The position numbers and the translations under genes were made by a program. Below are positions 1 to 64,000 of a DNA stretch of 64,000 nucleotides, piece after piece. How positions within the stretch are numbered: the first letter of the stretch is position 1; the number at the start of each line of letters is the position of its first letter. Source of the stretch: Pyrinomonadaceae bacterium (lineage in GTDB: Bacteria > Acidobacteriota > Blastocatellia > Pyrinomonadales > Pyrinomonadaceae); the NCBI GenBank assembly GCA_025054715.1, contig JANWYH010000004.1:1-64000 (forward strand), given 5' to 3'. The notes below the pieces were generated by a model. The model was not told where the DNA came from, did not search any database, and saw only the letters and a list, made by a program, of their open reading frames with translations.

Positions 1-1990
1 TAGTTCCAGTCCCACCGACCCGTATGGCATAGTGTGTTCCGGTGGCACCTCCTGAGTTACTTCTACCATTATAAAATATATTATTCCGATAATTGCGGGC
101 GTTAACGGTTACTGTACTATGAAAAGCATGGGAATTACCCGAGCCACTTGTAGCTGTTCCTGAGATGTAAACACTGTTATAGTAAAAATTATTCGTTCCC
201 GCGCTTTCGTCTATACCCCTGATCTGAGGACTATTCGACATACCGCTACCGAGAGCTATCATGTTGTTTCTAAAAGTAGTCGTTCCTGACGTAACACTAA
301 TTCCCGCTACAATTCCCGCAGAAGAGGTTGTGTTTGGAGTAGCTAGTCCTCTTATCAAATTTCTTTGAACTACGCCTGTCCCACCACCATCATAAACAAC
401 GCCTGAAACTGAAACTGCTGCAGTCGAGTTCGTGTTGGTAACATTTTCAACGGTATTTGCTTCTATGTTGTGACCGGAGGCGGTTGAACTAATCCAAATG
501 CCAATGGCAGAAGCTGAAGTGCCCGTTCCAGTATTAGGAGAGTTTATTGAAATGTTGTTAACAGTATTCCCGATCATTGTTGTAATACCACTTTGACTAT
601 AAATACCTACAACACGTGAGCTAGTGCCAGAAGAAGAAACTTGAATAGGTGCTGAAGCAGTTCCGACCTTATTGTTAACAAAAATGTTCGTTTGAGAAGT
701 GCCTGTAAATTGACGAAGACCATAGAAAACGAGCGCAGCAGTGGTAGTATTGGATACGTTGATACCACCGACAACGTTGTTCGTCATATTGCAGTTCGAG
801 AGAGGAAAGTGATATATTCCATAAACATCAGCTGAAGAAGTTGATGTAGTTGAAAAAGTAATACTTGCGGAAGTAGTTGAACTACCAATGACATTTGGTG
901 CCGTAGTCCCGTAGTTTGCTGCTCCACTACTACTACTCATCAAAATCCCGGCAAAAGGCGCTGAAGTGCTTGTTCCAGAGCTCGATCCAGTAACACTAAT
1001 TGCTGTAATCACATTTCCTTGAAAACTATATGTTCCTGCACCGCCTGCACTAGAAACTAGAATTCCTATAAATCTTCCCGAAGTTCCCACTAAAGATATA
1101 CTGTAAGTCCCCGTTCCTGAGTCGCTCGAATAGCCTATGATATTGCCCGTGAAAGTATGTGAGTTGTTGCCGGTAGAGCTAGCTACTTGAACTGCTGCGT
1201 GAAGCGCTCCTGCGGTTTGTGTTCTTGGAGCAGTTTGATAAAATTTGTTATTCGAGATAGTTCAGTTATCGTTTCCACCGGATATGTATATACCAATGCT
1301 GGCTGCTGATGCAGAAAAATAGTCATAGATGTTATTCCCTGAAATTATTATCCCGGTATTGTAAACTGCTGTGGTAGATGTAGAACCATTCCCATAAATG
1401 GCTTTCGTTGGAAGATTGGTCCCTGCTGGTCCAATATAGTTATTGGAAATTGTGTTGTTATCATTACCCGTGGTCGAAGCATTTGCTCCTATCCATATCG
1501 TTCCGCCATTTGTTGTAGGAGTAGTAGTAGAGGATCCTAAGATAGTGCAGTTTGTAATTGTATTATTTGTCGCATCAGTTTGAAGCCGAATTGTTGAGGT
1601 TCCACTCGCGTTTGAGGTTGAATTATTAACTATCGTCAAAGAATTTCCACCTGAATTTATACCGTTAATAGTAACATTATCGGCTCCATTGAGATCAATC
1701 AGGGGAGCGCCGCCGATGTTTCCGCTAATCGTCCTTGCTCCAGACGGAACTATTGTCAGGGTTGCCCAACCACCTTGATTCAACACAGCTGTTGTTGTTT
1801 CCGTGGTATTGCCAAGAATAGTTATAGTGATGTTGTTTCCAGATTGAGTGTTGGCATTGATAGCCGAAAATGCTGCTCCTAAAGTAGTGTATGTCCCATC
1901 TGCTCCATTCGAACCTGAAACCTGAACCTGTGCTGAAACAAATGTAGCAATCAATAGAACAAAAACCGCTATGACAAAAATCTTTTTCAT
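1..1990 (-). pseudogene. Secreted right-handed beta-helix protein, interrupted by one in-frame TGA and cut by the window edge
   Basis: Reading begins at the ATG at 1990 behind a good ribosome binding site (AAAGGGGAG, about 2000-2008). Residues 1-20 form a signal peptide ending near FVSAQ. The rest is Asn/Thr/Ser/Gly-rich with repeated N-x-I-x-N rungs such as ADNVTINGINS and NTITNCTI, typical of extracellular parallel beta-helix proteins. A TGA at 1264-1262 ends the first part after 242 codons. I read the same frame onward to base 2: there is no other stop, and the rung pattern resumes at once (TISNNKFYQT). The whole is at least 663 codons and its C-terminus lies outside the window. The stop probably replaces a TGG, because a Trp before TISNN is common in such rungs. 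A recent nonsense mutation or a sequencing error are both possible. Substrate unknown; likely an adhesin or surface protein. Confidence 0.8.
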
Positions 1991-2160
1991 AAACTTACTC
2001 CCCTTTCTACCAGAAGCTTAGCTCTTATCGACGTCTTGCGAAAAGCTATCACAAGAAATTTGGCTTGTCAAGTATGCAGACAAAAAATTATTTTAGATTT
2101 CAAAAAAAGAAGCTATACTTGACTCATAGGGGCTAGTTTATTTGCAAGGAGGATAAGAAG

Positions 2161-2577
2161 GTGGGTAAACCTTACGAAATAACCTACGAATACATGCCCG
2201 AATATCTTTTCGTGATCGTCTCTGGCGATACAGACAACTTCGAAATTTCCCTCCAATACTGGAAGGAGATTGCTGAAGAGTGTGTAAAGCGAGGTTATAG
2301 AAAAGTTCTTGTAGAAGAGAGAATCACCGGCTTATCTTCAGAAGAGGATAGCTACGAAGTAGGCAAAGCCCTTGCAGAGTTTTTCCCTGAAAATGTTCTT
2401 GTAGCTTTCGTTGATAGCCAATTAGAGCACCGAAGCATTAATGAAGTGTGTGAGATAGTTGTTAGAAATCGCGGCTTCAAGGGAAGGATCTTCGGAACAC
2501 TTGAAGAAGCTCATGAATGGCTCATCCAAAACGAGCCTGAACAGTCCGAAATAACCGAAAAGAAATTCTCTCACTAG
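2161..2577 (+). CDS. SpoIIAA-like / STAS-SEC14-type small cytoplasmic protein
   Basis: A 138-residue soluble protein starting at GTG with a strong AGGAGG site at 2148-2153, eight bases upstream. The alternation of short strands and helices (YLFVIVSGDTD, then a helix, then YRKVLVEERITGL, then LVAFVDS) resembles the SpoIIAA-like fold found in regulators and lipid-binding proteins. There is no signal peptide and no clear phosphorylatable Ser motif. It lies divergent from the beta-helix gene and converges 11 bp from the HD-GYP gene, at the edge of a signalling cluster that holds a genuine STAS protein, so a regulatory role is plausible. The exact function is not known. The family call is moderate, the coding call is firm. 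Confidence 0.75.
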   Translation: MGKPYEITYEYMPEYLFVIVSGDTDNFEISLQYWKEIAEECVKRGYRKVLVEERITGLSSEEDSYEVGKALAEFFPENVLVAFVDSQLEHRSINEVCEIVVRNRGFKGRIFGTLEEAHEWLIQNEPEQSEITEKKFSH

Positions 2578-2588
2578 ATTCTTAACTT

Positions 2589-3848
2589 TCAAGAAGCTAT
2601 AAAGGTCATTCCGGAAGTGCCATCTAAATCATTCAGTATTTTTCTTAGAAGCGGAACTGCCAATGAAGTATTAACATAACCTTTGCCAAGCAACCGTGAA
2701 AACCTTTTCTTATTGGTTTCTCCCGAAAATTCATTTAACATAGCATTACAAAAAGCTACAACTAGAGATGGATCAAACTGCTTTCCTGCATTCCGCCGCA
2801 AATCTTCAATTACTTCCTCAAAAGATCGGCGATGTTTATAGGGCCTATCCGTAGTCATGGCATCAAAAGAGTCTGCAAGATTAACTATCCTAGCAATGAA
2901 AGGTATTTGATCGCCGGATAAACCTTCTGGATAACCTCTACCATCTACCCGCTCGTGATGATATTTTGCCGCTAATGGCACATCTACAAACGGATGATGA
3001 ATTGGAAGCAAAATCTCATAACCGATCGAAGGATGTTTTGACAGCTCCGCCGATTCTCTTGCGTTTATTCTATAAGGAGCATTTATTATTGAACGGTCAA
3101 CTACCAGCTTTCCAACATCATGCAAATACCCAGCTACGGCTGCCCCTTCACAACACTTTTCATCCCAACCGAGTTCTTCGGCTATTATTTCTGTGTATTT
3201 ACCAACTCTTTCAGAATGACCTTCGGTGTATTTATCTTTTGAATCAATCGCTGCAGCAAAAGCCTTAATTGTATCTTTGTAAGTTACTTGTAAATTCTCA
3301 TATAGTTTTCGGTTTTCTTCCGCCTTGCGTTCAAGCTCTATCATGATATTTCTCTGATGGATTCCAACACCTATATGACGTGAAATAGCACATATTACAT
3401 CTAAATCAGTAGAATCGTAAGGTTCACCAGAAGCCTTTTCACCAAGCAGAATGACACCAACAAGCTCACTGCGAACAATCAAAGGAACTATAAGCTCTAT
3501 CTTCTTTTTTTCAAAAATAGAGTAATTTTGTTGAAAAAAGCACAACAACTTTGCCTGATCTGCCTCAATCCCTCTTAACCCAGCGCATGTAAGGTCTCTT
3601 TCATCTTCCATTGAAATAGGTATGGAAAGCGGGAAATCATCACCTAAATTCCTGACGGCTATAAACTGAAACTCATGCTCTTTAGGCAAATACCGAGCGA
3701 TGCCGCCTCGCATTATTGCCAAACTTCCTAGAAGAAGATGTAAAGATACACGAATCATCTCGTTAAAGCTATGCCTATTTGCTATCTCTTGACCTATTCC
3801 GGCCAAAGCCTCAAAAGTATGAATAAACTTATACGGATTTGCTTTCAT
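2589..3848 (-). CDS. GAF domain / HD-GYP cyclic-di-GMP phosphodiesterase
   Basis: 419 residues. Residues about 15-180 form a GAF-type sensor domain, and a short helical linker leads to an HD-GYP domain at about 195-380. The metal-binding and signature motifs are intact: EGHSERVG near 209, YLHDVGKL around 241-248, HPSIGYEIL near 272 and HHERVDGRGYPEGL from 297. HD-GYP enzymes hydrolyse c-di-GMP, and the preserved GYP signature suggests activity. No membrane segment or receiver domain is visible, so the signal should be cytoplasmic and read by GAF. It lies 177 bp downstream of the STAS gene on the same strand, so it may be the last gene of the cluster or have its own promoter. Its presence beside a GGDEF protein gives the locus both synthesis and breakdown of the messenger. 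Confidence 0.93.
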   Translation of the reverse strand: MKANPYKFIHTFEALAGIGQEIANRHSFNEMIRVSLHLLLGSLAIMRGGIARYLPKEHEFQFIAVRNLGDDFPLSIPISMEDERDLTCAGLRGIEADQAKLLCFFQQNYSIFEKKKIELIVPLIVRSELVGVILLGEKASGEPYDSTDLDVICAISRHIGVGIHQRNIMIELERKAEENRKLYENLQVTYKDTIKAFAAAIDSKDKYTEGHSERVGKYTEIIAEELGWDEKCCEGAAVAGYLHDVGKLVVDRSIINAPYRINARESAELSKHPSIGYEILLPIHHPFVDVPLAAKYHHERVDGRGYPEGLSGDQIPFIARIVNLADSFDAMTTDRPYKHRRSFEEVIEDLRRNAGKQFDPSLVVAFCNAMLNEFSGETNKKRFSRLLGKGYVNTSLAVPLLRKILNDLDGTSGMTFIAS

Positions 3849-4025
3849 TTTTCCCCCACCCCCTAAAACTCTAAAAAAGCATCTTCATCAAAGTCTTACG
3901 CTCTACAAAGAGCAAAGCAACACTATTTCATAAGACAAAGCAAATTGGTTAGTATCTTGATTAGTCGAATGCTTCTGCAAGATATATAAATATGCCCTCT
4001 AACTTTCTCGCCTACAAAAGCCTTA

Positions 4026-4379
4026 CTAGTGTAAGTCTCTTGTTGAAGATTCATCCTCAATAAAATCAACCTTCACTCTTTTGGTTATTCCAAGAAGCTC
4101 AAACAAGTTAAATACGTTTTCGTTTAGGTTCGTAAGAACAAGCTCTGAACCATGCCTTTCGCAGGCATCTATAATTCCCAACAAGAATGAAACACCAATG
4201 CTATTTACAAGCTCTGTTTCTCTAAAATCAAGAATTAACTTTCGATAACCTTCATTCAGAAATTGCAAACAAACCTTCTCTATACGATCACCGCTTGGTT
4301 TGTTCAAATAGTTTTCTACGTAAACAACCACTTCTCTACCTTCAAGAAAGACAGAAAGTGGCACTTCTAATTCTACCAT
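4026..4379 (-). CDS. STAS-domain anti-sigma factor antagonist (anti-anti-sigma)
   Basis: 117 residues forming one STAS domain. The motif VNSIGVSFLLGI matches the phosphorylation-site region of SpoIIAA/RsbV proteins, with the Ser of NSIG at the usual phospho-acceptor position. In this family the unphosphorylated form binds the HATPase anti-sigma kinase and frees its sigma factor or other partner. The gene lies 72 bp downstream of the gene whose C-terminus is such a kinase, the classic partner-switching pairing. No sigma factor or PP2C phosphatase is encoded nearby, so the target and the dephosphorylating enzyme must be elsewhere. Confidence 0.88.
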   Translation of the reverse strand: MVELEVPLSVFLEGREVVVYVENYLNKPSGDRIEKVCLQFLNEGYRKLILDFRETELVNSIGVSFLLGIIDACERHGSELVLTNLNENVFNLFELLGITKRVKVDFIEDESSTRDLH

Positions 4380-4451
4380 CTTAAAACCTACCTCTGTGCC
4401 TAACTTTTAACTCTAACCATGGTTTAGTTTCACAAATTTCTGCATAGACTG

Positions 4452-6575
4452 TCAATCCTTATTTTTTACCATCACAATTTTCACACCATCATCAGTTTGC
4501 ATAAACTTTATATCATCCATTAAACCACGAATTAACTTTAATCCCCAACCTCGCCTTCCTTCTGATTGCTGATTTTTCAACTCTTCAAGTGGCATTCTTA
4601 TACCACGATTTGAAATAGTGATTATCAACTTATCGTCTTCAAGCTTAAATTTCTGATGAATCTTGCCATCTGGACTGTGAGAATGTTCTGATGCGTTTAT
4701 ACAAGCTTCTATGAGTGCCGTTTTTATTTTGTTTATGCTTTTTGGGCTAAAACCTGCTCTGCGAGCAATCTCCTCGGCTGCGTAAGCAGCTATCAGTTCT
4801 GTATCTTCTCCCATTGGTAAAACCATCTCATATTCGTTATGATTAGTCTTCTGTGCAAACACACCGCTTACATTGACTGTTTCTGCTAAAAATTGAATCT
4901 GCTGGAAGTTCGAGCTGTAAACAGCACGTTCTTTCAAAAGCTGCAATGCTTCTTCAGTAAAGCCGTTCGGCGTTACCAACCATATTCGAAAATCTTGAAA
5001 TCCACAAATAAAAGCAACAATTTCAAGGCGATCGCACCAAAATTCTGCAACGCTTTTTGTTACTTCACTTGCTAGATCGAGCTGAGCGACCAGCCAACCA
5101 ACTTCTTCTCCAGACTCCTTAAACCCTAGAGCCGTGTATGAAAAACCCCTCTCAATAAACTGACCTATAGAAGGATAAAATGCTGTGGTCTCAGCCACAT
5201 AAACAATCTGTGGAAGAGTGATATTTTCACCGTTTTCGATTTCCGTTCTAAAAACTCCGTAGTCAAGAAACTTCACCGGCACCTCCTGAAAATTAAAAGC
5301 TGAAAGCAAAGCTTTCAAGTCAAGAGAGGTGCTTTTCCTATAAAATCTTGCCATCATTCGAGGCGCCCTTTTGAGGGCACTAAGAAGATTCTCACCTATG
5401 ACTAGCGCTCTTGGCTCGTTTAGTATTTCCAAGCGGTATCTTGCTTTTACGTAGTCATAAAGCAAAGCATTGTCCTCCGAAACTTCTACATCTGCCCCTG
5501 CTATCTGAACTATTTCGTGAATATACAAGCGCTGAAGAATATCATGTGCTTGCAAGTTGTAAGACTTAAGCTTTCTTTCCCAAACACTAAACGGTAATCT
5601 TTTGTTTTCACTTTGCGCCGTTTCATGTAAGAGCCCTATAACCTCCCTTTGAACAAGTTTATCAGGAAGAATGTCATCAAATAGCCTTTTGAGGTATCTT
5701 CCCACTTGACCGCTGAAGATCATCTCGTTTATAACCATCTCTACTTGTCTGTAGCTATCAAGGTTGAACCCCATTTTGCTTGCTTCTTCAAATAAAACAC
5801 CTATCAAGTAAGGATTCGCTTGCAGCTGCTCTCTTATTAAATCTGCAGTCTGCTCATTTACTTTCACGTTCTTTTCCTTTGAAAGCTTTTCGATAAGCTC
5901 TCTTGCGTCTTCTTCTTTTAGAGGATTTAAGCGTAATGTAAGAAACGGCGAACACAAACCAAACAAACTCAGCAAAGCACGTCTTCTTCCGGCTAAAACA
6001 TAAGGAAATCGAAAATTTTCAATCAACTGACAGAAAAGCTGCTGAAAAGGCTCTTCCATTTCTGAGATGATATGGGCATCATCAAAGATAAGAAAAGGCT
6101 TAAATCCAGAACTAAGAAACCTCATCGGAAGATTGAAAACTGCCTGTAAATACGATTCAGTGCTAGATTCCCCATCTATGAAGTCCATCCATACAAAATC
6201 TTGAGCAGACAGCAGCTTCTTTACTTCCTCTTTTGTCGGTGAAACACAGAGCATACCTGGGTCATGACGACGAAAAGCAGATGATTGCCATAAGAGAGTA
6301 ACTAAAAAATTTTCAGCCGTTTTGCGAGCTTGCTTTTGAGCATGAGAAAAGCTAAAGTAAAGTGGCATTATCTCTTCTTGACTCAAAAACAAAATATCAA
6401 AAACCTGTCTGAGAAGTTCCGATAGTCCCGATGTAGGGGGAGCTAAAACCAAAAGTTTGTTTGCCTGACTTCCCTGCACTGAATGACGTATCACAAAGTC
6501 CAGCTCTGTGTTTCTCCCTATAAAATCTTGCAAAGGAACCCGAGAGTAAATTCTGTTACACATCTCTAGGACCAT
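4452..6575 (-). CDS. Fusion of a degenerate AAA/STAND-type ATPase module with a C-terminal RsbW-like HATPase kinase
   Basis: 707 residues. Residues about 15-290 look like an AAA/STAND nucleotide-binding module: a P-loop position at 45-52 (APPTSGLS) and a Walker-B-like strand FLIFDDAH. The P-loop is degenerate because the invariant Lys is Leu. The middle third is helical and unassigned. From about 575 the protein is an anti-sigma type HATPase: KTALIEACINASEHSHS carries the N-box, and GRRGWGLKLIRGLMD the G2 region. That domain binds ATP and phosphorylates STAS antagonists. Its ATG follows directly on the TAG of the upstream GGDEF gene, so translation is coupled. The likely role is a sensor-controlled switch kinase acting on the STAS protein encoded next. 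The function of the large N-terminal part is unknown. Confidence 0.82.
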   Translation of the reverse strand: MVLEMCNRIYSRVPLQDFIGRNTELDFVIRHSVQGSQANKLLVLAPPTSGLSELLRQVFDILFLSQEEIMPLYFSFSHAQKQARKTAENFLVTLLWQSSAFRRHDPGMLCVSPTKEEVKKLLSAQDFVWMDFIDGESSTESYLQAVFNLPMRFLSSGFKPFLIFDDAHIISEMEEPFQQLFCQLIENFRFPYVLAGRRRALLSLFGLCSPFLTLRLNPLKEEDARELIEKLSKEKNVKVNEQTADLIREQLQANPYLIGVLFEEASKMGFNLDSYRQVEMVINEMIFSGQVGRYLKRLFDDILPDKLVQREVIGLLHETAQSENKRLPFSVWERKLKSYNLQAHDILQRLYIHEIVQIAGADVEVSEDNALLYDYVKARYRLEILNEPRALVIGENLLSALKRAPRMMARFYRKSTSLDLKALLSAFNFQEVPVKFLDYGVFRTEIENGENITLPQIVYVAETTAFYPSIGQFIERGFSYTALGFKESGEEVGWLVAQLDLASEVTKSVAEFWCDRLEIVAFICGFQDFRIWLVTPNGFTEEALQLLKERAVYSSNFQQIQFLAETVNVSGVFAQKTNHNEYEMVLPMGEDTELIAAYAAEEIARRAGFSPKSINKIKTALIEACINASEHSHSPDGKIHQKFKLEDDKLIITISNRGIRMPLEELKNQQSEGRRGWGLKLIRGLMDDIKFMQTDDGVKIVMVKNKD

Positions 6576-8573
6576 CTATTTATCTCCTAAAAAGACCTCC
6601 ACTCTATTTTTTCCTTTTTTCTTTGCTTCGTATAAAGCTTTATCGGCAGAGGCGACGAGTCGAATTGGTTGGCAATCAGCCCTGCAAACTGAAATTCCAA
6701 TGCTTATCGTAATTTGTCTGTTTGGAAAACTAGTCTGCTCAACTTTCCGACGGATTCGCTCAGCTATTGCTTGTGCTTCTTTTAACGTTGTTTGCGGCAG
6801 TAAAACCGAGAACTCCTCGCCTCCATAGCGCGCTGCAATATCTGAACCTCTCAAAGTTTCGCGCAAAATGTTTGCCAGAATTCTCAAAACCTCATCTCCT
6901 TCTGTGTGCCCGAAACTATCGTTGTAGTGCTTAAAGTCGTCAACATCTATCATGAGAAAAGCTAAAGGAAGACCGCTCCTTTGAGATCTTTTCACTTCTT
7001 CTTCAAGACGAGCTTCGAGATAGCGACGATTACTAAGCTGAGTTAGTTCATCAGTTATCGAAAGCTGCTCATATTCATCTGCCTTGCTCATGAAAGCGGC
7101 TCGCTCTACGGCAAGCGAAACCTGAGAAACGACCGATTTTAGTATCTCAAGATCAAATTCATCATATTCACTGCCATCTCTTCTGTCAGTTATATTCAAA
7201 ACACCTACCTTTTTATTGCCAATTATAACAGGAAAGCTAATAAAAGATTCGCTTTGGTAATTCCAATCAGTCGGAGCTGGTTCTAACCCTGCAGCAAACA
7301 AGCTATTAGCTAGTATAGGACGACCTTCTTTTAGAACCCTGTAGGCTATTCTTCTTCCTAGATTTTCCTCTCTTTGTATAACCTCAACATGAGGTCCATT
7401 AGCAGCCTTTACGTAAAGCCGTCGCGATTTTTCGTCATAAAATAAAAGCGAACACCTTTCTGACTGCATAGCATCAGAACAGAACTGTAAAAAACTTCCC
7501 CAAATATCTATATGCTTTGATTTGCGAAGAGTTCGATTAAATTTCTTTATCATTTCCGTCAACAAAGCTTGACGGTCAAGTTCATAGCGAAGACGCAAGA
7601 TTTCGAGTTGCAAGCGAATCTCACGGCAGAATCGAAATATCCGTCTCGTTATCTCTTCGCTCAGATGATCACTTTTAATCAATAGTGCATGACTGATTTT
7701 TGAACCTACAACTATTGGAAAAAACCAAGCCCGTCCTTCTTGACCAATCTTAATTTGCAAAACCTTACTACGATTAAAAGCTTCATAGAGATGATGTTCT
7801 TCTTCAAAAACCTGAACTCTAAACCTTTTCTGACTGAACCTGCCGAAAGCAGCTACTCTGTGAAATGAAAATTCACGTATCTGAAAGAGCGCTAAGTCTG
7901 CAATGCCAAATTTTTCATTCAAAAATTGTAGTATCCAATTGCAAGCCTGTTTGTAGTCAGTATCAAGAAGCGAATTAAAAATGCGTCGCCAATAATGAAA
8001 ATCTACTCTTGATTCAAAAGACATGACCTCATGCCGAACGATTTTTTCAACTTCAGCAATATCTAGCTCAACACCTATCAATTCGGTGAAGGAAGGCTCA
8101 TTTTTGGCAAGCTCTATGAATTTCTTTGCAATTCGTTCAAATTCAACTGTTGAATGCGAAAAATGAATATTTTCAAAAGCTTCAGCTGAAAATAGATGAG
8201 CCCATTCACCTTCTATCATCTTCTGAGTTGCTAGGCGATAATCTTCAGTTTTCAAAAACGCTCTTCCCAAAATAACTCTGAGCTTTCTGTTTCCAATTTG
8301 CAAAGGAAAAGCATAGAAGTTAAGACCAGCGTGGCATTTTACATGGCAAGCAGAATCCATCTTAGCCGCCTTCCCACAGAACTCTTCACAACGAGGAGAA
8401 TACTCCGATTGAAGCAGCCGGCTACAAAGAGAATTGTCGTTAGAAGTGCAAAGCACACAACCTTTTTCATCGAGTAAAACTACCGCTACAGAATTTTTCT
8501 CTGCAAAGGCATTTTGAACTTCCTGCCACCTGCTTTGCTCTTGTTTTTGCATCCTACTGGCAAGACAAGTCAT
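6576..8573 (-). CDS. PocR-like sensor / GAF / GGDEF diguanylate cyclase
   Basis: 665 residues. The N-terminal 170 residues hold a Cys-rich region (CEEFCGK, CHVKCHAGL) like PocR-type sensory domains, which bind small ligands or metals. A poorly conserved middle section is followed by a GAF domain at about 360-500 and a GGDEF domain at about 505-660. The active site is GGEEF, preceded by the inhibitory-site RGSD exactly five residues upstream, so an active, product-inhibited c-di-GMP synthase is expected. It is the first gene of the signalling cluster on this strand, 75 bp after the oppF-like gene, and its stop abuts the start of the ATPase/kinase gene. The coupling suggests that its signal and the partner switch act together. 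Confidence 0.92.
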   Translation of the reverse strand: MTCLASRMQKQEQSRWQEVQNAFAEKNSVAVVLLDEKGCVLCTSNDNSLCSRLLQSEYSPRCEEFCGKAAKMDSACHVKCHAGLNFYAFPLQIGNRKLRVILGRAFLKTEDYRLATQKMIEGEWAHLFSAEAFENIHFSHSTVEFERIAKKFIELAKNEPSFTELIGVELDIAEVEKIVRHEVMSFESRVDFHYWRRIFNSLLDTDYKQACNWILQFLNEKFGIADLALFQIREFSFHRVAAFGRFSQKRFRVQVFEEEHHLYEAFNRSKVLQIKIGQEGRAWFFPIVVGSKISHALLIKSDHLSEEITRRIFRFCREIRLQLEILRLRYELDRQALLTEMIKKFNRTLRKSKHIDIWGSFLQFCSDAMQSERCSLLFYDEKSRRLYVKAANGPHVEVIQREENLGRRIAYRVLKEGRPILANSLFAAGLEPAPTDWNYQSESFISFPVIIGNKKVGVLNITDRRDGSEYDEFDLEILKSVVSQVSLAVERAAFMSKADEYEQLSITDELTQLSNRRYLEARLEEEVKRSQRSGLPLAFLMIDVDDFKHYNDSFGHTEGDEVLRILANILRETLRGSDIAARYGGEEFSVLLPQTTLKEAQAIAERIRRKVEQTSFPNRQITISIGISVCRADCQPIRLVASADKALYEAKKKGKNRVEVFLGDK

Positions 8574-8648
8574 ACGCGATCAACCCGCTCTAGACTTTTA
8601 AGACTTTTAATCGGAAAAGCGTTTCAAAAATTTTTCAACAATTTACAA

Positions 8649-9668
8649 TCAAACAACCCCAAGCCCTTTAGCTGCGTTTTCTTTGATGTCGGGATGATCT
8701 TTTGAAATGCGAATACAAGATACTCGATGAGATGGTTTTATTTCCACAAGCTCAGGAGAGATAATAGAACACTCAGGTATAGCAAATGGACAACGAGTGT
8801 GAAAACGGCAACCTTGAGGTGGATTTATCGGACTAGGAACATCACCTTTTAGAATTATTCTTTCACGGTTTGCCTCTATTTCAGGGTCGGGAATAGGAAC
8901 AGCCGAGATTAATGCCTTCGTATAAGGATGCAATGGTTCCTCGTAAATCTCTTTCGCTGAAGCAAGCTCAACAATCTTGCCTAAATACATCACTGCAACT
9001 CTGTCAGAAAGATGCCGAACAGCTCTCAGATCATGAGAAATAAAAAGATATGTAAGTTTTCTTTCGGCTTGAAGTTTCTCTAGCAGATTCATTATTTGAG
9101 ATTGAATCGAAACATCTAAGGCTGAAATAGGTTCATCAGCTACTATAAACTCAGGATTTAAGGCTAAGGCTCTAGCAATGCCGATTCGCTGACGTTGACC
9201 ACCAGAAAATTCATGCGGATAACGTTTAACAAATCTACGAGAAAGACCGACGGCTTCCATCAATTCTTGAACTCTTTCTTCTACCTCTCTACCCTTTGCC
9301 AAACCAAACGTTTTTATAGGCTCACCAATTATTTGTCCAACGGTCATTCTTGGATTCAGGCTAGAATAGGGGTCCTGAAAAATTATCTGAAGATGCTTTC
9401 TCTGCTCACGCATCTGTCGAGCTGAAAGTTTCACAAGATCAACGCCATTATAAATAACCTTACCCTCTGTCGGCTCTATAAGCCTTAAAATTGCTTTTCC
9501 AAGTGAGGATTTACCGCATCCCGATTCACCTACAAGCCCTAAAGTTTCACCTCTTTTGATTTGCAAATCTACATCGTCAACGGCCTTTACGACTTTTTTT
9601 GAAAATACACCGCCTACTTTGTAATAAACCTTTAGATTTTCAATCGAAATCAAGCTACCATTCTGCAT
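8649..9668 (-). CDS. oppF: Oligopeptide/dipeptide ABC transporter ATP-binding protein (OppF/DppF type)
   Basis: About 339 residues. Walker A is GESGCGKSS, the signature is [15 protein letters not shown], Walker B is [12 protein letters not shown] and the H-loop is ISHDLRAV. The C-terminus carries the oligopeptide-transporter extension with the Cys motif [15 protein letters not shown] chose the ATG at 9668, which has GAGGTG seven bases upstream. A longer reading from a TTG at 9683 would overlap oppD by 4 bp and has no better site. It works at the cytoplasmic face with OppD as a heterodimer to power peptide uptake, and is the last gene of the operon that starts at 15221. Confidence 0.93.
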
Positions 9669-9679
9669 AAAGTAACACC

Positions 9680-10690
9680 TCAAAATAGTCGGGATGACTC
9701 CTTGTAAACCTCCTCAGCAAAGTGGCAAAGAGACCAATGATCACTATTGACCTCAACAAAAGGTGGGAATTCGTTGTGACAAATCGCCGTCGCTCTTTCA
9801 CACCTTTCAGCAAAGGGACAACCCGGCGGTAGATGAGCCACATCAGGCGGAAGCCCCGGAATTTGATAAAGAGGTTTTCCTTCTTCGTGAGCCGGATCGG
9901 GAACCGACCGCAGCAATCCTTTTGTGTATGGATTTGCTGGTCTTTTGAAAAGCTCTCTAGTTGGCGCTTGTTCAAAAATCTTCCCAGCATACATTACAAT
10001 AACCCTATCGGTCATGCCAGCAACTACACCTAGATCATGCGTTATCAAAATAACACTAGTTCCCAACCGCCTTTTCATATCCTTTATCAACTCGAGAATC
10101 TGTGCCTGTATGGTTACGTCAAGCGCCGTCGTAGGTTCATCGGCTATCAAAAGTTCGGGATCGCAAGACAAAGCCATCGCAATCATAACGCGCTGACGCA
10201 TTCCGCCAGAAAATTCGTGAGGGTAACCATTTACTCGTTCCTTCGCTTCTGGAATTCCAACCATATCGAGCATTTTTATTGCATGCTGATAAGCCTCCTT
10301 CTTAGAGTGACCGAGATGAAGTTCAGTAACTTCCATCAACTGAGTGGAGATTCTCAAGAAAGGATTAAGTGAAGTCATCGGGTCTTGAAAGATCATTGCA
10401 ATTCGCTTCCCTCTTATCTTTCTCATATCCTCAGGAGAAAGCTCCAATAAGTTTACACCATTAAACCAGATTTGACCGTCAACAATCTTGCCCGGTGGCT
10501 CCGGAATTAAACGCATAATGGAAAGACTTGTTACGGACTTGCCACTTCCCGACTCACCCACGATGCCTAAAGTTTCGCCACTTCTCAGTTCAAAAGAAAC
10601 GCCATCAACAGCCTTTACTACCCCATCTTCCGTTTGAAAATAAGTCTTCAAATCCCTAACCAATAAAAGCGTGTCACCTTTCATGCTCAT
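9680..10690 (-). CDS. oppD: Oligopeptide/dipeptide ABC transporter ATP-binding protein (OppD/DppD type)
   Basis: About 336 residues. Walker A GESGSGKSV, signature FSGGMRQRVMIAMAL, Walker B LLIADEPTTALD, and the C-terminal oligopeptide domain with GCPFAERCERATAIC. The ATG at 10690 follows an AGAGGTAGG stretch. A TTG three bases upstream and another ATG at 10684 are alternatives. It pairs with the OppF-like protein encoded downstream. The gene is separated from the oppC-like gene by an unrelated secreted-protein gene, which is unusual for this operon type. Confidence 0.93.
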   Translation of the reverse strand: MSMKGDTLLLVRDLKTYFQTEDGVVKAVDGVSFELRSGETLGIVGESGSGKSVTSLSIMRLIPEPPGKIVDGQIWFNGVNLLELSPEDMRKIRGKRIAMIFQDPMTSLNPFLRISTQLMEVTELHLGHSKKEAYQHAIKMLDMVGIPEAKERVNGYPHEFSGGMRQRVMIAMALSCDPELLIADEPTTALDVTIQAQILELIKDMKRRLGTSVILITHDLGVVAGMTDRVIVMYAGKIFEQAPTRELFKRPANPYTKGLLRSVPDPAHEEGKPLYQIPGLPPDVAHLPPGCPFAERCERATAICHNEFPPFVEVNSDHWSLCHFAEEVYKESSRLF

Positions 10691-10696
10691 CAAAAC

Positions 10697-11287
10697 CTAC
10701 CTCTTCTTATTTTCTTCAACTTTACACTGCCGAAGACCTGAATTTTCAACAATGTCTATTGTGGTGATTACTCTTTTGCCTTTCTGATTGGTGTAATAAA
10801 AATTCACTCCTCTATACTCCAAACCATCTTTAGACTTCCCATAAATCCTTTGAACATCCTCAACCGTGCTAACACCAAGAATAACTCCTCGACTTGTTCT
10901 AGCCTTGTATGGAGGTTTTATTTCAATATCGAAAATCTCTTTTCTTTTGTCGCTTTGACAGATATAAAAGGAAAGTCCATTTGGATATGCCATCTGATAG
11001 GAATATTTTTTGTGAACTATCCATTTATAATCTTTACCGAATTTCTTGATTACGTCTTGCATTGTGGATTTACCGACGACGATACCTTCTATGCCGACAC
11101 CTTCTTTTGCAATCTTATACTCTGTTTCTTTCTTCACATCCTGATTACTGGTTTGCCTTTGACTCTGGGATTTAGCATTTTGCTTTTCTGTCTGTTTCTG
11201 TTGAGTCTGCTGCCGAGTGCTTCGATTCTGAGTAAAAGCAACATCAAAGCTCATTATCAAAACAAGCAAAACAAGTATGCTTTTCAT
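10697..11287 (-). CDS. Secreted protein of unknown function with two BamE/SmpA-like repeats, inside the peptide transporter operon
   Basis: 196 residues with a signal peptide (KSILVLLVLIMSFDVAFTQ) followed by a Gln/Ser/Thr/Lys-rich low-complexity linker to about residue 55. The rest holds two related units: VGKSTMQDVIKKFGKDYK with YPNGLSFYI, and LGVSTVEDVQRIYGKSKDG with YRGVNFYYT. This pattern (G-x-S-T, acidic, V, then FG or YG) resembles BamE/SmpA-type small outer-membrane-associated domains, but that is only pattern similarity. It sits in frame with the operon, 2 bp from oppC and 6 bp from oppD. A role at the periplasmic side of peptide uptake is possible but unproven. Confidence 0.8.
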   Translation of the reverse strand: MKSILVLLVLIMSFDVAFTQNRSTRQQTQQKQTEKQNAKSQSQRQTSNQDVKKETEYKIAKEGVGIEGIVVGKSTMQDVIKKFGKDYKWIVHKKYSYQMAYPNGLSFYICQSDKRKEIFDIEIKPPYKARTSRGVILGVSTVEDVQRIYGKSKDGLEYRGVNFYYTNQKGKRVITTIDIVENSGLRQCKVEENKKR

Positions 11288-11289
11288 AA

Positions 11290-12243
11290 CTAAAACTTCC
11301 TTGTTTGTGGATCTAGAGCATCACGGAGCCCATCACCTAAAAAGTTAAGCGAAAAGAGTGTCAGAGCCATCGTAACTCCCGGAAAAATCAACTGCCATGG
11401 ATAGATGGATATATTTTTAATTCCATCTGCAACCATGCTTCCCCAAGAAGCATACGGAGCTTGCACACCAAGTCCTAAGAAAGAAAGAAAAGCTTCCGAC
11501 AACATCACTGAAGGAATTGTAAGCGTTGCATAAACAATCACAGGACCTAAAGCATTAGGAACAAGATGCCTGAAAATTATCCCAAAGGTTGAAACCCCAG
11601 TAGCTCTCGCTGCCATAACGAAATCCTGATTTTTTAAGCTTAAAATCTGCCCACGAACTACTCGTGCCATCGTAAGCCACGAAACCAGACCAAGAGCAAA
11701 AAACAACAAAAAAATCTGACTAAGTCCTTGCCCACCACCGAAAATATCAGCTGTCGCCTTTATAAATCCAGGCGTATTAGGGCCGCCGAAAACCGATAAA
11801 AGCACTATCACAATCAGAATGTAAGGAATCGAGTAGATTATATCTACTATTCGCATCATTAAATTATCAATGAACCCCCCGAAGTAACCCGCAACAGCGC
11901 CATAGCTTACACCAATAATTAGCGAAACCAGAGTAGAAATAACGCCAACCATTAAGGAAACTCTCCCACCCTGTAACACACGAGCAAGGATGTCACGACC
12001 GGCATCATCCGTTCCCATCGGATGCTTAAGCGATGGCGGAAACGACCTAACTAGTTCACTCTCTGGTGGAATGTAATCGTAAGTGTAACCAGTTGCCCAT
12101 CTTATGATTGCTGGACCTACGGTCACAGCAATAACCATAATTGAGAGCACTACCATTCCGAAAACTGCCAACTTGTTCTTCAGCAATCTTTTCCAAGCAT
12201 CTCGCCAAAGCGAAGTGCCTTTTACAATTTCTTGCTCTTTCAT
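11290..12243 (-). CDS. oppC: Oligopeptide/dipeptide ABC transporter permease (OppC/DppC type)
   Basis: 317 residues with an N-terminal cytoplasmic stretch, a first membrane helix (LAVFGMVVLSIMVIAVTVG), and five more in the BPD_transp_1 region. GTDDAGRDILARVLQG is the characteristic OppC/DppC entry motif, and the EAA loop AARATGVSTFGIIFRHLVPN contacts the ATPases. The protein ends with the usual GDGLRDALDPQTRKF. It forms the inner-membrane channel with the OppB-like protein, encoded 6 bp upstream. Confidence 0.94.
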   Translation of the reverse strand: MKEQEIVKGTSLWRDAWKRLLKNKLAVFGMVVLSIMVIAVTVGPAIIRWATGYTYDYIPPESELVRSFPPSLKHPMGTDDAGRDILARVLQGGRVSLMVGVISTLVSLIIGVSYGAVAGYFGGFIDNLMMRIVDIIYSIPYILIVIVLLSVFGGPNTPGFIKATADIFGGGQGLSQIFLLFFALGLVSWLTMARVVRGQILSLKNQDFVMAARATGVSTFGIIFRHLVPNALGPVIVYATLTIPSVMLSEAFLSFLGLGVQAPYASWGSMVADGIKNISIYPWQLIFPGVTMALTLFSLNFLGDGLRDALDPQTRKF

Positions 12244-12249
12244 AAGCTC

Positions 12250-13167
12250 TTACTCGTAACGAATTCTCGGATCCAAAAAGCCGTATGAAATATCTACGAT
12301 TAGGTTAAAAAACATAATTAGTATCGAAAGAAAAGCCACTATTCCTAAAATTAGCGGCTCATCGCGATTTAGGACCGACTGCACAAAGATATTTCCAAGT
12401 CCCGGTATGGCAAAAATTTTCTCCACAACGACTGTGCCGGCAAGAAGGTGTGCAAGCGCCGGTCCAGTAAATGAAACGACAGGAATTATCCCACCTCTTA
12501 AAGCATGCCTCAATAGCACAGTCCACTCATCAAGTCCTTTTGCTCGAGCTGTGCGAATAAAATCCGATCGCAGAATTTCAAGCATTCCTGCACGAGTCAG
12601 CCTAGCAATATATGCTGCATAAATGGCCGAAAGTGTAACTACTGGCAAAACAAGATTAGACAGACCACCCCAACGAGCTGGCGGCAGAACATACAGCCCC
12701 AAAGCAAATAAAATGACCAAAATAGGACCCAAGACAAAATTAGGAATAGATATGCCCAGCATGGCAATCGCCATTGAGGTGTAATCAAGAAAAGAATTCT
12801 GCCTGAGTGCTGCCAGAATACCAGTTGTTAAACCAACTGCCAAGGCTAAAAGATAAGCCAAAATACCGATCGTTGCGGAATAAGGCAAATGACGGTATAT
12901 GATTTCGTTTACGGATTGTCCCTGATACTTGAGCGACTCTCCAAAATCCCCTCGAATTATATTGCCTATCATTATGAGATATTGCTGATACCAAGGCTTA
13001 TCAAGTCCGTATTTTTTCCTTATGTTTTCTTCTATAGCGGCTGGAAGCTGCTTTTCACCAGTATAAAAATTTCCTGGAGCAAAGCGAATTAAAGCCCATG
13101 TTACCGTCACGACCAAAAGAGCCGTCGGAATTATTATCAAAAGTCTGCGGACTATAAAGTAAAGCAT
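12250..13167 (-). CDS. oppB: Oligopeptide/dipeptide ABC transporter permease (OppB/DppB type)
   Basis: 305 residues. The N-terminal helix and FAPGNFYTG are typical of OppB/DppB. The EAA loop reads RTARAKGLDEWTVLLRHAL, and the C-terminus ends FLDPRIRYE, matching the family. It is placed directly after the substrate-binding protein gene (5 bp gap), as in canonical opp/dpp operons. Confidence 0.94.
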   Translation of the reverse strand: MLYFIVRRLLIIIPTALLVVTVTWALIRFAPGNFYTGEKQLPAAIEENIRKKYGLDKPWYQQYLIMIGNIIRGDFGESLKYQGQSVNEIIYRHLPYSATIGILAYLLALAVGLTTGILAALRQNSFLDYTSMAIAMLGISIPNFVLGPILVILFALGLYVLPPARWGGLSNLVLPVVTLSAIYAAYIARLTRAGMLEILRSDFIRTARAKGLDEWTVLLRHALRGGIIPVVSFTGPALAHLLAGTVVVEKIFAIPGLGNIFVQSVLNRDEPLILGIVAFLSILIMFFNLIVDISYGFLDPRIRYE

Positions 13168-13172
13168 TTTCT

Positions 13173-15221
13173 CTATTCTCCACGCCTTCGTTTTTGAAAA
13201 TCTAATTGAGTTTTCATCAGTTTTGCTAGTTTTGCTTCAACCATTGGGTCTTCTCTTTTTAGTAAATCTTCGTTTACATCCCTATCCCACTTTGCAGGGT
13301 CTCGTTCAATATAAACAAACTTCCAAGCGTGAAGCGTTCCCGGATTAGGATACATTCCCTTTACATAAGGCTTTTTCATCCAGTTAGTCGCAGAAGTCAT
13401 CAAGGGAATCACGGGCTGATTCTGCAACATATAAAATTCCGCTCTTGCGAGGTATTCAAATCTTTTTTCCGGGTCGGTTTCGCTATTTGCCCGATTCATT
13501 AGCTGATCAAACTTTTGATCATGCCAACCAGTCGCACTATCATTGTTAGGCCCGTAGAAAAGCTTAAGAAAAGTGTTTGGGTCCATGTAATCGCCAACCC
13601 AACCAGCCCGCGCTATTCCAGTGTACTCGAGCCTTTTTCGGAAAGGTAAGAATGTTTTCCACTCCATGTTTTTAAGCGGAATAGTGATTCCTAAATTTTG
13701 TTTCCACTGAGCCTGTATAAACTCCGCAACGGCTTTGTTAACTTCCGAAGTGTTATAGGTCAAGGAAACATCTCCGAGAGGAAAATTCTTAACCTCACAT
13801 CTTCCATTTTCTTTACTTACAACTTCATAGCCAGCCTCTTGCATCAAGCGACAAGCTTTTTGAGGATCAAAATAGCGTCTATTCCATTCTTCTTCAGAAA
13901 TACCGGCTTCTTTAAGTAAATCCTTGTAAACTCTCTTCCTAACCTCTTCATATCTTGGGAAAATGCCTTCTGGCGTGAAATCAGCTAGCGGTTTTGCAGT
14001 CTTGCGGAATTTGGCTAACGCAAATCTATCTATCGCCAAGGCAAAAGCCTTGCGAACTCGCACATCATCCATAGGTTTTTTTGTTATGTTGAATGTATAA
14101 TACTGAACAGTTGCTTCTGGATAATCAAGATACTCATCCTTATATTTTCTTATCTCATCGAGCCAAGGTGCAGGAACGGTATTGTTGTAAAGTGCATCAA
14201 CTTCTCCAGCCTTGTAAAGATTCATCATTGTAGTCTGCTCTTCAAGCGGATAAAACTCGATTCTATCCAGAGAAACATTTTCCGCATCCCAGTATTCAGG
14301 GTTCTTAACCGCTATCAAAACGTCGTAAGGACGATGAACTGCAAGCTTAAACGCTCCGCTTGTAACGATATTCTCTGGTCTGGTCCAACTGTTTCCGTGT
14401 TTTTCAATCGTCTGGCGATGGACGACTCTAAAAAATTGATGAGCCAGCAAATCCAGAAAGTAAGGAGCTGGAAGTTCAAGCTTCAAACGCAAGGTATAAT
14501 CATCTATAGCCTCAACTCCTATATCTTCGGCTCGAACCGGCACAAGCTCTTTATCTTTAAGCACCTCTCGCATCTGTGGATTATCCTTTAGATATGCTTC
14601 AAGCTCCTTTTCTGCATAAGGAACAGTAAGTCTTGCGGGAGAGTTTATGAAACGATGGAATTCCGTATCAGGACCAAAACCGCTCGAATCAAAATCTTTT
14701 TTTCCGGTGTCCTTATAATCTCTTCTTAAAAGAAAATTCCCATTCTTATCCTTAACAAAAGCCTCACCAGAATTATACGCCTGAGCATATTTTATTTCGT
14801 AAGCTAGATAGGCATTCTGTGCCGCAAGTTCAGGAGAAAGCCCTCGGCGAAAGGTATAAACAAAATCATGTGCAGTTATCGGCTCACCGTTCGAAAAACA
14901 GGCATTCTTTCTCAAATAAAATATGAATTCTGTCCCGTCAGGACTTATTTCCCATCGTTCGGCAATTGCTGGTATTGGCTCCATCGTCTTTGGGTGATAC
15001 TCAACTAGACCATCATACAAAGCCATGAGAATGCGGGCTTCAGGCTGACCTGTAGGAATTTGTGGGTCTAAAGATTCAGGTTCGCTACCTGAAATATATC
15101 TCAAAACATTTTCTTTCGGAGGTTCAGTTTTCCCCCAATACCTTCTACCAGCAGCCCCACTCGAACAAGACAAAGACAAACAACCTAATATAAATAAGCT
15201 CACAAGACTGATTGTCTTCAT
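13173..15221 (-). CDS. oppA: Oligopeptide ABC transporter substrate-binding lipoprotein (SBP_bac_5)
   Basis: 682 residues. The signal peptide ends in a lipobox (LSLSC), so the mature protein should be lipid-anchored. The body belongs to family 5 solute-binding proteins: GSEPESLDPQ near the N-terminus, ALYDGLVEYHPKTMEPIPAIAERWE, and WVGDYMDPNTFLKLFYGPNND in the second half. At 682 residues it is longer than the usual 530-550; the extra length includes an insertion around residues 160-240. First gene of the transporter operon, with an AGAAGGGG ribosome site. Peptides are the likely substrate, but family 5 also covers nickel and other ligands. Confidence 0.93.
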   Translation of the reverse strand: MKTISLVSLFILGCLSLSCSSGAAGRRYWGKTEPPKENVLRYISGSEPESLDPQIPTGQPEARILMALYDGLVEYHPKTMEPIPAIAERWEISPDGTEFIFYLRKNACFSNGEPITAHDFVYTFRRGLSPELAAQNAYLAYEIKYAQAYNSGEAFVKDKNGNFLLRRDYKDTGKKDFDSSGFGPDTEFHRFINSPARLTVPYAEKELEAYLKDNPQMREVLKDKELVPVRAEDIGVEAIDDYTLRLKLELPAPYFLDLLAHQFFRVVHRQTIEKHGNSWTRPENIVTSGAFKLAVHRPYDVLIAVKNPEYWDAENVSLDRIEFYPLEEQTTMMNLYKAGEVDALYNNTVPAPWLDEIRKYKDEYLDYPEATVQYYTFNITKKPMDDVRVRKAFALAIDRFALAKFRKTAKPLADFTPEGIFPRYEEVRKRVYKDLLKEAGISEEEWNRRYFDPQKACRLMQEAGYEVVSKENGRCEVKNFPLGDVSLTYNTSEVNKAVAEFIQAQWKQNLGITIPLKNMEWKTFLPFRKRLEYTGIARAGWVGDYMDPNTFLKLFYGPNNDSATGWHDQKFDQLMNRANSETDPEKRFEYLARAEFYMLQNQPVIPLMTSATNWMKKPYVKGMYPNPGTLHAWKFVYIERDPAKWDRDVNEDLLKREDPMVEAKLAKLMKTQLDFQKRRRGE

Positions 15222-15265
15222 AAAGACCCCTTCTTCTTAAGAAATAATCTTAATTTTCGATTAAA

Positions 15266-15293
15266 ATTATCACGATTTTGTTTCAGCAATCAA
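15266..15293 (-). promoter_or_regulatory. Possible sigma-70 promoter of the oligopeptide transporter operon
   Basis: On the minus strand TTGATT (15293-15288) and GATAAT (15271-15266) are separated by 16 bases, about 45 bp upstream of the oppA-like start. The -10 matches 5 of 6 consensus bases and the -35 matches 4 of 6. Sequence match only. Confidence 0.35.
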
Positions 15294-15385
15294 GAAACAA
15301 AAGTCCGATTTTGGGTTGCCTGAAAAGTCGTCGTCTCCAATTTGCTTAAAACGTTCGTCTTCTGCAAAAATAAACATTCTGCCCT

Positions 15386-15871
15386 ATGAAGTTAATTGCG
15401 GAAATAGAAGGAGAAAGACAAGAGATAGAAATTAAAAGGGAAGAAGAAAAGGTCATTGCAACGATCGAAGGCCGCCACTACGAACTTGAAGCTTCCGAAG
15501 TAGAACCTGACGTTTACCTTCTCAAACACGAAAACCTAATTTACGAAATCTACGTTGCACCAAATGACATAGTTCATATTCGCAATCACGAATTAGAAGT
15601 TAAGATGTTCGATCCAAAAGCCCTACGAGTCTCAAGCGCTGGAATATCAGGCGATGGAATCGTAGAAATTAAAACATCAATGCCCGGGAAGGTAGTCCGA
15701 GTTCTCGTACAAAAAGGCGGTTCGGTAAAACGCGGAGATGGCATAGTAGTCGTTGAAGCCATGAAGATGCAAAACGAAATGAAATCTCCTAAAGATGGTA
15801 TCGTAAGGGAAATTCGATTCTCGGAAGGCGATACGGTAAATGCCGGTGAGATTCTAGCAATTATTGAATAA
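15386..15871 (+). CDS. Biotin carboxyl carrier protein (biotin/lipoyl attachment domain protein)
   Basis: 161 residues. The C-terminal 75 residues form a biotinyl domain with the attachment motif EAMKMQNEM, biotin Lys at 127, preceded by SMPGKVVRVLVQKGGSV. The N-terminal half is a beta-rich domain without a recognised name, similar in layout to the linker in acyl-CoA carboxylase alpha chains. The protein would carry biotin in an acetyl- or propionyl-CoA carboxylase or a decarboxylase, but no biotin carboxylase or carboxyltransferase gene is nearby. A propionyl-CoA carboxylase role would match the methylmalonyl-CoA mutase gene at 60341-61930; this link is inference. Confidence 0.88.
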   Translation: MKLIAEIEGERQEIEIKREEEKVIATIEGRHYELEASEVEPDVYLLKHENLIYEIYVAPNDIVHIRNHELEVKMFDPKALRVSSAGISGDGIVEIKTSMPGKVVRVLVQKGGSVKRGDGIVVVEAMKMQNEMKSPKDGIVREIRFSEGDTVNAGEILAIIE

Positions 15872-16191
15872 TTCTTACTTCAAATCTTGTTGTAAGTTCT
15901 TTTGAAGCTATCGTTCAGATTTCATAAGAAATTTAACCACTGCAAAAAGAGCAAGCAAAAACGCTAAGTTCTAATTGTAAACTCAAAAAAACTCCCTGAA
16001 AAGCCAGTTGTTCGTCTTTCCTTCTTTCAAAAAGTGCTCTTACAAATTACAAAAAGTGATGAAAAGCATCAACCGACCTTCAAAAAACAACCCTTAACAT
16101 CCTTAAGCTATCAATACGCAAATCCTACACAGCACAAATTATTAACTCACCTGCTTCAGCTTAGCCTATGTAGTCATCAGACGCAAAGCTA
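15872..16191. other. Non-coding stretch before the lipoprotein gene
   Basis: About 320 bases of A-rich sequence between the biotin carrier gene and the promoter at 16192. I find no ORF with a ribosome site, no strong hairpin and no direct repeat on either strand. Confidence 0.6.
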
Positions 16192-16220
16192 TTGACAAAG
16201 AAAACCTTCTTCAATAAAAT
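16192..16220 (+). promoter_or_regulatory. Strong sigma-70-like promoter for the lipoprotein gene
   Basis: TTGACA (16192-16197), a 17-base spacer, then TAAAAT (16215-16220). The -35 is a perfect consensus and the -10 matches 5 of 6 bases. The predicted start lies near 16227, giving a leader of about 60 bases before the ATG at 16287. It closely resembles the promoter at 28603-28630 and may define the housekeeping consensus of this organism. Confidence 0.65.
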
Positions 16221-16286
16221 ATTCGCAACTCGTAAGTATCCACTTTCTTCCCGAAAGCTGGTTTGATGCTTACGAAAAATTAAAAA

Positions 16287-17126
16287 ATGAGCAGTCAAAA
16301 TAATATGCAGCGTTCTAAATTCAATTACTCAAGCATAATGGCAATTTTCGTTTCTGCGCTTTTTGTTCTAGGTTGTATCTGTGGAAAAAGCGGCAGTAAT
16401 CCACCACCTCAAAACTATGTTGGTTTGTGGAAGGGCAGAGATGGTTCAACCTTAAATATCCGCCCCGATGGAACGTCAGATTTTAAGCAAGGCGGCACAG
16501 AAATTACAAATGCTTCGGTCAGTGTAAGCGGAAACTCTCTTCAGCTTAGCTTCTTTGGCTTTGCAATAAAAGAATTTCGAATAGATCAACCACCAAGCGG
16601 AAATAGAATGATCCTTGATGGCATTGTCTATAGTAAGTCTGACTTCGGAGATGATAGCTTTGACCAAGAAGACGTGTCATCAAAAACGCAAAAGAAACCC
16701 AACACAACATCCGACTTCGGCGAAAACAGCCTTGATGATGAAACAGAATCAACTGCCTCCTCTGATTACGATAGCTTGGTCAGAAAAACCCTTCTCGATT
16801 TTAACGATGCTATTCAAACAGAAGATTTTTCTGATTTCCTGGATAAGTCTTCGTATCCTTTTCGTCAACAGTTTACAGACAATGATCTGAAAAAATCATT
16901 CAGCAGCTTCATAGCTGCTAAAGAGCAAGTTAATCAGGTAATGAGTCAGATCAAACGCTTACCTGTCTCATACACTCAATCGCCGAGAATACGTAAAGAA
17001 AAGGGTTATGACCTTCTCTCAACTAAAGGAAGCTTTGACACTATTCCCAACGTAACATATTTCGATTTAGAGTTTGTCAAAGAAGACAAATGGAGACTGA
17101 TAAAGATAGATGTTCAGATTAGGTAG
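16287..17126 (+). CDS. Putative lipoprotein of unknown function
   Basis: 279 residues. A signal sequence ends in a lipobox (LFVLGC), with a second Met (residue 7) as alternative start. Residues about 45-105 resemble a small beta-barrel or lipocalin-like unit (YVGLWKGRDGSTLNIRPDGTSDF), a pattern often seen in lipoproteins that measure GxW...G. An acidic Ser/Asp/Thr linker follows at about 115-160. The C-terminal 120 residues form a separate alpha/beta unit that may be NTF2-like (YDSLVRKTLLDFNDAIQTED to VKEDKWRLIKIDVQIR). Own promoter at 16192. No function can be assigned. Confidence 0.8.
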   Translation: MSSQNNMQRSKFNYSSIMAIFVSALFVLGCICGKSGSNPPPQNYVGLWKGRDGSTLNIRPDGTSDFKQGGTEITNASVSVSGNSLQLSFFGFAIKEFRIDQPPSGNRMILDGIVYSKSDFGDDSFDQEDVSSKTQKKPNTTSDFGENSLDDETESTASSDYDSLVRKTLLDFNDAIQTEDFSDFLDKSSYPFRQQFTDNDLKKSFSSFIAAKEQVNQVMSQIKRLPVSYTQSPRIRKEKGYDLLSTKGSFDTIPNVTYFDLEFVKEDKWRLIKIDVQIR

Positions 17127-17163
17127 TTGAAGAAAGCTGTTAAATTCAAATAAACTTTAAGAT

Positions 17164-18633
17164 ATGAAGAATGGTTGGGAAGCCGTTATCGGCATGGAGA
17201 TACACGTTCAGCTATCAACGAATACAAAGATTTTCTGCGCCTGTCCGACAAGTTTTGGTGAAACTCCAAACTCAAACACCTGTCCTGTTTGTTTAGGACT
17301 TCCCGGTGCTTTACCTGTCTTGAATTGGCGCGCCGTTGAACTCGGAGCGAAAGCTGCTCTTGCTTTGGGTCTAAAAATAAATCCAGTTTCTGTTTTCGCT
17401 CGCAAAAATTATTTTTACCCGGATCTGCCGAAAGGTTATCAAATATCTCAGTATGACAAGCCCTTTTCTTCAGATGGAATTTTAACTATTATGACGGCTG
17501 AACGAGACGAGCAAGGAAGAGCAAAAGAATGGAAACCCATGCAAATTCGTATCATTCGCTTACATTTAGAAGAAGATGCTGGAAAAAACGTTCATGAGGG
17601 CTTACCTGAAGTTGATAAATACTCTTACATTGACTTAAATCGGGCGGGCACGCCGCTTGCCGAGATAGTCACCGCTCCTGATTTTCGCTCGTCTTGGCAG
17701 GCTTACGACTACGTAAACCATGTTCGACGCGTTCTCCAATGGGTAGGCGCCTCGGATGCCGACATGGAAAAAGGAAATTTAAGATGTGAAGCGAATGTGT
17801 CGGTGCGAAAAATAGGCGAAACCGGATTTCGTCCAAAAGTTGAACTGAAAAATCTCAACTCAGTCCGCTTCATGCAACGAGCCATCGAATACGAAATCAA
17901 CAGGCAAATCGAGACTTACGAAAGCGGTGGGCAGATAAAACAAGAAACACGACTCTGGGATGAAAAGGCTGGCTGCACTAGAGTTATGCGCTCAAAGGAA
18001 GAAGCTCACGATTACCGCTATTTCCCAGAACCCGATCTTCCTCCTTTGATAGTTTCTGAAGAATGGATCGAGCAAATCAAATCAGAAATGCCTGAATTAC
18101 CTGACGACATGCGTGACCGATTCATGAAAGAATACGGACTTAGCTTTGCAGATGCTTCGCTTTTGGTTAGCGAAAAATCGCTAGCAGAATTTTATGAACA
18201 GACCACCAAGCTTTCCGGAAATCCAAGAATGACCGCAAATTTTATTCTCTCCGAAATGCTGCGCGAACTTAATGAAGCAAGCATAACTGCAGCAGAGTCA
18301 TTACTAAAACCAGAAAATCTTGCTGAATTGATAAAACTAAGAGAGGAAGAAAAAATCAATAACAATCAAGCCAAAGAAGTTCTAGTCGAAATGTTCAAAA
18401 CTGGAAAAACCGCCTCGCAAGTAATTAAAGAAAAAGGCTACGAGCAAATATCAGATACTTCTCTAATTGAGAAGCTAATTGATGAAGTTATAGAAAAAAA
18501 TCCATCTCAAGTGGAAGCATATCGTCAAGGGAATCAAAAGCTCTTCGGCTTTCTTGTTGGACAAGTCATGAAAGCTTCACAAGGAAAAGCTAATCCTAAA
18601 ATAGTCAACGAACTTCTCAAAAAGAAGCTCTAG
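17164..18633 (+). CDS. gatB: Asp-tRNA(Asn)/Glu-tRNA(Gln) amidotransferase subunit B
   Basis: 489 residues, full length. The N-terminal WEAVIGMEIHVQLSTNTKIF is the GatB signature, and the Cys pairs CACP and CPVC form the usual zinc site. LEEDAGKNVHEG and YSYIDLNRAGTPLAEIVT line the kinase-like active site, and ends such as FLVGQVMKASQGKANPKIVNELL belong to the tRNA-binding tail (GatB/Yqey domain). GatB phosphorylates the misacylated tRNA's side chain before amidation using ammonia from GatA. gatA and gatC are not in the window, so the subunits are dispersed. Confidence 0.97.
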   Translation: MKNGWEAVIGMEIHVQLSTNTKIFCACPTSFGETPNSNTCPVCLGLPGALPVLNWRAVELGAKAALALGLKINPVSVFARKNYFYPDLPKGYQISQYDKPFSSDGILTIMTAERDEQGRAKEWKPMQIRIIRLHLEEDAGKNVHEGLPEVDKYSYIDLNRAGTPLAEIVTAPDFRSSWQAYDYVNHVRRVLQWVGASDADMEKGNLRCEANVSVRKIGETGFRPKVELKNLNSVRFMQRAIEYEINRQIETYESGGQIKQETRLWDEKAGCTRVMRSKEEAHDYRYFPEPDLPPLIVSEEWIEQIKSEMPELPDDMRDRFMKEYGLSFADASLLVSEKSLAEFYEQTTKLSGNPRMTANFILSEMLRELNEASITAAESLLKPENLAELIKLREEEKINNNQAKEVLVEMFKTGKTASQVIKEKGYEQISDTSLIEKLIDEVIEKNPSQVEAYRQGNQKLFGFLVGQVMKASQGKANPKIVNELLKKKL

Positions 18634-18636
18634 AAT

Positions 18637-20112
18637 CTACCTTTCACGATTAACAATGCGACTAAGTAAGTTACTCGGTAGCTTGGACGGATCAAAACCT
18701 GCTTGCACTAGCGGCACAAATCCTTTCCCTATAACTTTCGAGTAATCTGACACCCACAAGTTTCCGTTAGGAAAAGCTCGATCAGAATTGCTGACTTTTC
18801 GGTTGTTAACAACTATGTTGTTCTGAAACTCCTTTGTAAGAGAAAACACATTTGGCAAACCATGAATTCCATATAAACCATGCCCTACTATGTTTTTACG
18901 AAAGATAAAGTTTTCTGGCATTTTACCGTGAAAAGTAACGATGTTGCCTTCGTTAAAAACCGTATTATTTTCGATCAAAATATCCTTACCATCGCTTACC
19001 TGCACGAAATAACCACCTCCAGCGAAATTATCTGTCCCAATTCTCAAGAAAAGATTGTTCCTTATGATTAAACCTCTAAGCACTTGACTTACAAAAGTAT
19101 CATCCTTTCCTAGAATGTTAATACCGCCACCTGCGCCGTCAATTATGTTGTTTTCAATCAGCACATCTTCTATAGTGCTAAAGGTAGCCCTGCCGTCTTG
19201 ATTTCTTACGGTTATCCTGAAGGCTGCTCCTTCCCAATTGTTTTCAAGATAATTCTCTGCAAAAACGACACGTTTTGCATTTTTCAATTCAAACAAACAC
19301 TTAATCGTCGCACTGTTTTTCCATTCAGGTCGCTTCTTAAGATAATTGCCTCTTATTTCGATGTCTTGCGGTATTAAGTCTGAATTTTCAGGATCAGCCC
19401 CTCCGAAAAGAATATTCTCTGCTCCACCTTCGATGTAACTGTCTAAAATTTTTAAGTTTCTAGTGCCCGTCCAGCCTGCAATTGCTTGAGTTTCTTCCTG
19501 CGGATAAGCAAATCCTTCAAAATAACTCTTTTTAATTATTACGTTTGCTGCGTTTACGGCTATGCCTCTGCGCGTTTTACCGATATTAGAAGAACGGAAA
19601 ACACATCTATCAAATTCAAAATCACTCGGAATAAACCTTCTTTCATCCTCAGAACCGAGATACACGAGATTATAGACGTAGCCCCCGCCTTCATGCGCAA
19701 ACTCAATACAAACAAAACGATAACCGCTAGCTCCTGCCTTAGTAGAAACAGCCGAGATGCCTTTGCCTCTAGTTACTACTTTAGCCGTAAATTTACCTCT
19801 TAGGTTTTTATCGTTACATTCGAAATTTTCTGCCATTTGCTCTACCCCAGATGGTCTTATCGTTATAACTCCGAATGAATCCTTTTTCGGCAGCACAATT
19901 GCATCATAGCTCGCACCTGCCTGAAGCTGAATAATATCCCCACCTTTTGCTTGCTCTATCGCCTTTTGAAGACTAGCGCCCGCCGGAACTACGATTATCC
20001 TACTTTGCTCAACATGAACTTCGCTAATCTCTATTCCCTTGCACAAACCAAAGCAAAAAACAATGGAAATCACAGATGAAACCAACAATGATCTCATACA
20101 ATTAAATCGCAA
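18637..20112 (-). CDS. Secreted right-handed parallel beta-helix protein (pectate-lyase-like fold)
   Basis: 491 residues with a signal peptide (residues 1 to about 26). The phrase VVPAGASLQKAIEQAKGGDIIQLQAG is the usual entry of the pectate-lyase-like beta-helix, followed by many rungs such as VLIENNIIDGAGGGINILG and DILIENNTVFNEGNIVTFHG. No lyase or hydrolase active site can be picked out by eye. It starts within the last 19 bases of the upstream PP-loop ATPase gene, so the two are co-transcribed. It is much shorter than the beta-helix gene at the left edge and less Ser/Thr-rich, so the two are not recent copies. Confidence 0.87.
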   Translation of the reverse strand: MRFNCMRSLLVSSVISIVFCFGLCKGIEISEVHVEQSRIIVVPAGASLQKAIEQAKGGDIIQLQAGASYDAIVLPKKDSFGVITIRPSGVEQMAENFECNDKNLRGKFTAKVVTRGKGISAVSTKAGASGYRFVCIEFAHEGGGYVYNLVYLGSEDERRFIPSDFEFDRCVFRSSNIGKTRRGIAVNAANVIIKKSYFEGFAYPQEETQAIAGWTGTRNLKILDSYIEGGAENILFGGADPENSDLIPQDIEIRGNYLKKRPEWKNSATIKCLFELKNAKRVVFAENYLENNWEGAAFRITVRNQDGRATFSTIEDVLIENNIIDGAGGGINILGKDDTFVSQVLRGLIIRNNLFLRIGTDNFAGGGYFVQVSDGKDILIENNTVFNEGNIVTFHGKMPENFIFRKNIVGHGLYGIHGLPNVFSLTKEFQNNIVVNNRKVSNSDRAFPNGNLWVSDYSKVIGKGFVPLVQAGFDPSKLPSNLLSRIVNRER

Positions 20113-20777
20113 AAATAAAACTTACTTGCCCATCTCGTGTCATCGTACTCACGATAAACTATATCACCTTTCTTAAAAGGAATCGGCTTTCTGAAAAACG
20201 GTGCATCAAAAACAAAAGTATGAAACTCTCCGTTTTCTCCACAAGGGTCTACATCTTCAGGTAGATCCCGAAAAAAATCCTCGTCCAAAATTCTACCGCA
20301 GAAACTTTTTTTCAGCTTTGATGCATCAACACAAACTACTATGGCCCCAAATTTCATTCTCATAAACTCTTCAACAAGAAACTTAGTTGCTTTTCCCCAT
20401 AGCGGAAAAACCGCTTTTACGCCTTTCTCTTTAAGCTTGCTTTCGCGATAAGCCCTTAAATCTTCCAGAAAAATATCTCCGAAAATTGCATGTGTAATGC
20501 CTTCTCTTACCAAAAAATCTAAGGCTTCATTCATCTTCTCTTCGTAAACTTCCATAGAAGCGACCTCGGGAAGAAGAACTTCTATTAGCTGAATGCCTAT
20601 GCTTTCAGCTTGACTTTGAAGAAGCTCCCTCCTTACGCCATGCATGGAGATTCTTTGCCATTTCTCATTAACTGTTGTCAAAAGATAACAAACTTCAAAT
20701 TCTAACAAGGCTTTCTGTAAAGCCATTGCAGAGTCCTTACCACCGCTCCAGTTCATCACTGCTTTTGGTCGTTTCAT
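20094..20777 (-). CDS. PP-loop ATPase of the diphthine-ammonia-ligase-like (DUF71/Dph6) family
   Basis: 227 residues starting MKRPKAVMNWSGGKDSAMAL, where SGGKDS is the PP-loop that binds ATP and forms an adenylate. ITHAIFGDIFLEDLRAYRES and CGENGEFHTFVFDAP are hallmarks of the family, whose archaeal and eukaryotic members amidate diphthine on elongation factor 2. Bacteria lack diphthamide, so the bacterial substrate is unknown. It overlaps wecB upstream by 4 bp and the beta-helix gene downstream by 19 bp. Confidence 0.87.
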   Translation of the reverse strand: MKRPKAVMNWSGGKDSAMALQKALLEFEVCYLLTTVNEKWQRISMHGVRRELLQSQAESIGIQLIEVLLPEVASMEVYEEKMNEALDFLVREGITHAIFGDIFLEDLRAYRESKLKEKGVKAVFPLWGKATKFLVEEFMRMKFGAIVVCVDASKLKKSFCGRILDEDFFRDLPEDVDPCGENGEFHTFVFDAPFFRKPIPFKKGDIVYREYDDTRWASKFYFCDLIV

Positions 20778-21925
20778 GATGAAGCTCTTGATTTTTTACT
20801 CTGGAAAACTTCATCTAGAAGGATTTTCAAAATCCTCTTTGAAGCACGCCCATCTCCAAAAGGATTCGCAACTTCTTTGACCGATTTTATCCAAGTTTCA
20901 ACTGAGTAGTTAGTTTCAAGCATCTGCTTAAGCTTTTGTGGGCTTCCACCTACAAGCTTTGCAACACCTGCTTGAATTGCCTCAGGCCGCTCAGTAGTAT
21001 CACGCAAAATTAGGACAGGTTTTCCAAGACTTGGAGCCTCTTCTTGAACTCCCCCAGAGTCAGAAACTATCAACCAAGAAGATTTCATCAAAAAAATAAA
21101 ATCACCATAATTAAGTGGCTCGAGAAGATACACTCTTTCCTGACCAGACAAGACTTCGCAAGTTAAATCTTTTACCTTCGGATTAAGATGAACTGGGAAT
21201 ATAAGGCAAAGGTTCTTATGCTTCGCAACAAAGTCCCTTAAAACTATCAAGTTCTGCCGCATCGTTTCACCGAAACTCTCTCTTCTATGAGTTGTTAAGA
21301 GAACTCTTTTTTTCCCTTCAGTTTCCTTAATGAGACTTAAAATCTTTTCACTTGGAGAAAGTTTCTCCAAAAAGCTTTTCAAAGCGTCAACTATTGGATT
21401 GCCGGTTACGAAAACTCTCTCCGTAGGAATGCCTTCTGCCAAAAGATTATCTCGATTACCCTTGGTAGCAGCAAAATGATACGTAGCTATTTTCGAAACA
21501 AGCTGTCTATTCATCTCTTCAGGAAAGGGACTGTAGATGTTGCCCGAGCGAAGACCTGCTTCAATGTGACCGACGGGAATTCGGTGATAAAAACCTGCAA
21601 GTGCTCCGGAAAGAGTTGTCGTTGTATCACCTTGAACTAAGATTAAATCTGGCTTTTCAGCTGTTATTATTTTGTCAAGTTTTTCAAGTGATCTTGCACA
21701 AACCCGATGAGGAGTCTGATTTTTCGTCATCACTTTCAATTCGTGATCAACTTCTATCTCAAAAAGATTCAAAACAGGCTTTAGCAAATCAAGATGTTGA
21801 CTCGTCGAAACTACTACGGTCTTAAAAACGGTTTTTAACTCGTGAATAACAGGTGCAAGCTTTATCGCTTCGGGACGAGTCCCGAAAATGACCATTATTT
21901 TCTTCTGTGAATCTATAAAGTCCAT
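20774..21925 (-). CDS. wecB: UDP-N-acetylglucosamine 2-epimerase (non-hydrolysing)
   Basis: 383 residues. VIFGTRPEAIKLAPVIHEL opens the GT-B-like fold. VQGDTTTTLSGALAGFYHRI, GHIEAGLRSG and SDSGGVQEEAPSLGKPVLI, with DTTERPEA following, contain the substrate and allosteric UDP-GlcNAc residues. It converts UDP-GlcNAc to UDP-ManNAc for surface polysaccharide. First gene of a three-gene unit. The exopolysaccharide locus lies about 11 kb away, so a shared use is possible. Confidence 0.95.
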   Translation of the reverse strand: MDFIDSQKKIMVIFGTRPEAIKLAPVIHELKTVFKTVVVSTSQHLDLLKPVLNLFEIEVDHELKVMTKNQTPHRVCARSLEKLDKIITAEKPDLILVQGDTTTTLSGALAGFYHRIPVGHIEAGLRSGNIYSPFPEEMNRQLVSKIATYHFAATKGNRDNLLAEGIPTERVFVTGNPIVDALKSFLEKLSPSEKILSLIKETEGKKRVLLTTHRRESFGETMRQNLIVLRDFVAKHKNLCLIFPVHLNPKVKDLTCEVLSGQERVYLLEPLNYGDFIFLMKSSWLIVSDSGGVQEEAPSLGKPVLILRDTTERPEAIQAGVAKLVGGSPQKLKQMLETNYSVETWIKSVKEVANPFGDGRASKRILKILLDEVFQSKKSRASS

Positions 21926-22114
21926 TCTTTCTGTCTAATCTTAACCAAAGTAACGCCAAAATCAAAACTGAATACCAAAAAACCACTAGTTCGTAAAACT
22001 AAGCAATTCATAAATCAAAAAAAGCCATTCATTAAAAACTCTCACCGATAGGTCGCTCTTAAACCTATAATAAAAGATTACGCTTTTAGTATTTTTTAGG
22101 GAGAAGACTCAATT

Positions 22115-24343
22115 ATGAAGACAGCGCTTTTTCTACTTCTACTCTTTAGTTTACAATCTCTAGCTCAAACTGGTGCAGTTATCAAAGGAAGAGTAACCTA
22201 TGGCGATGCTAAAATACCTATCCATGATGCAGTCGTCAGTATTCCCGCTCTTAACCTTTCGACCACAACAGATGAAAACGGTTACTACGAAATAAAAAAT
22301 ATTCCTAAAGGAAGGCATACGATCTTAGTTCATCTTGAAGGCTTTGTTGATCAGACAAAAAACTTAGAGTTGTCTTCCGATCAGGTAGCTGAAGTTGACT
22401 TTAACCTACAGATTTCATCAATTAAAGCACAAGTAACAGTCACGGCTTCAGAAAAGATAGAATCTATCTTTGATTCTTTTCATTCGGTTAACTCTGTTCC
22501 TTCAACAAGAATAGTAGAAAGGGCTTCCACATCAATTGGTGAGGTACTAGAAAGCGAAGTGGGCGTAAACAAACGCAGTTTCGGACCCAGCACCTCACGC
22601 CCTGTTATTCGCGGATTTGATGGCGATAGAGTCTTGATCTTACAAGATGGTGTTCGCTCTGGTTCGATAAGTTCACAATCCGGCGACCACGGCGAACCTT
22701 TAGAACCGTTAACTGCGGAAAGAATAGAAATTGTAAAAGGTCCCGCGACTCTTCTTTATGGCTCAAACGCTATCGGCGGTGTAGTAAATGTAATCAGCGG
22801 AGAAGATACAAATTTCCATTCCGGTTTGACGGGTTTTATCTCTTCGTTAGCAAACACTGCCAATAGACAAGGAGCACTGGCAGGCGGTTTCGAATATGGA
22901 CTTCAAAGATTCATGATTCGCGGCGGCGGAAGTTTCAACCGCGCAGGCGATTACAACACGCCCATAGGCAAAATTTTCAACTCAGCTTCAAGAACTAATT
23001 CGGGTTTTTTTGGTCTTGGTTACTATGCTAGAAAGGGCTGGCTCAGCGGAAGTTACAATTTCGATTTGAGGCGTTACGGCATCCCATTCGCTCAAACTTT
23101 TACCCATCATCATCACGAGGACGACGAAGAGGAAGTAGAACAAATAGATTTGCGCATGAAAAGAAATAACGCACGCATAAATGGGGGTTTCCGCGACTTT
23201 AACGGTTCTTTCTTAAGTAGCATTCAATATAAATTGGACTACACAGAATATCAGCATAAAGAAATTGAAGTCATTGAAGGACGAGACTTCCCTGGAACGA
23301 TTTTTGATAACAAAATCTTTTCCTACCGAACACTGTTTGAACAAGCAAAATACAAAAACCTAACAGGTCGCTTTGGTTTTGAAGGATTTAACCGTAGATA
23401 CGTTATAAACGGAGAAGAACAATTGATTCAAGGTAGAATCAAACATAATTCGTTTTCTGCATTTACTTTACAAGAATTAAACTTCGAACGCATAAAACTT
23501 CAATTCGGCGGACGCATCGAAAATAATAACTACAGTCCCGAAAATGCAGAACTAAGAAAACGCACCTTTACAGGCTTTTCCGGCGCATTTGGACTTAACA
23601 TAGGATTGTGGCAAGGTGGCTCCTTCGTTTTCAATTATACAAACTCTTATCGAGCCGCCGCTATTGAGGAGCTTTACAACTACGGTCCTCACATAGGCAA
23701 TGTAACCTTCGAGATAGGAAACCAAAACCTAAAAGCAGAAAAAGCCAATGGAGTTGACTTCTCAATTCGACATGCTTCAGAAAAATTTAACCTCATAGGC
23801 GATGTCTTCTACTATCGCATTGATAATTTTGTTTTCCTGGCTCCTCAAGACGAAGACGGCGATGGTCAAGTTGACATAGAAGATGGACTCCCAGTGGCAA
23901 AATACGAACAGTCAGACGCAGAATATATGGGAGCAGAAATCAATCTAAACGCACAGCTTAATAAGCACTTAGGTAGCTTCTTCAGCTTTGATACAGTAAG
24001 AGCAAGGCTCGTCAACAAAAAAATAAATTTACCTCGTATTCCTCCAACAAGAGCAAGACTTGGTTTAGACCTCAGGTACAAAGACCTCAGCATCCGTCCC
24101 GAAGTTCTTTTTGCAACTTCTCAAAACAAAACCTTCCCGCTAGAAACTAGAACAGGTGGCTACACAGTTTATAACATAGCCGGCTCCTACACCATAGCCC
24201 GACAACACCAAGCACACATATTCACAGTTTACCTTTACAATCTAACCGACCGACTCTATAGAAACCACGTTTCTTTCATCAAGGATTTAGCACCAGAAAT
24301 TGGACGTGGAATCAAAGTTGGCTATACTGTAAGGTTTTTCTAA
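22115..24343 (+). CDS. TonB-dependent outer-membrane receptor, ZnuD-like, with a His/acidic loop
   Basis: 742 residues. Signal peptide, then a carboxypeptidase-regulatory-like beta-sandwich at about 24-105, plug domain at about 130-230 and a beta-barrel ending in aromatic residues (YTVRFF) as needed for BAM insertion. The plug reads RPVIRGFDGDRVLILQDGVR and GPATLLYGSNAIGGVVNV, very close to the zinc receptor ZnuD. A loop near residues 328-343 carries THHHHEDDEEE, the type of extracellular metal-catching loop seen in that group. Zinc or another divalent metal is therefore the likely cargo. No Zur-type operator was evident upstream. A terminator follows at 24373. Confidence 0.9.
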   Translation: MKTALFLLLLFSLQSLAQTGAVIKGRVTYGDAKIPIHDAVVSIPALNLSTTTDENGYYEIKNIPKGRHTILVHLEGFVDQTKNLELSSDQVAEVDFNLQISSIKAQVTVTASEKIESIFDSFHSVNSVPSTRIVERASTSIGEVLESEVGVNKRSFGPSTSRPVIRGFDGDRVLILQDGVRSGSISSQSGDHGEPLEPLTAERIEIVKGPATLLYGSNAIGGVVNVISGEDTNFHSGLTGFISSLANTANRQGALAGGFEYGLQRFMIRGGGSFNRAGDYNTPIGKIFNSASRTNSGFFGLGYYARKGWLSGSYNFDLRRYGIPFAQTFTHHHHEDDEEEVEQIDLRMKRNNARINGGFRDFNGSFLSSIQYKLDYTEYQHKEIEVIEGRDFPGTIFDNKIFSYRTLFEQAKYKNLTGRFGFEGFNRRYVINGEEQLIQGRIKHNSFSAFTLQELNFERIKLQFGGRIENNNYSPENAELRKRTFTGFSGAFGLNIGLWQGGSFVFNYTNSYRAAAIEELYNYGPHIGNVTFEIGNQNLKAEKANGVDFSIRHASEKFNLIGDVFYYRIDNFVFLAPQDEDGDGQVDIEDGLPVAKYEQSDAEYMGAEINLNAQLNKHLGSFFSFDTVRARLVNKKINLPRIPPTRARLGLDLRYKDLSIRPEVLFATSQNKTFPLETRTGGYTVYNIAGSYTIARQHQAHIFTVYLYNLTDRLYRNHVSFIKDLAPEIGRGIKVGYTVRFF

Positions 24344-24372
24344 AAGCTGCGGAAGCAATTTTTCCGTAACTT

Positions 24373-24403
24373 AAGGCAGATTTAAGATCTGCCTTTTCTT
24401 TTT
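24373..24403 (+). terminator. Rho-independent terminator after the TonB receptor gene
   Basis: A 9-bp perfect stem (AAGGCAGAT at 24373-24381 with ATCTGCCTT at 24387-24395), a 5-base loop, then a T-rich run TTCTTTTTGT. It lies 30 bp after the receptor stop. Confidence 0.85.
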
Positions 24404-24444
24404 GTCTTAACTTGACAAACGACAAACCCAAAAAGAAATTAAAA

Positions 24445-25854
24445 ATGATGCGCTTAGAAAACTTTGCACAAGAAATTTTTAATCAAAAGCTTTCAGCAGA
24501 AAAGACTGTTGAAACAACTAATAAACGCCAACCAGTTCATGTAGTTTATGGTGGAGCAAATCTCTTTCGGGCTGACACGCCACGAAAACTCGGTGAAATT
24601 GCCTTAAAATTTTTGCACAAGTACGCTCCAAACTTCGTAGAGTTTGCAAAAGCAATGTCAATGCCTAACGCTGAAGCTCTCAATGCCGACGAAAAGTCTA
24701 TAAATACTCTGCAAGATAAACTGATAGAAAACCCCGAAGCAGTCAAAAGGGAAAACTTCCATGCTTGGCTTGCTTGGGCTGTTTATCATAGAACCATAGA
24801 AAAGCTAAAAAAAGAACCAGTTGAAGACTTTAGAATTGACTTTGAAGATGGCTACGGTTTTCGTCCTGATAACGAAGAAGACCTGCATGCAATTTCTGCA
24901 TCAAACGAACTAGCAAATAGCATTGCCACGAATCAAGCTCCTGCCTTTTGTGGTTTTCGTATAAAATCCTTTTCCAAAGAAACATTCAAAAGAGCTGTTC
25001 GCACACTCGATCTTTTTCTTTCAAATTTTATTGAAAAGACCAATGCAAACCTTCCCGAAAATTTCGTCGTTACGCTACCAAAAATCCGCTACGCTGAAGA
25101 AGTCGAAGTGCTAGCCGCTTTGCTAAAAAAAATCGAAGAAAACTATCAAATAAAAACCAATACCATAAAAATCGAGGTAATAATAGAAACACCCGAATCC
25201 ATAATCGGTAAAGACGGTAGAATTGCCTTACATCGAATAGTCGAAGCAGGAGAAGAGAGAGTCGTAGCAGCTCACTTCGGCGCTTTTGACTATACTGCCA
25301 GCTTAGGAATATCAGGTATCCACCAAGACTTAAAGCACGAGGTTTGCAATTTTGCTCGCCAGCTTATGCAGGTAGCTTTATCGCCTCTAGGAATAAGGCT
25401 TTCTGACTCGGTCACAATCCAAATGCCTATCCCACCACACAAAGGCGAAAACCTCTTGCCCGCTCAAATGCTTGAAAATAAAACAATTGTTCAACAAGCT
25501 TGGCAAAAACATTTTAGAAACATAAGCTTTTCGCTAAGCAACGGTTTTTATCAAAGCTGGGACTTGCATCCTGCCCAACTCGTAGCGCGCTACGCCGCCG
25601 TTTACACATTCTTTTTGCAATCTTTGGAAGAACAAGCTAAGAGACTGAAGAACTTTATTCAAAAAGCAACGCAAGCCAGCCTTACAGGAAACATTTTTGA
25701 CGATGCCGCTTCCGCAAATGGACTCCTAAATTTCTTCCGTCAAGCAATAAACTGTGGAGCACTCGAAGAAAACGAAATTAAAGCCGTAACCGACCTTTCA
25801 ATGGAAGAAATCCTGTCCTATACATTTTCTGAAATAGTCGAAAAACGCAAATGA
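24445..25854 (+). CDS. CitE/HpcH-like aldolase-fold protein (DUF6986 type, often named phosphoenolpyruvate kinase)
   Basis: About 469 residues from the ATG at 24445. VHVVYGGANLFRADTPRKLG, DFRIDFEDGYGFRPDNEEDL, KIEVIIETPESIIG and AAHFGAFDYTASLGISG follow the order of the CitE/HpcH/malate-synthase barrel, with acidic metal ligands in DFEDGYG and IIETPES. The reaction is not established for this group. The frame is open back to a TTG at 24412, but that TTG is part of a TTGACA only 9 bp past a terminator and has no ribosome site. ATG 24445 or 24448 gives a normal N-terminus; neither has a strong Shine-Dalgarno. It overlaps the next gene by 4 bp. Confidence 0.85.
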   Translation: MMRLENFAQEIFNQKLSAEKTVETTNKRQPVHVVYGGANLFRADTPRKLGEIALKFLHKYAPNFVEFAKAMSMPNAEALNADEKSINTLQDKLIENPEAVKRENFHAWLAWAVYHRTIEKLKKEPVEDFRIDFEDGYGFRPDNEEDLHAISASNELANSIATNQAPAFCGFRIKSFSKETFKRAVRTLDLFLSNFIEKTNANLPENFVVTLPKIRYAEEVEVLAALLKKIEENYQIKTNTIKIEVIIETPESIIGKDGRIALHRIVEAGEERVVAAHFGAFDYTASLGISGIHQDLKHEVCNFARQLMQVALSPLGIRLSDSVTIQMPIPPHKGENLLPAQMLENKTIVQQAWQKHFRNISFSLSNGFYQSWDLHPAQLVARYAAVYTFFLQSLEEQAKRLKNFIQKATQASLTGNIFDDAASANGLLNFFRQAINCGALEENEIKAVTDLSMEEILSYTFSEIVEKRK

Positions 25855-27092
25855 GTCTGCAAGTTGCTAAATATCTGTTTCTTTTATACATATTTTCACT
25901 TGGTTACATGCAGCCTTCTTTCAAGATAGCCGGTTTTACTATTCCCCCGTCAGATCTTATTTTTACTTTAACTTTTCTATTCTGGCTGGCTTCAATAATC
26001 AAAAAAGGCGATTATCTATTCAGAAGTAGCATTTCTTTCGTCCCGTTATCAGTCTATTTTCTTGCAGTGTGCTTATCAGTATTATTTTCAGATTCGGTGC
26101 AAGTCAGCTTAATTAAACTACTTGGCGTAGCGTATCTTTTGATGATACCCATCGTCACCTTAAATTTGATAGAGAATGAGACAGACCTTGAAAAAGCCGT
26201 GGTAGCCTTAATCTACGGATCTCTAATTGCCATTTTTGTAGGAATTCTATCAATCGCTTTTTTCTATCTTGATAATTCAAACCCTCTGCTTTACTTCACA
26301 ACATACCACTACGGCTCCGTTCCGGTCGGACGTTACCCTAGAATAAGAAGCACGTTCGTTACTCCGAGCCTACTCTTTAACTACTTGAGCGTAGTTCTTG
26401 CGATACTACTCGCCGCCGTCGAAAAGGAACTTATCAAACGTAAAGCATTGATTTTGATGATCTTCGCAACCTTGACAGTCTGTGTTTTCACATTCTCTTC
26501 TGGATTTGGTGGAATCTTTCTAACCGCAGGCTTATGGATTTACCTTGAACAAGATAAAAAACTCGCTAAAACCTTAAGTCTTCTGCTTTCTGGACTTGTA
26601 GCCCTTCTCCTTTATTTAGTTAATTTCATTGCTTTGCAACCTCACTCGACTGCACCCTTTAGCTTTAAAATTTTTGGTCTTGAATTCTTTCCTTCGGCAC
26701 GCTTACTTGTTTGGATAGACTCAACTAAAACCTTTCTGGAAAACCCTCTTTTTGGTAAAGGAATCGGCACTAATTCCTGCCAAGTTCTTTTTCAAAACAC
26801 GGACGGAAGTTTTAGTTTTCTTACAGACGCTCACAATATTTTCCTAAGCGTCGCGACGCAATCAGGAATTTTCGGGCTTATAGGAATTTTGCTCATAATG
26901 ATTGTAGTTTTAAGAATGTCTTCTAAAAGCAATGTCTTACAGCGAGCTTTCATTATAGCTTTCATATCTGCCTTCGTCTATCAGGGACTTGTAGGAGCTT
27001 TTGAAGACGCAAGGCATCTTTGGCTTTTGATTGGCTTTATAATCACGGCAAAAAATTTAGAACTTGATAGTAGGCGGATGAAACATCTTTGA
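25851..27092 (+). CDS. O-antigen ligase / polymerase-like membrane protein (Wzy_C family)
   Basis: 413 residues with roughly ten membrane helices. A periplasmic loop contains SARLLVWIDSTKTFLENPLFGKGIG, then TDAHNIFLSVATQSGIFGLIG, the H-containing signature of Wzy_C / WaaL-like glycan ligases and polymerases. It would join or polymerise lipid-linked glycans at the outer face of the inner membrane. Coupled by ATGA overlap to the CitE-like gene, an unrelated function. Its 3' end overlaps the convergent VWFA gene by 36 bp. Confidence 0.87.
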   Translation: MSLQVAKYLFLLYIFSLGYMQPSFKIAGFTIPPSDLIFTLTFLFWLASIIKKGDYLFRSSISFVPLSVYFLAVCLSVLFSDSVQVSLIKLLGVAYLLMIPIVTLNLIENETDLEKAVVALIYGSLIAIFVGILSIAFFYLDNSNPLLYFTTYHYGSVPVGRYPRIRSTFVTPSLLFNYLSVVLAILLAAVEKELIKRKALILMIFATLTVCVFTFSSGFGGIFLTAGLWIYLEQDKKLAKTLSLLLSGLVALLLYLVNFIALQPHSTAPFSFKIFGLEFFPSARLLVWIDSTKTFLENPLFGKGIGTNSCQVLFQNTDGSFSFLTDAHNIFLSVATQSGIFGLIGILLIMIVVLRMSSKSNVLQRAFIIAFISAFVYQGLVGAFEDARHLWLLIGFIITAKNLELDSRRMKHL

Positions 27093-27962
27093 CCTTAAGG
27101 TTATATCTTCTTGTTGCCCTACAAGAAAAATTCTACGAGGCTCAATCGAAGCTGGATTCGTCGAAGTGTAGGACAGAAGATAACGATTTTTGCGAAGCTC
27201 ATCGCAGATACTTTTAGCAGCTTCACTAGCTTTTTCAAATTCGAAAACAACTCCACCAGTGCTTTCGGTAAGGATTCTTACAACTTGCTCTGCCTTTGGT
27301 TGATTGCGACGGTATGCACCGCCGCTTCTGTCGGGAATTTGCAGAAAATAAACTGTTATATCGTAGCTTTGAAGCTCTTCAAGAACCTTCTCAAAGGAAA
27401 TTCTGCTACCTCGGTCGAGTCCATCACCAATTATGACTAAAGCCGTTTTCTTTGTTCCTGGCATTAAAGGCAAGAAAACTTCCCTTACTACGGCTGAGAT
27501 GGCGTCAAAAAGATAAGGATTTCCCTTTTTCCTAAAAAGCGAAACAGAAGATTCTATCTTTTTCGCATCGTCAGTCCATTCCTGCACTATTTCTGGTTTT
27601 TCATCATAAGCTGCAATAAAAATTTGATCTCCTTCATAAATTTCATAAGCGAATTCTTTTACTGCTGACTGCAACTTCTCGACACTTGCTTTTAAGGTTT
27701 GAGAGTTATCAACAAGAAGGACTATTCTCGAAGGCGAAGGATCAAAAACAAAATTTCTTATCTTCTGCTCAATTCCGTTCTCATATAGAAAAACCTCATC
27801 CGCTCTGATGAGCGATTCAGGATTGCTTTTTCTCACTGCGGTTACACTCAAAACAGTATCGGCTTCAGAAGTAGCAGATTTGGAAGCTCTGCCTGATTGT
27901 GCCAACGTGTAAACAGCGGTGAGAAAAATTATAAGAAAGATGTTCAGCTTCCAGCAGCGCAT
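27057..27962 (-). CDS. Secreted VWFA-related Acidobacteria-type protein
   Basis: 301 residues, signal peptide ([21 protein letters not shown]), then a von Willebrand A-like domain with the metal-site start VLLVDNSQT (D-x-S-x-T) and [10 protein letters not shown]-type strands. This domain set, with [13 protein letters not shown] before the A domain, is the Acidobacteria VWFA family of unknown function. It begins inside the last codons of the FmdB-like gene (19 bp overlap) and its end overlaps the convergent O-antigen-ligase gene. The second family member is at 58322. Confidence 0.85.
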
Positions 27963-28216
27963 CCTGGCATTTCACAACCCGAAGGACTACAAGCTTTCGA
28001 TGCTTCTTCGCTCTTTGAAGTTGAATCGCTAACAGACTTTCTAGCATAATCCGTTACATACCAACCAGTTCCTTTGAATTGAAAACCTGATAAAGACCAA
28101 AGCTTTTCAAGCTCACCTCCGCAAGATTGACAGGTTTTTAGCGGCGGCTCAGAAAATCTTTGAATCTTCTCTATCTTGATTCCGCAAGAATTGCACTTAT
28201 ATTCGTATATCGGCAT
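27944..28216 (-). CDS. FmdB/CxxC-type zinc ribbon protein
   Basis: 90 residues from the ATG at 28216: [12 protein letters not shown], then CQSCGGE, the two Cys pairs of the FmdB-type zinc ribbon. After the ribbon comes the common [15 protein letters not shown] segment. The ribosome site AGGGAG (28227-28232) stands 10 bases from this ATG. A GTG at 28225 would give three more residues but leaves almost no spacing. The C-terminal tail ([15 protein letters not shown]) adds three more Cys. Function in the family is poorly known. Confidence 0.88.
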
Positions 28217-28243
28217 AATTCCCACTCCCTTTCGAATAAAATT

Positions 28244-28396
28244 CTAAAAGGGCGAAAGAAAACAACCGCATGAGCCGTCCAAACTGGTGATATGAACCTG
28301 CTTCTCAACAGGTGGGTGGCCTTCCACATTCCAAAGCTTGAATGTGTCAGAGTCATGTTCTTCAGCAATCTCACAATTTGAGATCGCACCGAACAT
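28244..28396 (-). CDS. Small protein of 50 residues, unknown function
   Basis: ATG at 28396 with AAAGGGAGG eight bases upstream, a stronger site than that of the fmdB-like gene, which follows 27 bp after the stop. The product is acidic in the first half (EIAEEHDSD) and ends GSCGCFLSPF, with Cys at 8, 43 and 45. It lies 88 bp downstream of the omega-RNA-like element on the same strand. I do not recognise it. The ribosome site and position make translation likely, but the length allows chance occurrence. Confidence 0.5.
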   Translation of the reverse strand: MFGAISNCEIAEEHDSDTFKLWNVEGHPPVEKQVHITSLDGSCGCFLSPF

Positions 28397-28484
28397 AACA
28401 TCAGCCTCCCTTTTACATAGGTGTTGGCTCAATCACTCATTCGTTTGAGACGAACTCTGCAGAAGATTCTTTCGCCTTTAGATT

Positions 28485-28596
28485 AACTTCATGCCTCAGA
28501 GCATGAAGTTTCCTGCTTCATCGAGACTTTACGCCTCTCCGCAGGCAAGTTTGGGTGATTGCTACCCAAACCTTGTAGAGCTAGATTCTTGCTCTA
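28485..28596 (-). ncRNA. Structured RNA resembling an IS200/IS605 right-end omega-RNA, without transposase
   Basis: Read on the minus strand from 28596, three hairpins follow one another: TAGAGC/GCTCTA (28596-28576), CAAGGTTTGGGT with ACCCAAACTTG (28575-28546, one bulged G), and AACTTCATGC with GCATGAAGTT (28510-28485, six-base loop). Between the second and third lies a core in which CCTGC (28545-28541) can pair with GCAGG (28516-28512) around a small GAGA/TCTC stem. The core text, with GTAAAGTCTCGATGAAGCAG, is very like the right-end region of IS200/IS605-type elements that encodes the TnpB guide RNA scaffold. No tnpA or tnpB is within the window, and zapA is only 100 bp upstream, so this is either a solo remnant or a stand-alone guide RNA. 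If a guide exists, it would begin at 28484. Confidence 0.6.
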
Positions 28597-28602
28597 TTGA
28601 AT

Positions 28603-28630
28603 ATTTTATTTCAAAATAAGACTCTGTCAA
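28603..28630 (-). promoter_or_regulatory. Sigma-70-like promoter for the omega-RNA-like element
   Basis: TTGACA (28630-28625), 16-base spacer, TAAAAT (28608-28603) on the minus strand. Transcription would begin near 28596, exactly where the first hairpin begins. The -35 is perfect and the -10 has 5 of 6 matches. Confidence 0.65.
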
Positions 28631-28696
28631 TGTCTCTAAGAGTACGAGAATTGTTTGCTCTAGTCTATGGCTTTTTTAGTAGCTTACGGAAAGTTT

Positions 28697-29011
28697 CTAC
28701 GCAACATCCTTTTGCTTGAGAATCCTATCCAGCATCTCAGCGCATTCAGCGCTCCGAATAGCTAGCTGCCTGTCGTTTTGTTCTAAAAGAGTTTTTAACT
28801 GATATAATTCATCTGCTATATGAAGCGCTGCTAAAATTGCAACCTTTAAGCTATCTACCGTTAAAGTCTCCGAAGCAATCTCTCTCATTTTCTTATCAAC
28901 ATATTCGGCGAGGCGGATAATGTATTCCTTATCTCCATCAAAACGAATATTATAAACCTGATTGTATATTTCAACCTTGATAGATTGCATTTTTTCTTCT
29001 TTTTCCATCAT
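28697..29011 (-). CDS. zapA: Cell division protein ZapA
   Basis: 104 residues. SIKVEIYNQVYNIRFDGDKEYIIRLAEYVDKKM is the ZapA globular head, followed by a helical coiled-coil tail ending near KTLLEQNDRQLA. ZapA bundles FtsZ filaments at the division ring. Met 8 (MQSIKVE) is an alternative start. It overlaps the coiled-coil gene upstream by 4 bp. Confidence 0.9.
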   Translation of the reverse strand: MMEKEEKMQSIKVEIYNQVYNIRFDGDKEYIIRLAEYVDKKMREIASETLTVDSLKVAILAALHIADELYQLKTLLEQNDRQLAIRSAECAEMLDRILKQKDVA

Positions 29012-29289
29012 TTTTGCATTAACTCCGCCACAGCAGGTTCTAAAACTGCCATTGCATCAAGCATTGCCTCTATTTTCAACTGAACTGCATCTCTTTCATT
29101 CATCAAACGCTCAACTTTTTCCTCTAATCGTGCTTTCTCCTCTAGCAAGCTCGCTATTTCATGCCTTAGCGAGCTTAATTCTCGTTTTAGTCTTTCGTTT
29201 TCATCCCGCATCCTCTTTGCATATTCTATTGTCAGATAAATCTTATCTTCTAGGTTGGAGAACTTTTCCATTCCTATAGAGTTACTCAT
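29008..29289 (-). CDS. ZapB-like coiled-coil protein
   Basis: 93 residues, nearly all one coiled coil (heptads through YAKRMRDENERLKRELSSLR and EEKARLEEKVERLMNERD). Its place directly before zapA with a 4-bp overlap, and the same short length, suggest a ZapB-like partner in the division ring. Similarity between coiled coils is weak evidence, so the name rests mainly on context. Confidence 0.72.
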   Translation of the reverse strand: MSNSIGMEKFSNLEDKIYLTIEYAKRMRDENERLKRELSSLRHEIASLLEEKARLEEKVERLMNERDAVQLKIEAMLDAMAVLEPAVAELMQK

Positions 29290-29384
29290 CTTTCCCTCTC
29301 AATCAAACAAAAAACTCCTGTGACTTGATTATGAACAAAAAGCAATAAAAACTTCAAGTTTTTTGTTAAGGTTTTAATTCCTTT

Positions 29385-31463
29385 TTAGGAAAAACGCTTC
29401 ACAACACCGAAAGATGCTTTCAAAAACTCTATAACTGCTTCATTCACCGCTTCTACTTCTTCTTCTTTCAACGTTCTCTCCTCGCTTCTATACTCTAATC
29501 TAATTGTAAGAGAGCGCATATCTTCAGGTATCTCTCTTCCTTCGTAAACTTCAACAAATTCAATACGGGAAAGCAGAGGAAATTCTTGCTCCTTTATCGC
29601 CCTTCTGATCTCAGCAAAGCTTAAGTTCTTGCTTACAAGGAAAGCAACGTCTCTAACGATGGAAGGAAATGAAGGTAATTTCTTGTAAAAAACTTTCTCT
29701 TCTTCAAGCGACAGCAGTAATTCAAGATCAACTTCTGCAACGAAGACAGGTTGGCGGAATTTATACTTTTGAGCTATAGAGTCGGAAAGTCTTCCTAATG
29801 TTCCAACTCGTCTATCACCAAAATAAATGGCAGCAGATTGCCCTGTTCTCAAATGCCGCACATTCTCAGGCTTAAAACTCGGTTCGGGAAGATTCAGGGC
29901 ATCAAAGGCAGCTTCAAGAGCACCTTTTGCATCGTAAAAGTCTAACTCTCGAATCGGTAAAGCCTTATTTTGAAGCATGTAACCACCAGTCATTGCTATA
30001 GCAAAAAGCTCCCTTTCTACTGGAAAAGCCCCATGCTCTTTGCTTAAAGCAGCAAAAGCCCTGCCTATCTCGAAAAGCCTTACGTTTCTTTGACCGTAGT
30101 TAAAGTTTCTACGTATTGAATCTAATAATCCCGGTAGAAGTGTCGGACGCATTCTGACGGCGCCCTCAATTATTGAATCCTTCAAAGTTATAAACTTTTC
30201 ATCGAGTCCTTCGTTAACAAAGTTCGAAGCAAGTTCAAATTGTTCGTCATGAGAAATGTCAATAAAACTATAACAAATAGCCTCACTGAACCCTAAATCA
30301 GTCAAAACTTTCCTTAAATTCCGCTTACGCGCCTCATTCGGCTGATATTCACCTGCACCAAAAGACGGAGCAAGTTCCTCGCTAATAGAGTCATATCCAA
30401 CAATTCTTATTACTTCTTCGATCAGGTCTTCCTCAATAGAAATGTCATGACGCCAAGAAGGAACTTCAAAGCTTAGCTTATCTGAAGAAAAATCACCTTG
30501 TAAGATAAATCCTAGAAGGCTGAGAATACGCAAGATTTCTTCTCTCTCGACGTTGACACCCGTCAATTCCCTAACCCTATCAGGTCTTAGCTCCACAGTT
30601 ACTCTTGAGCTTCTTGCAGGATAAATGTCAACAAATTCAACATCTACACCACCAGCTATTTCACAGATAAGCTCAGTTGCACGGTTAGATGCTTGAATCA
30701 AATTTTCAATATCAACACCACGTTCAAAACGATAACTAGCCTGAGTAGAAAGCTTTAATCGCCTTGAGGTTTGGCGGATCGAATTTTTGTCAAAATAGGC
30801 TACCTCGAGTAAAACGTTAGTGGTCTCTTCACAAATCCCCGACTCTTCCCCTCCCATAATCCCAGCGATTGCCACAGGTTTGCAAACATCACAAATTGCT
30901 AGCATTGTGTCATCTAGGGTTCTTTCAACACCATCAAGAGTCTTAATTTTTTCGCCTTTTCTTGCTCTTCTTACTATTATTCGACTACCTTCGAGACGGT
31001 CTAGATCAAATGCATGCATTGGCTGACCAAGCTCATGCATGACGTAATTAGTAATGTCCGCTATGTTGTTTATCGAACGCTCCCCTACTGCTTCTAGCTT
31101 CCGAACCAACCAATCAGGCGAAGAGCCTACCTTTACACCTTTTATTATTCTTGCTGTAAATCGATAACAATCAGATGCTTCTATCCTTACCAAGTCCGAC
31201 GGCTTATCAGAGGGAATTCTTTCTGTGTTTACTAATGATTTCAGATGATTGCCTGTTAATGCTCTAACTTCACGTGCTATGCCTAGATGAGAAAGGCAAT
31301 CTGAACGGTTTGACGTAAGGTCAAAAGTCAGAACGTAGTCATCTTCTCCGAAAGGCTCAACCGAATCAACTGCAACGCCAGCATTTGTTAACTTTTCAGC
31401 TAACTCTTGTGCCGAAAAATCAAAATCTATCAATTCTTTAAGCCAATTATAGCTTATGTTCAT
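29385..31463 (-). CDS. pheT: Phenylalanine-tRNA ligase beta subunit lacking the N-terminal OB (tRNA-binding) domain
   Basis: 692 residues, about 100 shorter than the common bacterial form. [20 protein letters not shown] is the normal start, but the sequence then passes from [14 protein letters not shown] straight to [19 protein letters not shown], so the EMAP-II-like OB fold that usually lies between is absent. The B3/B4 editing domain, the B5 domain ([16 protein letters not shown]) and the C-terminal FDX-ACB anticodon-binding domain ([15 protein letters not shown]) are present. Three bases downstream of pheS. The rest of the protein reads without frameshift, so the loss looks like a true short form. 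Confidence 0.95.
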
Positions 31464-31466
31464 AAG

Positions 31467-32549
31467 CTAACGAAATTGTTTTAGAAATCTAACATCATTC
31501 TCATACATCAAACGAATGTCATCTATCGAATAAAGCATTGCACACATTCGTTCGAGCCCGAAACCAAAAGCAAAACCTGAAAAAACTTGCGGATCAACTC
31601 CACAATTTCTTAAAACGTTCGGATGCACCATTCCACACCCGCCTAGCTCTATCCAACCCGTTCCCTTGCAGGGACGACATTTTTCACCTTCAAAAACACC
31701 AGTTCCAGAGCATTTGAAGCAGGAAAAATCAAATTCAGCGCTAGGCTCAGTAAAAGGAAAATAACTTGGACGCATTCTTATTTTTGTGCCCTTGCCAAAG
31801 AGACGCCTAAGCCATTCCGCTACAGTCCCTTTAAGATGTGCCATTGTAATTCCTCTGTCTACACACAATCCCTCTACCTGATGAAACATCGGAATATGCG
31901 TAGGATCGGGCGTATCATTTCGGTAAACTTTCCCTGGAGCAATTATTCTGATGGGGACTCCGCGCCGCTCCATAGCGCGAATTTGCACGGTTGAAGTTTG
32001 AGATCGAAGAGCAAGCCCGTTTGTCGTGTAGAATGTGTCTTCAGCTTCACGCGCAGGATGCCCCTCAGGTATGTTTAAAGCATCAAAGTTGTAATAATCA
32101 TTCTCTATTTCACGATCATCTTCAACCGCATATCCCATTGAAACAAAAATATCTTCTATGCGCTGACGAAGCAATGTTATCGGATGAAGACTTCCCGATT
32201 CAGGACGAAATCCGGGTATCGTAACGTCCAAACTTTCAACGCGAGTCTTTAGGTCTAGAGCATAAGAAGCGAGTTCCCGCTCCAAATGCTCAATAGAATT
32301 TAGGATTTCACTTTCAGTTTCCTGAATTAGTTTCCCAAAGGAAGCTCTCTGCTCAGCTGGAAGAGCTCCTATCTGACGTTTAGCCTCTGAAATAGGAGAT
32401 TTCTTACCAGTGAATCTGATTTTTAAGTCACGCAGCTTACGAAGATTCGCCTCAACTTCGACAAGCTTAAGTTCTCTTAAATCTAGATTATCAAATGAAC
32501 TTAAAGCCTCCCGAAGTTCGTCCTTTATCCTTTGTATTTGTTCTTTCAT
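31467..32549 (-). CDS. pheS: Phenylalanine-tRNA ligase alpha subunit
   Basis: 360 residues. An N-terminal coiled coil contacts tRNA, followed by the class II catalytic core: motif 2 region [13 protein letters not shown] and motif 3 [15 protein letters not shown]. The Cys-rich insert CFKCSGTG and [20 protein letters not shown] is the type seen in many bacterial PheS proteins and may bind zinc. Follows rplT by 20 bp. Confidence 0.97.
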
Positions 32550-32569
32550 AAAAGCGCGAACTTGCGCAC

Positions 32570-32926
32570 TTATTTGAGAGCCTCTTTGACTTTGCTCACA
32601 ACGGCGGCGAAGGCTTCAGGCTGTCTTACCGCCATATCGGCAAGTATTTTGCGGTTAAGGTCTATCCCAGCTACTTTCAAACCACTTATAAATTGCGAAT
32701 AACTCAATCCATTTTGCCTTGCCGCAGCTCCAATTCTTACAATCCAAAGAGAGCGAAAGTCCCTCTTTTTCAGCTTGCGACCTACATAAGCAAATTTCAG
32801 TGCCCTCTCAACCGATTCTTTTGCCGAACGATAAAGCTTCGACTTCGTTCCACGATAACCTTTGGCTAATGAAAGGATTTTCTTTCTTCTCTGAACTCTT
32901 TTATTTCCACGTTTTACACGAGGCAT
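32570..32926 (-). CDS. rplT: 50S ribosomal protein L20
   Basis: 118 residues: [37 protein letters not shown] and [23 protein letters not shown]... are canonical L20. A basic, primary rRNA-binding protein that in other bacteria represses its own operon. Second gene after rpmI, 23 bp gap. Confidence 0.98.
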
Positions 32927-32949
32927 AAAAACTTCTCCTTAAATCAAAA

Positions 32950-33153
32950 TTATTTGCGACCGTAAGGCAACATCTCTTCGACACGCCTTAAGTCAGCCTT
33001 ATCTACAAGCGCGTCAATATCTAACTTTCTCTTTCTTTTAGGTGATTTCTTCGTCAAAATGTGGCGAGCGTGAGAATGACCACGCTTTATTTTCCCGTTC
33101 GCCGTTATCCTAAAACGCTTTGCCGCTCCTTTATGTGTCTTGAGTTTGGGCAT
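32950..33153 (-). CDS. rpmI: 50S ribosomal protein L35
   Basis: 67 residues, [20 protein letters not shown], full length, with a strong ribosome site (AAAGGAGAG). First gene of the rpmI-rplT-pheS-pheT run. The usual upstream infC gene is missing; a divergent TPR gene lies there instead. Confidence 0.97.
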
Positions 33154-33295
33154 ACTCTCTCCTTTCGTCTAAAAAATTAGATTTTCTCAAAACAATCAAC
33201 AAAAGTCCAGCTTTAAAGGCAACCTTTGATAAGATCTAAAGTCTTGACAAATTTTCTGAAAATCTGACTCAATTGCTTATTTTCGTTTATTGCGA

Positions 33296-35602
33296 ATGTT
33301 GATAAAAGTTAAAACAATAAGAAAATCTTTTACTATCTTCCTTGCTTTGATTTTGCTTGCTTGCAACTCAAAGCAGGAGTATTTAAGCCTGGGCGAAGAT
33401 TATATTAAAAGGCGGAAATTTCCCCAAGCCATAATGGCGTTTCGCACTGCTGCCGATATTGACCCAAGCAGCTACGAAGCTTTTTACGGACTCGCAAAAG
33501 CCTACCAAGCCGTAGGACAGATAAGTGAAGCAATAGCCTCTTTGGAAAAGGCGGTAAGGCTAGCTCCAGAAAATTTAGAGTTAAAAATACATCTTGGAAC
33601 GCTTTACTTACTCGCTAAGCCACCGCAATTTTCTAAAGTTAACGACCTTCTAAACGAGCTATTTGCTACCCGAGACGACTACATAGAAGCCTATCTTCTA
33701 AAAGCAAATTTTCTCAGCCTACAAGGCGCATCCGAAGATGAGGTTTTAGCCACTTTCGGCAAAGCGCTTCAGCTAGATGAAAACTATCTAAAAACGCATC
33801 TTGCAATTGCCAGGTACTATGAGCAAAAAGGAAAACTGCAACAAGCAAAAGAATGGTTCGAAAAGGCTACTTCCGTAAATAAAGCTTCCGCCTTAGCCTG
33901 TCTAGAATACGGACGTTTCCTACACCACACAGGAAGAAATGAACAAGCCGAAGAAATGCTTAAAAAGGCTATAGGTCTTGACCCGCTTTTTTACGAAGCT
34001 CACTTAGCTCTTGCAAACTTTTATTTCTCACACGGCGATATGGTAAAGGCTGAACAAGCCTATAAGCAATTAGCCGAAACCTTAGGAAACTCAGCGGAAG
34101 GAATTTCTGAACTTGCTAATTTCTACAAGCAAACAGGAAATACTGAAATGGCAATTACCGCTCTTGAACAGGCACTTGAGAAAGAACCAGAATCTGTTAT
34201 AGCCAGGTATCAATTAGCAGACATCTACCTAAGTCTCAACGAACCTGAAAAAGCGAAACAGCAAACCGAAGCATTGCTTTCCTTCGATAGAAAAGACGTT
34301 CAAGCTCTTGTTCTTTACGCTAGAGCGTTATCACAAGAGGGCGACTACGAAAAAAGTAAAGAAACACTCGAAGAAGCCTTAAGGATTCAGCCTACTTCAA
34401 AATCGGCTCTCTTCTATATGATTCAAACCCTAATAAGTCTTAGCGATGCGGAAAGAGCAAGAATGTTTGTAGCCGATCTAGAAAAATATTACCCAGAATA
34501 CCTTTACAGCAAACTACTTAAGGCTCAGATAGAAAACCTAGACGGTAATGCGGAAAAAGCATTACAAGAAACAAGCTCACTGCTACAACTTCTTTCAAAC
34601 TCGCTTGAAAACAAGGAAATAAAGAAGAAAACTCTTTCATTTCGTGCAAAAGTATTACTCGAACAAGGCAAAATAGCAGAAGCTGAGAAAGAACTAAAAG
34701 AATCAGCTAGAATAACTCCTAATTCTCCATCGGATTTCATTGATTTAGCAAATGTCTATGCCTTAAAGCGTAATTTCAATGAAGCTATCAGCCTCTATAC
34801 AAAAGCTCTTGAAATGGAAAAAGACAGCCTAGAAGCCATTACTGGAATTATCAACATATTGAAATCTCAAAGAAAATTCTCTGAAGCTTACCAAAAGTTA
34901 GACTTATTTAGTCAAAAACTAGAAAACATAAATCTTCTTTCGGCTACCTATTGCCTGAAGGCACAGGTTTCAAGCGCTGAAGGAAGATTTGCCGATGCCG
35001 AACAAACCTTAGAAAAGGCTATTAAACTAAACGAAAATTACTTGCCGGCCTATGTAGCTTACGCAGATTTGATGATTTCTCAAGGTAGGAAGAGCGAAGC
35101 CATAGTAAAGTATCTTAAAATAGCTGAAAAACGACCTTCTTCTTCCATTTACACCCTGATAGCCATGCTAGAAGAAGCAAATCAAAATTGGAAAGAAGCA
35201 GAGAGCTTCTACAGAAAAGCTCTGGAACTTAATAAAGAAAATTCCGTTGCACTTAACAACCTAGCATGGCTTATAGCAACGCAAACAAACGGAAATCTTG
35301 ACGAAGCACTTGCCTTAGCGCAAATGGCAATAAATAAAAATCGCAAAGAAGCTGCCTTTTATGATACGCTTGGCTGGATCTACTTTAAGAAAGGTTTACT
35401 ATCACAGGCAATCGAAAATTTCAGGCGAGCAATTCTCTTGGACGATCAAACACCATCTTATCGTTTGCGATTGGCTAAAACTTTGATAAAGCTTGGCGAA
35501 AAACCTTCAGCAAAAAAAGAGCTGGAGATGACATTAAAACTTGAAAACCGACTCAGTCGCCAAGAAGCAGAAGAAGCCAGAAATCTTCTAAGGAGTTTAT
35601 GA
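33296..35602 (+). CDS. TPR-repeat lipoprotein of an exopolysaccharide/PEP-CTERM-type locus
   Basis: About 768 residues from the ATG at 33296 (a TTG two codons earlier is possible). Signal peptide with lipobox LILLAC, then about twenty tetratricopeptide repeats through to the end, e.g. FPQAIMAFRTAADIDPSSYE and AIASLEKAVRLAPENLELK. This size and layout match the large TPR lipoproteins (PrsT type) that head exopolysaccharide clusters. Likely a periplasmic scaffold for polysaccharide export. The adjacent downstream genes confirm the context. Confidence 0.88.
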   Translation: MLIKVKTIRKSFTIFLALILLACNSKQEYLSLGEDYIKRRKFPQAIMAFRTAADIDPSSYEAFYGLAKAYQAVGQISEAIASLEKAVRLAPENLELKIHLGTLYLLAKPPQFSKVNDLLNELFATRDDYIEAYLLKANFLSLQGASEDEVLATFGKALQLDENYLKTHLAIARYYEQKGKLQQAKEWFEKATSVNKASALACLEYGRFLHHTGRNEQAEEMLKKAIGLDPLFYEAHLALANFYFSHGDMVKAEQAYKQLAETLGNSAEGISELANFYKQTGNTEMAITALEQALEKEPESVIARYQLADIYLSLNEPEKAKQQTEALLSFDRKDVQALVLYARALSQEGDYEKSKETLEEALRIQPTSKSALFYMIQTLISLSDAERARMFVADLEKYYPEYLYSKLLKAQIENLDGNAEKALQETSSLLQLLSNSLENKEIKKKTLSFRAKVLLEQGKIAEAEKELKESARITPNSPSDFIDLANVYALKRNFNEAISLYTKALEMEKDSLEAITGIINILKSQRKFSEAYQKLDLFSQKLENINLLSATYCLKAQVSSAEGRFADAEQTLEKAIKLNENYLPAYVAYADLMISQGRKSEAIVKYLKIAEKRPSSSIYTLIAMLEEANQNWKEAESFYRKALELNKENSVALNNLAWLIATQTNGNLDEALALAQMAINKNRKEAAFYDTLGWIYFKKGLLSQAIENFRRAILLDDQTPSYRLRLAKTLIKLGEKPSAKKELEMTLKLENRLSRQEAEEARNLLRSL

Positions 35603-35606
35603 GTCT

Positions 35607-35708
35607 ATGGAAAATTTTGAACTATTCTACACGATAGTTTTCAGCATCGTCTTAACCACAATGGCCTTCGTTCTCCGCAGAATTCTTAAAACGGAGCAGC
35701 AGCTATGA
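35607..35708 (+). CDS. 33-residue single-pass membrane protein
   Basis: ATG at 35607 with AAGGAGT at 35590-35596, and a stop that overlaps the next gene's ATG (ATGA at 35705-35708). The peptide has an acidic start (MENFELFYT), one hydrophobic helix (IVFSIVLTTMAFVL) and a basic end (RRILKTEQQL), so it should sit in the inner membrane. Its place between the TPR lipoprotein gene and the chain-length gene, with coupling on the downstream side, argues that it is real. Function unknown. Confidence 0.65.
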   Translation: MENFELFYTIVFSIVLTTMAFVLRRILKTEQQL

Positions 35709-37366
35709 CAAAGGAACTAAGACCTAGGAGTTTAACTGAAATCTTACAGATTCTAAAGCACCATACGTGGTTGATCGTATTACCTACCTTAACCATCGGC
35801 ATATCCGTAAGTTACGTCGTACTGAAGCTTCCAAATCTTTACGAATCCACCACTTTGCTCGTTCTAAAGCCACCTAAAATTTCTGAAAAGGTTGTTCAGT
35901 CCCTTTCAACTGAAGACATGTCTCAAAGAATTCAAGCCATAAGCCAAGAGGTGCTTTCAAGGTCTTCTCTTGAACCAATGATTCTAAAATACGGCCTCTT
36001 CGAGTCAGAAAGACAAGCCGGAGTGGATATGGCTTTGATAGTGGAAAGAATGAGACAGAACATAAAGATTGAAATAGAAAAAACAGACAACGAAAAAATC
36101 CCAGCCTTTAGAATCTCCTATCGAGATCGCTCTCCGGAAGCAGCCCGAAACGTAGCGGCTGAGCTTGCTAGCAAATTCATAGACGCTCAAATTGTGACCT
36201 CAGCCCAAAGTGCCGAAATCACCCGTGAATTCATTGAGCAGCGCCTCGCAGAAGCTAAAAAAGAGCTTGACGAAATCGAAAAACAAAGACTTGAAGTCAT
36301 GAGCAAAAACGTCGAAGCTCTACCAGAATCTTCTCAAGGATTGATAGCACAACTCGAAGGGCTAAGAAAACGCGAAGAAACTCTAGCAAAAGAAAAAGAA
36401 ACCTTAATCGTAGAAAGAGGCAGACTCAATGACAGCTTACGCGCGCTAAATAGTCAGGCAAGACTTATAGAAGATTTTAGCCAGGAAGAATTAAGAATAG
36501 CCCGCGAACAAGCTTCAAAAATAGAAGACACTCCTGCCTATGCCCAGTTAATACAAAAAAGAGCTGAACTTACGGCTAAACTAGAAAACTTGAAACTTAC
36601 CTTAAAAGACAAGCATCCTGAAGTCATCGAAACAAAAAATCAGATCGAAAAAATAAACGAAGAGCTAGAAGCTTTAAGAAAGACCAATGAAAAACGAGTC
36701 GAAGAAGCTACGAAAACCAGCAGCCGCAAAGTAGAACTCCAAAAGAAAAGCCTTGAAATCGAAAAACAAAAGATAGAAAGTCAAATTAAGCAAATAGAAG
36801 ATCAGCTAAAAACAAAGGATGCAGAGCTCATACAAAACGCAAAACAGATAGAAGTAGTTGAAGCAAAAATAAACATGATTCCAAGCGTAAAATTAGCACT
36901 AGAAACATTAAATAATCAATATCAAACCGCAAAAGCCACTTATGATGAGCTTTTAAGAAAAAGAAACGAAGCAAATCTTCAAGTAGAAAGAGAGTCCAGT
37001 GCACAGGGTGAAAAAATCGAAGTCGTTGATCCGGCAAATCTTCCGAAATCGCCTGTAAACGCATCAAAGCGATATTTTGCCGTCTTTGCAGGGTTCGTAG
37101 CAGGAGCATTTCTTAGTCTCTTTCTTGTAATCATTCTAGAGCTACCAAAATTCTTCAGAATCCAGAATGTTGAAGATGTGAAGCATTACACAGGACTTCA
37201 GGTTCTTGCTTGCATACCACCTCTTCTCACTCAAGAAGAAATTTTGTGGAAAAAGCGCTTTCGATCAGTTAAAATTTCTATCGGGATTTTGATTTCTCTG
37301 GCGAGCATTCCGATCTTGGTTTTCATCTTACAAGCTTCCAGAATTTTTGAAAAATTTGTTTCCTAA
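35705..37366 (+). CDS. Polysaccharide chain-length determinant / co-polymerase (Wzz/GumC family)
   Basis: 553 residues. N-terminal helix WLIVLPTLTIGISVSYVVL begins the Wzz domain; a long periplasmic coiled coil spans about 190-460; the Pro-rich motif DPANLPKSPVNASKRY precedes a second membrane helix, and a third follows near the C-terminus. No kinase domain is fused; this is supplied by the separate CpsD-like gene. It controls chain length and links polymerase to export pore. Similar to the chain-length protein of exosortase-linked loci. Confidence 0.9.
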   Translation: MTKELRPRSLTEILQILKHHTWLIVLPTLTIGISVSYVVLKLPNLYESTTLLVLKPPKISEKVVQSLSTEDMSQRIQAISQEVLSRSSLEPMILKYGLFESERQAGVDMALIVERMRQNIKIEIEKTDNEKIPAFRISYRDRSPEAARNVAAELASKFIDAQIVTSAQSAEITREFIEQRLAEAKKELDEIEKQRLEVMSKNVEALPESSQGLIAQLEGLRKREETLAKEKETLIVERGRLNDSLRALNSQARLIEDFSQEELRIAREQASKIEDTPAYAQLIQKRAELTAKLENLKLTLKDKHPEVIETKNQIEKINEELEALRKTNEKRVEEATKTSSRKVELQKKSLEIEKQKIESQIKQIEDQLKTKDAELIQNAKQIEVVEAKINMIPSVKLALETLNNQYQTAKATYDELLRKRNEANLQVERESSAQGEKIEVVDPANLPKSPVNASKRYFAVFAGFVAGAFLSLFLVIILELPKFFRIQNVEDVKHYTGLQVLACIPPLLTQEEILWKKRFRSVKISIGILISLASIPILVFILQASRIFEKFVS

Positions 37367-37377
37367 GGGGTCGAAAG

Positions 37378-38361
37378 ATGTATAAAGAATTTTATGGTCT
37401 CGAAGAAATGCCTTTTAGCCTAACACCTGATCCGCGTTTCATAGTCTTTACACCTTCTTACAATGAGGTCTTGGCAACACTTTATTACGGTTTAGAAAAC
37501 TCCAAAGGCTTAATAGTTCTAACCGGCGAGGTAGGAACAGGAAAAACAACAGCACTACGCTGGATTATGCGTCGGCTAGATTCTTCCGTTCTCGCAACTT
37601 ATATCCTAAATCCGCACCTTTCCATTGAAGAATTCTATCACCAATTAATGCAAGCATTCGGACTTACAGACTGGACAAATAAGGCTGATTTAATGCTTAA
37701 CCTCGGCAAGTTACTTGAAGAAAGACACAGACGAGGCCTACGCACCGTAGTAATTATCGATGAAGCTCATGAGCTGTCTGACGAGGTTCTCGAGGAAATA
37801 AGACTACTGATGAATTTTGAATCCGACGATGCAAAATATCTGCAAATAATTTTAACAGGTCAAACCGAACTTAAAAGCAGACTTAACCAGCCAAATCTCA
37901 GACAATTAAAACAACGCGTAGCCCTAAGATGCCAAATGCACCCACTTCCAAACGCCGAAGAAGTCGAACGTTACATAACTGAAAGACTCGTTATAGCCGG
38001 AAGTCGCAATCCTAACATCTTCACACCGAGCGCCATTGATTTCATTTTTCAATGCTCCGAAGGAATACCAAGACTTATAAACAACATCTGTGATAACGCA
38101 ATGCTCGCTGGATACGCAAACGGCGAAATGATAATCGGTAGAAAAATCATCGAAGAAGTTGCCGAAAATCTGGATTTATTACCACAAAAAGTAGCTGCCA
38201 CTTCTGAAAAGCCTACGGTAAAACCTAAAATTTTAACTGAAGAAGGTGAGCAAGAGTTCTGGAAAAACCAACAAATCGCTAAAGAAAACCACAAAGAAAC
38301 TCAATACGAAAGGTTTGATGAAGACACAATTTTAGAAATCGAGGAACGTCACAGTGCTTGA
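37378..38361 (+). CDS. ExeA/GspA-type AAA ATPase of an exopolysaccharide locus
   Basis: 327 residues: MYKEFYGLEEMPFSLTPDPR is the typical opening, Walker A TGEVGTGKTT, Walker B VVIIDEAHELSD, sensor LTGQTEL, and LKQRVALRCQMHPL. The family includes GspA/ExeA and the ATPases of exosortase-linked polysaccharide loci. The C-terminal 60 residues form an acidic tail. Probably energises or regulates assembly of the chain-length and export complex. 11 bp after the Wzz-like gene. Confidence 0.9.
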   Translation: MYKEFYGLEEMPFSLTPDPRFIVFTPSYNEVLATLYYGLENSKGLIVLTGEVGTGKTTALRWIMRRLDSSVLATYILNPHLSIEEFYHQLMQAFGLTDWTNKADLMLNLGKLLEERHRRGLRTVVIIDEAHELSDEVLEEIRLLMNFESDDAKYLQIILTGQTELKSRLNQPNLRQLKQRVALRCQMHPLPNAEEVERYITERLVIAGSRNPNIFTPSAIDFIFQCSEGIPRLINNICDNAMLAGYANGEMIIGRKIIEEVAENLDLLPQKVAATSEKPTVKPKILTEEGEQEFWKNQQIAKENHKETQYERFDEDTILEIEERHSA

Positions 38362-38364
38362 GAT

Positions 38365-39273
38365 ATGAAAATTCTAAAGGCCTTACAACGTAAGAAACAA
38401 GAAGAACAAAGCAACATAGTTCCGCTTAGAGAAGTTAACAAACACTACGAAACTTCAACTTCCTTTTTACCTGAAGACATAAAAATCGGAACACCTAAAA
38501 TAATCACCGAACAAGAAGAATCTTTCGTAGAGTCGCAAAAAATCAAAATTCCAGAATTTGCTAGCTGGCCAATCCAATTAGAAGACTTAGACCCGAGGCT
38601 CGTATCCTTAAAGGCACCTTCATCTGTTTACTGCGAAAATTACCGCAATTTAAGAACAAAAATTTTCCAAAAGAGTCAGAGAAACAATCTAAAGGTAATT
38701 ACAATATCAAGCATTAACCCAAATGAAGGTAAATCAATAACAGCCCTAAATTTAGCTTGTTTAATGGCACAAACCGAAGGTAGCAATACACTGCTAATAG
38801 ATGGCGATCTTCGCAAACCAAGTTTAGCAAAATATCTCGGATTTGAAACCGATAAAGGTCTTTCTGAACTAATTTCCGGAGAAGCGAAAATCGAAGAAAC
38901 AATAATTTGCTTAGAACCTACGGGTCTTTATCTACTTCCAGGTAGTTCCCCGAACCCAAAAGCGCCGGAGATACTTTCAGGCGTAAGATTCAAACAGCTA
39001 ATAAGTCAGTTACGTCAAATGTTTGACTATATTTTGATTGACTCTCCACCACTTGCCATCTGTTCGGATGCTGACGTGTTGACAAGCCTTTCGGACGGAA
39101 CTATTTTTGTAATTCGTTCTAACTATACTCAGTATCTTGCCGTTACTCGTGCTTTGGAGATGTTACCGCAAGAGAAAATTCTCGGAGTTGTACTTAATGA
39201 ATCAGAAGATTCTCTGAAAAAATCCTATTATGACTTCAGCAGCTATGATTCAAACGATAGAGAAACACTATGA
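38365..39273 (+). CDS. CpsD/CapB-family tyrosine autokinase
   Basis: 302 residues. The kinase core has Walker A NPNEGKSITALNLA, Walker A' LLIDGDLRKPSLA and Walker B YILIDSPP. The C-terminus carries a tyrosine cluster (KSYYDFSSYDS), the autophosphorylation site type of bacterial BY-kinases. It lacks membrane segments and would work with the separate Wzz-like activator, as in Gram-positive CpsC/CpsD pairs. Phosphorylation cycles control polysaccharide chain length. Overlaps the next gene by 4 bp. Confidence 0.9.
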   Translation: MKILKALQRKKQEEQSNIVPLREVNKHYETSTSFLPEDIKIGTPKIITEQEESFVESQKIKIPEFASWPIQLEDLDPRLVSLKAPSSVYCENYRNLRTKIFQKSQRNNLKVITISSINPNEGKSITALNLACLMAQTEGSNTLLIDGDLRKPSLAKYLGFETDKGLSELISGEAKIEETIICLEPTGLYLLPGSSPNPKAPEILSGVRFKQLISQLRQMFDYILIDSPPLAICSDADVLTSLSDGTIFVIRSNYTQYLAVTRALEMLPQEKILGVVLNESEDSLKKSYYDFSSYDSNDRETL

Positions 39274-40661
39274 AGGCAAGTCACTTGCGCCACCGCATAA
39301 TTGCTTTGCTGATTTTTGATGCCATAATTACTTACTCAAGTCTCATCTTAGCTTTGATCCTAAGACTAGGCGTTGAAGGCACTAAATACCAGCTAAACGA
39401 AAGAAATGGATGGCTAAAAGCAAGTTTTATCACCTTAGTTTGCATTCTGTCAATGCATCTTTACGATCTTTACGAATACACGGTCATAAAAAACCGCCTG
39501 GAGCTTCTTCTAAGACTTGTTCAAGCCGTTGGTGTAGCATGGATTTTCTTGGCTATTTTTTTCTACTTCGTGCCGGAAATGATGATAGGAAGAGGCACCT
39601 CCATTTACGCAGTCCTTCTGGTAATAACGTTTCTTTCTATTTGGAGAGTGAGTTTGCATTTTTTGCTTGGTCACCCTGACATAGGCGAAAGGGTTGCAAT
39701 TGTAGGAACAAACAAACCAGCCATTGACACAGCAGAAGCTATTTTGCATCGTCCCGATGCTGGTTACAGGCTTATCGGTTTAATTGCAGAAAATCATTCA
39801 GTTAAACTTGAAAAAAAACCAGAAATAAAAATTCTCGGCTCTGTTGATGAGCTTTACCAAATAGTCAAGCGCGAAAACATAGACCGCCTTGTAATAGCGG
39901 TGCTCGAACGTAGAGGAAATTTCCCGACCGAAACCCTCTTAAAGCTAAGCCTCGCAGGAGAAGTCCTAATTGAAGAATGCGCTTCGTTTTATGAGCGAAT
40001 TACAGGTCAAGTTCACCTTGACATGCTACGCCCTTCATGGCTTATTTTTAATAGTCGCAGAAAACAAACTCGCTTCAGCTATATCTTGCGCGAAGTGGTT
40101 CATCGAGCGCTTGCTCTCATTGGACTAATAGTTTCTCTTCCTATAGCCATTATAACGGCTATTCTAATAAAAATTGAGTCCGAAGGAGATATCTTCTACA
40201 GGCAAGAACGCACTGGTAAAAATGGAAAAACCTTTCAGCTGATAAAGTTTCGCTCCATGCGGGTTGATGCTGAAAAAAATGGGCAACCTGTCTGGGCGCA
40301 ACCCAACGATGATAGAGTTACCAGAGTCGGCAAAATAATTCGCAAGGCAAGAATTGACGAAATACCACAATTTTGGAACATTCTCAAAGGTGAGATGAGT
40401 TTTGTTGGACCTAGACCCGAAAGACCACAATTTGTTGAACAATTAGCAAAGCAAATCCCTTTCTATGAACATCGTCATTTGACTCAACCAGGACTTACAG
40501 GTTGGGCACAAATAAACTACCCTTATGGTTCATCAGTAGAAGATGCAAAAAAAAAGCTCCAATATGATCTCTACTACATAAAAAATCAAAGCTTAACACT
40601 TGACCTCGTCATAGTTCTCGAGACGATAAAAACAGTAATTTTTGGAAGAGGCGGAAGATAA
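39270..40661 (+). CDS. Polyprenyl glycosylphosphotransferase (exopolysaccharide initiating enzyme, WbaP/EpsB-like)
   Basis: 463 residues: four N-terminal membrane helices, a nucleotide-binding-like central part (ERVAIVGTNKPAIDTAEAI), a fifth helix, and a C-terminal catalytic domain with FRSMRVDAE, RKARIDEIPQFWNILKGEMS and FVGPRPERPQF. It transfers a sugar-1-phosphate to undecaprenyl phosphate to start the repeat unit. No other glycosyltransferase is encoded here, so the remaining units must be made by genes elsewhere. Confidence 0.94.
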   Translation: MKASHLRHRIIALLIFDAIITYSSLILALILRLGVEGTKYQLNERNGWLKASFITLVCILSMHLYDLYEYTVIKNRLELLLRLVQAVGVAWIFLAIFFYFVPEMMIGRGTSIYAVLLVITFLSIWRVSLHFLLGHPDIGERVAIVGTNKPAIDTAEAILHRPDAGYRLIGLIAENHSVKLEKKPEIKILGSVDELYQIVKRENIDRLVIAVLERRGNFPTETLLKLSLAGEVLIEECASFYERITGQVHLDMLRPSWLIFNSRRKQTRFSYILREVVHRALALIGLIVSLPIAIITAILIKIESEGDIFYRQERTGKNGKTFQLIKFRSMRVDAEKNGQPVWAQPNDDRVTRVGKIIRKARIDEIPQFWNILKGEMSFVGPRPERPQFVEQLAKQIPFYEHRHLTQPGLTGWAQINYPYGSSVEDAKKKLQYDLYYIKNQSLTLDLVIVLETIKTVIFGRGGR

Positions 40662-40707
40662 CATTGCTGGAATATATAAACTTTTAAGCGTTTACTTGTA
40701 AGTGAGT

Positions 40708-41415
40708 ATGAAAAAGTTTATCCTTTTCGCGCTTCTGTTTGCTAATTGGAGTCTTGGGCAAGATTCATCACAAACTCCCGCGCGAAATGAATCCACTTCT
40801 GAGGAAGAAGCTGCAGTCTTAACTTACTACAACAATTACCTAAAAAATTATCGCCTTGGTCCCGAAGATGTAATAACCATAGAAGTCTTTGGTCAATGCC
40901 CAAATTATTGCATTTACAACAAAACTATCCCACCTACGGCTAAAATTTCTTACCCACTGATTAAAGAAGGAATCTTCGTAGGAGGAAAAACCATTGAACA
41001 AGTCGCCGAAGAAATAACTCAAAAACTAGAAGAATACATAATCGAACCTAAAGTCACCGTAACTTTGGAAAAGGTTGGTTCAGCACGTTACAGCGTAATA
41101 GGAAAGGTTGCTCAACCGGGCGTAAGGCTCATGACCAGAAGAGTAAGCGTCTATGAGGCAATAACCGAAGCCGGCGGAATTACGAAAGATGGTAATCGCA
41201 AACGCGTTATAATCTATCGCCAAACCCAGACAGGCTTAAAGCCAATCGTTGTTAATCTTCAGGAAATAGAACAAGGAAAAGCTGAGATGATCTATTTAGT
41301 TCCGGGTGATCAGGTCTTCGTTCCAGACTCGGGAAATAGATTAAGCGCTAGCAGAATCTTGAAAATCTTAGAAACTGCAAGCATAGTTAGGTTTCTTTTT
41401 GGTGGAGTTTTTTGA
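40708..41415 (+). CDS. Polysaccharide export outer-membrane protein (Wza-like, SLBB domain)
   Basis: About 235 residues from ATG 40708 (a GTG six bases earlier is possible). Signal peptide (KKFILFALLFANWSLGQ), poly_export domain from YRLGPEDVITIEVFGQCPNYCI, then an SLBB unit YSVIGKVAQPGVRLMTRRVSVYEAI. No lipobox Cys, unlike Wza. It should form the periplasmic/outer-membrane conduit for the polymer. Confidence 0.9.
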   Translation: MKKFILFALLFANWSLGQDSSQTPARNESTSEEEAAVLTYYNNYLKNYRLGPEDVITIEVFGQCPNYCIYNKTIPPTAKISYPLIKEGIFVGGKTIEQVAEEITQKLEEYIIEPKVTVTLEKVGSARYSVIGKVAQPGVRLMTRRVSVYEAITEAGGITKDGNRKRVIIYRQTQTGLKPIVVNLQEIEQGKAEMIYLVPGDQVFVPDSGNRLSASRILKILETASIVRFLFGGVF

Positions 41416-41418
41416 AAA

Positions 41419-42351
41419 ATGAGCTTTCTATTAATCATTCCGCTTTTCCTGCTTCAAGTGACAGAATTCAGCGGATGGAAAAGCATTGACTTGAAATCCT
41501 TTGCATGGTTGCGTTCGATACATTTTGTTAACTCCGAACGCGGATTCGTCGTAGGAAATAAAGGTGCATTCTTTGAAACAGTAGATGGCGGCAAGAATTG
41601 GAGACATAAAAGCATTACAGATGACAACATCCTCGATGTTTACTTCTCGGACGAAAATACTGGCTGGCTTCTTTGCGAAAAAGACATCCTTGCGGAAACA
41701 ATTTCATACATTTTGAAAACTTCAGATGGTGGACTTTCATGGCAAAAAATAGAGTTCGACAAGGAAAAAAGAAGATTTAGTAAGTTTCTAAAACACGGCA
41801 AAACTGAAAAACTTTTCGTCGTTGGCGAAAGCGGTGCTTTTTACGAACTATACGAAGATAGACTTAAAAAAATCGAAATTCCGACGCTTTACCGGATTAC
41901 AGATGGGTTTTTAACAGCTGATCTTATGATTTTGGTCGGTGGAGAAGGTCTAATAATTACATCGCGAAACACGAAAGACTGGGAAAAGGCTATTTTTAAT
42001 GTTCCGCCTCAGAATCGCTTCAACGCCGTTTTCTTCGTTGATGAAAAATTAGGTTGGGCGGTCGGAAACCGTGGTCAAATTTACTTTACTACAAATGGCG
42101 GGCGACTGTGGCAAAAGCAAGAGTCTAACGTACTGGAAAATCTCAATGATGTTCTTTTCATAAGTAAAAAAGAAGGCTTTGCCGTTGGAGATGGCGGGCT
42201 TATTTTGCAAACGAAGGATTCAGGAGCTAGTTGGAATAAAACAAAACTCCCGACAAATAAAAAGCTAGAGAAACTCTTTTTCGTAAACGGCAAAATTTTT
42301 GTTGCTGGATTCGGCGGGGCATTTTATTCTCTAGAAACATCTTCAAGGTAA
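41419..42351 (+). CDS. Ycf48/BNR-repeat beta-propeller secreted protein
   Basis: 310 residues with a signal peptide and about six Asp-box-like blades, e.g. GNKGAFFETVDGGKNW, SDENTGWLL, GGEGLIITSRNTKDW and GNRGQIYFTTNGGRLW. This is the Ycf48/photosynthesis-assembly-factor-like propeller, which in heterotrophs occurs beside secretion and polysaccharide genes. It follows the export-protein gene by 3 bp, so it is the last gene of the exopolysaccharide unit. Confidence 0.85.
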   Translation: MSFLLIIPLFLLQVTEFSGWKSIDLKSFAWLRSIHFVNSERGFVVGNKGAFFETVDGGKNWRHKSITDDNILDVYFSDENTGWLLCEKDILAETISYILKTSDGGLSWQKIEFDKEKRRFSKFLKHGKTEKLFVVGESGAFYELYEDRLKKIEIPTLYRITDGFLTADLMILVGGEGLIITSRNTKDWEKAIFNVPPQNRFNAVFFVDEKLGWAVGNRGQIYFTTNGGRLWQKQESNVLENLNDVLFISKKEGFAVGDGGLILQTKDSGASWNKTKLPTNKKLEKLFFVNGKIFVAGFGGAFYSLETSSR

Positions 42352-43230
42352 ATCAGGAATCCAAAAATCAGGCTCAACTTTTTTAAGACCGAGACTTGTG
42401 AGCTCTTCTTCACTTCGCCCTAAGAAAGTAAAATGAGGCTCATCCGACAAAACCGTCCGAAACCATCCATGGCGGTTCATTATTTGGCGAACTCTTTCGT
42501 CTTTGTACTCATTTATATCCAGAGCAAGCATTGAAAGGTGCTGAGAAGCTCCCGGTGCTGCAACTGATCTTAGTATTGTTCCATCGAATCGGGTGCTAAA
42601 GAAAATTCCTTTTTTTTCAAGATTTAGGACTTGTTTAACCTGTTCTCTTATTGGCAGGCTTTTTAGATGATTTATCTGTTCATCGGTAAGCATTCCCTTT
42701 TCTTTCCAGTATTGACAAGCCGGCTCAAAGCGCGAATTCCAGAGCCTCAAGGTATCAGCGAAATTTCTTCTAGCAGCTTCTTCGCCTCCACGAGGAGTTA
42801 TATCAACCCCTTGCTTGATTGCCTCCTCTCGCGCTGCTAGATAAGCTAACATCGCCTCAACTTGAAGCTCTATGTTCACACCGACTATTTCTTGACTCAT
42901 TTTTGAGACTGAGTTTTGGAACTTTGACACTTCATTCTCATCATTAAAAATACACTTTTCCGGAATTTTCACCCTATCAGAAGCTATGAAAAGCGCACCA
43001 TATTCACGTAAGACTCTACCTTCTAACTCATCATCGAAATTACAAAAAAAGTCAAATTCAATGCCTCTTTGTTTCAGGTTATCTTCAATTACTTGCAAAA
43101 ATGTAACTTTGCCAACTTTCATATTGAGTTCCTTTTTCGTAGCTTCTTCTGAACCTGTATCATTAGCTCTTCGACTACATGAAGCTATAACCAGAATTAT
43201 CGAAGCTAAAGTAATTAACCTACGCATCAA
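42343..43230 (-). CDS. Lipoprotein with D-Ala-D-Ala-carboxypeptidase-like (M15/VanY-type) C-terminal domain
   Basis: 295 residues. Lipobox VIASC after a short signal. The C-terminal region reads PGASQHLSMLALDINEY and later SDEPHFTFLG, matching the zinc-ligand pattern of M15 peptidases (S-x-H-x(6)-D and E-P-H-F). The N-terminal half (residues about 35-200) is helical and unassigned. Likely a peptidoglycan peptidase in the periplasm; activity not shown. Convergent overlap of 9 bp with the propeller gene. Confidence 0.72.
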   Translation of the reverse strand: MMRRLITLASIILVIASCSRRANDTGSEEATKKELNMKVGKVTFLQVIEDNLKQRGIEFDFFCNFDDELEGRVLREYGALFIASDRVKIPEKCIFNDENEVSKFQNSVSKMSQEIVGVNIELQVEAMLAYLAAREEAIKQGVDITPRGGEEAARRNFADTLRLWNSRFEPACQYWKEKGMLTDEQINHLKSLPIREQVKQVLNLEKKGIFFSTRFDGTILRSVAAPGASQHLSMLALDINEYKDERVRQIMNRHGWFRTVLSDEPHFTFLGRSEEELTSLGLKKVEPDFWIPDLP

Positions 43231-43369
43231 TCAGATGATAAAAAAGCAAGAAAAAGACATCAAATCCTTTTATTCTTTTCTAACCACCCTTAGAGATGGT
43301 AAAATTTTAGTTAGTAGCTGTAGTCTCTCAAAAAAGCATCAAAAGCTTTTGGGAGCGGAAGGATTTATG

Positions 43370-45652
43370 ATGTCAGACTTAGAAGCATACAAAGACAAGT
43401 TTAACGAAAGCGGAAAGCGTATTCTCGAAAGCGCTATAAATGAGTCTCGCAGACGAGACCAGAATTACATAGCTGTTGAACACATACTCTATGCTCTGGC
43501 AAACGAAGAGACAGAGCTTTTTAATGAAACAATGCGTGATCTTTCCATAGATCCGAGAACCGTTCGTCTTCAAATTGAAAAACGCCTAGAACACTCTCGG
43601 TCACACACGGGAAGAGGTTTTAGAATTGCCCCAGAAACGACCGAGCTTTTTAAGCGCTCGATGGATAGAGCTCGAGCATCGGGTCGGCGCGTCATAGATT
43701 CAACTGATATTTTTTACATACTAACTCATGATGAAACCAGTCTTCTCAACGATATACTGAGCGATCTTGGAGTTCCTGCTTACGAAGTCGCACAAGCTGC
43801 ACGGACAAGACTCAAAAAGCGCGAGCAAGAAGCAGAAAGACTAAAACGAAAATACGAATTACCTTCTTACCTAAAACACTTCGGAGTTAGCCTCAATAAG
43901 CTAGCTCGCCAAGATAAACTACCGCCAACTATCGGTAGAGAAAAAGAGATCCGTCAAATAATAGAAATCCTCTCTCATAAAGAACGATCAAACTCGCCGA
44001 TGCTTGTTGGCGAACCTGGTGTAGGTAAGACTGCCGTCGTCGAAGGTTTGGCACGCCTGATCGAACTAGAGCCTGAAAAGGTTCCAGTGTGGCTCAGAAA
44101 TGCCCACATAGTCCAGCTACAGATGGGTGGAATTGTAGCAGGCACAATGCTTCGTGGAATGTTTGAAGAAAGAATCAAAGGTATCATTGACGAAGTAAAG
44201 GAAAGACCTGAAATCATACTATTCATTGATGAAGCTCATACGATCATTGGAGCCGGTGCTGCCATTGGAGTGTCTTCAGACGCAGCAAATATGTTCAAAT
44301 CTGCACTAGCAAGAGGTGAGCTTAGAATAATCGGTGCTACCACTTTAACCGAATACAAAGAGTTCATTGCTGAAGATGAAGCACTAGCTCGACGCTTTCG
44401 TTTAGTTAAAGTTGAAGAACCTAGCATAAGCGAAACTAGAGAAATTCTCCTAGGATTGAGGCCCAGACTTGAAAAAAACTACTCTGTCACAATTTCAGAT
44501 GAAGCAATAAACACCGCGCTCGAAATGGCTCCGAGATATTTGCGTAATCTACATTTGCCAGATAAAGCTATCGGTTGGTTAGATACGGCTTCCGTAAAAG
44601 TTAGAATTAACGAGCCTGATTCTATGATTGTAAAACCCGAGCATATAATCGAAGTCATTTCGCAAGAATCTAGAATACCAAAAGACATGGTCTATCGAGA
44701 TACCTCCGATAGATTCGCGAAAATGGAAGAGGCACTTAGCAAAAGAGTAATCGGCCAACAAGAAGCTATACGAGCCGTAGCTCAAAGACTCCGACTAAAT
44801 AAAGGACCACTCAAGGAAAACTTCTATAAACCTGACGGAGTCTTACTTTTCCTCGGACCTACTGGCGTTGGGAAGACCGAATTAGCAAAAGCTGTTGCTG
44901 AGTTCATGTTCGGCGATGAAAAGAAAATGATCAGAATTGACATGTCAGAGTATGCCGATGGGACTGTGGGAATAGAAAAACTAATTGGAATGCCACGCGG
45001 AATAGTAGGTTCAGAAAGAGGGGGAATTTTAACTGAACAGTTAAGAGAAAATCCCTACACCGTTTTACTGCTTGACGAAATTGAAAAAGCCTCGCCATAT
45101 CTGATGCATCTTTTTCTACAAGCATTTGACGAGGGTTGGATCACGGATGGGCGCGGCAAGAAGGTCTATCTTTCAGATGCTATAGTCATAATGACTTCAA
45201 ACTTAGGTTCAGAAAACTTCAGAAAATTTGAAAAACCACTTGGTTTCGGTAAAAAGTCACTCGGAGATATAAAGGCTATAAAAAACGAAGTCCTAAAAGC
45301 CGCCGAACAAAGATTTTCACCTGAATTCCTGAATAGAATTGACGAGATAGTTGTTTTCTCGCCTCTTACTATGGATGAAGTAAAAGAAATCTCAAAACTT
45401 TACCTAGATAAGTTAAGCCAACAGATGGAAAAATTAGGAAAGAGAATCGAAGTTACAGAAGAGGCTTTGAATCTGTTAACCGAAAAAGGATTCAGTGTGA
45501 CCTACGGAGCTCGCTTCTTAAAACGCCACATAGACGAAAAAGTCAAATTGCCAATTACAAACAACTGGAAGTCTGCTTCTTATTTTGTAGTTGACGTAGA
45601 AAACGGCGAAGTTGTTGTAAAGCCTGAGACAAAGCCGTATTCACTTAACTGA
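43370..45652 (+). CDS. ClpA-like AAA+ unfoldase with atypical pore loops
   Basis: 760 residues from ATG 43370, preceded by AAGGA six bases upstream. The open frame extends upstream to 42986 but there it is antisense to the lipoprotein gene and lacks Clp homology. Clp_N repeat (FNESGKRILESAINESRRRD), AAA1 (GEPGVGKTAVVEG, ILFIDEAHTIIG), no ClpC/ClpB middle domain, AAA2 (GPTGVGKTELAKA, VLLLDEIEKASP). ClpA length and layout. The ClpP-docking loop region may be PLGFG. The pore loops differ: AAA1 has AGTMLRG where KYRG is usual, and AAA2 has GIVG for GYVG, so both substrate-gripping Tyr are lost. ClpP and ClpS are not encoded nearby. Confidence 0.88.
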   Translation: MSDLEAYKDKFNESGKRILESAINESRRRDQNYIAVEHILYALANEETELFNETMRDLSIDPRTVRLQIEKRLEHSRSHTGRGFRIAPETTELFKRSMDRARASGRRVIDSTDIFYILTHDETSLLNDILSDLGVPAYEVAQAARTRLKKREQEAERLKRKYELPSYLKHFGVSLNKLARQDKLPPTIGREKEIRQIIEILSHKERSNSPMLVGEPGVGKTAVVEGLARLIELEPEKVPVWLRNAHIVQLQMGGIVAGTMLRGMFEERIKGIIDEVKERPEIILFIDEAHTIIGAGAAIGVSSDAANMFKSALARGELRIIGATTLTEYKEFIAEDEALARRFRLVKVEEPSISETREILLGLRPRLEKNYSVTISDEAINTALEMAPRYLRNLHLPDKAIGWLDTASVKVRINEPDSMIVKPEHIIEVISQESRIPKDMVYRDTSDRFAKMEEALSKRVIGQQEAIRAVAQRLRLNKGPLKENFYKPDGVLLFLGPTGVGKTELAKAVAEFMFGDEKKMIRIDMSEYADGTVGIEKLIGMPRGIVGSERGGILTEQLRENPYTVLLLDEIEKASPYLMHLFLQAFDEGWITDGRGKKVYLSDAIVIMTSNLGSENFRKFEKPLGFGKKSLGDIKAIKNEVLKAAEQRFSPEFLNRIDEIVVFSPLTMDEVKEISKLYLDKLSQQMEKLGKRIEVTEEALNLLTEKGFSVTYGARFLKRHIDEKVKLPITNNWKSASYFVVDVENGEVVVKPETKPYSLN

Positions 45653-45657
45653 TACGC

Positions 45658-45680
45658 CGAGCCTGCTCGTCGCAGGCTCG
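45658..45680 (+). terminator. Hairpin terminator after the ClpA-like gene
   Basis: Nine-base perfect stem CGAGCCTGC / GCAGGCTCG with a TCGTC loop, starting six bases after the stop. The T-tract on the plus side is imperfect (ATTATCTTTC), and the pilin gene ends convergently two bases further on, so it may serve both strands. Confidence 0.65.
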
Positions 45681-45681
45681 A

Positions 45682-46374
45682 TTATCTTTCTGTTCTTTCT
45701 TGTCTAAAGTTAATTGTAGCAGTTGAGCTTCCTCGAAAAAGCGGAGTAAAAACCCATTTGGAGTGATTTTCAATACCGTAATAGGCAATGATAGATTTTG
45801 CCTTACTCTGACTTACCACACCAATAAACGGACGATTGTCAGTCGTCAAATCACTGTAGCCTAAATCGGTTTCATCAGCCGATCCTTCTCTTTCTTCTTC
45901 TGTTCTCGTATCTACACTTGTAATAAAAACTCCAAACTGATTGACTATATTCGGATGAACATTTTCAGATGAAGGCAAGGCTCCTCCCATATAGTTTTGA
46001 ACTCTCCTAGCAAAGTTTCTCAGCACGGGGCTATCAATGCTTACCAAAAGCCACTTTCCATCTTCGCTAAGTGGATCGACTGCCGCAGACGGACGCAAAA
46101 TCTGCCTTCTTTTTGTTCCTTGCGGCAACCCTTCGAGAAGATCATCAATGGAGCTTGGAAGTCGAGTCCCTTGATAAAAATTCACATATTCACGTATTGC
46201 TTCGGCAACTTCTTCGCCTCGTCTGATAGCTTCTAACTCTTTCTGACGTTGAACCTCCTGTTGAATACTAGGAGCTACAGCCAAAAGAGCAAGTGTAATC
46301 AGCGTCATTGCCGCCATCAAAGCTACAAGAGTGTAGCCATTCTCACTTTGTTCCGTCTTCATCATCGTCATCAT
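45682..46374 (-). CDS. Type II secretion/pilin-like protein lacking Glu5
   Basis: 230 residues. A prepilin leader ending ENG precedes YTLVALMAAMTLITLALLAV, the type III signal helix. The residue at mature position 5, normally Glu, is Ala. The globular part contains RPSAAVDPLSEDGKWLLVS and IAYYGIENHSKWVFTPL. It may be a minor pilin/pseudopilin. It overlaps the IPT-domain gene by 32 bp; several ATG codons in its first five residues leave the true start open. Confidence 0.82.
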   Translation of the reverse strand: MMTMMKTEQSENGYTLVALMAAMTLITLALLAVAPSIQQEVQRQKELEAIRRGEEVAEAIREYVNFYQGTRLPSSIDDLLEGLPQGTKRRQILRPSAAVDPLSEDGKWLLVSIDSPVLRNFARRVQNYMGGALPSSENVHPNIVNQFGVFITSVDTRTEEEREGSADETDLGYSDLTTDNRPFIGVVSQSKAKSIIAYYGIENHSKWVFTPLFRGSSTATINFRQERTER

Positions 46375-47419
46375 CCTGACTTTTTTCCTCCTTTTTTCGC
46401 TGACCTGGCGGTATGTAACGCGGTATGTTTGGAGGAATGCCTGGAATAACCTCTTGAGGCTGTGGTGGCACAGTAGGATTAACTGGTGGAGGAGCTATCA
46501 CGATATTCGGTGGAAATCCCGGCGGCACTACTGGCTGCTGACTACCACTAGGCAAAGAAGATTCTGTCAAAGGCAAGCGATGACGAAATCCTAGCTCAAT
46601 ATCTTCAAAAACAACCTCTTTAGACGAAATGCTGATTAGTCTAAATCTTCCTGATACTACATCTCCTAATCTTGCTCCAAATGGCGTTTTGTCTCCTTCT
46701 TGGAAATATGCGGTGTCGTTATTGTAACTTCGCCGCGCAATCAACCCGACATACTTAAACTGTGGTTTCGGCGGCGATTGAACATTGAAAACTACTGGCA
46801 AGGAATAAAGTCTGCCATCAATGGAGCGAACCTCTATTTGTCGCACACCTTCTCGAGCAAGGAAGCTAGCTGGAACGTCCGCTATCAGTTTTTGAGAACT
46901 TATGTAGGTGGTTGGAAGCTGATCTGCATTCCAAAAAACATACGTTTCCGGCGTAAAGCCACTACCGTTTACTTCAATGCGAATTCCTTTAGTCCCCGCA
47001 TAAACGCTCTGCGGATTTATAAAGGTTATACTTAAAGGAGGTGTCGGAGTTTGCTGCGGAGTAGGTATTTCTGTCGTAGGTGTAGGCGTAGGTTGATAAG
47101 GCGTTGGCGGCGGTGGTTCATAAAAAGCAAAAATGTTTCTTCTCGGCTCTGGTGCAACAAAAGAAGACGGGCTATAAACGACAGGAGTCGTAAGCCATTC
47201 GGATTCTATATCGGTTTGGCTTGGAAGGTCTTCATTCGGCTGATTTTTTCGCTCTGAAGTGCTGATATTTGTCACAGGAGGTGTAATGGCTTTTGCTTTT
47301 CGGCTTACAAAGATCCCGCTAAAGGTGTATGTCAAGGATGCCAAAGCTAAAACTCCCAGCACAATCGCTACTATGATTTTCTTTTTCTCAGCATCACTTT
47401 TGTTCTCAAAAACTTTCAT
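46343..47419 (-). CDS. Membrane-anchored IPT/TIG-domain protein, PilP-like position in a pilus operon
   Basis: 358 residues: an N-terminal membrane helix (IIVAIVLGVLALASLTYTFSG), a Pro/Thr-rich linker to about 130, one IPT/TIG domain (FINPQSVYAGTKGIRIEVNG to VVFNVQSP), a small beta-rich unit like PilP (TPFGARLGDVVSGRFRLISI), and a Pro-rich and acidic tail (SQDDDDDEDG). Good ribosome site GAGGAGG at about 47428-47434. Its position after PilN and PilO equals that of PilP, so it may join the alignment complex to the secretin. A true PilP lipobox is absent. Confidence 0.78.
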   Translation of the reverse strand: MKVFENKSDAEKKKIIVAIVLGVLALASLTYTFSGIFVSRKAKAITPPVTNISTSERKNQPNEDLPSQTDIESEWLTTPVVYSPSSFVAPEPRRNIFAFYEPPPPTPYQPTPTPTTEIPTPQQTPTPPLSITFINPQSVYAGTKGIRIEVNGSGFTPETYVFWNADQLPTTYISSQKLIADVPASFLAREGVRQIEVRSIDGRLYSLPVVFNVQSPPKPQFKYVGLIARRSYNNDTAYFQEGDKTPFGARLGDVVSGRFRLISISSKEVVFEDIELGFRHRLPLTESSLPSGSQQPVVPPGFPPNIVIAPPPVNPTVPPQPQEVIPGIPPNIPRYIPPGQRKKEEKSQDDDDDEDGTK

Positions 47420-47434
47420 CGAAAACCTCCTCGA

Positions 47435-48184
47435 TTATTTTAACACTTCAGCCATACGTCTAAAATATGCAACCATTTCCACCTTCAAGCTTATTACATC
47501 TCCGATCATTTTGCCTTTAGGCTTTGTTTGACTTTGAGAAAAATTATCTGCTGGACGGCTGAAAGGCTGATTTGTAAGTGCCTGATTAGTATTGGCTTCC
47601 ATTGTGTTTTGTGCAACATCACTATCAGAAGGCTGAAGCTCTAACATCGTTATTATGGTAAATTGATCGCCAGCTTCTAGTTCCCTGATGAAACGACGCA
47701 AGTTTTGATAATTTCCCTCTACGGTCATCGTTACATAAACTCCCGGGAAAAGACTCCGATACTTGCCTCTACCTCTTTCCTCAGTTTTTTGTCCTGTCTC
47801 AAGCGGAGCATATTCTGGACCGGAAACATTTACAAGACTGTAAGCGTTGATTAGATAGTTTAATCTTTGATAAAGAGCTGTTCGACCAAAGTCTGCCACA
47901 GGCAAGAATTTCATCTCAAAATCTTCAACACTCTTCATGAGGTTTTCAATCTGAGCTTCTGTCCCTGTGTAACTTTGATATTTCAAGCTTTCTGCGTAGA
48001 GCTCTTCTTCGAGTCGGCGTTTTTCGTCAGTAATTTGTGTTAAACTCGATTTTTCAGGCACGGTAAAGAAAAAATGAAACAAGACAGCCAATAGGAAAAA
48101 TGCTCCTGCCATGCTGACAAAGAACATCTCCAATCTTCCAAAAGCTCCTTTTTTTATTCGCCGCTCGGGCAAGCTACCTTTCAT
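47435..48184 (-). CDS. pilO: Type IV pilus alignment protein PilO-like
   Basis: 249 residues. Short cytoplasmic start, a single membrane helix (FFVSMAGAFFLLAVLFHFFF), a coiled coil, and a ferredoxin-like fold with TMTVEGNYQNLRRFIRELEA, a hallmark of PilO/GspM-like proteins. It pairs with PilN in the inner membrane. Two base pairs after pilN. Confidence 0.85.
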   Translation of the reverse strand: MKGSLPERRIKKGAFGRLEMFFVSMAGAFFLLAVLFHFFFTVPEKSSLTQITDEKRRLEEELYAESLKYQSYTGTEAQIENLMKSVEDFEMKFLPVADFGRTALYQRLNYLINAYSLVNVSGPEYAPLETGQKTEERGRGKYRSLFPGVYVTMTVEGNYQNLRRFIRELEAGDQFTIITMLELQPSDSDVAQNTMEANTNQALTNQPFSRPADNFSQSQTKPKGKMIGDVISLKVEMVAYFRRMAEVLK

Positions 48185-48186
48185 CT

Positions 48187-48795
48187 TTATTCTCCTTTTT
48201 GCGCAACTTCACTGTTTACCGAATAAGAAAAAGGCTGCTTGTAAAGGATGAAAAGCTTGTATTCGGTAAACGCAAAGTAATCTTTCTTTTGCAAAGATTG
48301 GCTTCTTAACTCTGCCCGAAAAATGCCAGAGGAATTCATCGCTTCAATCATATTCACAACACTTCGATAATCTCGGCTCAATACGCCTAGTTCTAACTCT
48401 GCAAGAGTTCTGTCATTTTGGCGGAAGATGTTTTCAACGCTTATCCTTGAAACACTAACTCCGGACGGAATAATCTGCTCTAAATCACTTAAAAGACGAG
48501 ACCAACCGAAGCTTTTTTGAGAGACTAGCTTATGAGCGGCTATCAACAAAGCCTTCTGCTCAGGAGTTAAATTCTGCCTTACCTGTTCGTTTCTAGCTCT
48601 ATACTCGTTCAATTGTTCACGAATTTCTTTTATCTGCGACCGCAAGACTTCATTTTGCTTACTTGCTTGCCTATATTCTGAAAAAGAAAACAAAAGCATG
48701 AGACTACCGACTGAAAGAAATAGAAAAGCAAGCGAGTAAGGCAGTTTTCGGTTCTTGAATGGATGTGTTGCAAGATTTAGATTTTCTAGCCTCAT
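48187..48795 (-). CDS. pilN: Type IV pilus assembly protein PilN-like
   Basis: 202 residues from ATG 48795: MRLENLNLATHPFKNRKLPY, then one membrane helix (LAFLFLSVGSLMLLFSF), a coiled coil and a ferredoxin-like domain (DYRSVVNMIEAMNSSGIFRA). A GTG at 48822 would add nine residues and has no better site. NLATHPF close to the start is the motif that binds PilM, yet no pilM gene is next to it: secA lies upstream. Confidence 0.83.
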   Translation of the reverse strand: MRLENLNLATHPFKNRKLPYSLAFLFLSVGSLMLLFSFSEYRQASKQNEVLRSQIKEIREQLNEYRARNEQVRQNLTPEQKALLIAAHKLVSQKSFGWSRLLSDLEQIIPSGVSVSRISVENIFRQNDRTLAELELGVLSRDYRSVVNMIEAMNSSGIFRAELRSQSLQKKDYFAFTEYKLFILYKQPFSYSVNSEVAQKGE

Positions 48796-48824
48796 TTCAA
48801 CGAAAAATTTAACATTATTCACGC

Positions 48825-48846
48825 TGAAACTAAAAACTTAGTTTCA
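48825..48846. repeat. Inverted repeat between secA and pilN
   Basis: TGAAACTAA / TTAGTTTCA, nine-base perfect stem with a four-base loop. No T-tract follows on the minus strand, so it is not a typical terminator; it could stabilise or process the secA message. Confidence 0.5.
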
Positions 48847-48851
48847 ATTTT

Positions 48852-51656
48852 CTAGCCTTCTGCTCCATGACATTTTTTGTATTTTTTCCCAGAACCACAA
48901 AAGCACGGGTCATTCGGCTTTATTTTTGGCTTTTCACGGACGAAAGGTGTATGACGCTTTGCTTCTTCACCTGCGGCAGCAACGCCTTCGTAAGCACTTG
49001 TATAAGCGACAGCGGCTCTGCGTCTTGCTCGCTGTTTTCGCAGACGCTCTAATCTTTCAAGCTCTGCTTGCTCGTTTGATTCAACTACCTGCAAATTGAA
49101 AAGCGCTCGAACCGTATTTATATCAATTCGATCAAGCATCTCTTCAAACATCTGGAAACTCTGCTTCTTAAACTCAACCAGAGGATCTTTCTGCCCGTAG
49201 CCGACTAACCCAATGCCCTGTCTTAAATGATCTATCGAAAGAAGATGATCTTTCCACTGCGAGTCAATGATGTTGAGCATTATGTAACGCTCATAAGCTC
49301 GCATTGTCTCAGCTCCGATTATTTTTTCCTTCTCCTCATAGTTTGTATAGGCTTTTCGCCAAATAGCCTCTTCTATTTCTTCAGGACTCATGGTCTTAAA
49401 GTCAACGCCAGCATCAACGGCAGGATCAACTCCATAAATACTTTCAATCTCGGCAGCATAAGTTTCTACATCCCAATTATAGCGCGGTAGTTTCGGATTA
49501 AGATACATCTCAGTCAGATCATGTAGAAGGTCACGAGCAACACCATGCTCACCGACTAGATATTCGCGATGATCTTTTTCAAACAATAGCTGACGACGAA
49601 GCCCATAGATTGTTTCACGTTGGCGATTCATTACGTCGTCGTATTTAAGAACATACTTACGAGCCTCGAAATTGCGAGCTTCAACCGCTTTCTGAGCCCT
49701 TTCAATCTGCTTTGTAACGGCTTTTGATTCTATGGCAACGCCTTTTTCCATTCCAAGCCATTTCATCATAGAGCGGACTTTATCACCTGCAAAGATTCTC
49801 ATCAGATCGTCTTCAAGCGAAATGATAAAACGCGAACTTCCCGGATCGCCTTGACGACCTGCACGTCCCCGAAGCTGATTGTCTATTCTTCGAGATTCGT
49901 GACGCTCTGTACCGAGAATATGCAATCCACCTAAAGCTACAACCTCTTCGTGTTCCTTTTCAACTATCTCTTTTGCCCGTCTTAAGGCTTCTTCGTATTG
50001 TTCTGGTGTTGCTTCGTCAGGATTGATTTCTTGACGCTTTAGGAACTCGCGAGCAAGAAATTCCGGATTACCGCCAAGCAGTATATCAGTTCCGCGGCCA
50101 GCCATATTGGTTGCTATCGTTACTGCACCTTTACGCCCGGCTTGAGCAACTATCTCTGCTTCTCGCGCGTGATATTTTGCATTAAGGACGTTATGCGGTA
50201 TCCCAAGTTTTTTGAGCCTTTCTGAAATTAATTCAGAGTTTTCGACTGAAACAGTTCCAACTAATATCGGTTGCCCTTTTTCATACTTTTGTTTAATTTC
50301 CTCGATAACCGCATCCCACTTCTCCTCTAAAGTTCTGTAAATAACGTCTGGATAGTCCTTACGGATCATAGGCTTATTTGTCGGAATAACAATGACGTCA
50401 AGATTGTAAACTGTTGCAAATTCTTCTGCTTCTGTCTCAGCAGTCCCTGTCATCCCTGCAAGCTTTTCATACATTCTGAAGTAATTTTGTAGGGTTATGG
50501 TCGCAAGAGTTTGATTTTCGCGCTCTATCTTAACCCCTTCTTTTGCTTCTACTGCTTGATGAAGCCCATCCGACCAGCGGCGACCATACATCAGCCGTCC
50601 AGTAAAATCGTCAACGATAATAACTTGCCCGTCTTGCACAACGTAATGATGGTCTCGCTTGTAAAGCGTGTGAGCCTTAAGAGCTTGCTCAACGCAATGT
50701 AGCATCTCCATATTAGCCGGGTCATAAAGATTCTGAATCCCTAGCAACTTTTCTACCTTTGCAATTCCCTGTTCTGTTAAAACTGCAGTGTGATTCTTCT
50801 CGTCAACGATGTAGTCACCCGTCGTTACCTTTGTTTCTTCATCCTTATGACCACGTTCTAGCTTAGGAATTATATCGTTAGCAATGTAGTACTTATCGGT
50901 CGCTTCTTCAGAAGGACCAGAAATGATAAGAGGCGTTCTTGCTTCATCTATTAAAATTGAGTCAACTTCGTCAACTATTGCGTAATAGTGACCTCGCTGA
51001 ACTAATGACTCAACGTCAAATTTCATATTGTCTCGCAAATAATCAAAACCAAACTCATTGTTTGTTCCATAAGTTATGTCACAAGCATAAGCTTCTTTTC
51101 GCTCGGCATCGTCCATGTGATTCTGAATGCAGCCTACCGTAAGCCCGAGAAAACGGTAGATTTTCCCCATCCATTCGGCATCGCGTGAGGCCAAATAGTC
51201 ATTTACAGTAACCACATGAACACCCCTTCCGGTCAGGGCATTTAAGTAACTTGGCAAGGTAGCAACTAGAGTTTTACCTTCACCAGTTTTCATCTCGGCA
51301 ATTCTTCCCTGATGAAGTGCAATCCCACCGATTAGCTGAACATCAAAATGCCTCATTCCCGTAGTTCGTCTTGAAGCCTCACGCACTATGGCGAAAGCTT
51401 CAGGTAACAGCTCGTCCAGTATTTCCTGCTCTCTTATTCTCCTTTGATCTTTATCTTCGATTCCCTCGAGTTCCTTGGCAATCCTTTCCTTAAAAATAAA
51501 GGTTTTCTCTCTTAATTGCTCGTCAGAAAGCTTTTGAACAACTGGTTCAAGTTCGTTTATCTTATGTACTATTGGTTGAACCGCTTTTAAGAATCTTTCG
51601 CTGGTTGAACCAAAAATTTTTTTGAAAATTTTATCTACAATTGGATTAACTGGCAT
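48852..51656 (-). CDS. secA: Protein translocase ATPase SecA
   Basis: 934 residues, full length. Motor motifs [62 protein letters not shown] (with surrounding residues) and the C-terminal SEC-C zinc motif [14 protein letters not shown]. It drives secretory proteins through SecYEG. No neighbour is part of the Sec pathway. Confidence 0.98.
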
Positions 51657-51770
51657 ATCTAACTCTCCATGTTCTATTTTTTGAGGTAACTCAAAACTTT
51701 CAAAAATTTAGTTTAAGCCACCTGAAAGCAAGCGTTAAGCTCTTTCAGTGAAATTCCCAAAACTCATTTT

Positions 51771-52373
51771 CTACATGATTTTTTCGATGCAAGCACGCGG
51801 TAGGTATGTCACAACTAAAATTTTATCTCTTTCAGAGAAAGCTTTGGTATTTATGGCAATTTTTTTTAATGTATCACTTTCCGTGAAGGCTGCTAAAGCC
51901 TGATTAAACCAATCAACGAAAGACTTCGCTTTCGAAAAATCAGCCTTCGAAAACTGAAGATTAATCTTTAAGCCTTCTTCATCGAAAACTAGCTTCAAAC
52001 TATAATCTTTACAACTAGCTCCACCGTAGTCAGCAAAATTGCGAGTTTTACTATAAATTCTTACTGCTAGACGATTTAATGCCTCAAAAAATTCAGTTCT
52101 TTCGCTAATGGAAAATGAGGATTCAGCCCGCTCAACACAAAATTTTTCGATGATTTCTATTACAGTTTTCTCTTCACTGCTATTAGCAGCACCGCTTTGG
52201 TTTATCTCCTTGATAAATTCTATAATGGCTTTGCAAAACTCAAGTCTAAAAAATTCCAGAAAATCCTTCTCATCAGACCCCGAATAATGAGAGCCGTGAC
52301 TTGAGGAAGCCCCAAGCAAAATTAGGCTCAACAGTGACAAGGTTGTAAGAAAAGGAAGTTTTTTACTTCTCAT
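51771..52373 (-). CDS. Exported protein of unknown function
   Basis: 200 residues with an N-terminal signal peptide (LPFLTTLSLLSLILLGASS) and a mainly helical body, then YSLKLVFDEEGLKINLQF strands. It ends in KILVVTYLPRACIEKIM. Coupled by a 4-bp overlap to the TonB-like gene, so it may act with that protein in the periplasm. Not recognised. Confidence 0.75.
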   Translation of the reverse strand: MRSKKLPFLTTLSLLSLILLGASSSHGSHYSGSDEKDFLEFFRLEFCKAIIEFIKEINQSGAANSSEEKTVIEIIEKFCVERAESSFSISERTEFFEALNRLAVRIYSKTRNFADYGGASCKDYSLKLVFDEEGLKINLQFSKADFSKAKSFVDWFNQALAAFTESDTLKKIAINTKAFSERDKILVVTYLPRACIEKIM

Positions 52374-53626
52374 CTGACTTTTTCTTTTCCAATTGCTTCA
52401 CTTATTTCGCTAACTTTTTTCAGCTTTTCCTGCAAGCTACGCAGATTTTTTTCTATCATTTCAACTTTTTCATTGTGTGGAATCAGAAAATTAACAATGA
52501 AAAAGCTTCCTTGGGTGGTTATTTCGGTTTTACTAATCAACTTGGCTTCGTCCGATTCAGGATTCATGTTTGATAAAGCGGCGCGAATTGCAATGTTAAC
52601 GCTGCTTTGGATTGCACTGGCTCTGTTTGGCGTTCCGGCATCTGAAGTTATTATGGCTTGAAGATGATCTTTGTCTTGAGCAAACTTGATCGTCACGGAT
52701 TTTACCCCAGCATTATAAAGCGTCAAAAGTAGCTGTGAGTCGCTAAATGCTGATATGGCTTCTTTTGCAAGCTCTACCATTTTAGGATCGCTTCCTTGTT
52801 TTACGGTCATCGTCGGCTTTACGAGCTTACCATACTCGTCTAAACCAGCTTTTACTTCAATTTCAAAAGGAGCATTCAAATCAAGTTCTTTATCCAAAAT
52901 AGCTTGTCCATACTTAAAACCAAAATCCTCGAGAGGCTTTTTGTTAAAAAGCTTTTGCGGCTCTAATCCACTTTGTGTTACCGTCTCGTTAGCATCTTGA
53001 GTTTGGCTTACAACCGGAGCAGTATTCTGATTCAGATTCGCATTTGCCGTGATAGTAGGACTCGGTTTTTCTTCAATAACGTCAGAAAATGGGCGATTAG
53101 GTACTCTTTTTCTTTTCACAAACGAATCTTTTATCCCGTTTGATAGCTTTGGCGGCTCCGGCAGATTTCCGACTACAGGATTAGGATTAGGTGTTGGCAA
53201 GGTTTGAGGCTTGTTTATATCAAGTGAAGAATTATCCGTTTGCAAAACATCATTTGTAGAAGACTCTGGATCATAAGCGCGAACCGTTTCAAAATATCCC
53301 GGAGGATAAGTAAACTGCTCTCCAACATCAATAAAAGTAACATCATACTCTTCAGGTATTTCAGTCTTGGCATACTCCCTCGAAGAAAATTCAACGTCAG
53401 TCCCCAAAAGTACATTTCCGGCAACATAAGCAGTTTCTAGAACCTGACAAACCTTGTTTATGTAAGGACTATCACAAGCTTTTGTTCCGAAGAGATCAAT
53501 CTGCGATAACGCAACCAAAAAAAGAATATGGATCATTACCGAGATGATAAAAACCTTATAAAGATCGTTTGAAAAACTCCAACCCTTAATTTCGTAGTCC
53601 TGAAAAATTTCTCTCATATATCTCAA
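52370..53626 (-). CDS. Single-pass TonB-like periplasmic protein of unknown function
   Basis: 418 residues. A membrane helix at about 25-42 (VFIISVMIHILFLVALS) is followed by a long Pro/Asn/Thr-rich stretch to about 230 and a C-terminal domain (FEIEVKAGLDEYGKLVKPTM). This layout is TonB-like (inner membrane anchor, periplasm-spanning linker, end domain), but the C-terminal domain does not show a clear TonB_C pattern. Possibly an energy-coupling or envelope-spanning protein. Confidence 0.72.
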   Translation of the reverse strand: MRYMREIFQDYEIKGWSFSNDLYKVFIISVMIHILFLVALSQIDLFGTKACDSPYINKVCQVLETAYVAGNVLLGTDVEFSSREYAKTEIPEEYDVTFIDVGEQFTYPPGYFETVRAYDPESSTNDVLQTDNSSLDINKPQTLPTPNPNPVVGNLPEPPKLSNGIKDSFVKRKRVPNRPFSDVIEEKPSPTITANANLNQNTAPVVSQTQDANETVTQSGLEPQKLFNKKPLEDFGFKYGQAILDKELDLNAPFEIEVKAGLDEYGKLVKPTMTVKQGSDPKMVELAKEAISAFSDSQLLLTLYNAGVKSVTIKFAQDKDHLQAIITSDAGTPNRASAIQSSVNIAIRAALSNMNPESDEAKLISKTEITTQGSFFIVNFLIPHNEKVEMIEKNLRSLQEKLKKVSEISEAIGKEKVR

Positions 53627-53742
53627 ATTTTCTTCAAATTAGACGCTTTGAAAATCCTATAAGTTGCGAAATCTGATTTTATCATAAATCAAGTCTTCTT
53701 TTCGATTGTTGTTTTGCAAAATAGCGGTTAAAATTTTATTTT

Positions 53743-56409
53743 ATGCATTCTCAAAAACGTATAAGATCGGCCCTTACGAAGCCATCGAGAAAAGACCAAA
53801 AAAAACAAAACGGATTTGCATCTTTTTATACAAAATCACAAAAAGACGCTCTAGAAAGGCTTCTAGAAGGAATAGGAAGTCCAGAACCCACCGCTTTCAA
53901 ACCAGATAAGTTTCAGCTTGAAGCTTTGCAAGCAATTGAGCATGGAGACGTTCTCGTAACTGCACCGACAGGAAGTGGAAAAACCTGGATAGCTCGCGAA
54001 GAAATAAGAAGACTTCTATATGAAGGCAAACGAGCATGGTACACAACTCCGCTTAAAGCCTTAACTAACTCGAAATACATCGAATTTTGCGAGGAATTCG
54101 GAGCGGAAAATGTTGGCATACTAACCGGCGATAGGAAGGAAAACGTCAAAGCTCCATTGATTGTAGGAACGACAGAAATCTACAGAAACCAGCTTTTTGA
54201 TGCTTTAAGGCAAGGCGAAAATGTTCGCACAGATTTTTTAATTCTAGACGAAGCACATTATCTTTCTGACGACGACAGAGGACATGTTTGGGAAGAGTCT
54301 ATAATACTGACTCCACCAAGAATAAGGATTCTCCTTCTTTCTGCAACTATTGGAAATCCTGAAGAATTCGCCGCATGGATAGAAGAAGTAAGAGGTACAA
54401 AAGTTAAAATCGTAAGAGCTACGAAGCGACCCGTCGAACTTCGTGCCGCTTTCATCGCCCCTAACCTTGCACTTATGCCCCTTTTCAATAACAAAGGCAA
54501 AATCAATCAAGATATTTTCGCCTTTTCGGATTTTCCTTCAAGAGAACCTCTGAGACTCCCCGAAATTCCGCCAACTAAATTGATTTCTGCTTTGCGTGAA
54601 TACAATCTCCTGCCTGCGATAGTTTTCATGCCCACTAGAAGAAGATGTGATGAAGCAGCGCTCGAAATTTTACACAGAACTACAAGCACCGATAAAGAAA
54701 AGAAACTATTAAGAGCTGAGTTTATAGAGAAATTTGAAGCTGACTATCCAGAAATTCGAGAGCATCGCCATAAGAATCTTGTAATTCAAGCAGGCGTGGC
54801 TTCTCATCATGCAGGACACCTGCCTGCATGGAAGCTACTAGTAGAAAAAATGATGTCAAGCGGGCTCTTAGATGCCATATTTGCTACTTCAACCGTTGCC
54901 GCAGGCGTTGACTTTCCAGCAAGAACTGTTGTCATATCAAACGCAGACACTAGAAGCAGTCAAGGCTGGCGCCCCTTACAAGTGAATGAACTCCAACAGA
55001 TGACGGGTAGAGCTGGCCGTCGTGGTAAAGACAAGGTTGGCTTTGTGGTTCTAGCACCGTCAAATTTCCAAAGTCCTACAAAGATCGCCTCTCTCTTAAG
55101 GTCTGAACCAGACCCAATGCAAAGCAAATTCAAGGCTACTTATTCGACGCTCCTCAATCTGCTAGATGCCTATGGAAGCTTTTGGCAAGTAAGACAAATT
55201 GCAGAGCGAAGCTTTGCCTTTCGCGACACTGCGAAAAAAATTACAACTTTAGAAGAAAGGCTCGACAAAAAACGACTAACTCTAAAAACGCAAATTCAAA
55301 CTGCCGGTCTAGAAAAACTCTCTGTAGAAGACGTTTGCGGGTTCGAACGCCTCATGTCTGCACGAAATAGGTTATTTGAAAAACCCACGTTTAATCACCA
55401 AGAAAAAAAACTCCAATGGCTAAGAGAAACCATTAAACCAGGAATGATAGTTTCCAAAAAGTCTAGCGCGAAAAGACTTTTTCTTGTTCTAAGTGTAATC
55501 GGTGACAGGATAACAGCGATAGAAGAAGATGGCGGAAGCGTAAACCTGCCACTAGGAAGAATAAAACAAGTATTTAGGAAAGTTTATCCTTTGGACATCG
55601 AAACCATATTAAAAGCCTTTGACGAAACTATCCGTGGCGAAAACCCACCGATAGAAAAACCTGATTTTGCCCAAAGCCTGAAAGATGAAATTGATGAAGC
55701 ACTTTCACTTCTAAATAAGCTTATGAGCAAAATCATAAAGCAAGCATCAAAAGATAATGAAAAGCAGGTTGAAAAATTTCTCTGGGAGCACGTTAAAGTA
55801 GCCGAATCTATTGAATCTTTACAAAGAACAATAGAGCAATTAAGAAACGAAATCTGGATTCCGTTTGAAAAAAAGGCAAGAGTTTTAAGCGAGCTAGGTT
55901 ACTTGGACTTTGAAAGAGAAACTGTAACCGAAACTGGCAGATGGCTTGCCGATCTTAGAGTAGATCGTCCGCTTTTTATCGGTGAAGCGTTAAGAAAAAT
56001 AGACTTTCAGCATGTAAGTGTAGAAACCTTTGCCGCTTTCATAGCTGCTATTGCTGCAGATAGAGAAAGAAACTACGGTGAAATCGAAATATCAGACGAA
56101 ACCCTTGAAATACTGACTACATTTGAGGAAGTAATTTTTGACGTTGCGAAAATCGAGATAAAATATGGTGTTCCGACCGAAACGGATATAAATTTCTCAG
56201 CCGCAGCTGCAGCCGAACAATGGGTAAAGGGTGTTAGTTGGAAAAAACTAGTTAGCGACACAAGAGCTGAAGAAGGCGATCTTATAAGACTTCTTTCAAG
56301 AACTGGCGAGGTTCTGTTACAAATTGCAAACCTGAAAGATTCAAATCCGAAAGCATCTGAGCTTGCACGCTTTGCCTCAGAATTGATTCTGCGCGAACCA
56401 GTAAGGTAA
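53743..56409 (+). CDS. DEAD/DEAH-box helicase, Ski2-like superfamily 2
   Basis: 888 residues. Motif I APTGSGKTW, motif II LDEAH, motif III LLLSATIGNPEEFAAW, motif VI QMTGRAGRRGKD, with ATSTVAAGVDFPARTVVIS between. The QMTGRAGRRG and AAGVDFPA texts are Ski2/Mtr4-type. The C-terminal 400 residues are helical, like the Ski2 tail. RNA or DNA unwinding is likely; the bacterial role is unknown. Five bases before mutL. Confidence 0.9.
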   Translation: MHSQKRIRSALTKPSRKDQKKQNGFASFYTKSQKDALERLLEGIGSPEPTAFKPDKFQLEALQAIEHGDVLVTAPTGSGKTWIAREEIRRLLYEGKRAWYTTPLKALTNSKYIEFCEEFGAENVGILTGDRKENVKAPLIVGTTEIYRNQLFDALRQGENVRTDFLILDEAHYLSDDDRGHVWEESIILTPPRIRILLLSATIGNPEEFAAWIEEVRGTKVKIVRATKRPVELRAAFIAPNLALMPLFNNKGKINQDIFAFSDFPSREPLRLPEIPPTKLISALREYNLLPAIVFMPTRRRCDEAALEILHRTTSTDKEKKLLRAEFIEKFEADYPEIREHRHKNLVIQAGVASHHAGHLPAWKLLVEKMMSSGLLDAIFATSTVAAGVDFPARTVVISNADTRSSQGWRPLQVNELQQMTGRAGRRGKDKVGFVVLAPSNFQSPTKIASLLRSEPDPMQSKFKATYSTLLNLLDAYGSFWQVRQIAERSFAFRDTAKKITTLEERLDKKRLTLKTQIQTAGLEKLSVEDVCGFERLMSARNRLFEKPTFNHQEKKLQWLRETIKPGMIVSKKSSAKRLFLVLSVIGDRITAIEEDGGSVNLPLGRIKQVFRKVYPLDIETILKAFDETIRGENPPIEKPDFAQSLKDEIDEALSLLNKLMSKIIKQASKDNEKQVEKFLWEHVKVAESIESLQRTIEQLRNEIWIPFEKKARVLSELGYLDFERETVTETGRWLADLRVDRPLFIGEALRKIDFQHVSVETFAAFIAAIAADRERNYGEIEISDETLEILTTFEEVIFDVAKIEIKYGVPTETDINFSAAAAAEQWVKGVSWKKLVSDTRAEEGDLIRLLSRTGEVLLQIANLKDSNPKASELARFASELILREPVR

Positions 56410-56413
56410 GTTT

Positions 56414-58273
56414 ATGAACAAAATCCAAATCCTACCAGAACTTATAGTTAACCAGATAGCCGCTGGCGAAATCGTTGAAAGACCTGCCTCAGTCATAAAG
56501 GAGTTAATCGAGAACTCAATTGATGCAGGCGCAAAAAGAATTAGAGTAGAAGTAGAATCTGGTGGCAAACGATTGATGCGTGTCATAGACGATGGATGTG
56601 GAATGTCAAGAAATGACGCAATACTAGCTTTTGAAAAGCATGCAACCTCGAAAATAAAATCTCTAGAAGACCTCACTGCAATAAAAACTTTAGGTTTTCG
56701 TGGCGAAGCCTTAAGTTCGATAGCCTCCGTTTCTCGCGTCGAGCTCATTACGAAAATTGATGAGGAAACTTCTGCAACCAAAGTCAAAATCGAAGGAGGT
56801 AAAATAATTGACGTCACAGACGCCGCAAGACCTAGAGGAACGACTGTCACCGTAAAAGACCTATTCTTTAATACGCCAGCACGCAAGAAATTTATGCGTT
56901 CGGAAGCAACCGAAAACTATCACATAATAGCGGTTTTGCAACACTATGGTATCGCCTATCCTGAATTAGCCTTTTCTTTAACAAAGGACGGACGTGAAGT
57001 TCTTAATCTGACTCCTGCCAAAAACCTTAAAGAAAGAATTTTTCAGATTTTTGGTGCTGAGTTAGTCGAGAATCTTCTACCAGTATCAAATGAGTCAGAT
57101 CTAAAAATTTTCGGCTATGTTTCAGCTCCACATGAAAGGCGTTTCACTCGTCAAGATCAATACTTTTTCGTCAATAAAAGATTCATTCGAGACAAAATCA
57201 TAGCCAGCGCCGTTTCAGAGGCTTTCCGTTCCATCTTACCCGAAAACACGCATCCTGTAGTTTTTCTTCTTTTGGAGATTCCTTTTGAGGAAGTTGACGT
57301 TAACGTTCATCCAGCAAAGACAGAAGTTCGTTTCCGTAGAAAAGAAGCAGTAAAACAAGCCATTATCAGAACTATTCACAAAGCATTGAAAATACCTCTA
57401 ACAGAAACCATATCAGCAAAAAGCAAAAGTTATAAAATTCGCAATAACCCTTCTTTAGACGGAATTCAGAGCTTGGTAAGCTTTCTTACTCCACTTGAAG
57501 CTGAAAAATCGCTAGATTTCTCACTCACCATGGATGCAAAAGCTGAAATAGTTCAAACACAAGAACTGCATGTTATTTCGGAGCCTCTTTCTGAAGAAAC
57601 AAATATTGTGCCAGAACCAGAAACAATACAAAAAACCGAAGCTATACAGCCCTTGCCCTCTGTCGGTAAATTTCTCAAACCTGTTGAAATATCCGAAGTC
57701 GAAGCGTTCAAAATAGTTCCAATCTGCCAGATTAGGAATAGCTACATCGTCGCAACCGATGATAAAGGGCTTTTACTAATTGATCAACACGTAGCCCATG
57801 AAAGAATACTTTTTGAAAAGCTCCGAAAAACAAGAAAAATTGAAACTCAAAATTTACTCGTTCCTGAAACCGTAAGTCTAACCGTAGCTGAAGCTCAAAC
57901 TCTAAACCTGATCAAAGCAGAACTGGAAGACTTAGGTTTTACAATAATGCTCCTTTCAGGTAGGACCATAGCCATAAAGGGCGTGCCGCGCGAGATACCG
58001 CCTTCAGAAGTTCGAAACATAATAGCCGAAATCATAAAGGTATCAGAAGAAGAATTGAAAAGCTCAAAAGAAAAGTTGAAGGATGAAATAGCTGCAAAAT
58101 TAGCTTGCAAAGCCGCGATAAAAGTAAATACACCCTTGACGCAAGAAAAAATGCAATGGCTTATTGACACTCTACTTTACGAAACACAATCTAATTATAC
58201 TTGCCCACACGGAAGACCTATAATTTTACGCCTTAGCATAGACGATATAGAACGCGGCTTTCACAGAAAGTAA
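56414..58273 (+). CDS. mutL: DNA mismatch repair protein MutL
   Basis: 619 residues. N-terminal GHKL ATPase: IAAGEIVERPASVIKELIEN, DDGCGMS, KHATSKI and TLGFRGEALSSIASVS. The C-terminal region has the endonuclease motif DQHVAHERILFE (D-Q-H-x-A-x-E-x4-E) and CPHGRP, so this MutL should nick DNA as in methyl-independent repair. MutS is not in the window. Confidence 0.97.
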   Translation: MNKIQILPELIVNQIAAGEIVERPASVIKELIENSIDAGAKRIRVEVESGGKRLMRVIDDGCGMSRNDAILAFEKHATSKIKSLEDLTAIKTLGFRGEALSSIASVSRVELITKIDEETSATKVKIEGGKIIDVTDAARPRGTTVTVKDLFFNTPARKKFMRSEATENYHIIAVLQHYGIAYPELAFSLTKDGREVLNLTPAKNLKERIFQIFGAELVENLLPVSNESDLKIFGYVSAPHERRFTRQDQYFFVNKRFIRDKIIASAVSEAFRSILPENTHPVVFLLLEIPFEEVDVNVHPAKTEVRFRRKEAVKQAIIRTIHKALKIPLTETISAKSKSYKIRNNPSLDGIQSLVSFLTPLEAEKSLDFSLTMDAKAEIVQTQELHVISEPLSEETNIVPEPETIQKTEAIQPLPSVGKFLKPVEISEVEAFKIVPICQIRNSYIVATDDKGLLLIDQHVAHERILFEKLRKTRKIETQNLLVPETVSLTVAEAQTLNLIKAELEDLGFTIMLLSGRTIAIKGVPREIPPSEVRNIIAEIIKVSEEELKSSKEKLKDEIAAKLACKAAIKVNTPLTQEKMQWLIDTLLYETQSNYTCPHGRPIILRLSIDDIERGFHRK

Positions 58274-58321
58274 CACAACCTCAAATGCTCTGTATTTCAT
58301 CAATCTTTTCAAAGCTTTCTT

Positions 58322-59392
58322 ATGATAAAAAAGTTGATAAAGAAGTGCACGGCTTTCATTTTGTTGTTTCTAATTAGCTATCTGTCAGCTCAAGAACAAG
58401 AAAAGCCTGAACGCATAACGGTTGAAGAAATTCAAATCAATTTTTCTGCTTTCGACAGTAATGGTAGCTTCGTGCCAGACGTTCGACTGGAAGATTTCGT
58501 CATTTTGGAAAACGGCAGAATTCATCAACCAGTAAGTGTTCGATACCTGCCAGCAAACGTGCTAATACTAATTGACGTCGGAAGCGAAATGCCTTACGCA
58601 AAGCGTCGTAAAATATCTGCTCAAATAGCCCGAGAGCTTGTCAATTCTCTACGAAAAGAAGACCTAATTGCAATAATGCAATATGCCGAGAAAATCAGTT
58701 TGGTGTCCGATTGGACTTCTGACAAGAAAGCTATCATAGAAAAACTCGACGAACGAAAACTCGACATAGGTAAGCTTTCAAACTTTTATCTTGCCATAAT
58801 AGAAGCGGTAAAGTTTCTACAAAAAGCAAAAAGTAATCGTCATCTCGTAATCATTACAGATGGAGTTGATAGCTCCAACCAAAAAGAAACCATGAGAACT
58901 GCTCTAAGAGATTTGCTCTCTTCAGACGTTAATGTTCATGTAATAAGCTGGACAAGTCTTCAGAAAAGAGCCATTGAAGAGAGTCTGAAGGTTTCACCGA
59001 GCATCAAGAAACCTCAGCTACCACCCGGAGCAGAACCACCTATTCAAGGCAGCACTCCTAATTTCCCTGTCTTAACCATAAACCTCGATAGAGAAATGAT
59101 AAAAAAACGAAGACAAGACATAGAAAAACTTAAAAAAAGTGAATCATTTCTTACAGAAATAAGCGAAAGCACAAATGGTGAGCTCTTTTTGCCTGATTCT
59201 GAAGAAGAAATGTTGACAAAAGCACCTCAGCTTGCCTTAAACATTGATTCACAATACACTGCTACCTACATTCCTAAAAGCCCCTTAAGCGAAGCTCAGG
59301 ACGGTGAGGTCCGAATCATAGAAGTTTTTTCAAAAAGACAGGGGTTACTCGTTCAAGGAAAAAGAAAACTAATCGTATCAAAGACTCCCTGA
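58322..59392 (+). CDS. Secreted VWFA-related Acidobacteria-type protein with degenerate metal site
   Basis: 356 residues, signal peptide, then NFSAFDSNGSFVPDVRLEDFVILENGRIHQP-like opening split around the family's pattern and an A domain with VLILIDVGSEM. The metal-site start D-x-S-x-S is D-V-G-S, so metal binding may be lost. The insert PQLPPGAEPPIQG breaks the domain late. Converges with the diguanylate cyclase gene (15 bp overlap). Function unknown. Confidence 0.83.
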   Translation: MIKKLIKKCTAFILLFLISYLSAQEQEKPERITVEEIQINFSAFDSNGSFVPDVRLEDFVILENGRIHQPVSVRYLPANVLILIDVGSEMPYAKRRKISAQIARELVNSLRKEDLIAIMQYAEKISLVSDWTSDKKAIIEKLDERKLDIGKLSNFYLAIIEAVKFLQKAKSNRHLVIITDGVDSSNQKETMRTALRDLLSSDVNVHVISWTSLQKRAIEESLKVSPSIKKPQLPPGAEPPIQGSTPNFPVLTINLDREMIKKRRQDIEKLKKSESFLTEISESTNGELFLPDSEEEMLTKAPQLALNIDSQYTATYIPKSPLSEAQDGEVRIIEVFSKRQGLLVQGKRKLIVSKTP

Positions 59393-60265
59393 AGCCCTTT
59401 CAAACGATCCAGTAGTTAAGAAAGAAGTTTTTTGTTTTTCGATCTCTTCAGCTACAACCCTGTTTCGACCAGCTTCCTTTGCTCTGTAAAGATTTGCGTC
59501 AGCTTTGCGAATGAGATCCTCTATAGAATCCGACTCTGAAAAAGAAGCGACACCTGCACTTAAGGTAACATTCAAACTGGATCCTCCAATTCCTATTTGC
59601 GACTGCTCAATTTTTCCTCTAATTCTTTCCGCCACGGACTTTGCCTTTGCAAGTTTTGTGTTAGGCATTAGAACACAGATTTCCTCACCACCGTATCTTG
59701 CGACAAAATCAGTTCGTCTGACATTTTCTTGAATCACTCTACAAACCTCTACCAAAACTTTATCACCTACTAGATGACCATATTTGTCATTAACCTCTTT
59801 GAAATGATCAATATCGAATAGAACCAGTGAAAGAGCAGAAGAATACCTTTTCACTTTTCTTACTTCCTCATCTAAGCGGCGAAACAGATAACGACGGTTG
59901 AAAATACCTGTCAAAGGATCAGTTATGCTTTCCATCTTTAACTTTTCTATCTGACGGATGTCAAGGATGGTTTTCACAGTAACTTTATTCGCAATCCAAA
60001 CAAATAAAGAACCCAAAAAGAATATCACCGCTACTAGAATGTCAGCAGAGGTAACGCTTGAAGCAACAAGAAAAAATGAGAAGTAAGCTACGTAACCAAT
60101 AAGAAAAAACAGTGTAAGCAAACACATTAGCTTCCAACGATTTCTTGTCCTCCCCTTAGGCAGCAGATAAATGACCCGTCGGCAAGGAAACAAAGAAGCC
60201 ACCAAGATGGAAGCTCCTGCGAGAACTAATATCGAAAAAACTGCAAAGGCAATTTCCGAAAGCAT
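59378..60265 (-). CDS. Membrane-bound GGDEF diguanylate cyclase
   Basis: 295 residues: three membrane helices in the first 110 residues, then a GGDEF domain. Active site GGEEI with the inhibitory RRTD five residues upstream, and SLVLFDIDHFKEVND for metal and substrate. It should make c-di-GMP in response to an envelope signal. Own promoter at 60324-60352; not part of the signalling cluster at 2161-8573. Confidence 0.92.
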   Translation of the reverse strand: MLSEIAFAVFSILVLAGASILVASLFPCRRVIYLLPKGRTRNRWKLMCLLTLFFLIGYVAYFSFFLVASSVTSADILVAVIFFLGSLFVWIANKVTVKTILDIRQIEKLKMESITDPLTGIFNRRYLFRRLDEEVRKVKRYSSALSLVLFDIDHFKEVNDKYGHLVGDKVLVEVCRVIQENVRRTDFVARYGGEEICVLMPNTKLAKAKSVAERIRGKIEQSQIGIGGSSLNVTLSAGVASFSESDSIEDLIRKADANLYRAKEAGRNRVVAEEIEKQKTSFLTTGSFERASGSL

Positions 60266-60290
60266 AAGAGCCAGCCCGCCGCTACGAGGC

Positions 60291-60314
60291 GCTCTGAAAG
60301 CTTGCTTTCAGAGC
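60291..60314. repeat. Inverted repeat in the leader of the membrane diguanylate cyclase gene
   Basis: GCTCTGAAAGC / GCTTTCAGAGC, eleven-base perfect stem with a two-base centre, 26 bp upstream of the cyclase ATG and downstream of the promoter at 60324-60352. No T-tract follows on the minus strand. Confidence 0.55.
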
Positions 60315-60323
60315 CCACTCAAG

Positions 60324-60352
60324 AATTTACTTTCTTTTCTTCATATTGTCAA
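60324..60352 (-). promoter_or_regulatory. Sigma-70-like promoter of the membrane diguanylate cyclase gene
   Basis: TTGACA (60352-60347), 17-base spacer, TAAATT (60329-60324). The -35 lies within the last codons of the methylmalonyl-CoA mutase gene, so the cyclase can be transcribed independently of it. Confidence 0.5.
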
Positions 60353-61930
60353 TGTTTCGTGGTATTCACCCCAAACTTTTCTAAGTCGGTTCGATATTTC
60401 ACCAACTGTAGCGTAAGACTCGACACATTCAAGAATAATCGGAAGGAGGTTTGTTGTTCCTTTTGCTGCTTCTTCAAGTTTTAGAAGCGCTTGCTCAACT
60501 TTTGCTGAATCTCGGCGATTTCGTACGGCTCTTAGTCTTTCAATTTGATTTTTTTCTATTTCAGGATCAATCTTCATTATCGGGATTGTTTGATCTTCTT
60601 CAATCTGAAACTTATTTACTCCGACAACTATCGTTTCACCACTTTCTACCGCTTTTTGATACTGATAAGCAGCTTCTTGAATCTCTCTTTGTGGATAGCC
60701 AATCTCTATAGCTTTCAACATGCCGCCTATCTCGTCAATTTTTTGAATATACTGAGTAGCAAGCCTTTCAAGCTGGTTTGTAAGTTCTTCTATTGCGTAA
60801 CTTCCGGCAAGAGGATCAACAACATCAGCAATACCAGATTCATAAGCTATTACCTGTTGAGTTCTCAAAGCAATGCGCGCAGCATGTTCTGTGGGAAGTG
60901 AAAGTGCTTCATCCATGGAGTTTGTATGAAGGGACTGAGTTCCGCCTAAAACAGCCGCTAATGCCTGAATGGTTGTCCTGATTATGTTGACCTCAGGCTG
61001 TTGCGCAGTTAAAGTTGAACCTGCCGTTTGAGTATGGAAACGAAGCATCATGGACTTGGGATTTTTCGCTCCGAAACGATCGCGCATGATCTTTGCCCAA
61101 AGGCGACGTGCTGCTCGGAACTTAGCAACTTCTTCAAGCAAATTATTATGAGCATTGAAAAAGAACGATAACCGCGGCGCAAATTCATCAACCTTTAGTC
61201 CAACCGAAATTGCGGCTTCTACATAGCAAATCGCATCAGCTAGCGTAAAAGCTATTTCCTGCGCCGCAGTCGCTCCAGCTTCTCGAATGTGATAACCAGA
61301 AATAGAAATCGTATTCCAGTTTGGGACTTCTCTAGCACAAAAAGCGAATGTATCAGTGATTAACCGAAGTGAAGGCTTAGGAGGATATATGTAAGTCCCA
61401 CGAGCAATGTATTCTTTCAGAATATCGTTTTGAATTGTTCCATTTAGTTTATCAAAACTTACGCCTTGCCTTTTTGCAACTGCTAAATAAAGACACAGCA
61501 GAATTGCTGCTGTAGCATTGATTGTCATAGAGGTAGAAACCTGATCCAGCGGTATCCCGTCAAGTAAAATTAGCATATCTTCGAGCGAATCGATTGCAAC
61601 GCCGACCTTTCCAACCTCGCCTGCCGCAAGCGGATCGTCTGAATCAAGTCCTATCTGTGTAGGAAGATCGAAGGCTATTGAAAGACCAGTAGTTCCCTGA
61701 GAAAGTAAGTATTTGTAGCGCTTGTTTGATTCTTCAGCCGTAGCAAATCCAGCATATTGGCGCATGGTCCAAAGTCTGCCTCGGTACATATTGCGCCGAA
61801 TGCCACGAGTATATGGAAACTCTCCAGGATTGCCTAGATCAGTTTCGTAATCAAAATGGGAATTTGTAGGGTTAAAATCATTCGGCAATTCAATGCCCGA
61901 TGAAGTAAAAAACTTTTCGCGCCTTTCCAT
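60341..61930 (-). CDS. Methylmalonyl-CoA mutase, catalytic (large) chain without the B12-binding domain
   Basis: 529 residues, the TIM-barrel substrate domain only. [20 protein letters not shown] and [20 protein letters not shown] form the substrate-binding start; [20 protein letters not shown] and [17 protein letters not shown]-type text ([20 protein letters not shown]) are canonical. The cobalamin-binding domain must be a separate gene elsewhere, as in other two-subunit mutases. It links propionyl-CoA and succinyl-CoA. Confidence 0.94.
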
Positions 61931-61990
61931 AAGGCTTTAGTATAGAACGAAACTCAAAGGAAGAGAACTGCAAGCAAACGGAAAACTCAG

Positions 61991-63953
<1,963 letters not shown>

Positions 63954-64000
63954 TCTACCAATAGAAAAACATTTTTGAGAAAATTTTGCAAACTAATCAG

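Follow-up and report, generated by a model that had tools for sequence, protein, structure and literature searches.

An orphan scaffold homologous to TnpB guide RNAs between the promoter and the gene of 6S RNA in a Pyrinomonadaceae bacterium

The 6S RNA locus and its hairpin element

The DNA analyzed here, referred to as the window, is a stretch of 64,000 nucleotides from a Pyrinomonadaceae genome. In the direction of transcription, its minus strand carries a putative zapA gene, a promoter, a hairpin-rich element and a 6S RNA gene. The first of these (28697..29011), taken from the list of open reading frames and recognized by the motif LAALHIAD, is named zapA (cell-division protein) on the basis of this motif, which is common to relatives, and of synteny. 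Directly upstream of it and downstream of pheT, a small coiled-coil-like open reading frame at 29008-29289 on the same strand was noted by eye and possibly encodes a second cell-division accessory protein. A promoter scan located a -35 box TTGACA (28625..28630) and, 16 nt further, a -10 box TAAAAT (28603..28608), which together match 11 of 12 consensus bases and form the best promoter in the 2 kb scanned. The 6S (SsrS) RNA gene, upstream of which zapA lies, had been missed in an earlier, sequence-only reading of the window. The RF00013 model matches 28468-28259 over all 187 positions with 57.3 bits, directly downstream of the element and on the same strand, and an end stem formed by GGCGAAAG and CTTTCGCC extends the gene to 28476-28251. 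At a distant site of the window, a TPP riboswitch was detected on the minus strand at 63851-63956 (70.7 bits).

Comparison with related genomes assigns the promoter to 6S RNA. The gene order of relatives is zapA, promoter, 6S; their -10 box is followed by 7-8 nt and then by GGCG(A/G)AAG, the 6S 5' end, and their 6S starts at GGCGAAAG right after the promoter. The position of the -10 box in the window is supported by this spacing, and both boxes follow the zapA stop by about 70-90 nt, as do the 6S promoters of relatives. The distance from zapA to 6S is 228 nt here and 99-122 nt in most relatives in which the two are adjacent, with longer exceptions of 136 and 209-496 nt. Removal of 28597-28479 restores a 7-nt spacing and a normal 6S promoter and start; the resulting sequence, TAAAATATTCA-AAGGCGAAAGAATCTTCTGC, aligns with TTATATTTTTCAAAGGCGAAAGAATTTCTGC of the sister species, and this empty site also aligns with the genome G001 and other relatives. 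The order and spacing in relatives and the restored site identify the promoter as the native one of 6S, with the element placed at the start point of that gene. A promoter joined to hairpins and a core had been reported from the sequence alone, and all of these parts were found as described; the claim that the promoter is the element's own did not survive the comparison with relatives. Promoter and downstream transcript belong to 6S RNA (RF00013), whereas the element itself lies outside the match to that family, which spans 28468-28259 only.

The element occupies the minus strand from 28597 to 28479 between promoter and 6S gene and measures about 119 nt, with a left boundary that is uncertain within about 28602-28592. 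The minus-strand segment 28476-28597 folds with -48.9 kcal/mol compared to -27.8 +/- 3.4 kcal/mol for shuffled sequences (z -6.3), and none of 200 shuffles was as good. Successive hairpins had already been noted, three in number; the hairpins stand, and the predicted fold contains four. Hairpin 1 (28577..28595, AGAGC-9 nt-GCTCT) is given by the fold, and on inspection a hairpin stands in the equivalent place, ahead of hairpin 2, in two scaffolds described below, those of Rhodothermus phage RM378 and of an Aquificaceae contig (L139). Hairpin 2 (28547..28572, GTTTGGGT/ACCCAAAC), supported by fold and alignments, lines up with the GGGxxG-GAA-CxxCCC hairpin of TnpB omega-RNAs. It is followed by a RAGATH-18-like core (28510..28545, CCTGCGGAGAGGCGTAAAGTCTCGATGAAGCAGGAA), which can be spelled by parts, from 28545 to 28511 or so, as CCTGCGGA-GAGGC-GTAAA-GTCTC-GATGAA-GCAGG. 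According to the alignments, the element ends with hairpin 3 and a 7-nt tail (28479..28509, ACTTCATGC-TCTGAG-GCATGAAGT-TAATCTA), the counterpart of which in the tnpB of Thermovirga is GCTCCATGC-TCTATA-GCATGGAGT-AGTTCAC. All nine pairs of hairpin 3 are kept, four of them with changes on both sides. Hairpin and tail span 31 nt alike in the window, RM378, L139, L091 and Thermovirga, so that the right boundary, with the same length as in tnpB-linked copies, agrees with the scaffold's own end.

Homology to TnpB guide-RNA scaffolds

The covariance model of RAGATH-18 (RF03064) recovered the core with 33.1 bits; this falls short of the gathering cut-off (44.9 bits), yet the genome-wide E-value is 1.9e-4 and the match is the sole one among 40 related genomes. 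RAGATH-18 RNA forms the core of the guide RNAs of IS607 TnpB (PMC11061315), and the match thus lends independent support to the resemblance to omega-RNA that had been proposed from the sequence alone. HEARO, the IscB-associated RNA, gave no match up to E = 10 in a local Rfam scan. The three covariance models that had been suggested for this region therefore returned a positive though sub-threshold RAGATH-18 match, nothing for HEARO, and a 6S RNA that is the neighbour of the element and not the element.

A search pattern built from RAGATH-18 and the window element was found in more than 117 GTDB contigs. tnpB lies directly upstream in 23 of the 41 copies with enough upstream DNA, and all ten neighbouring open reading frames tested carry the TnpB domain PF07282; judged by sequence and neighbourhood, the pattern family is a TnpB guide RNA. 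A covariance model, R1, was built from 38 of the copies, with the window excluded. The window element receives 31.9 bits (E-values of 2.8e-7 within the window and 1.1e-5 genome-wide), inside the range of copies in related genomes; the pattern was partly suggested by the window, so the core is no independent test. Independently of R1, a blastn search of the element against phages returned a single record, Rhodothermus phage RM378, and the best plasmid match lies in Thermovirga lienii, at the 3' end of an annotated transposase of the tnpB type. Both matches are clear guide-RNA scaffolds by R1 (68.2 and 55.5 bits, respectively). Two further blastn matches, one in a related genome (G419, GATGAAGTTAATCTA, E 0.004), which is no scaffold by R1, and one on a Rhizobium plasmid, were taken as chance.

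A gap-free alignment of the window element, RM378 and L139 extends over the 67 nt from the core through the 3' end, with 43 identical positions. A common structure of 25 pairs is paired in 98.7% of the cells, with 7 pairs changed on both sides, a count that rests on three sequences only; none of 500 shuffles attained this level of pairing and covariation, nor did any slid structure. The local alignment scores of the element with RM378 and L139 are 46 and 50, whereas 2114 control slices from the window reach 25-26 at most. The core and the hairpins that omega-RNA scaffolds conserve are both present, and by alignment and structure the element is genuinely homologous to the omega/reRNA scaffolds of TnpB. 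The description as very like a right-end guide-RNA scaffold is hence borne out by RAGATH-18, by R1 and by covariation with RM378 and L139, and the stretch 28479..28597 is annotated as an orphan scaffold and putative right-end remnant on these grounds and on the overlong spacer between zapA and 6S.

With TnpB omega-RNAs of the RAGATH-18 type (IS607 TnpB, ISFba1; PMC11061315) the element shares the core CCTGYGGAG...CGATGAAGCAGGAA, the flanking hairpins and a guide position directly 3' of the scaffold. Unlike them, it has a short inner hairpin in the core, with 13 nt between GGAG and CGATG, and a tnpB neither adjoins it nor occurs in the genome. The segment at the guide position (28459..28478, AAGGCGAAAGAATCTTCTGC), directly after the scaffold end, is the 5' end of 6S, which is conserved in relatives. 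An overlapping 20-mer (28479-28460) matches in the genome itself and two sites with three mismatches, and the genome holds no second target for the guide-length segment with fewer than three mismatches. The proposal that the sequence after 28485 is a guide that may name a target is thus replaced by a simpler identity: the segment is the 6S 5' end, and its good match is its own flank.

Orphan status and solo scaffolds in other genomes

PF07282, PF01385 above its cut-off and the Y1 transposase domain PF01797 are absent from the genome, which is 99% complete, and from the sister species. The statement that the window lacks tnpA and tnpB is accordingly upheld and extends to the whole genome, and the usual location of an omega-RNA at the 3' end of tnpB or overlapping it is found neither in the window nor in the genome. 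The element is single-copy. By blastn, no real homologue was found in 40 relatives or in 118 other genomes of the family, and a pattern scan of 396 genomes of the phylum yielded the window copy, plus matches unlike the scaffold. Since one genome carries the element, its intact hairpins could reflect either recent arrival or selection. At its left edge, the peptide SKNLALQGLG, in frame with SMKQE, resembles the C-terminus of TnpB and is a possible truncated tnpB tail; a tnpB C-terminal HMM did not detect this 11-residue candidate at a significant level. Between native promoter and hairpin 1, no left end was recognized.

Solo scaffolds of this kind are known: only 64% of RAGATH-18 RNAs adjoin an IS607 tnpB (PMC11061315). 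Close counterparts of the window element are those in RM378 (NC_004735.1) and the Aquificaceae MAG contig CALIUI010000044.1, which share with it a 36-nt core, a 31-nt 3' hairpin and tail, compensatory changes and the lack of an adjoining tnpB, and differ in their 3' end (TAGTTCAC, as against TTAATCTA in the window). Unlike the window element, they adjoin baseplate or conjugation-type genes. In RM378 (L231 2485-2600, about 25.63-25.75 kb of the phage), a complete solo scaffold scoring 68.2 bits is flanked by Rm378p028 and a T4-baseplate-like gene, and none of five neighbours is a TnpB. Unlike the window genome, the phage has a tnpB about 20 kb away; the PF07282 protein is encoded at 45382-45582 with no R1-type scaffold near it, and the distant scaffold may serve it in trans. 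The Aquificaceae copy (L139 3698-3796, 68.9 bits) is a solo short-core scaffold at the end of an open reading frame, in a run of genes that by eye looks related to conjugation and includes a TraC-like ATPase and a TraF-like peptidase. A literature search on solo or orphan TnpB guide RNAs, incomplete in its coverage, returned nothing specific. What is unusual about the window element is its place, under the 6S promoter at +1 and fused to 6S.

Gene-less copies with two ends occur as well. On contig C4 of the family member G022 (L211, L218, L222), two solo scaffolds lie about 670 bp apart. In both, the scaffold is joined to a common left-end-like sequence, and a third copy follows tnpB; the solo copies appear as MITE-like derivatives within the same family as the window genome. 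This pair was considered as parent of the window element and rejected, being of a different type with a longer core. Rumen Ruminococcus MAGs (L088, L117, L119, L138, L148) contain several gene-less copies in which a common left end (GGCAGCCGCAATCCC...GGCTTTAGACGGTGGGTTAAGG) is joined to the scaffold. They form a MITE family equipped with a guide-RNA scaffold, and the guide differs from site to site.

Origin of the element

The likely explanation is that the element is the right-end, omega-RNA remnant of a TnpB element inserted at the 6S +1 position, which now forms a 5' leader of pre-6S RNA and is a fossil rather than a new guide-RNA system. A TnpB-carrying element of the IS200/IS605-IS607 superfamily, probably tnpB-only and IS1341-like, would have inserted at the 6S transcription start. 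Its left end and nuclease gene would then have been deleted in place, unless a gene-less unit arrived, and the right-end scaffold would have been left behind. Neither a left end nor a target-site signature proves transposition, which counts against the insertion. RNA polymerase starting from the native 6S promoter would transcribe the scaffold first and then 6S. There is no terminator-like site between the two, and readthrough is therefore expected; the fusion RNA would carry the 6S 5' end at the "guide" position. As the cell lacks TnpB, the scaffold most likely does not function as a guide and would at most represent a structured 5' leader that needs to be trimmed from 6S. The 6S RNA of E. 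coli is likewise made from a longer precursor.

That the scaffold arrived already without tnpB, as a non-autonomous unit of the MITE or PATE type moved by the transposase of another element in trans, is rather unlikely. Solo scaffolds are common (tnpB is missing within 2.5 kb of 18 of the 41 testable copies), those of Ruminococcus and of G022 share a left end, and RM378 and L139 hold solo scaffolds of the same short-core type. The element also resembles PATE/MITE derivatives of IS200/IS605 (PMC7290912, PMC3119063) in being short, with the structured right end kept and the genes lost. Such derivatives have both ends and several copies per genome, whereas here the right end is matched, no left-end sequence is found from the native promoter to hairpin 1, and the genome contains one copy. 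The reading as a structured leader or regulatory element native to 6S and unrelated to transposons is extremely improbable: the element lies co-linear with 6S and would share its transcript, but it is absent from the 6S genes of the 29 relatives examined, and it matches TnpB scaffolds with high significance in both sequence and structure.

A solo or domesticated guide RNA had been the reading favoured from the sequence alone, with a transposon scar as its alternative. The orphan scaffold without a transposon gene is there, and the scar fits better than domestication. A guide RNA expressed from the 6S promoter and serving a TnpB-like protein in trans would profit from an intact structure, a strong promoter and a segment at the guide position, and is nevertheless very improbable, given that TnpB is lacking in the genome and the sister species, that the guide segment finds no target beyond its own flank at fewer than three mismatches, that the element is not conserved in 119 family genomes and that the promoter belongs to 6S. 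A fusion RNA of scaffold and 6S that is functional and made from the 6S promoter is a long shot: an incoming phage or plasmid TnpB could load the fusion and cut the uninterrupted 6S alleles of relatives, or the leader could tune 6S maturation. In the former case, the carrier would be spared, since the scaffold end replaces the native ATTCA before the AAGGCG... of the relatives' 6S alleles.

As a remnant of a TnpB element, a striking orphan structure is explained without a new system, and the compact solo scaffold type shared by a thermophilic phage and an Aquificaceae contig deserves a study of its own. The locus illustrates that a guide-RNA scaffold can survive the loss of its nuclease and land under the strong promoter of a housekeeping RNA; a domesticated guide RNA could arise from such raw material.
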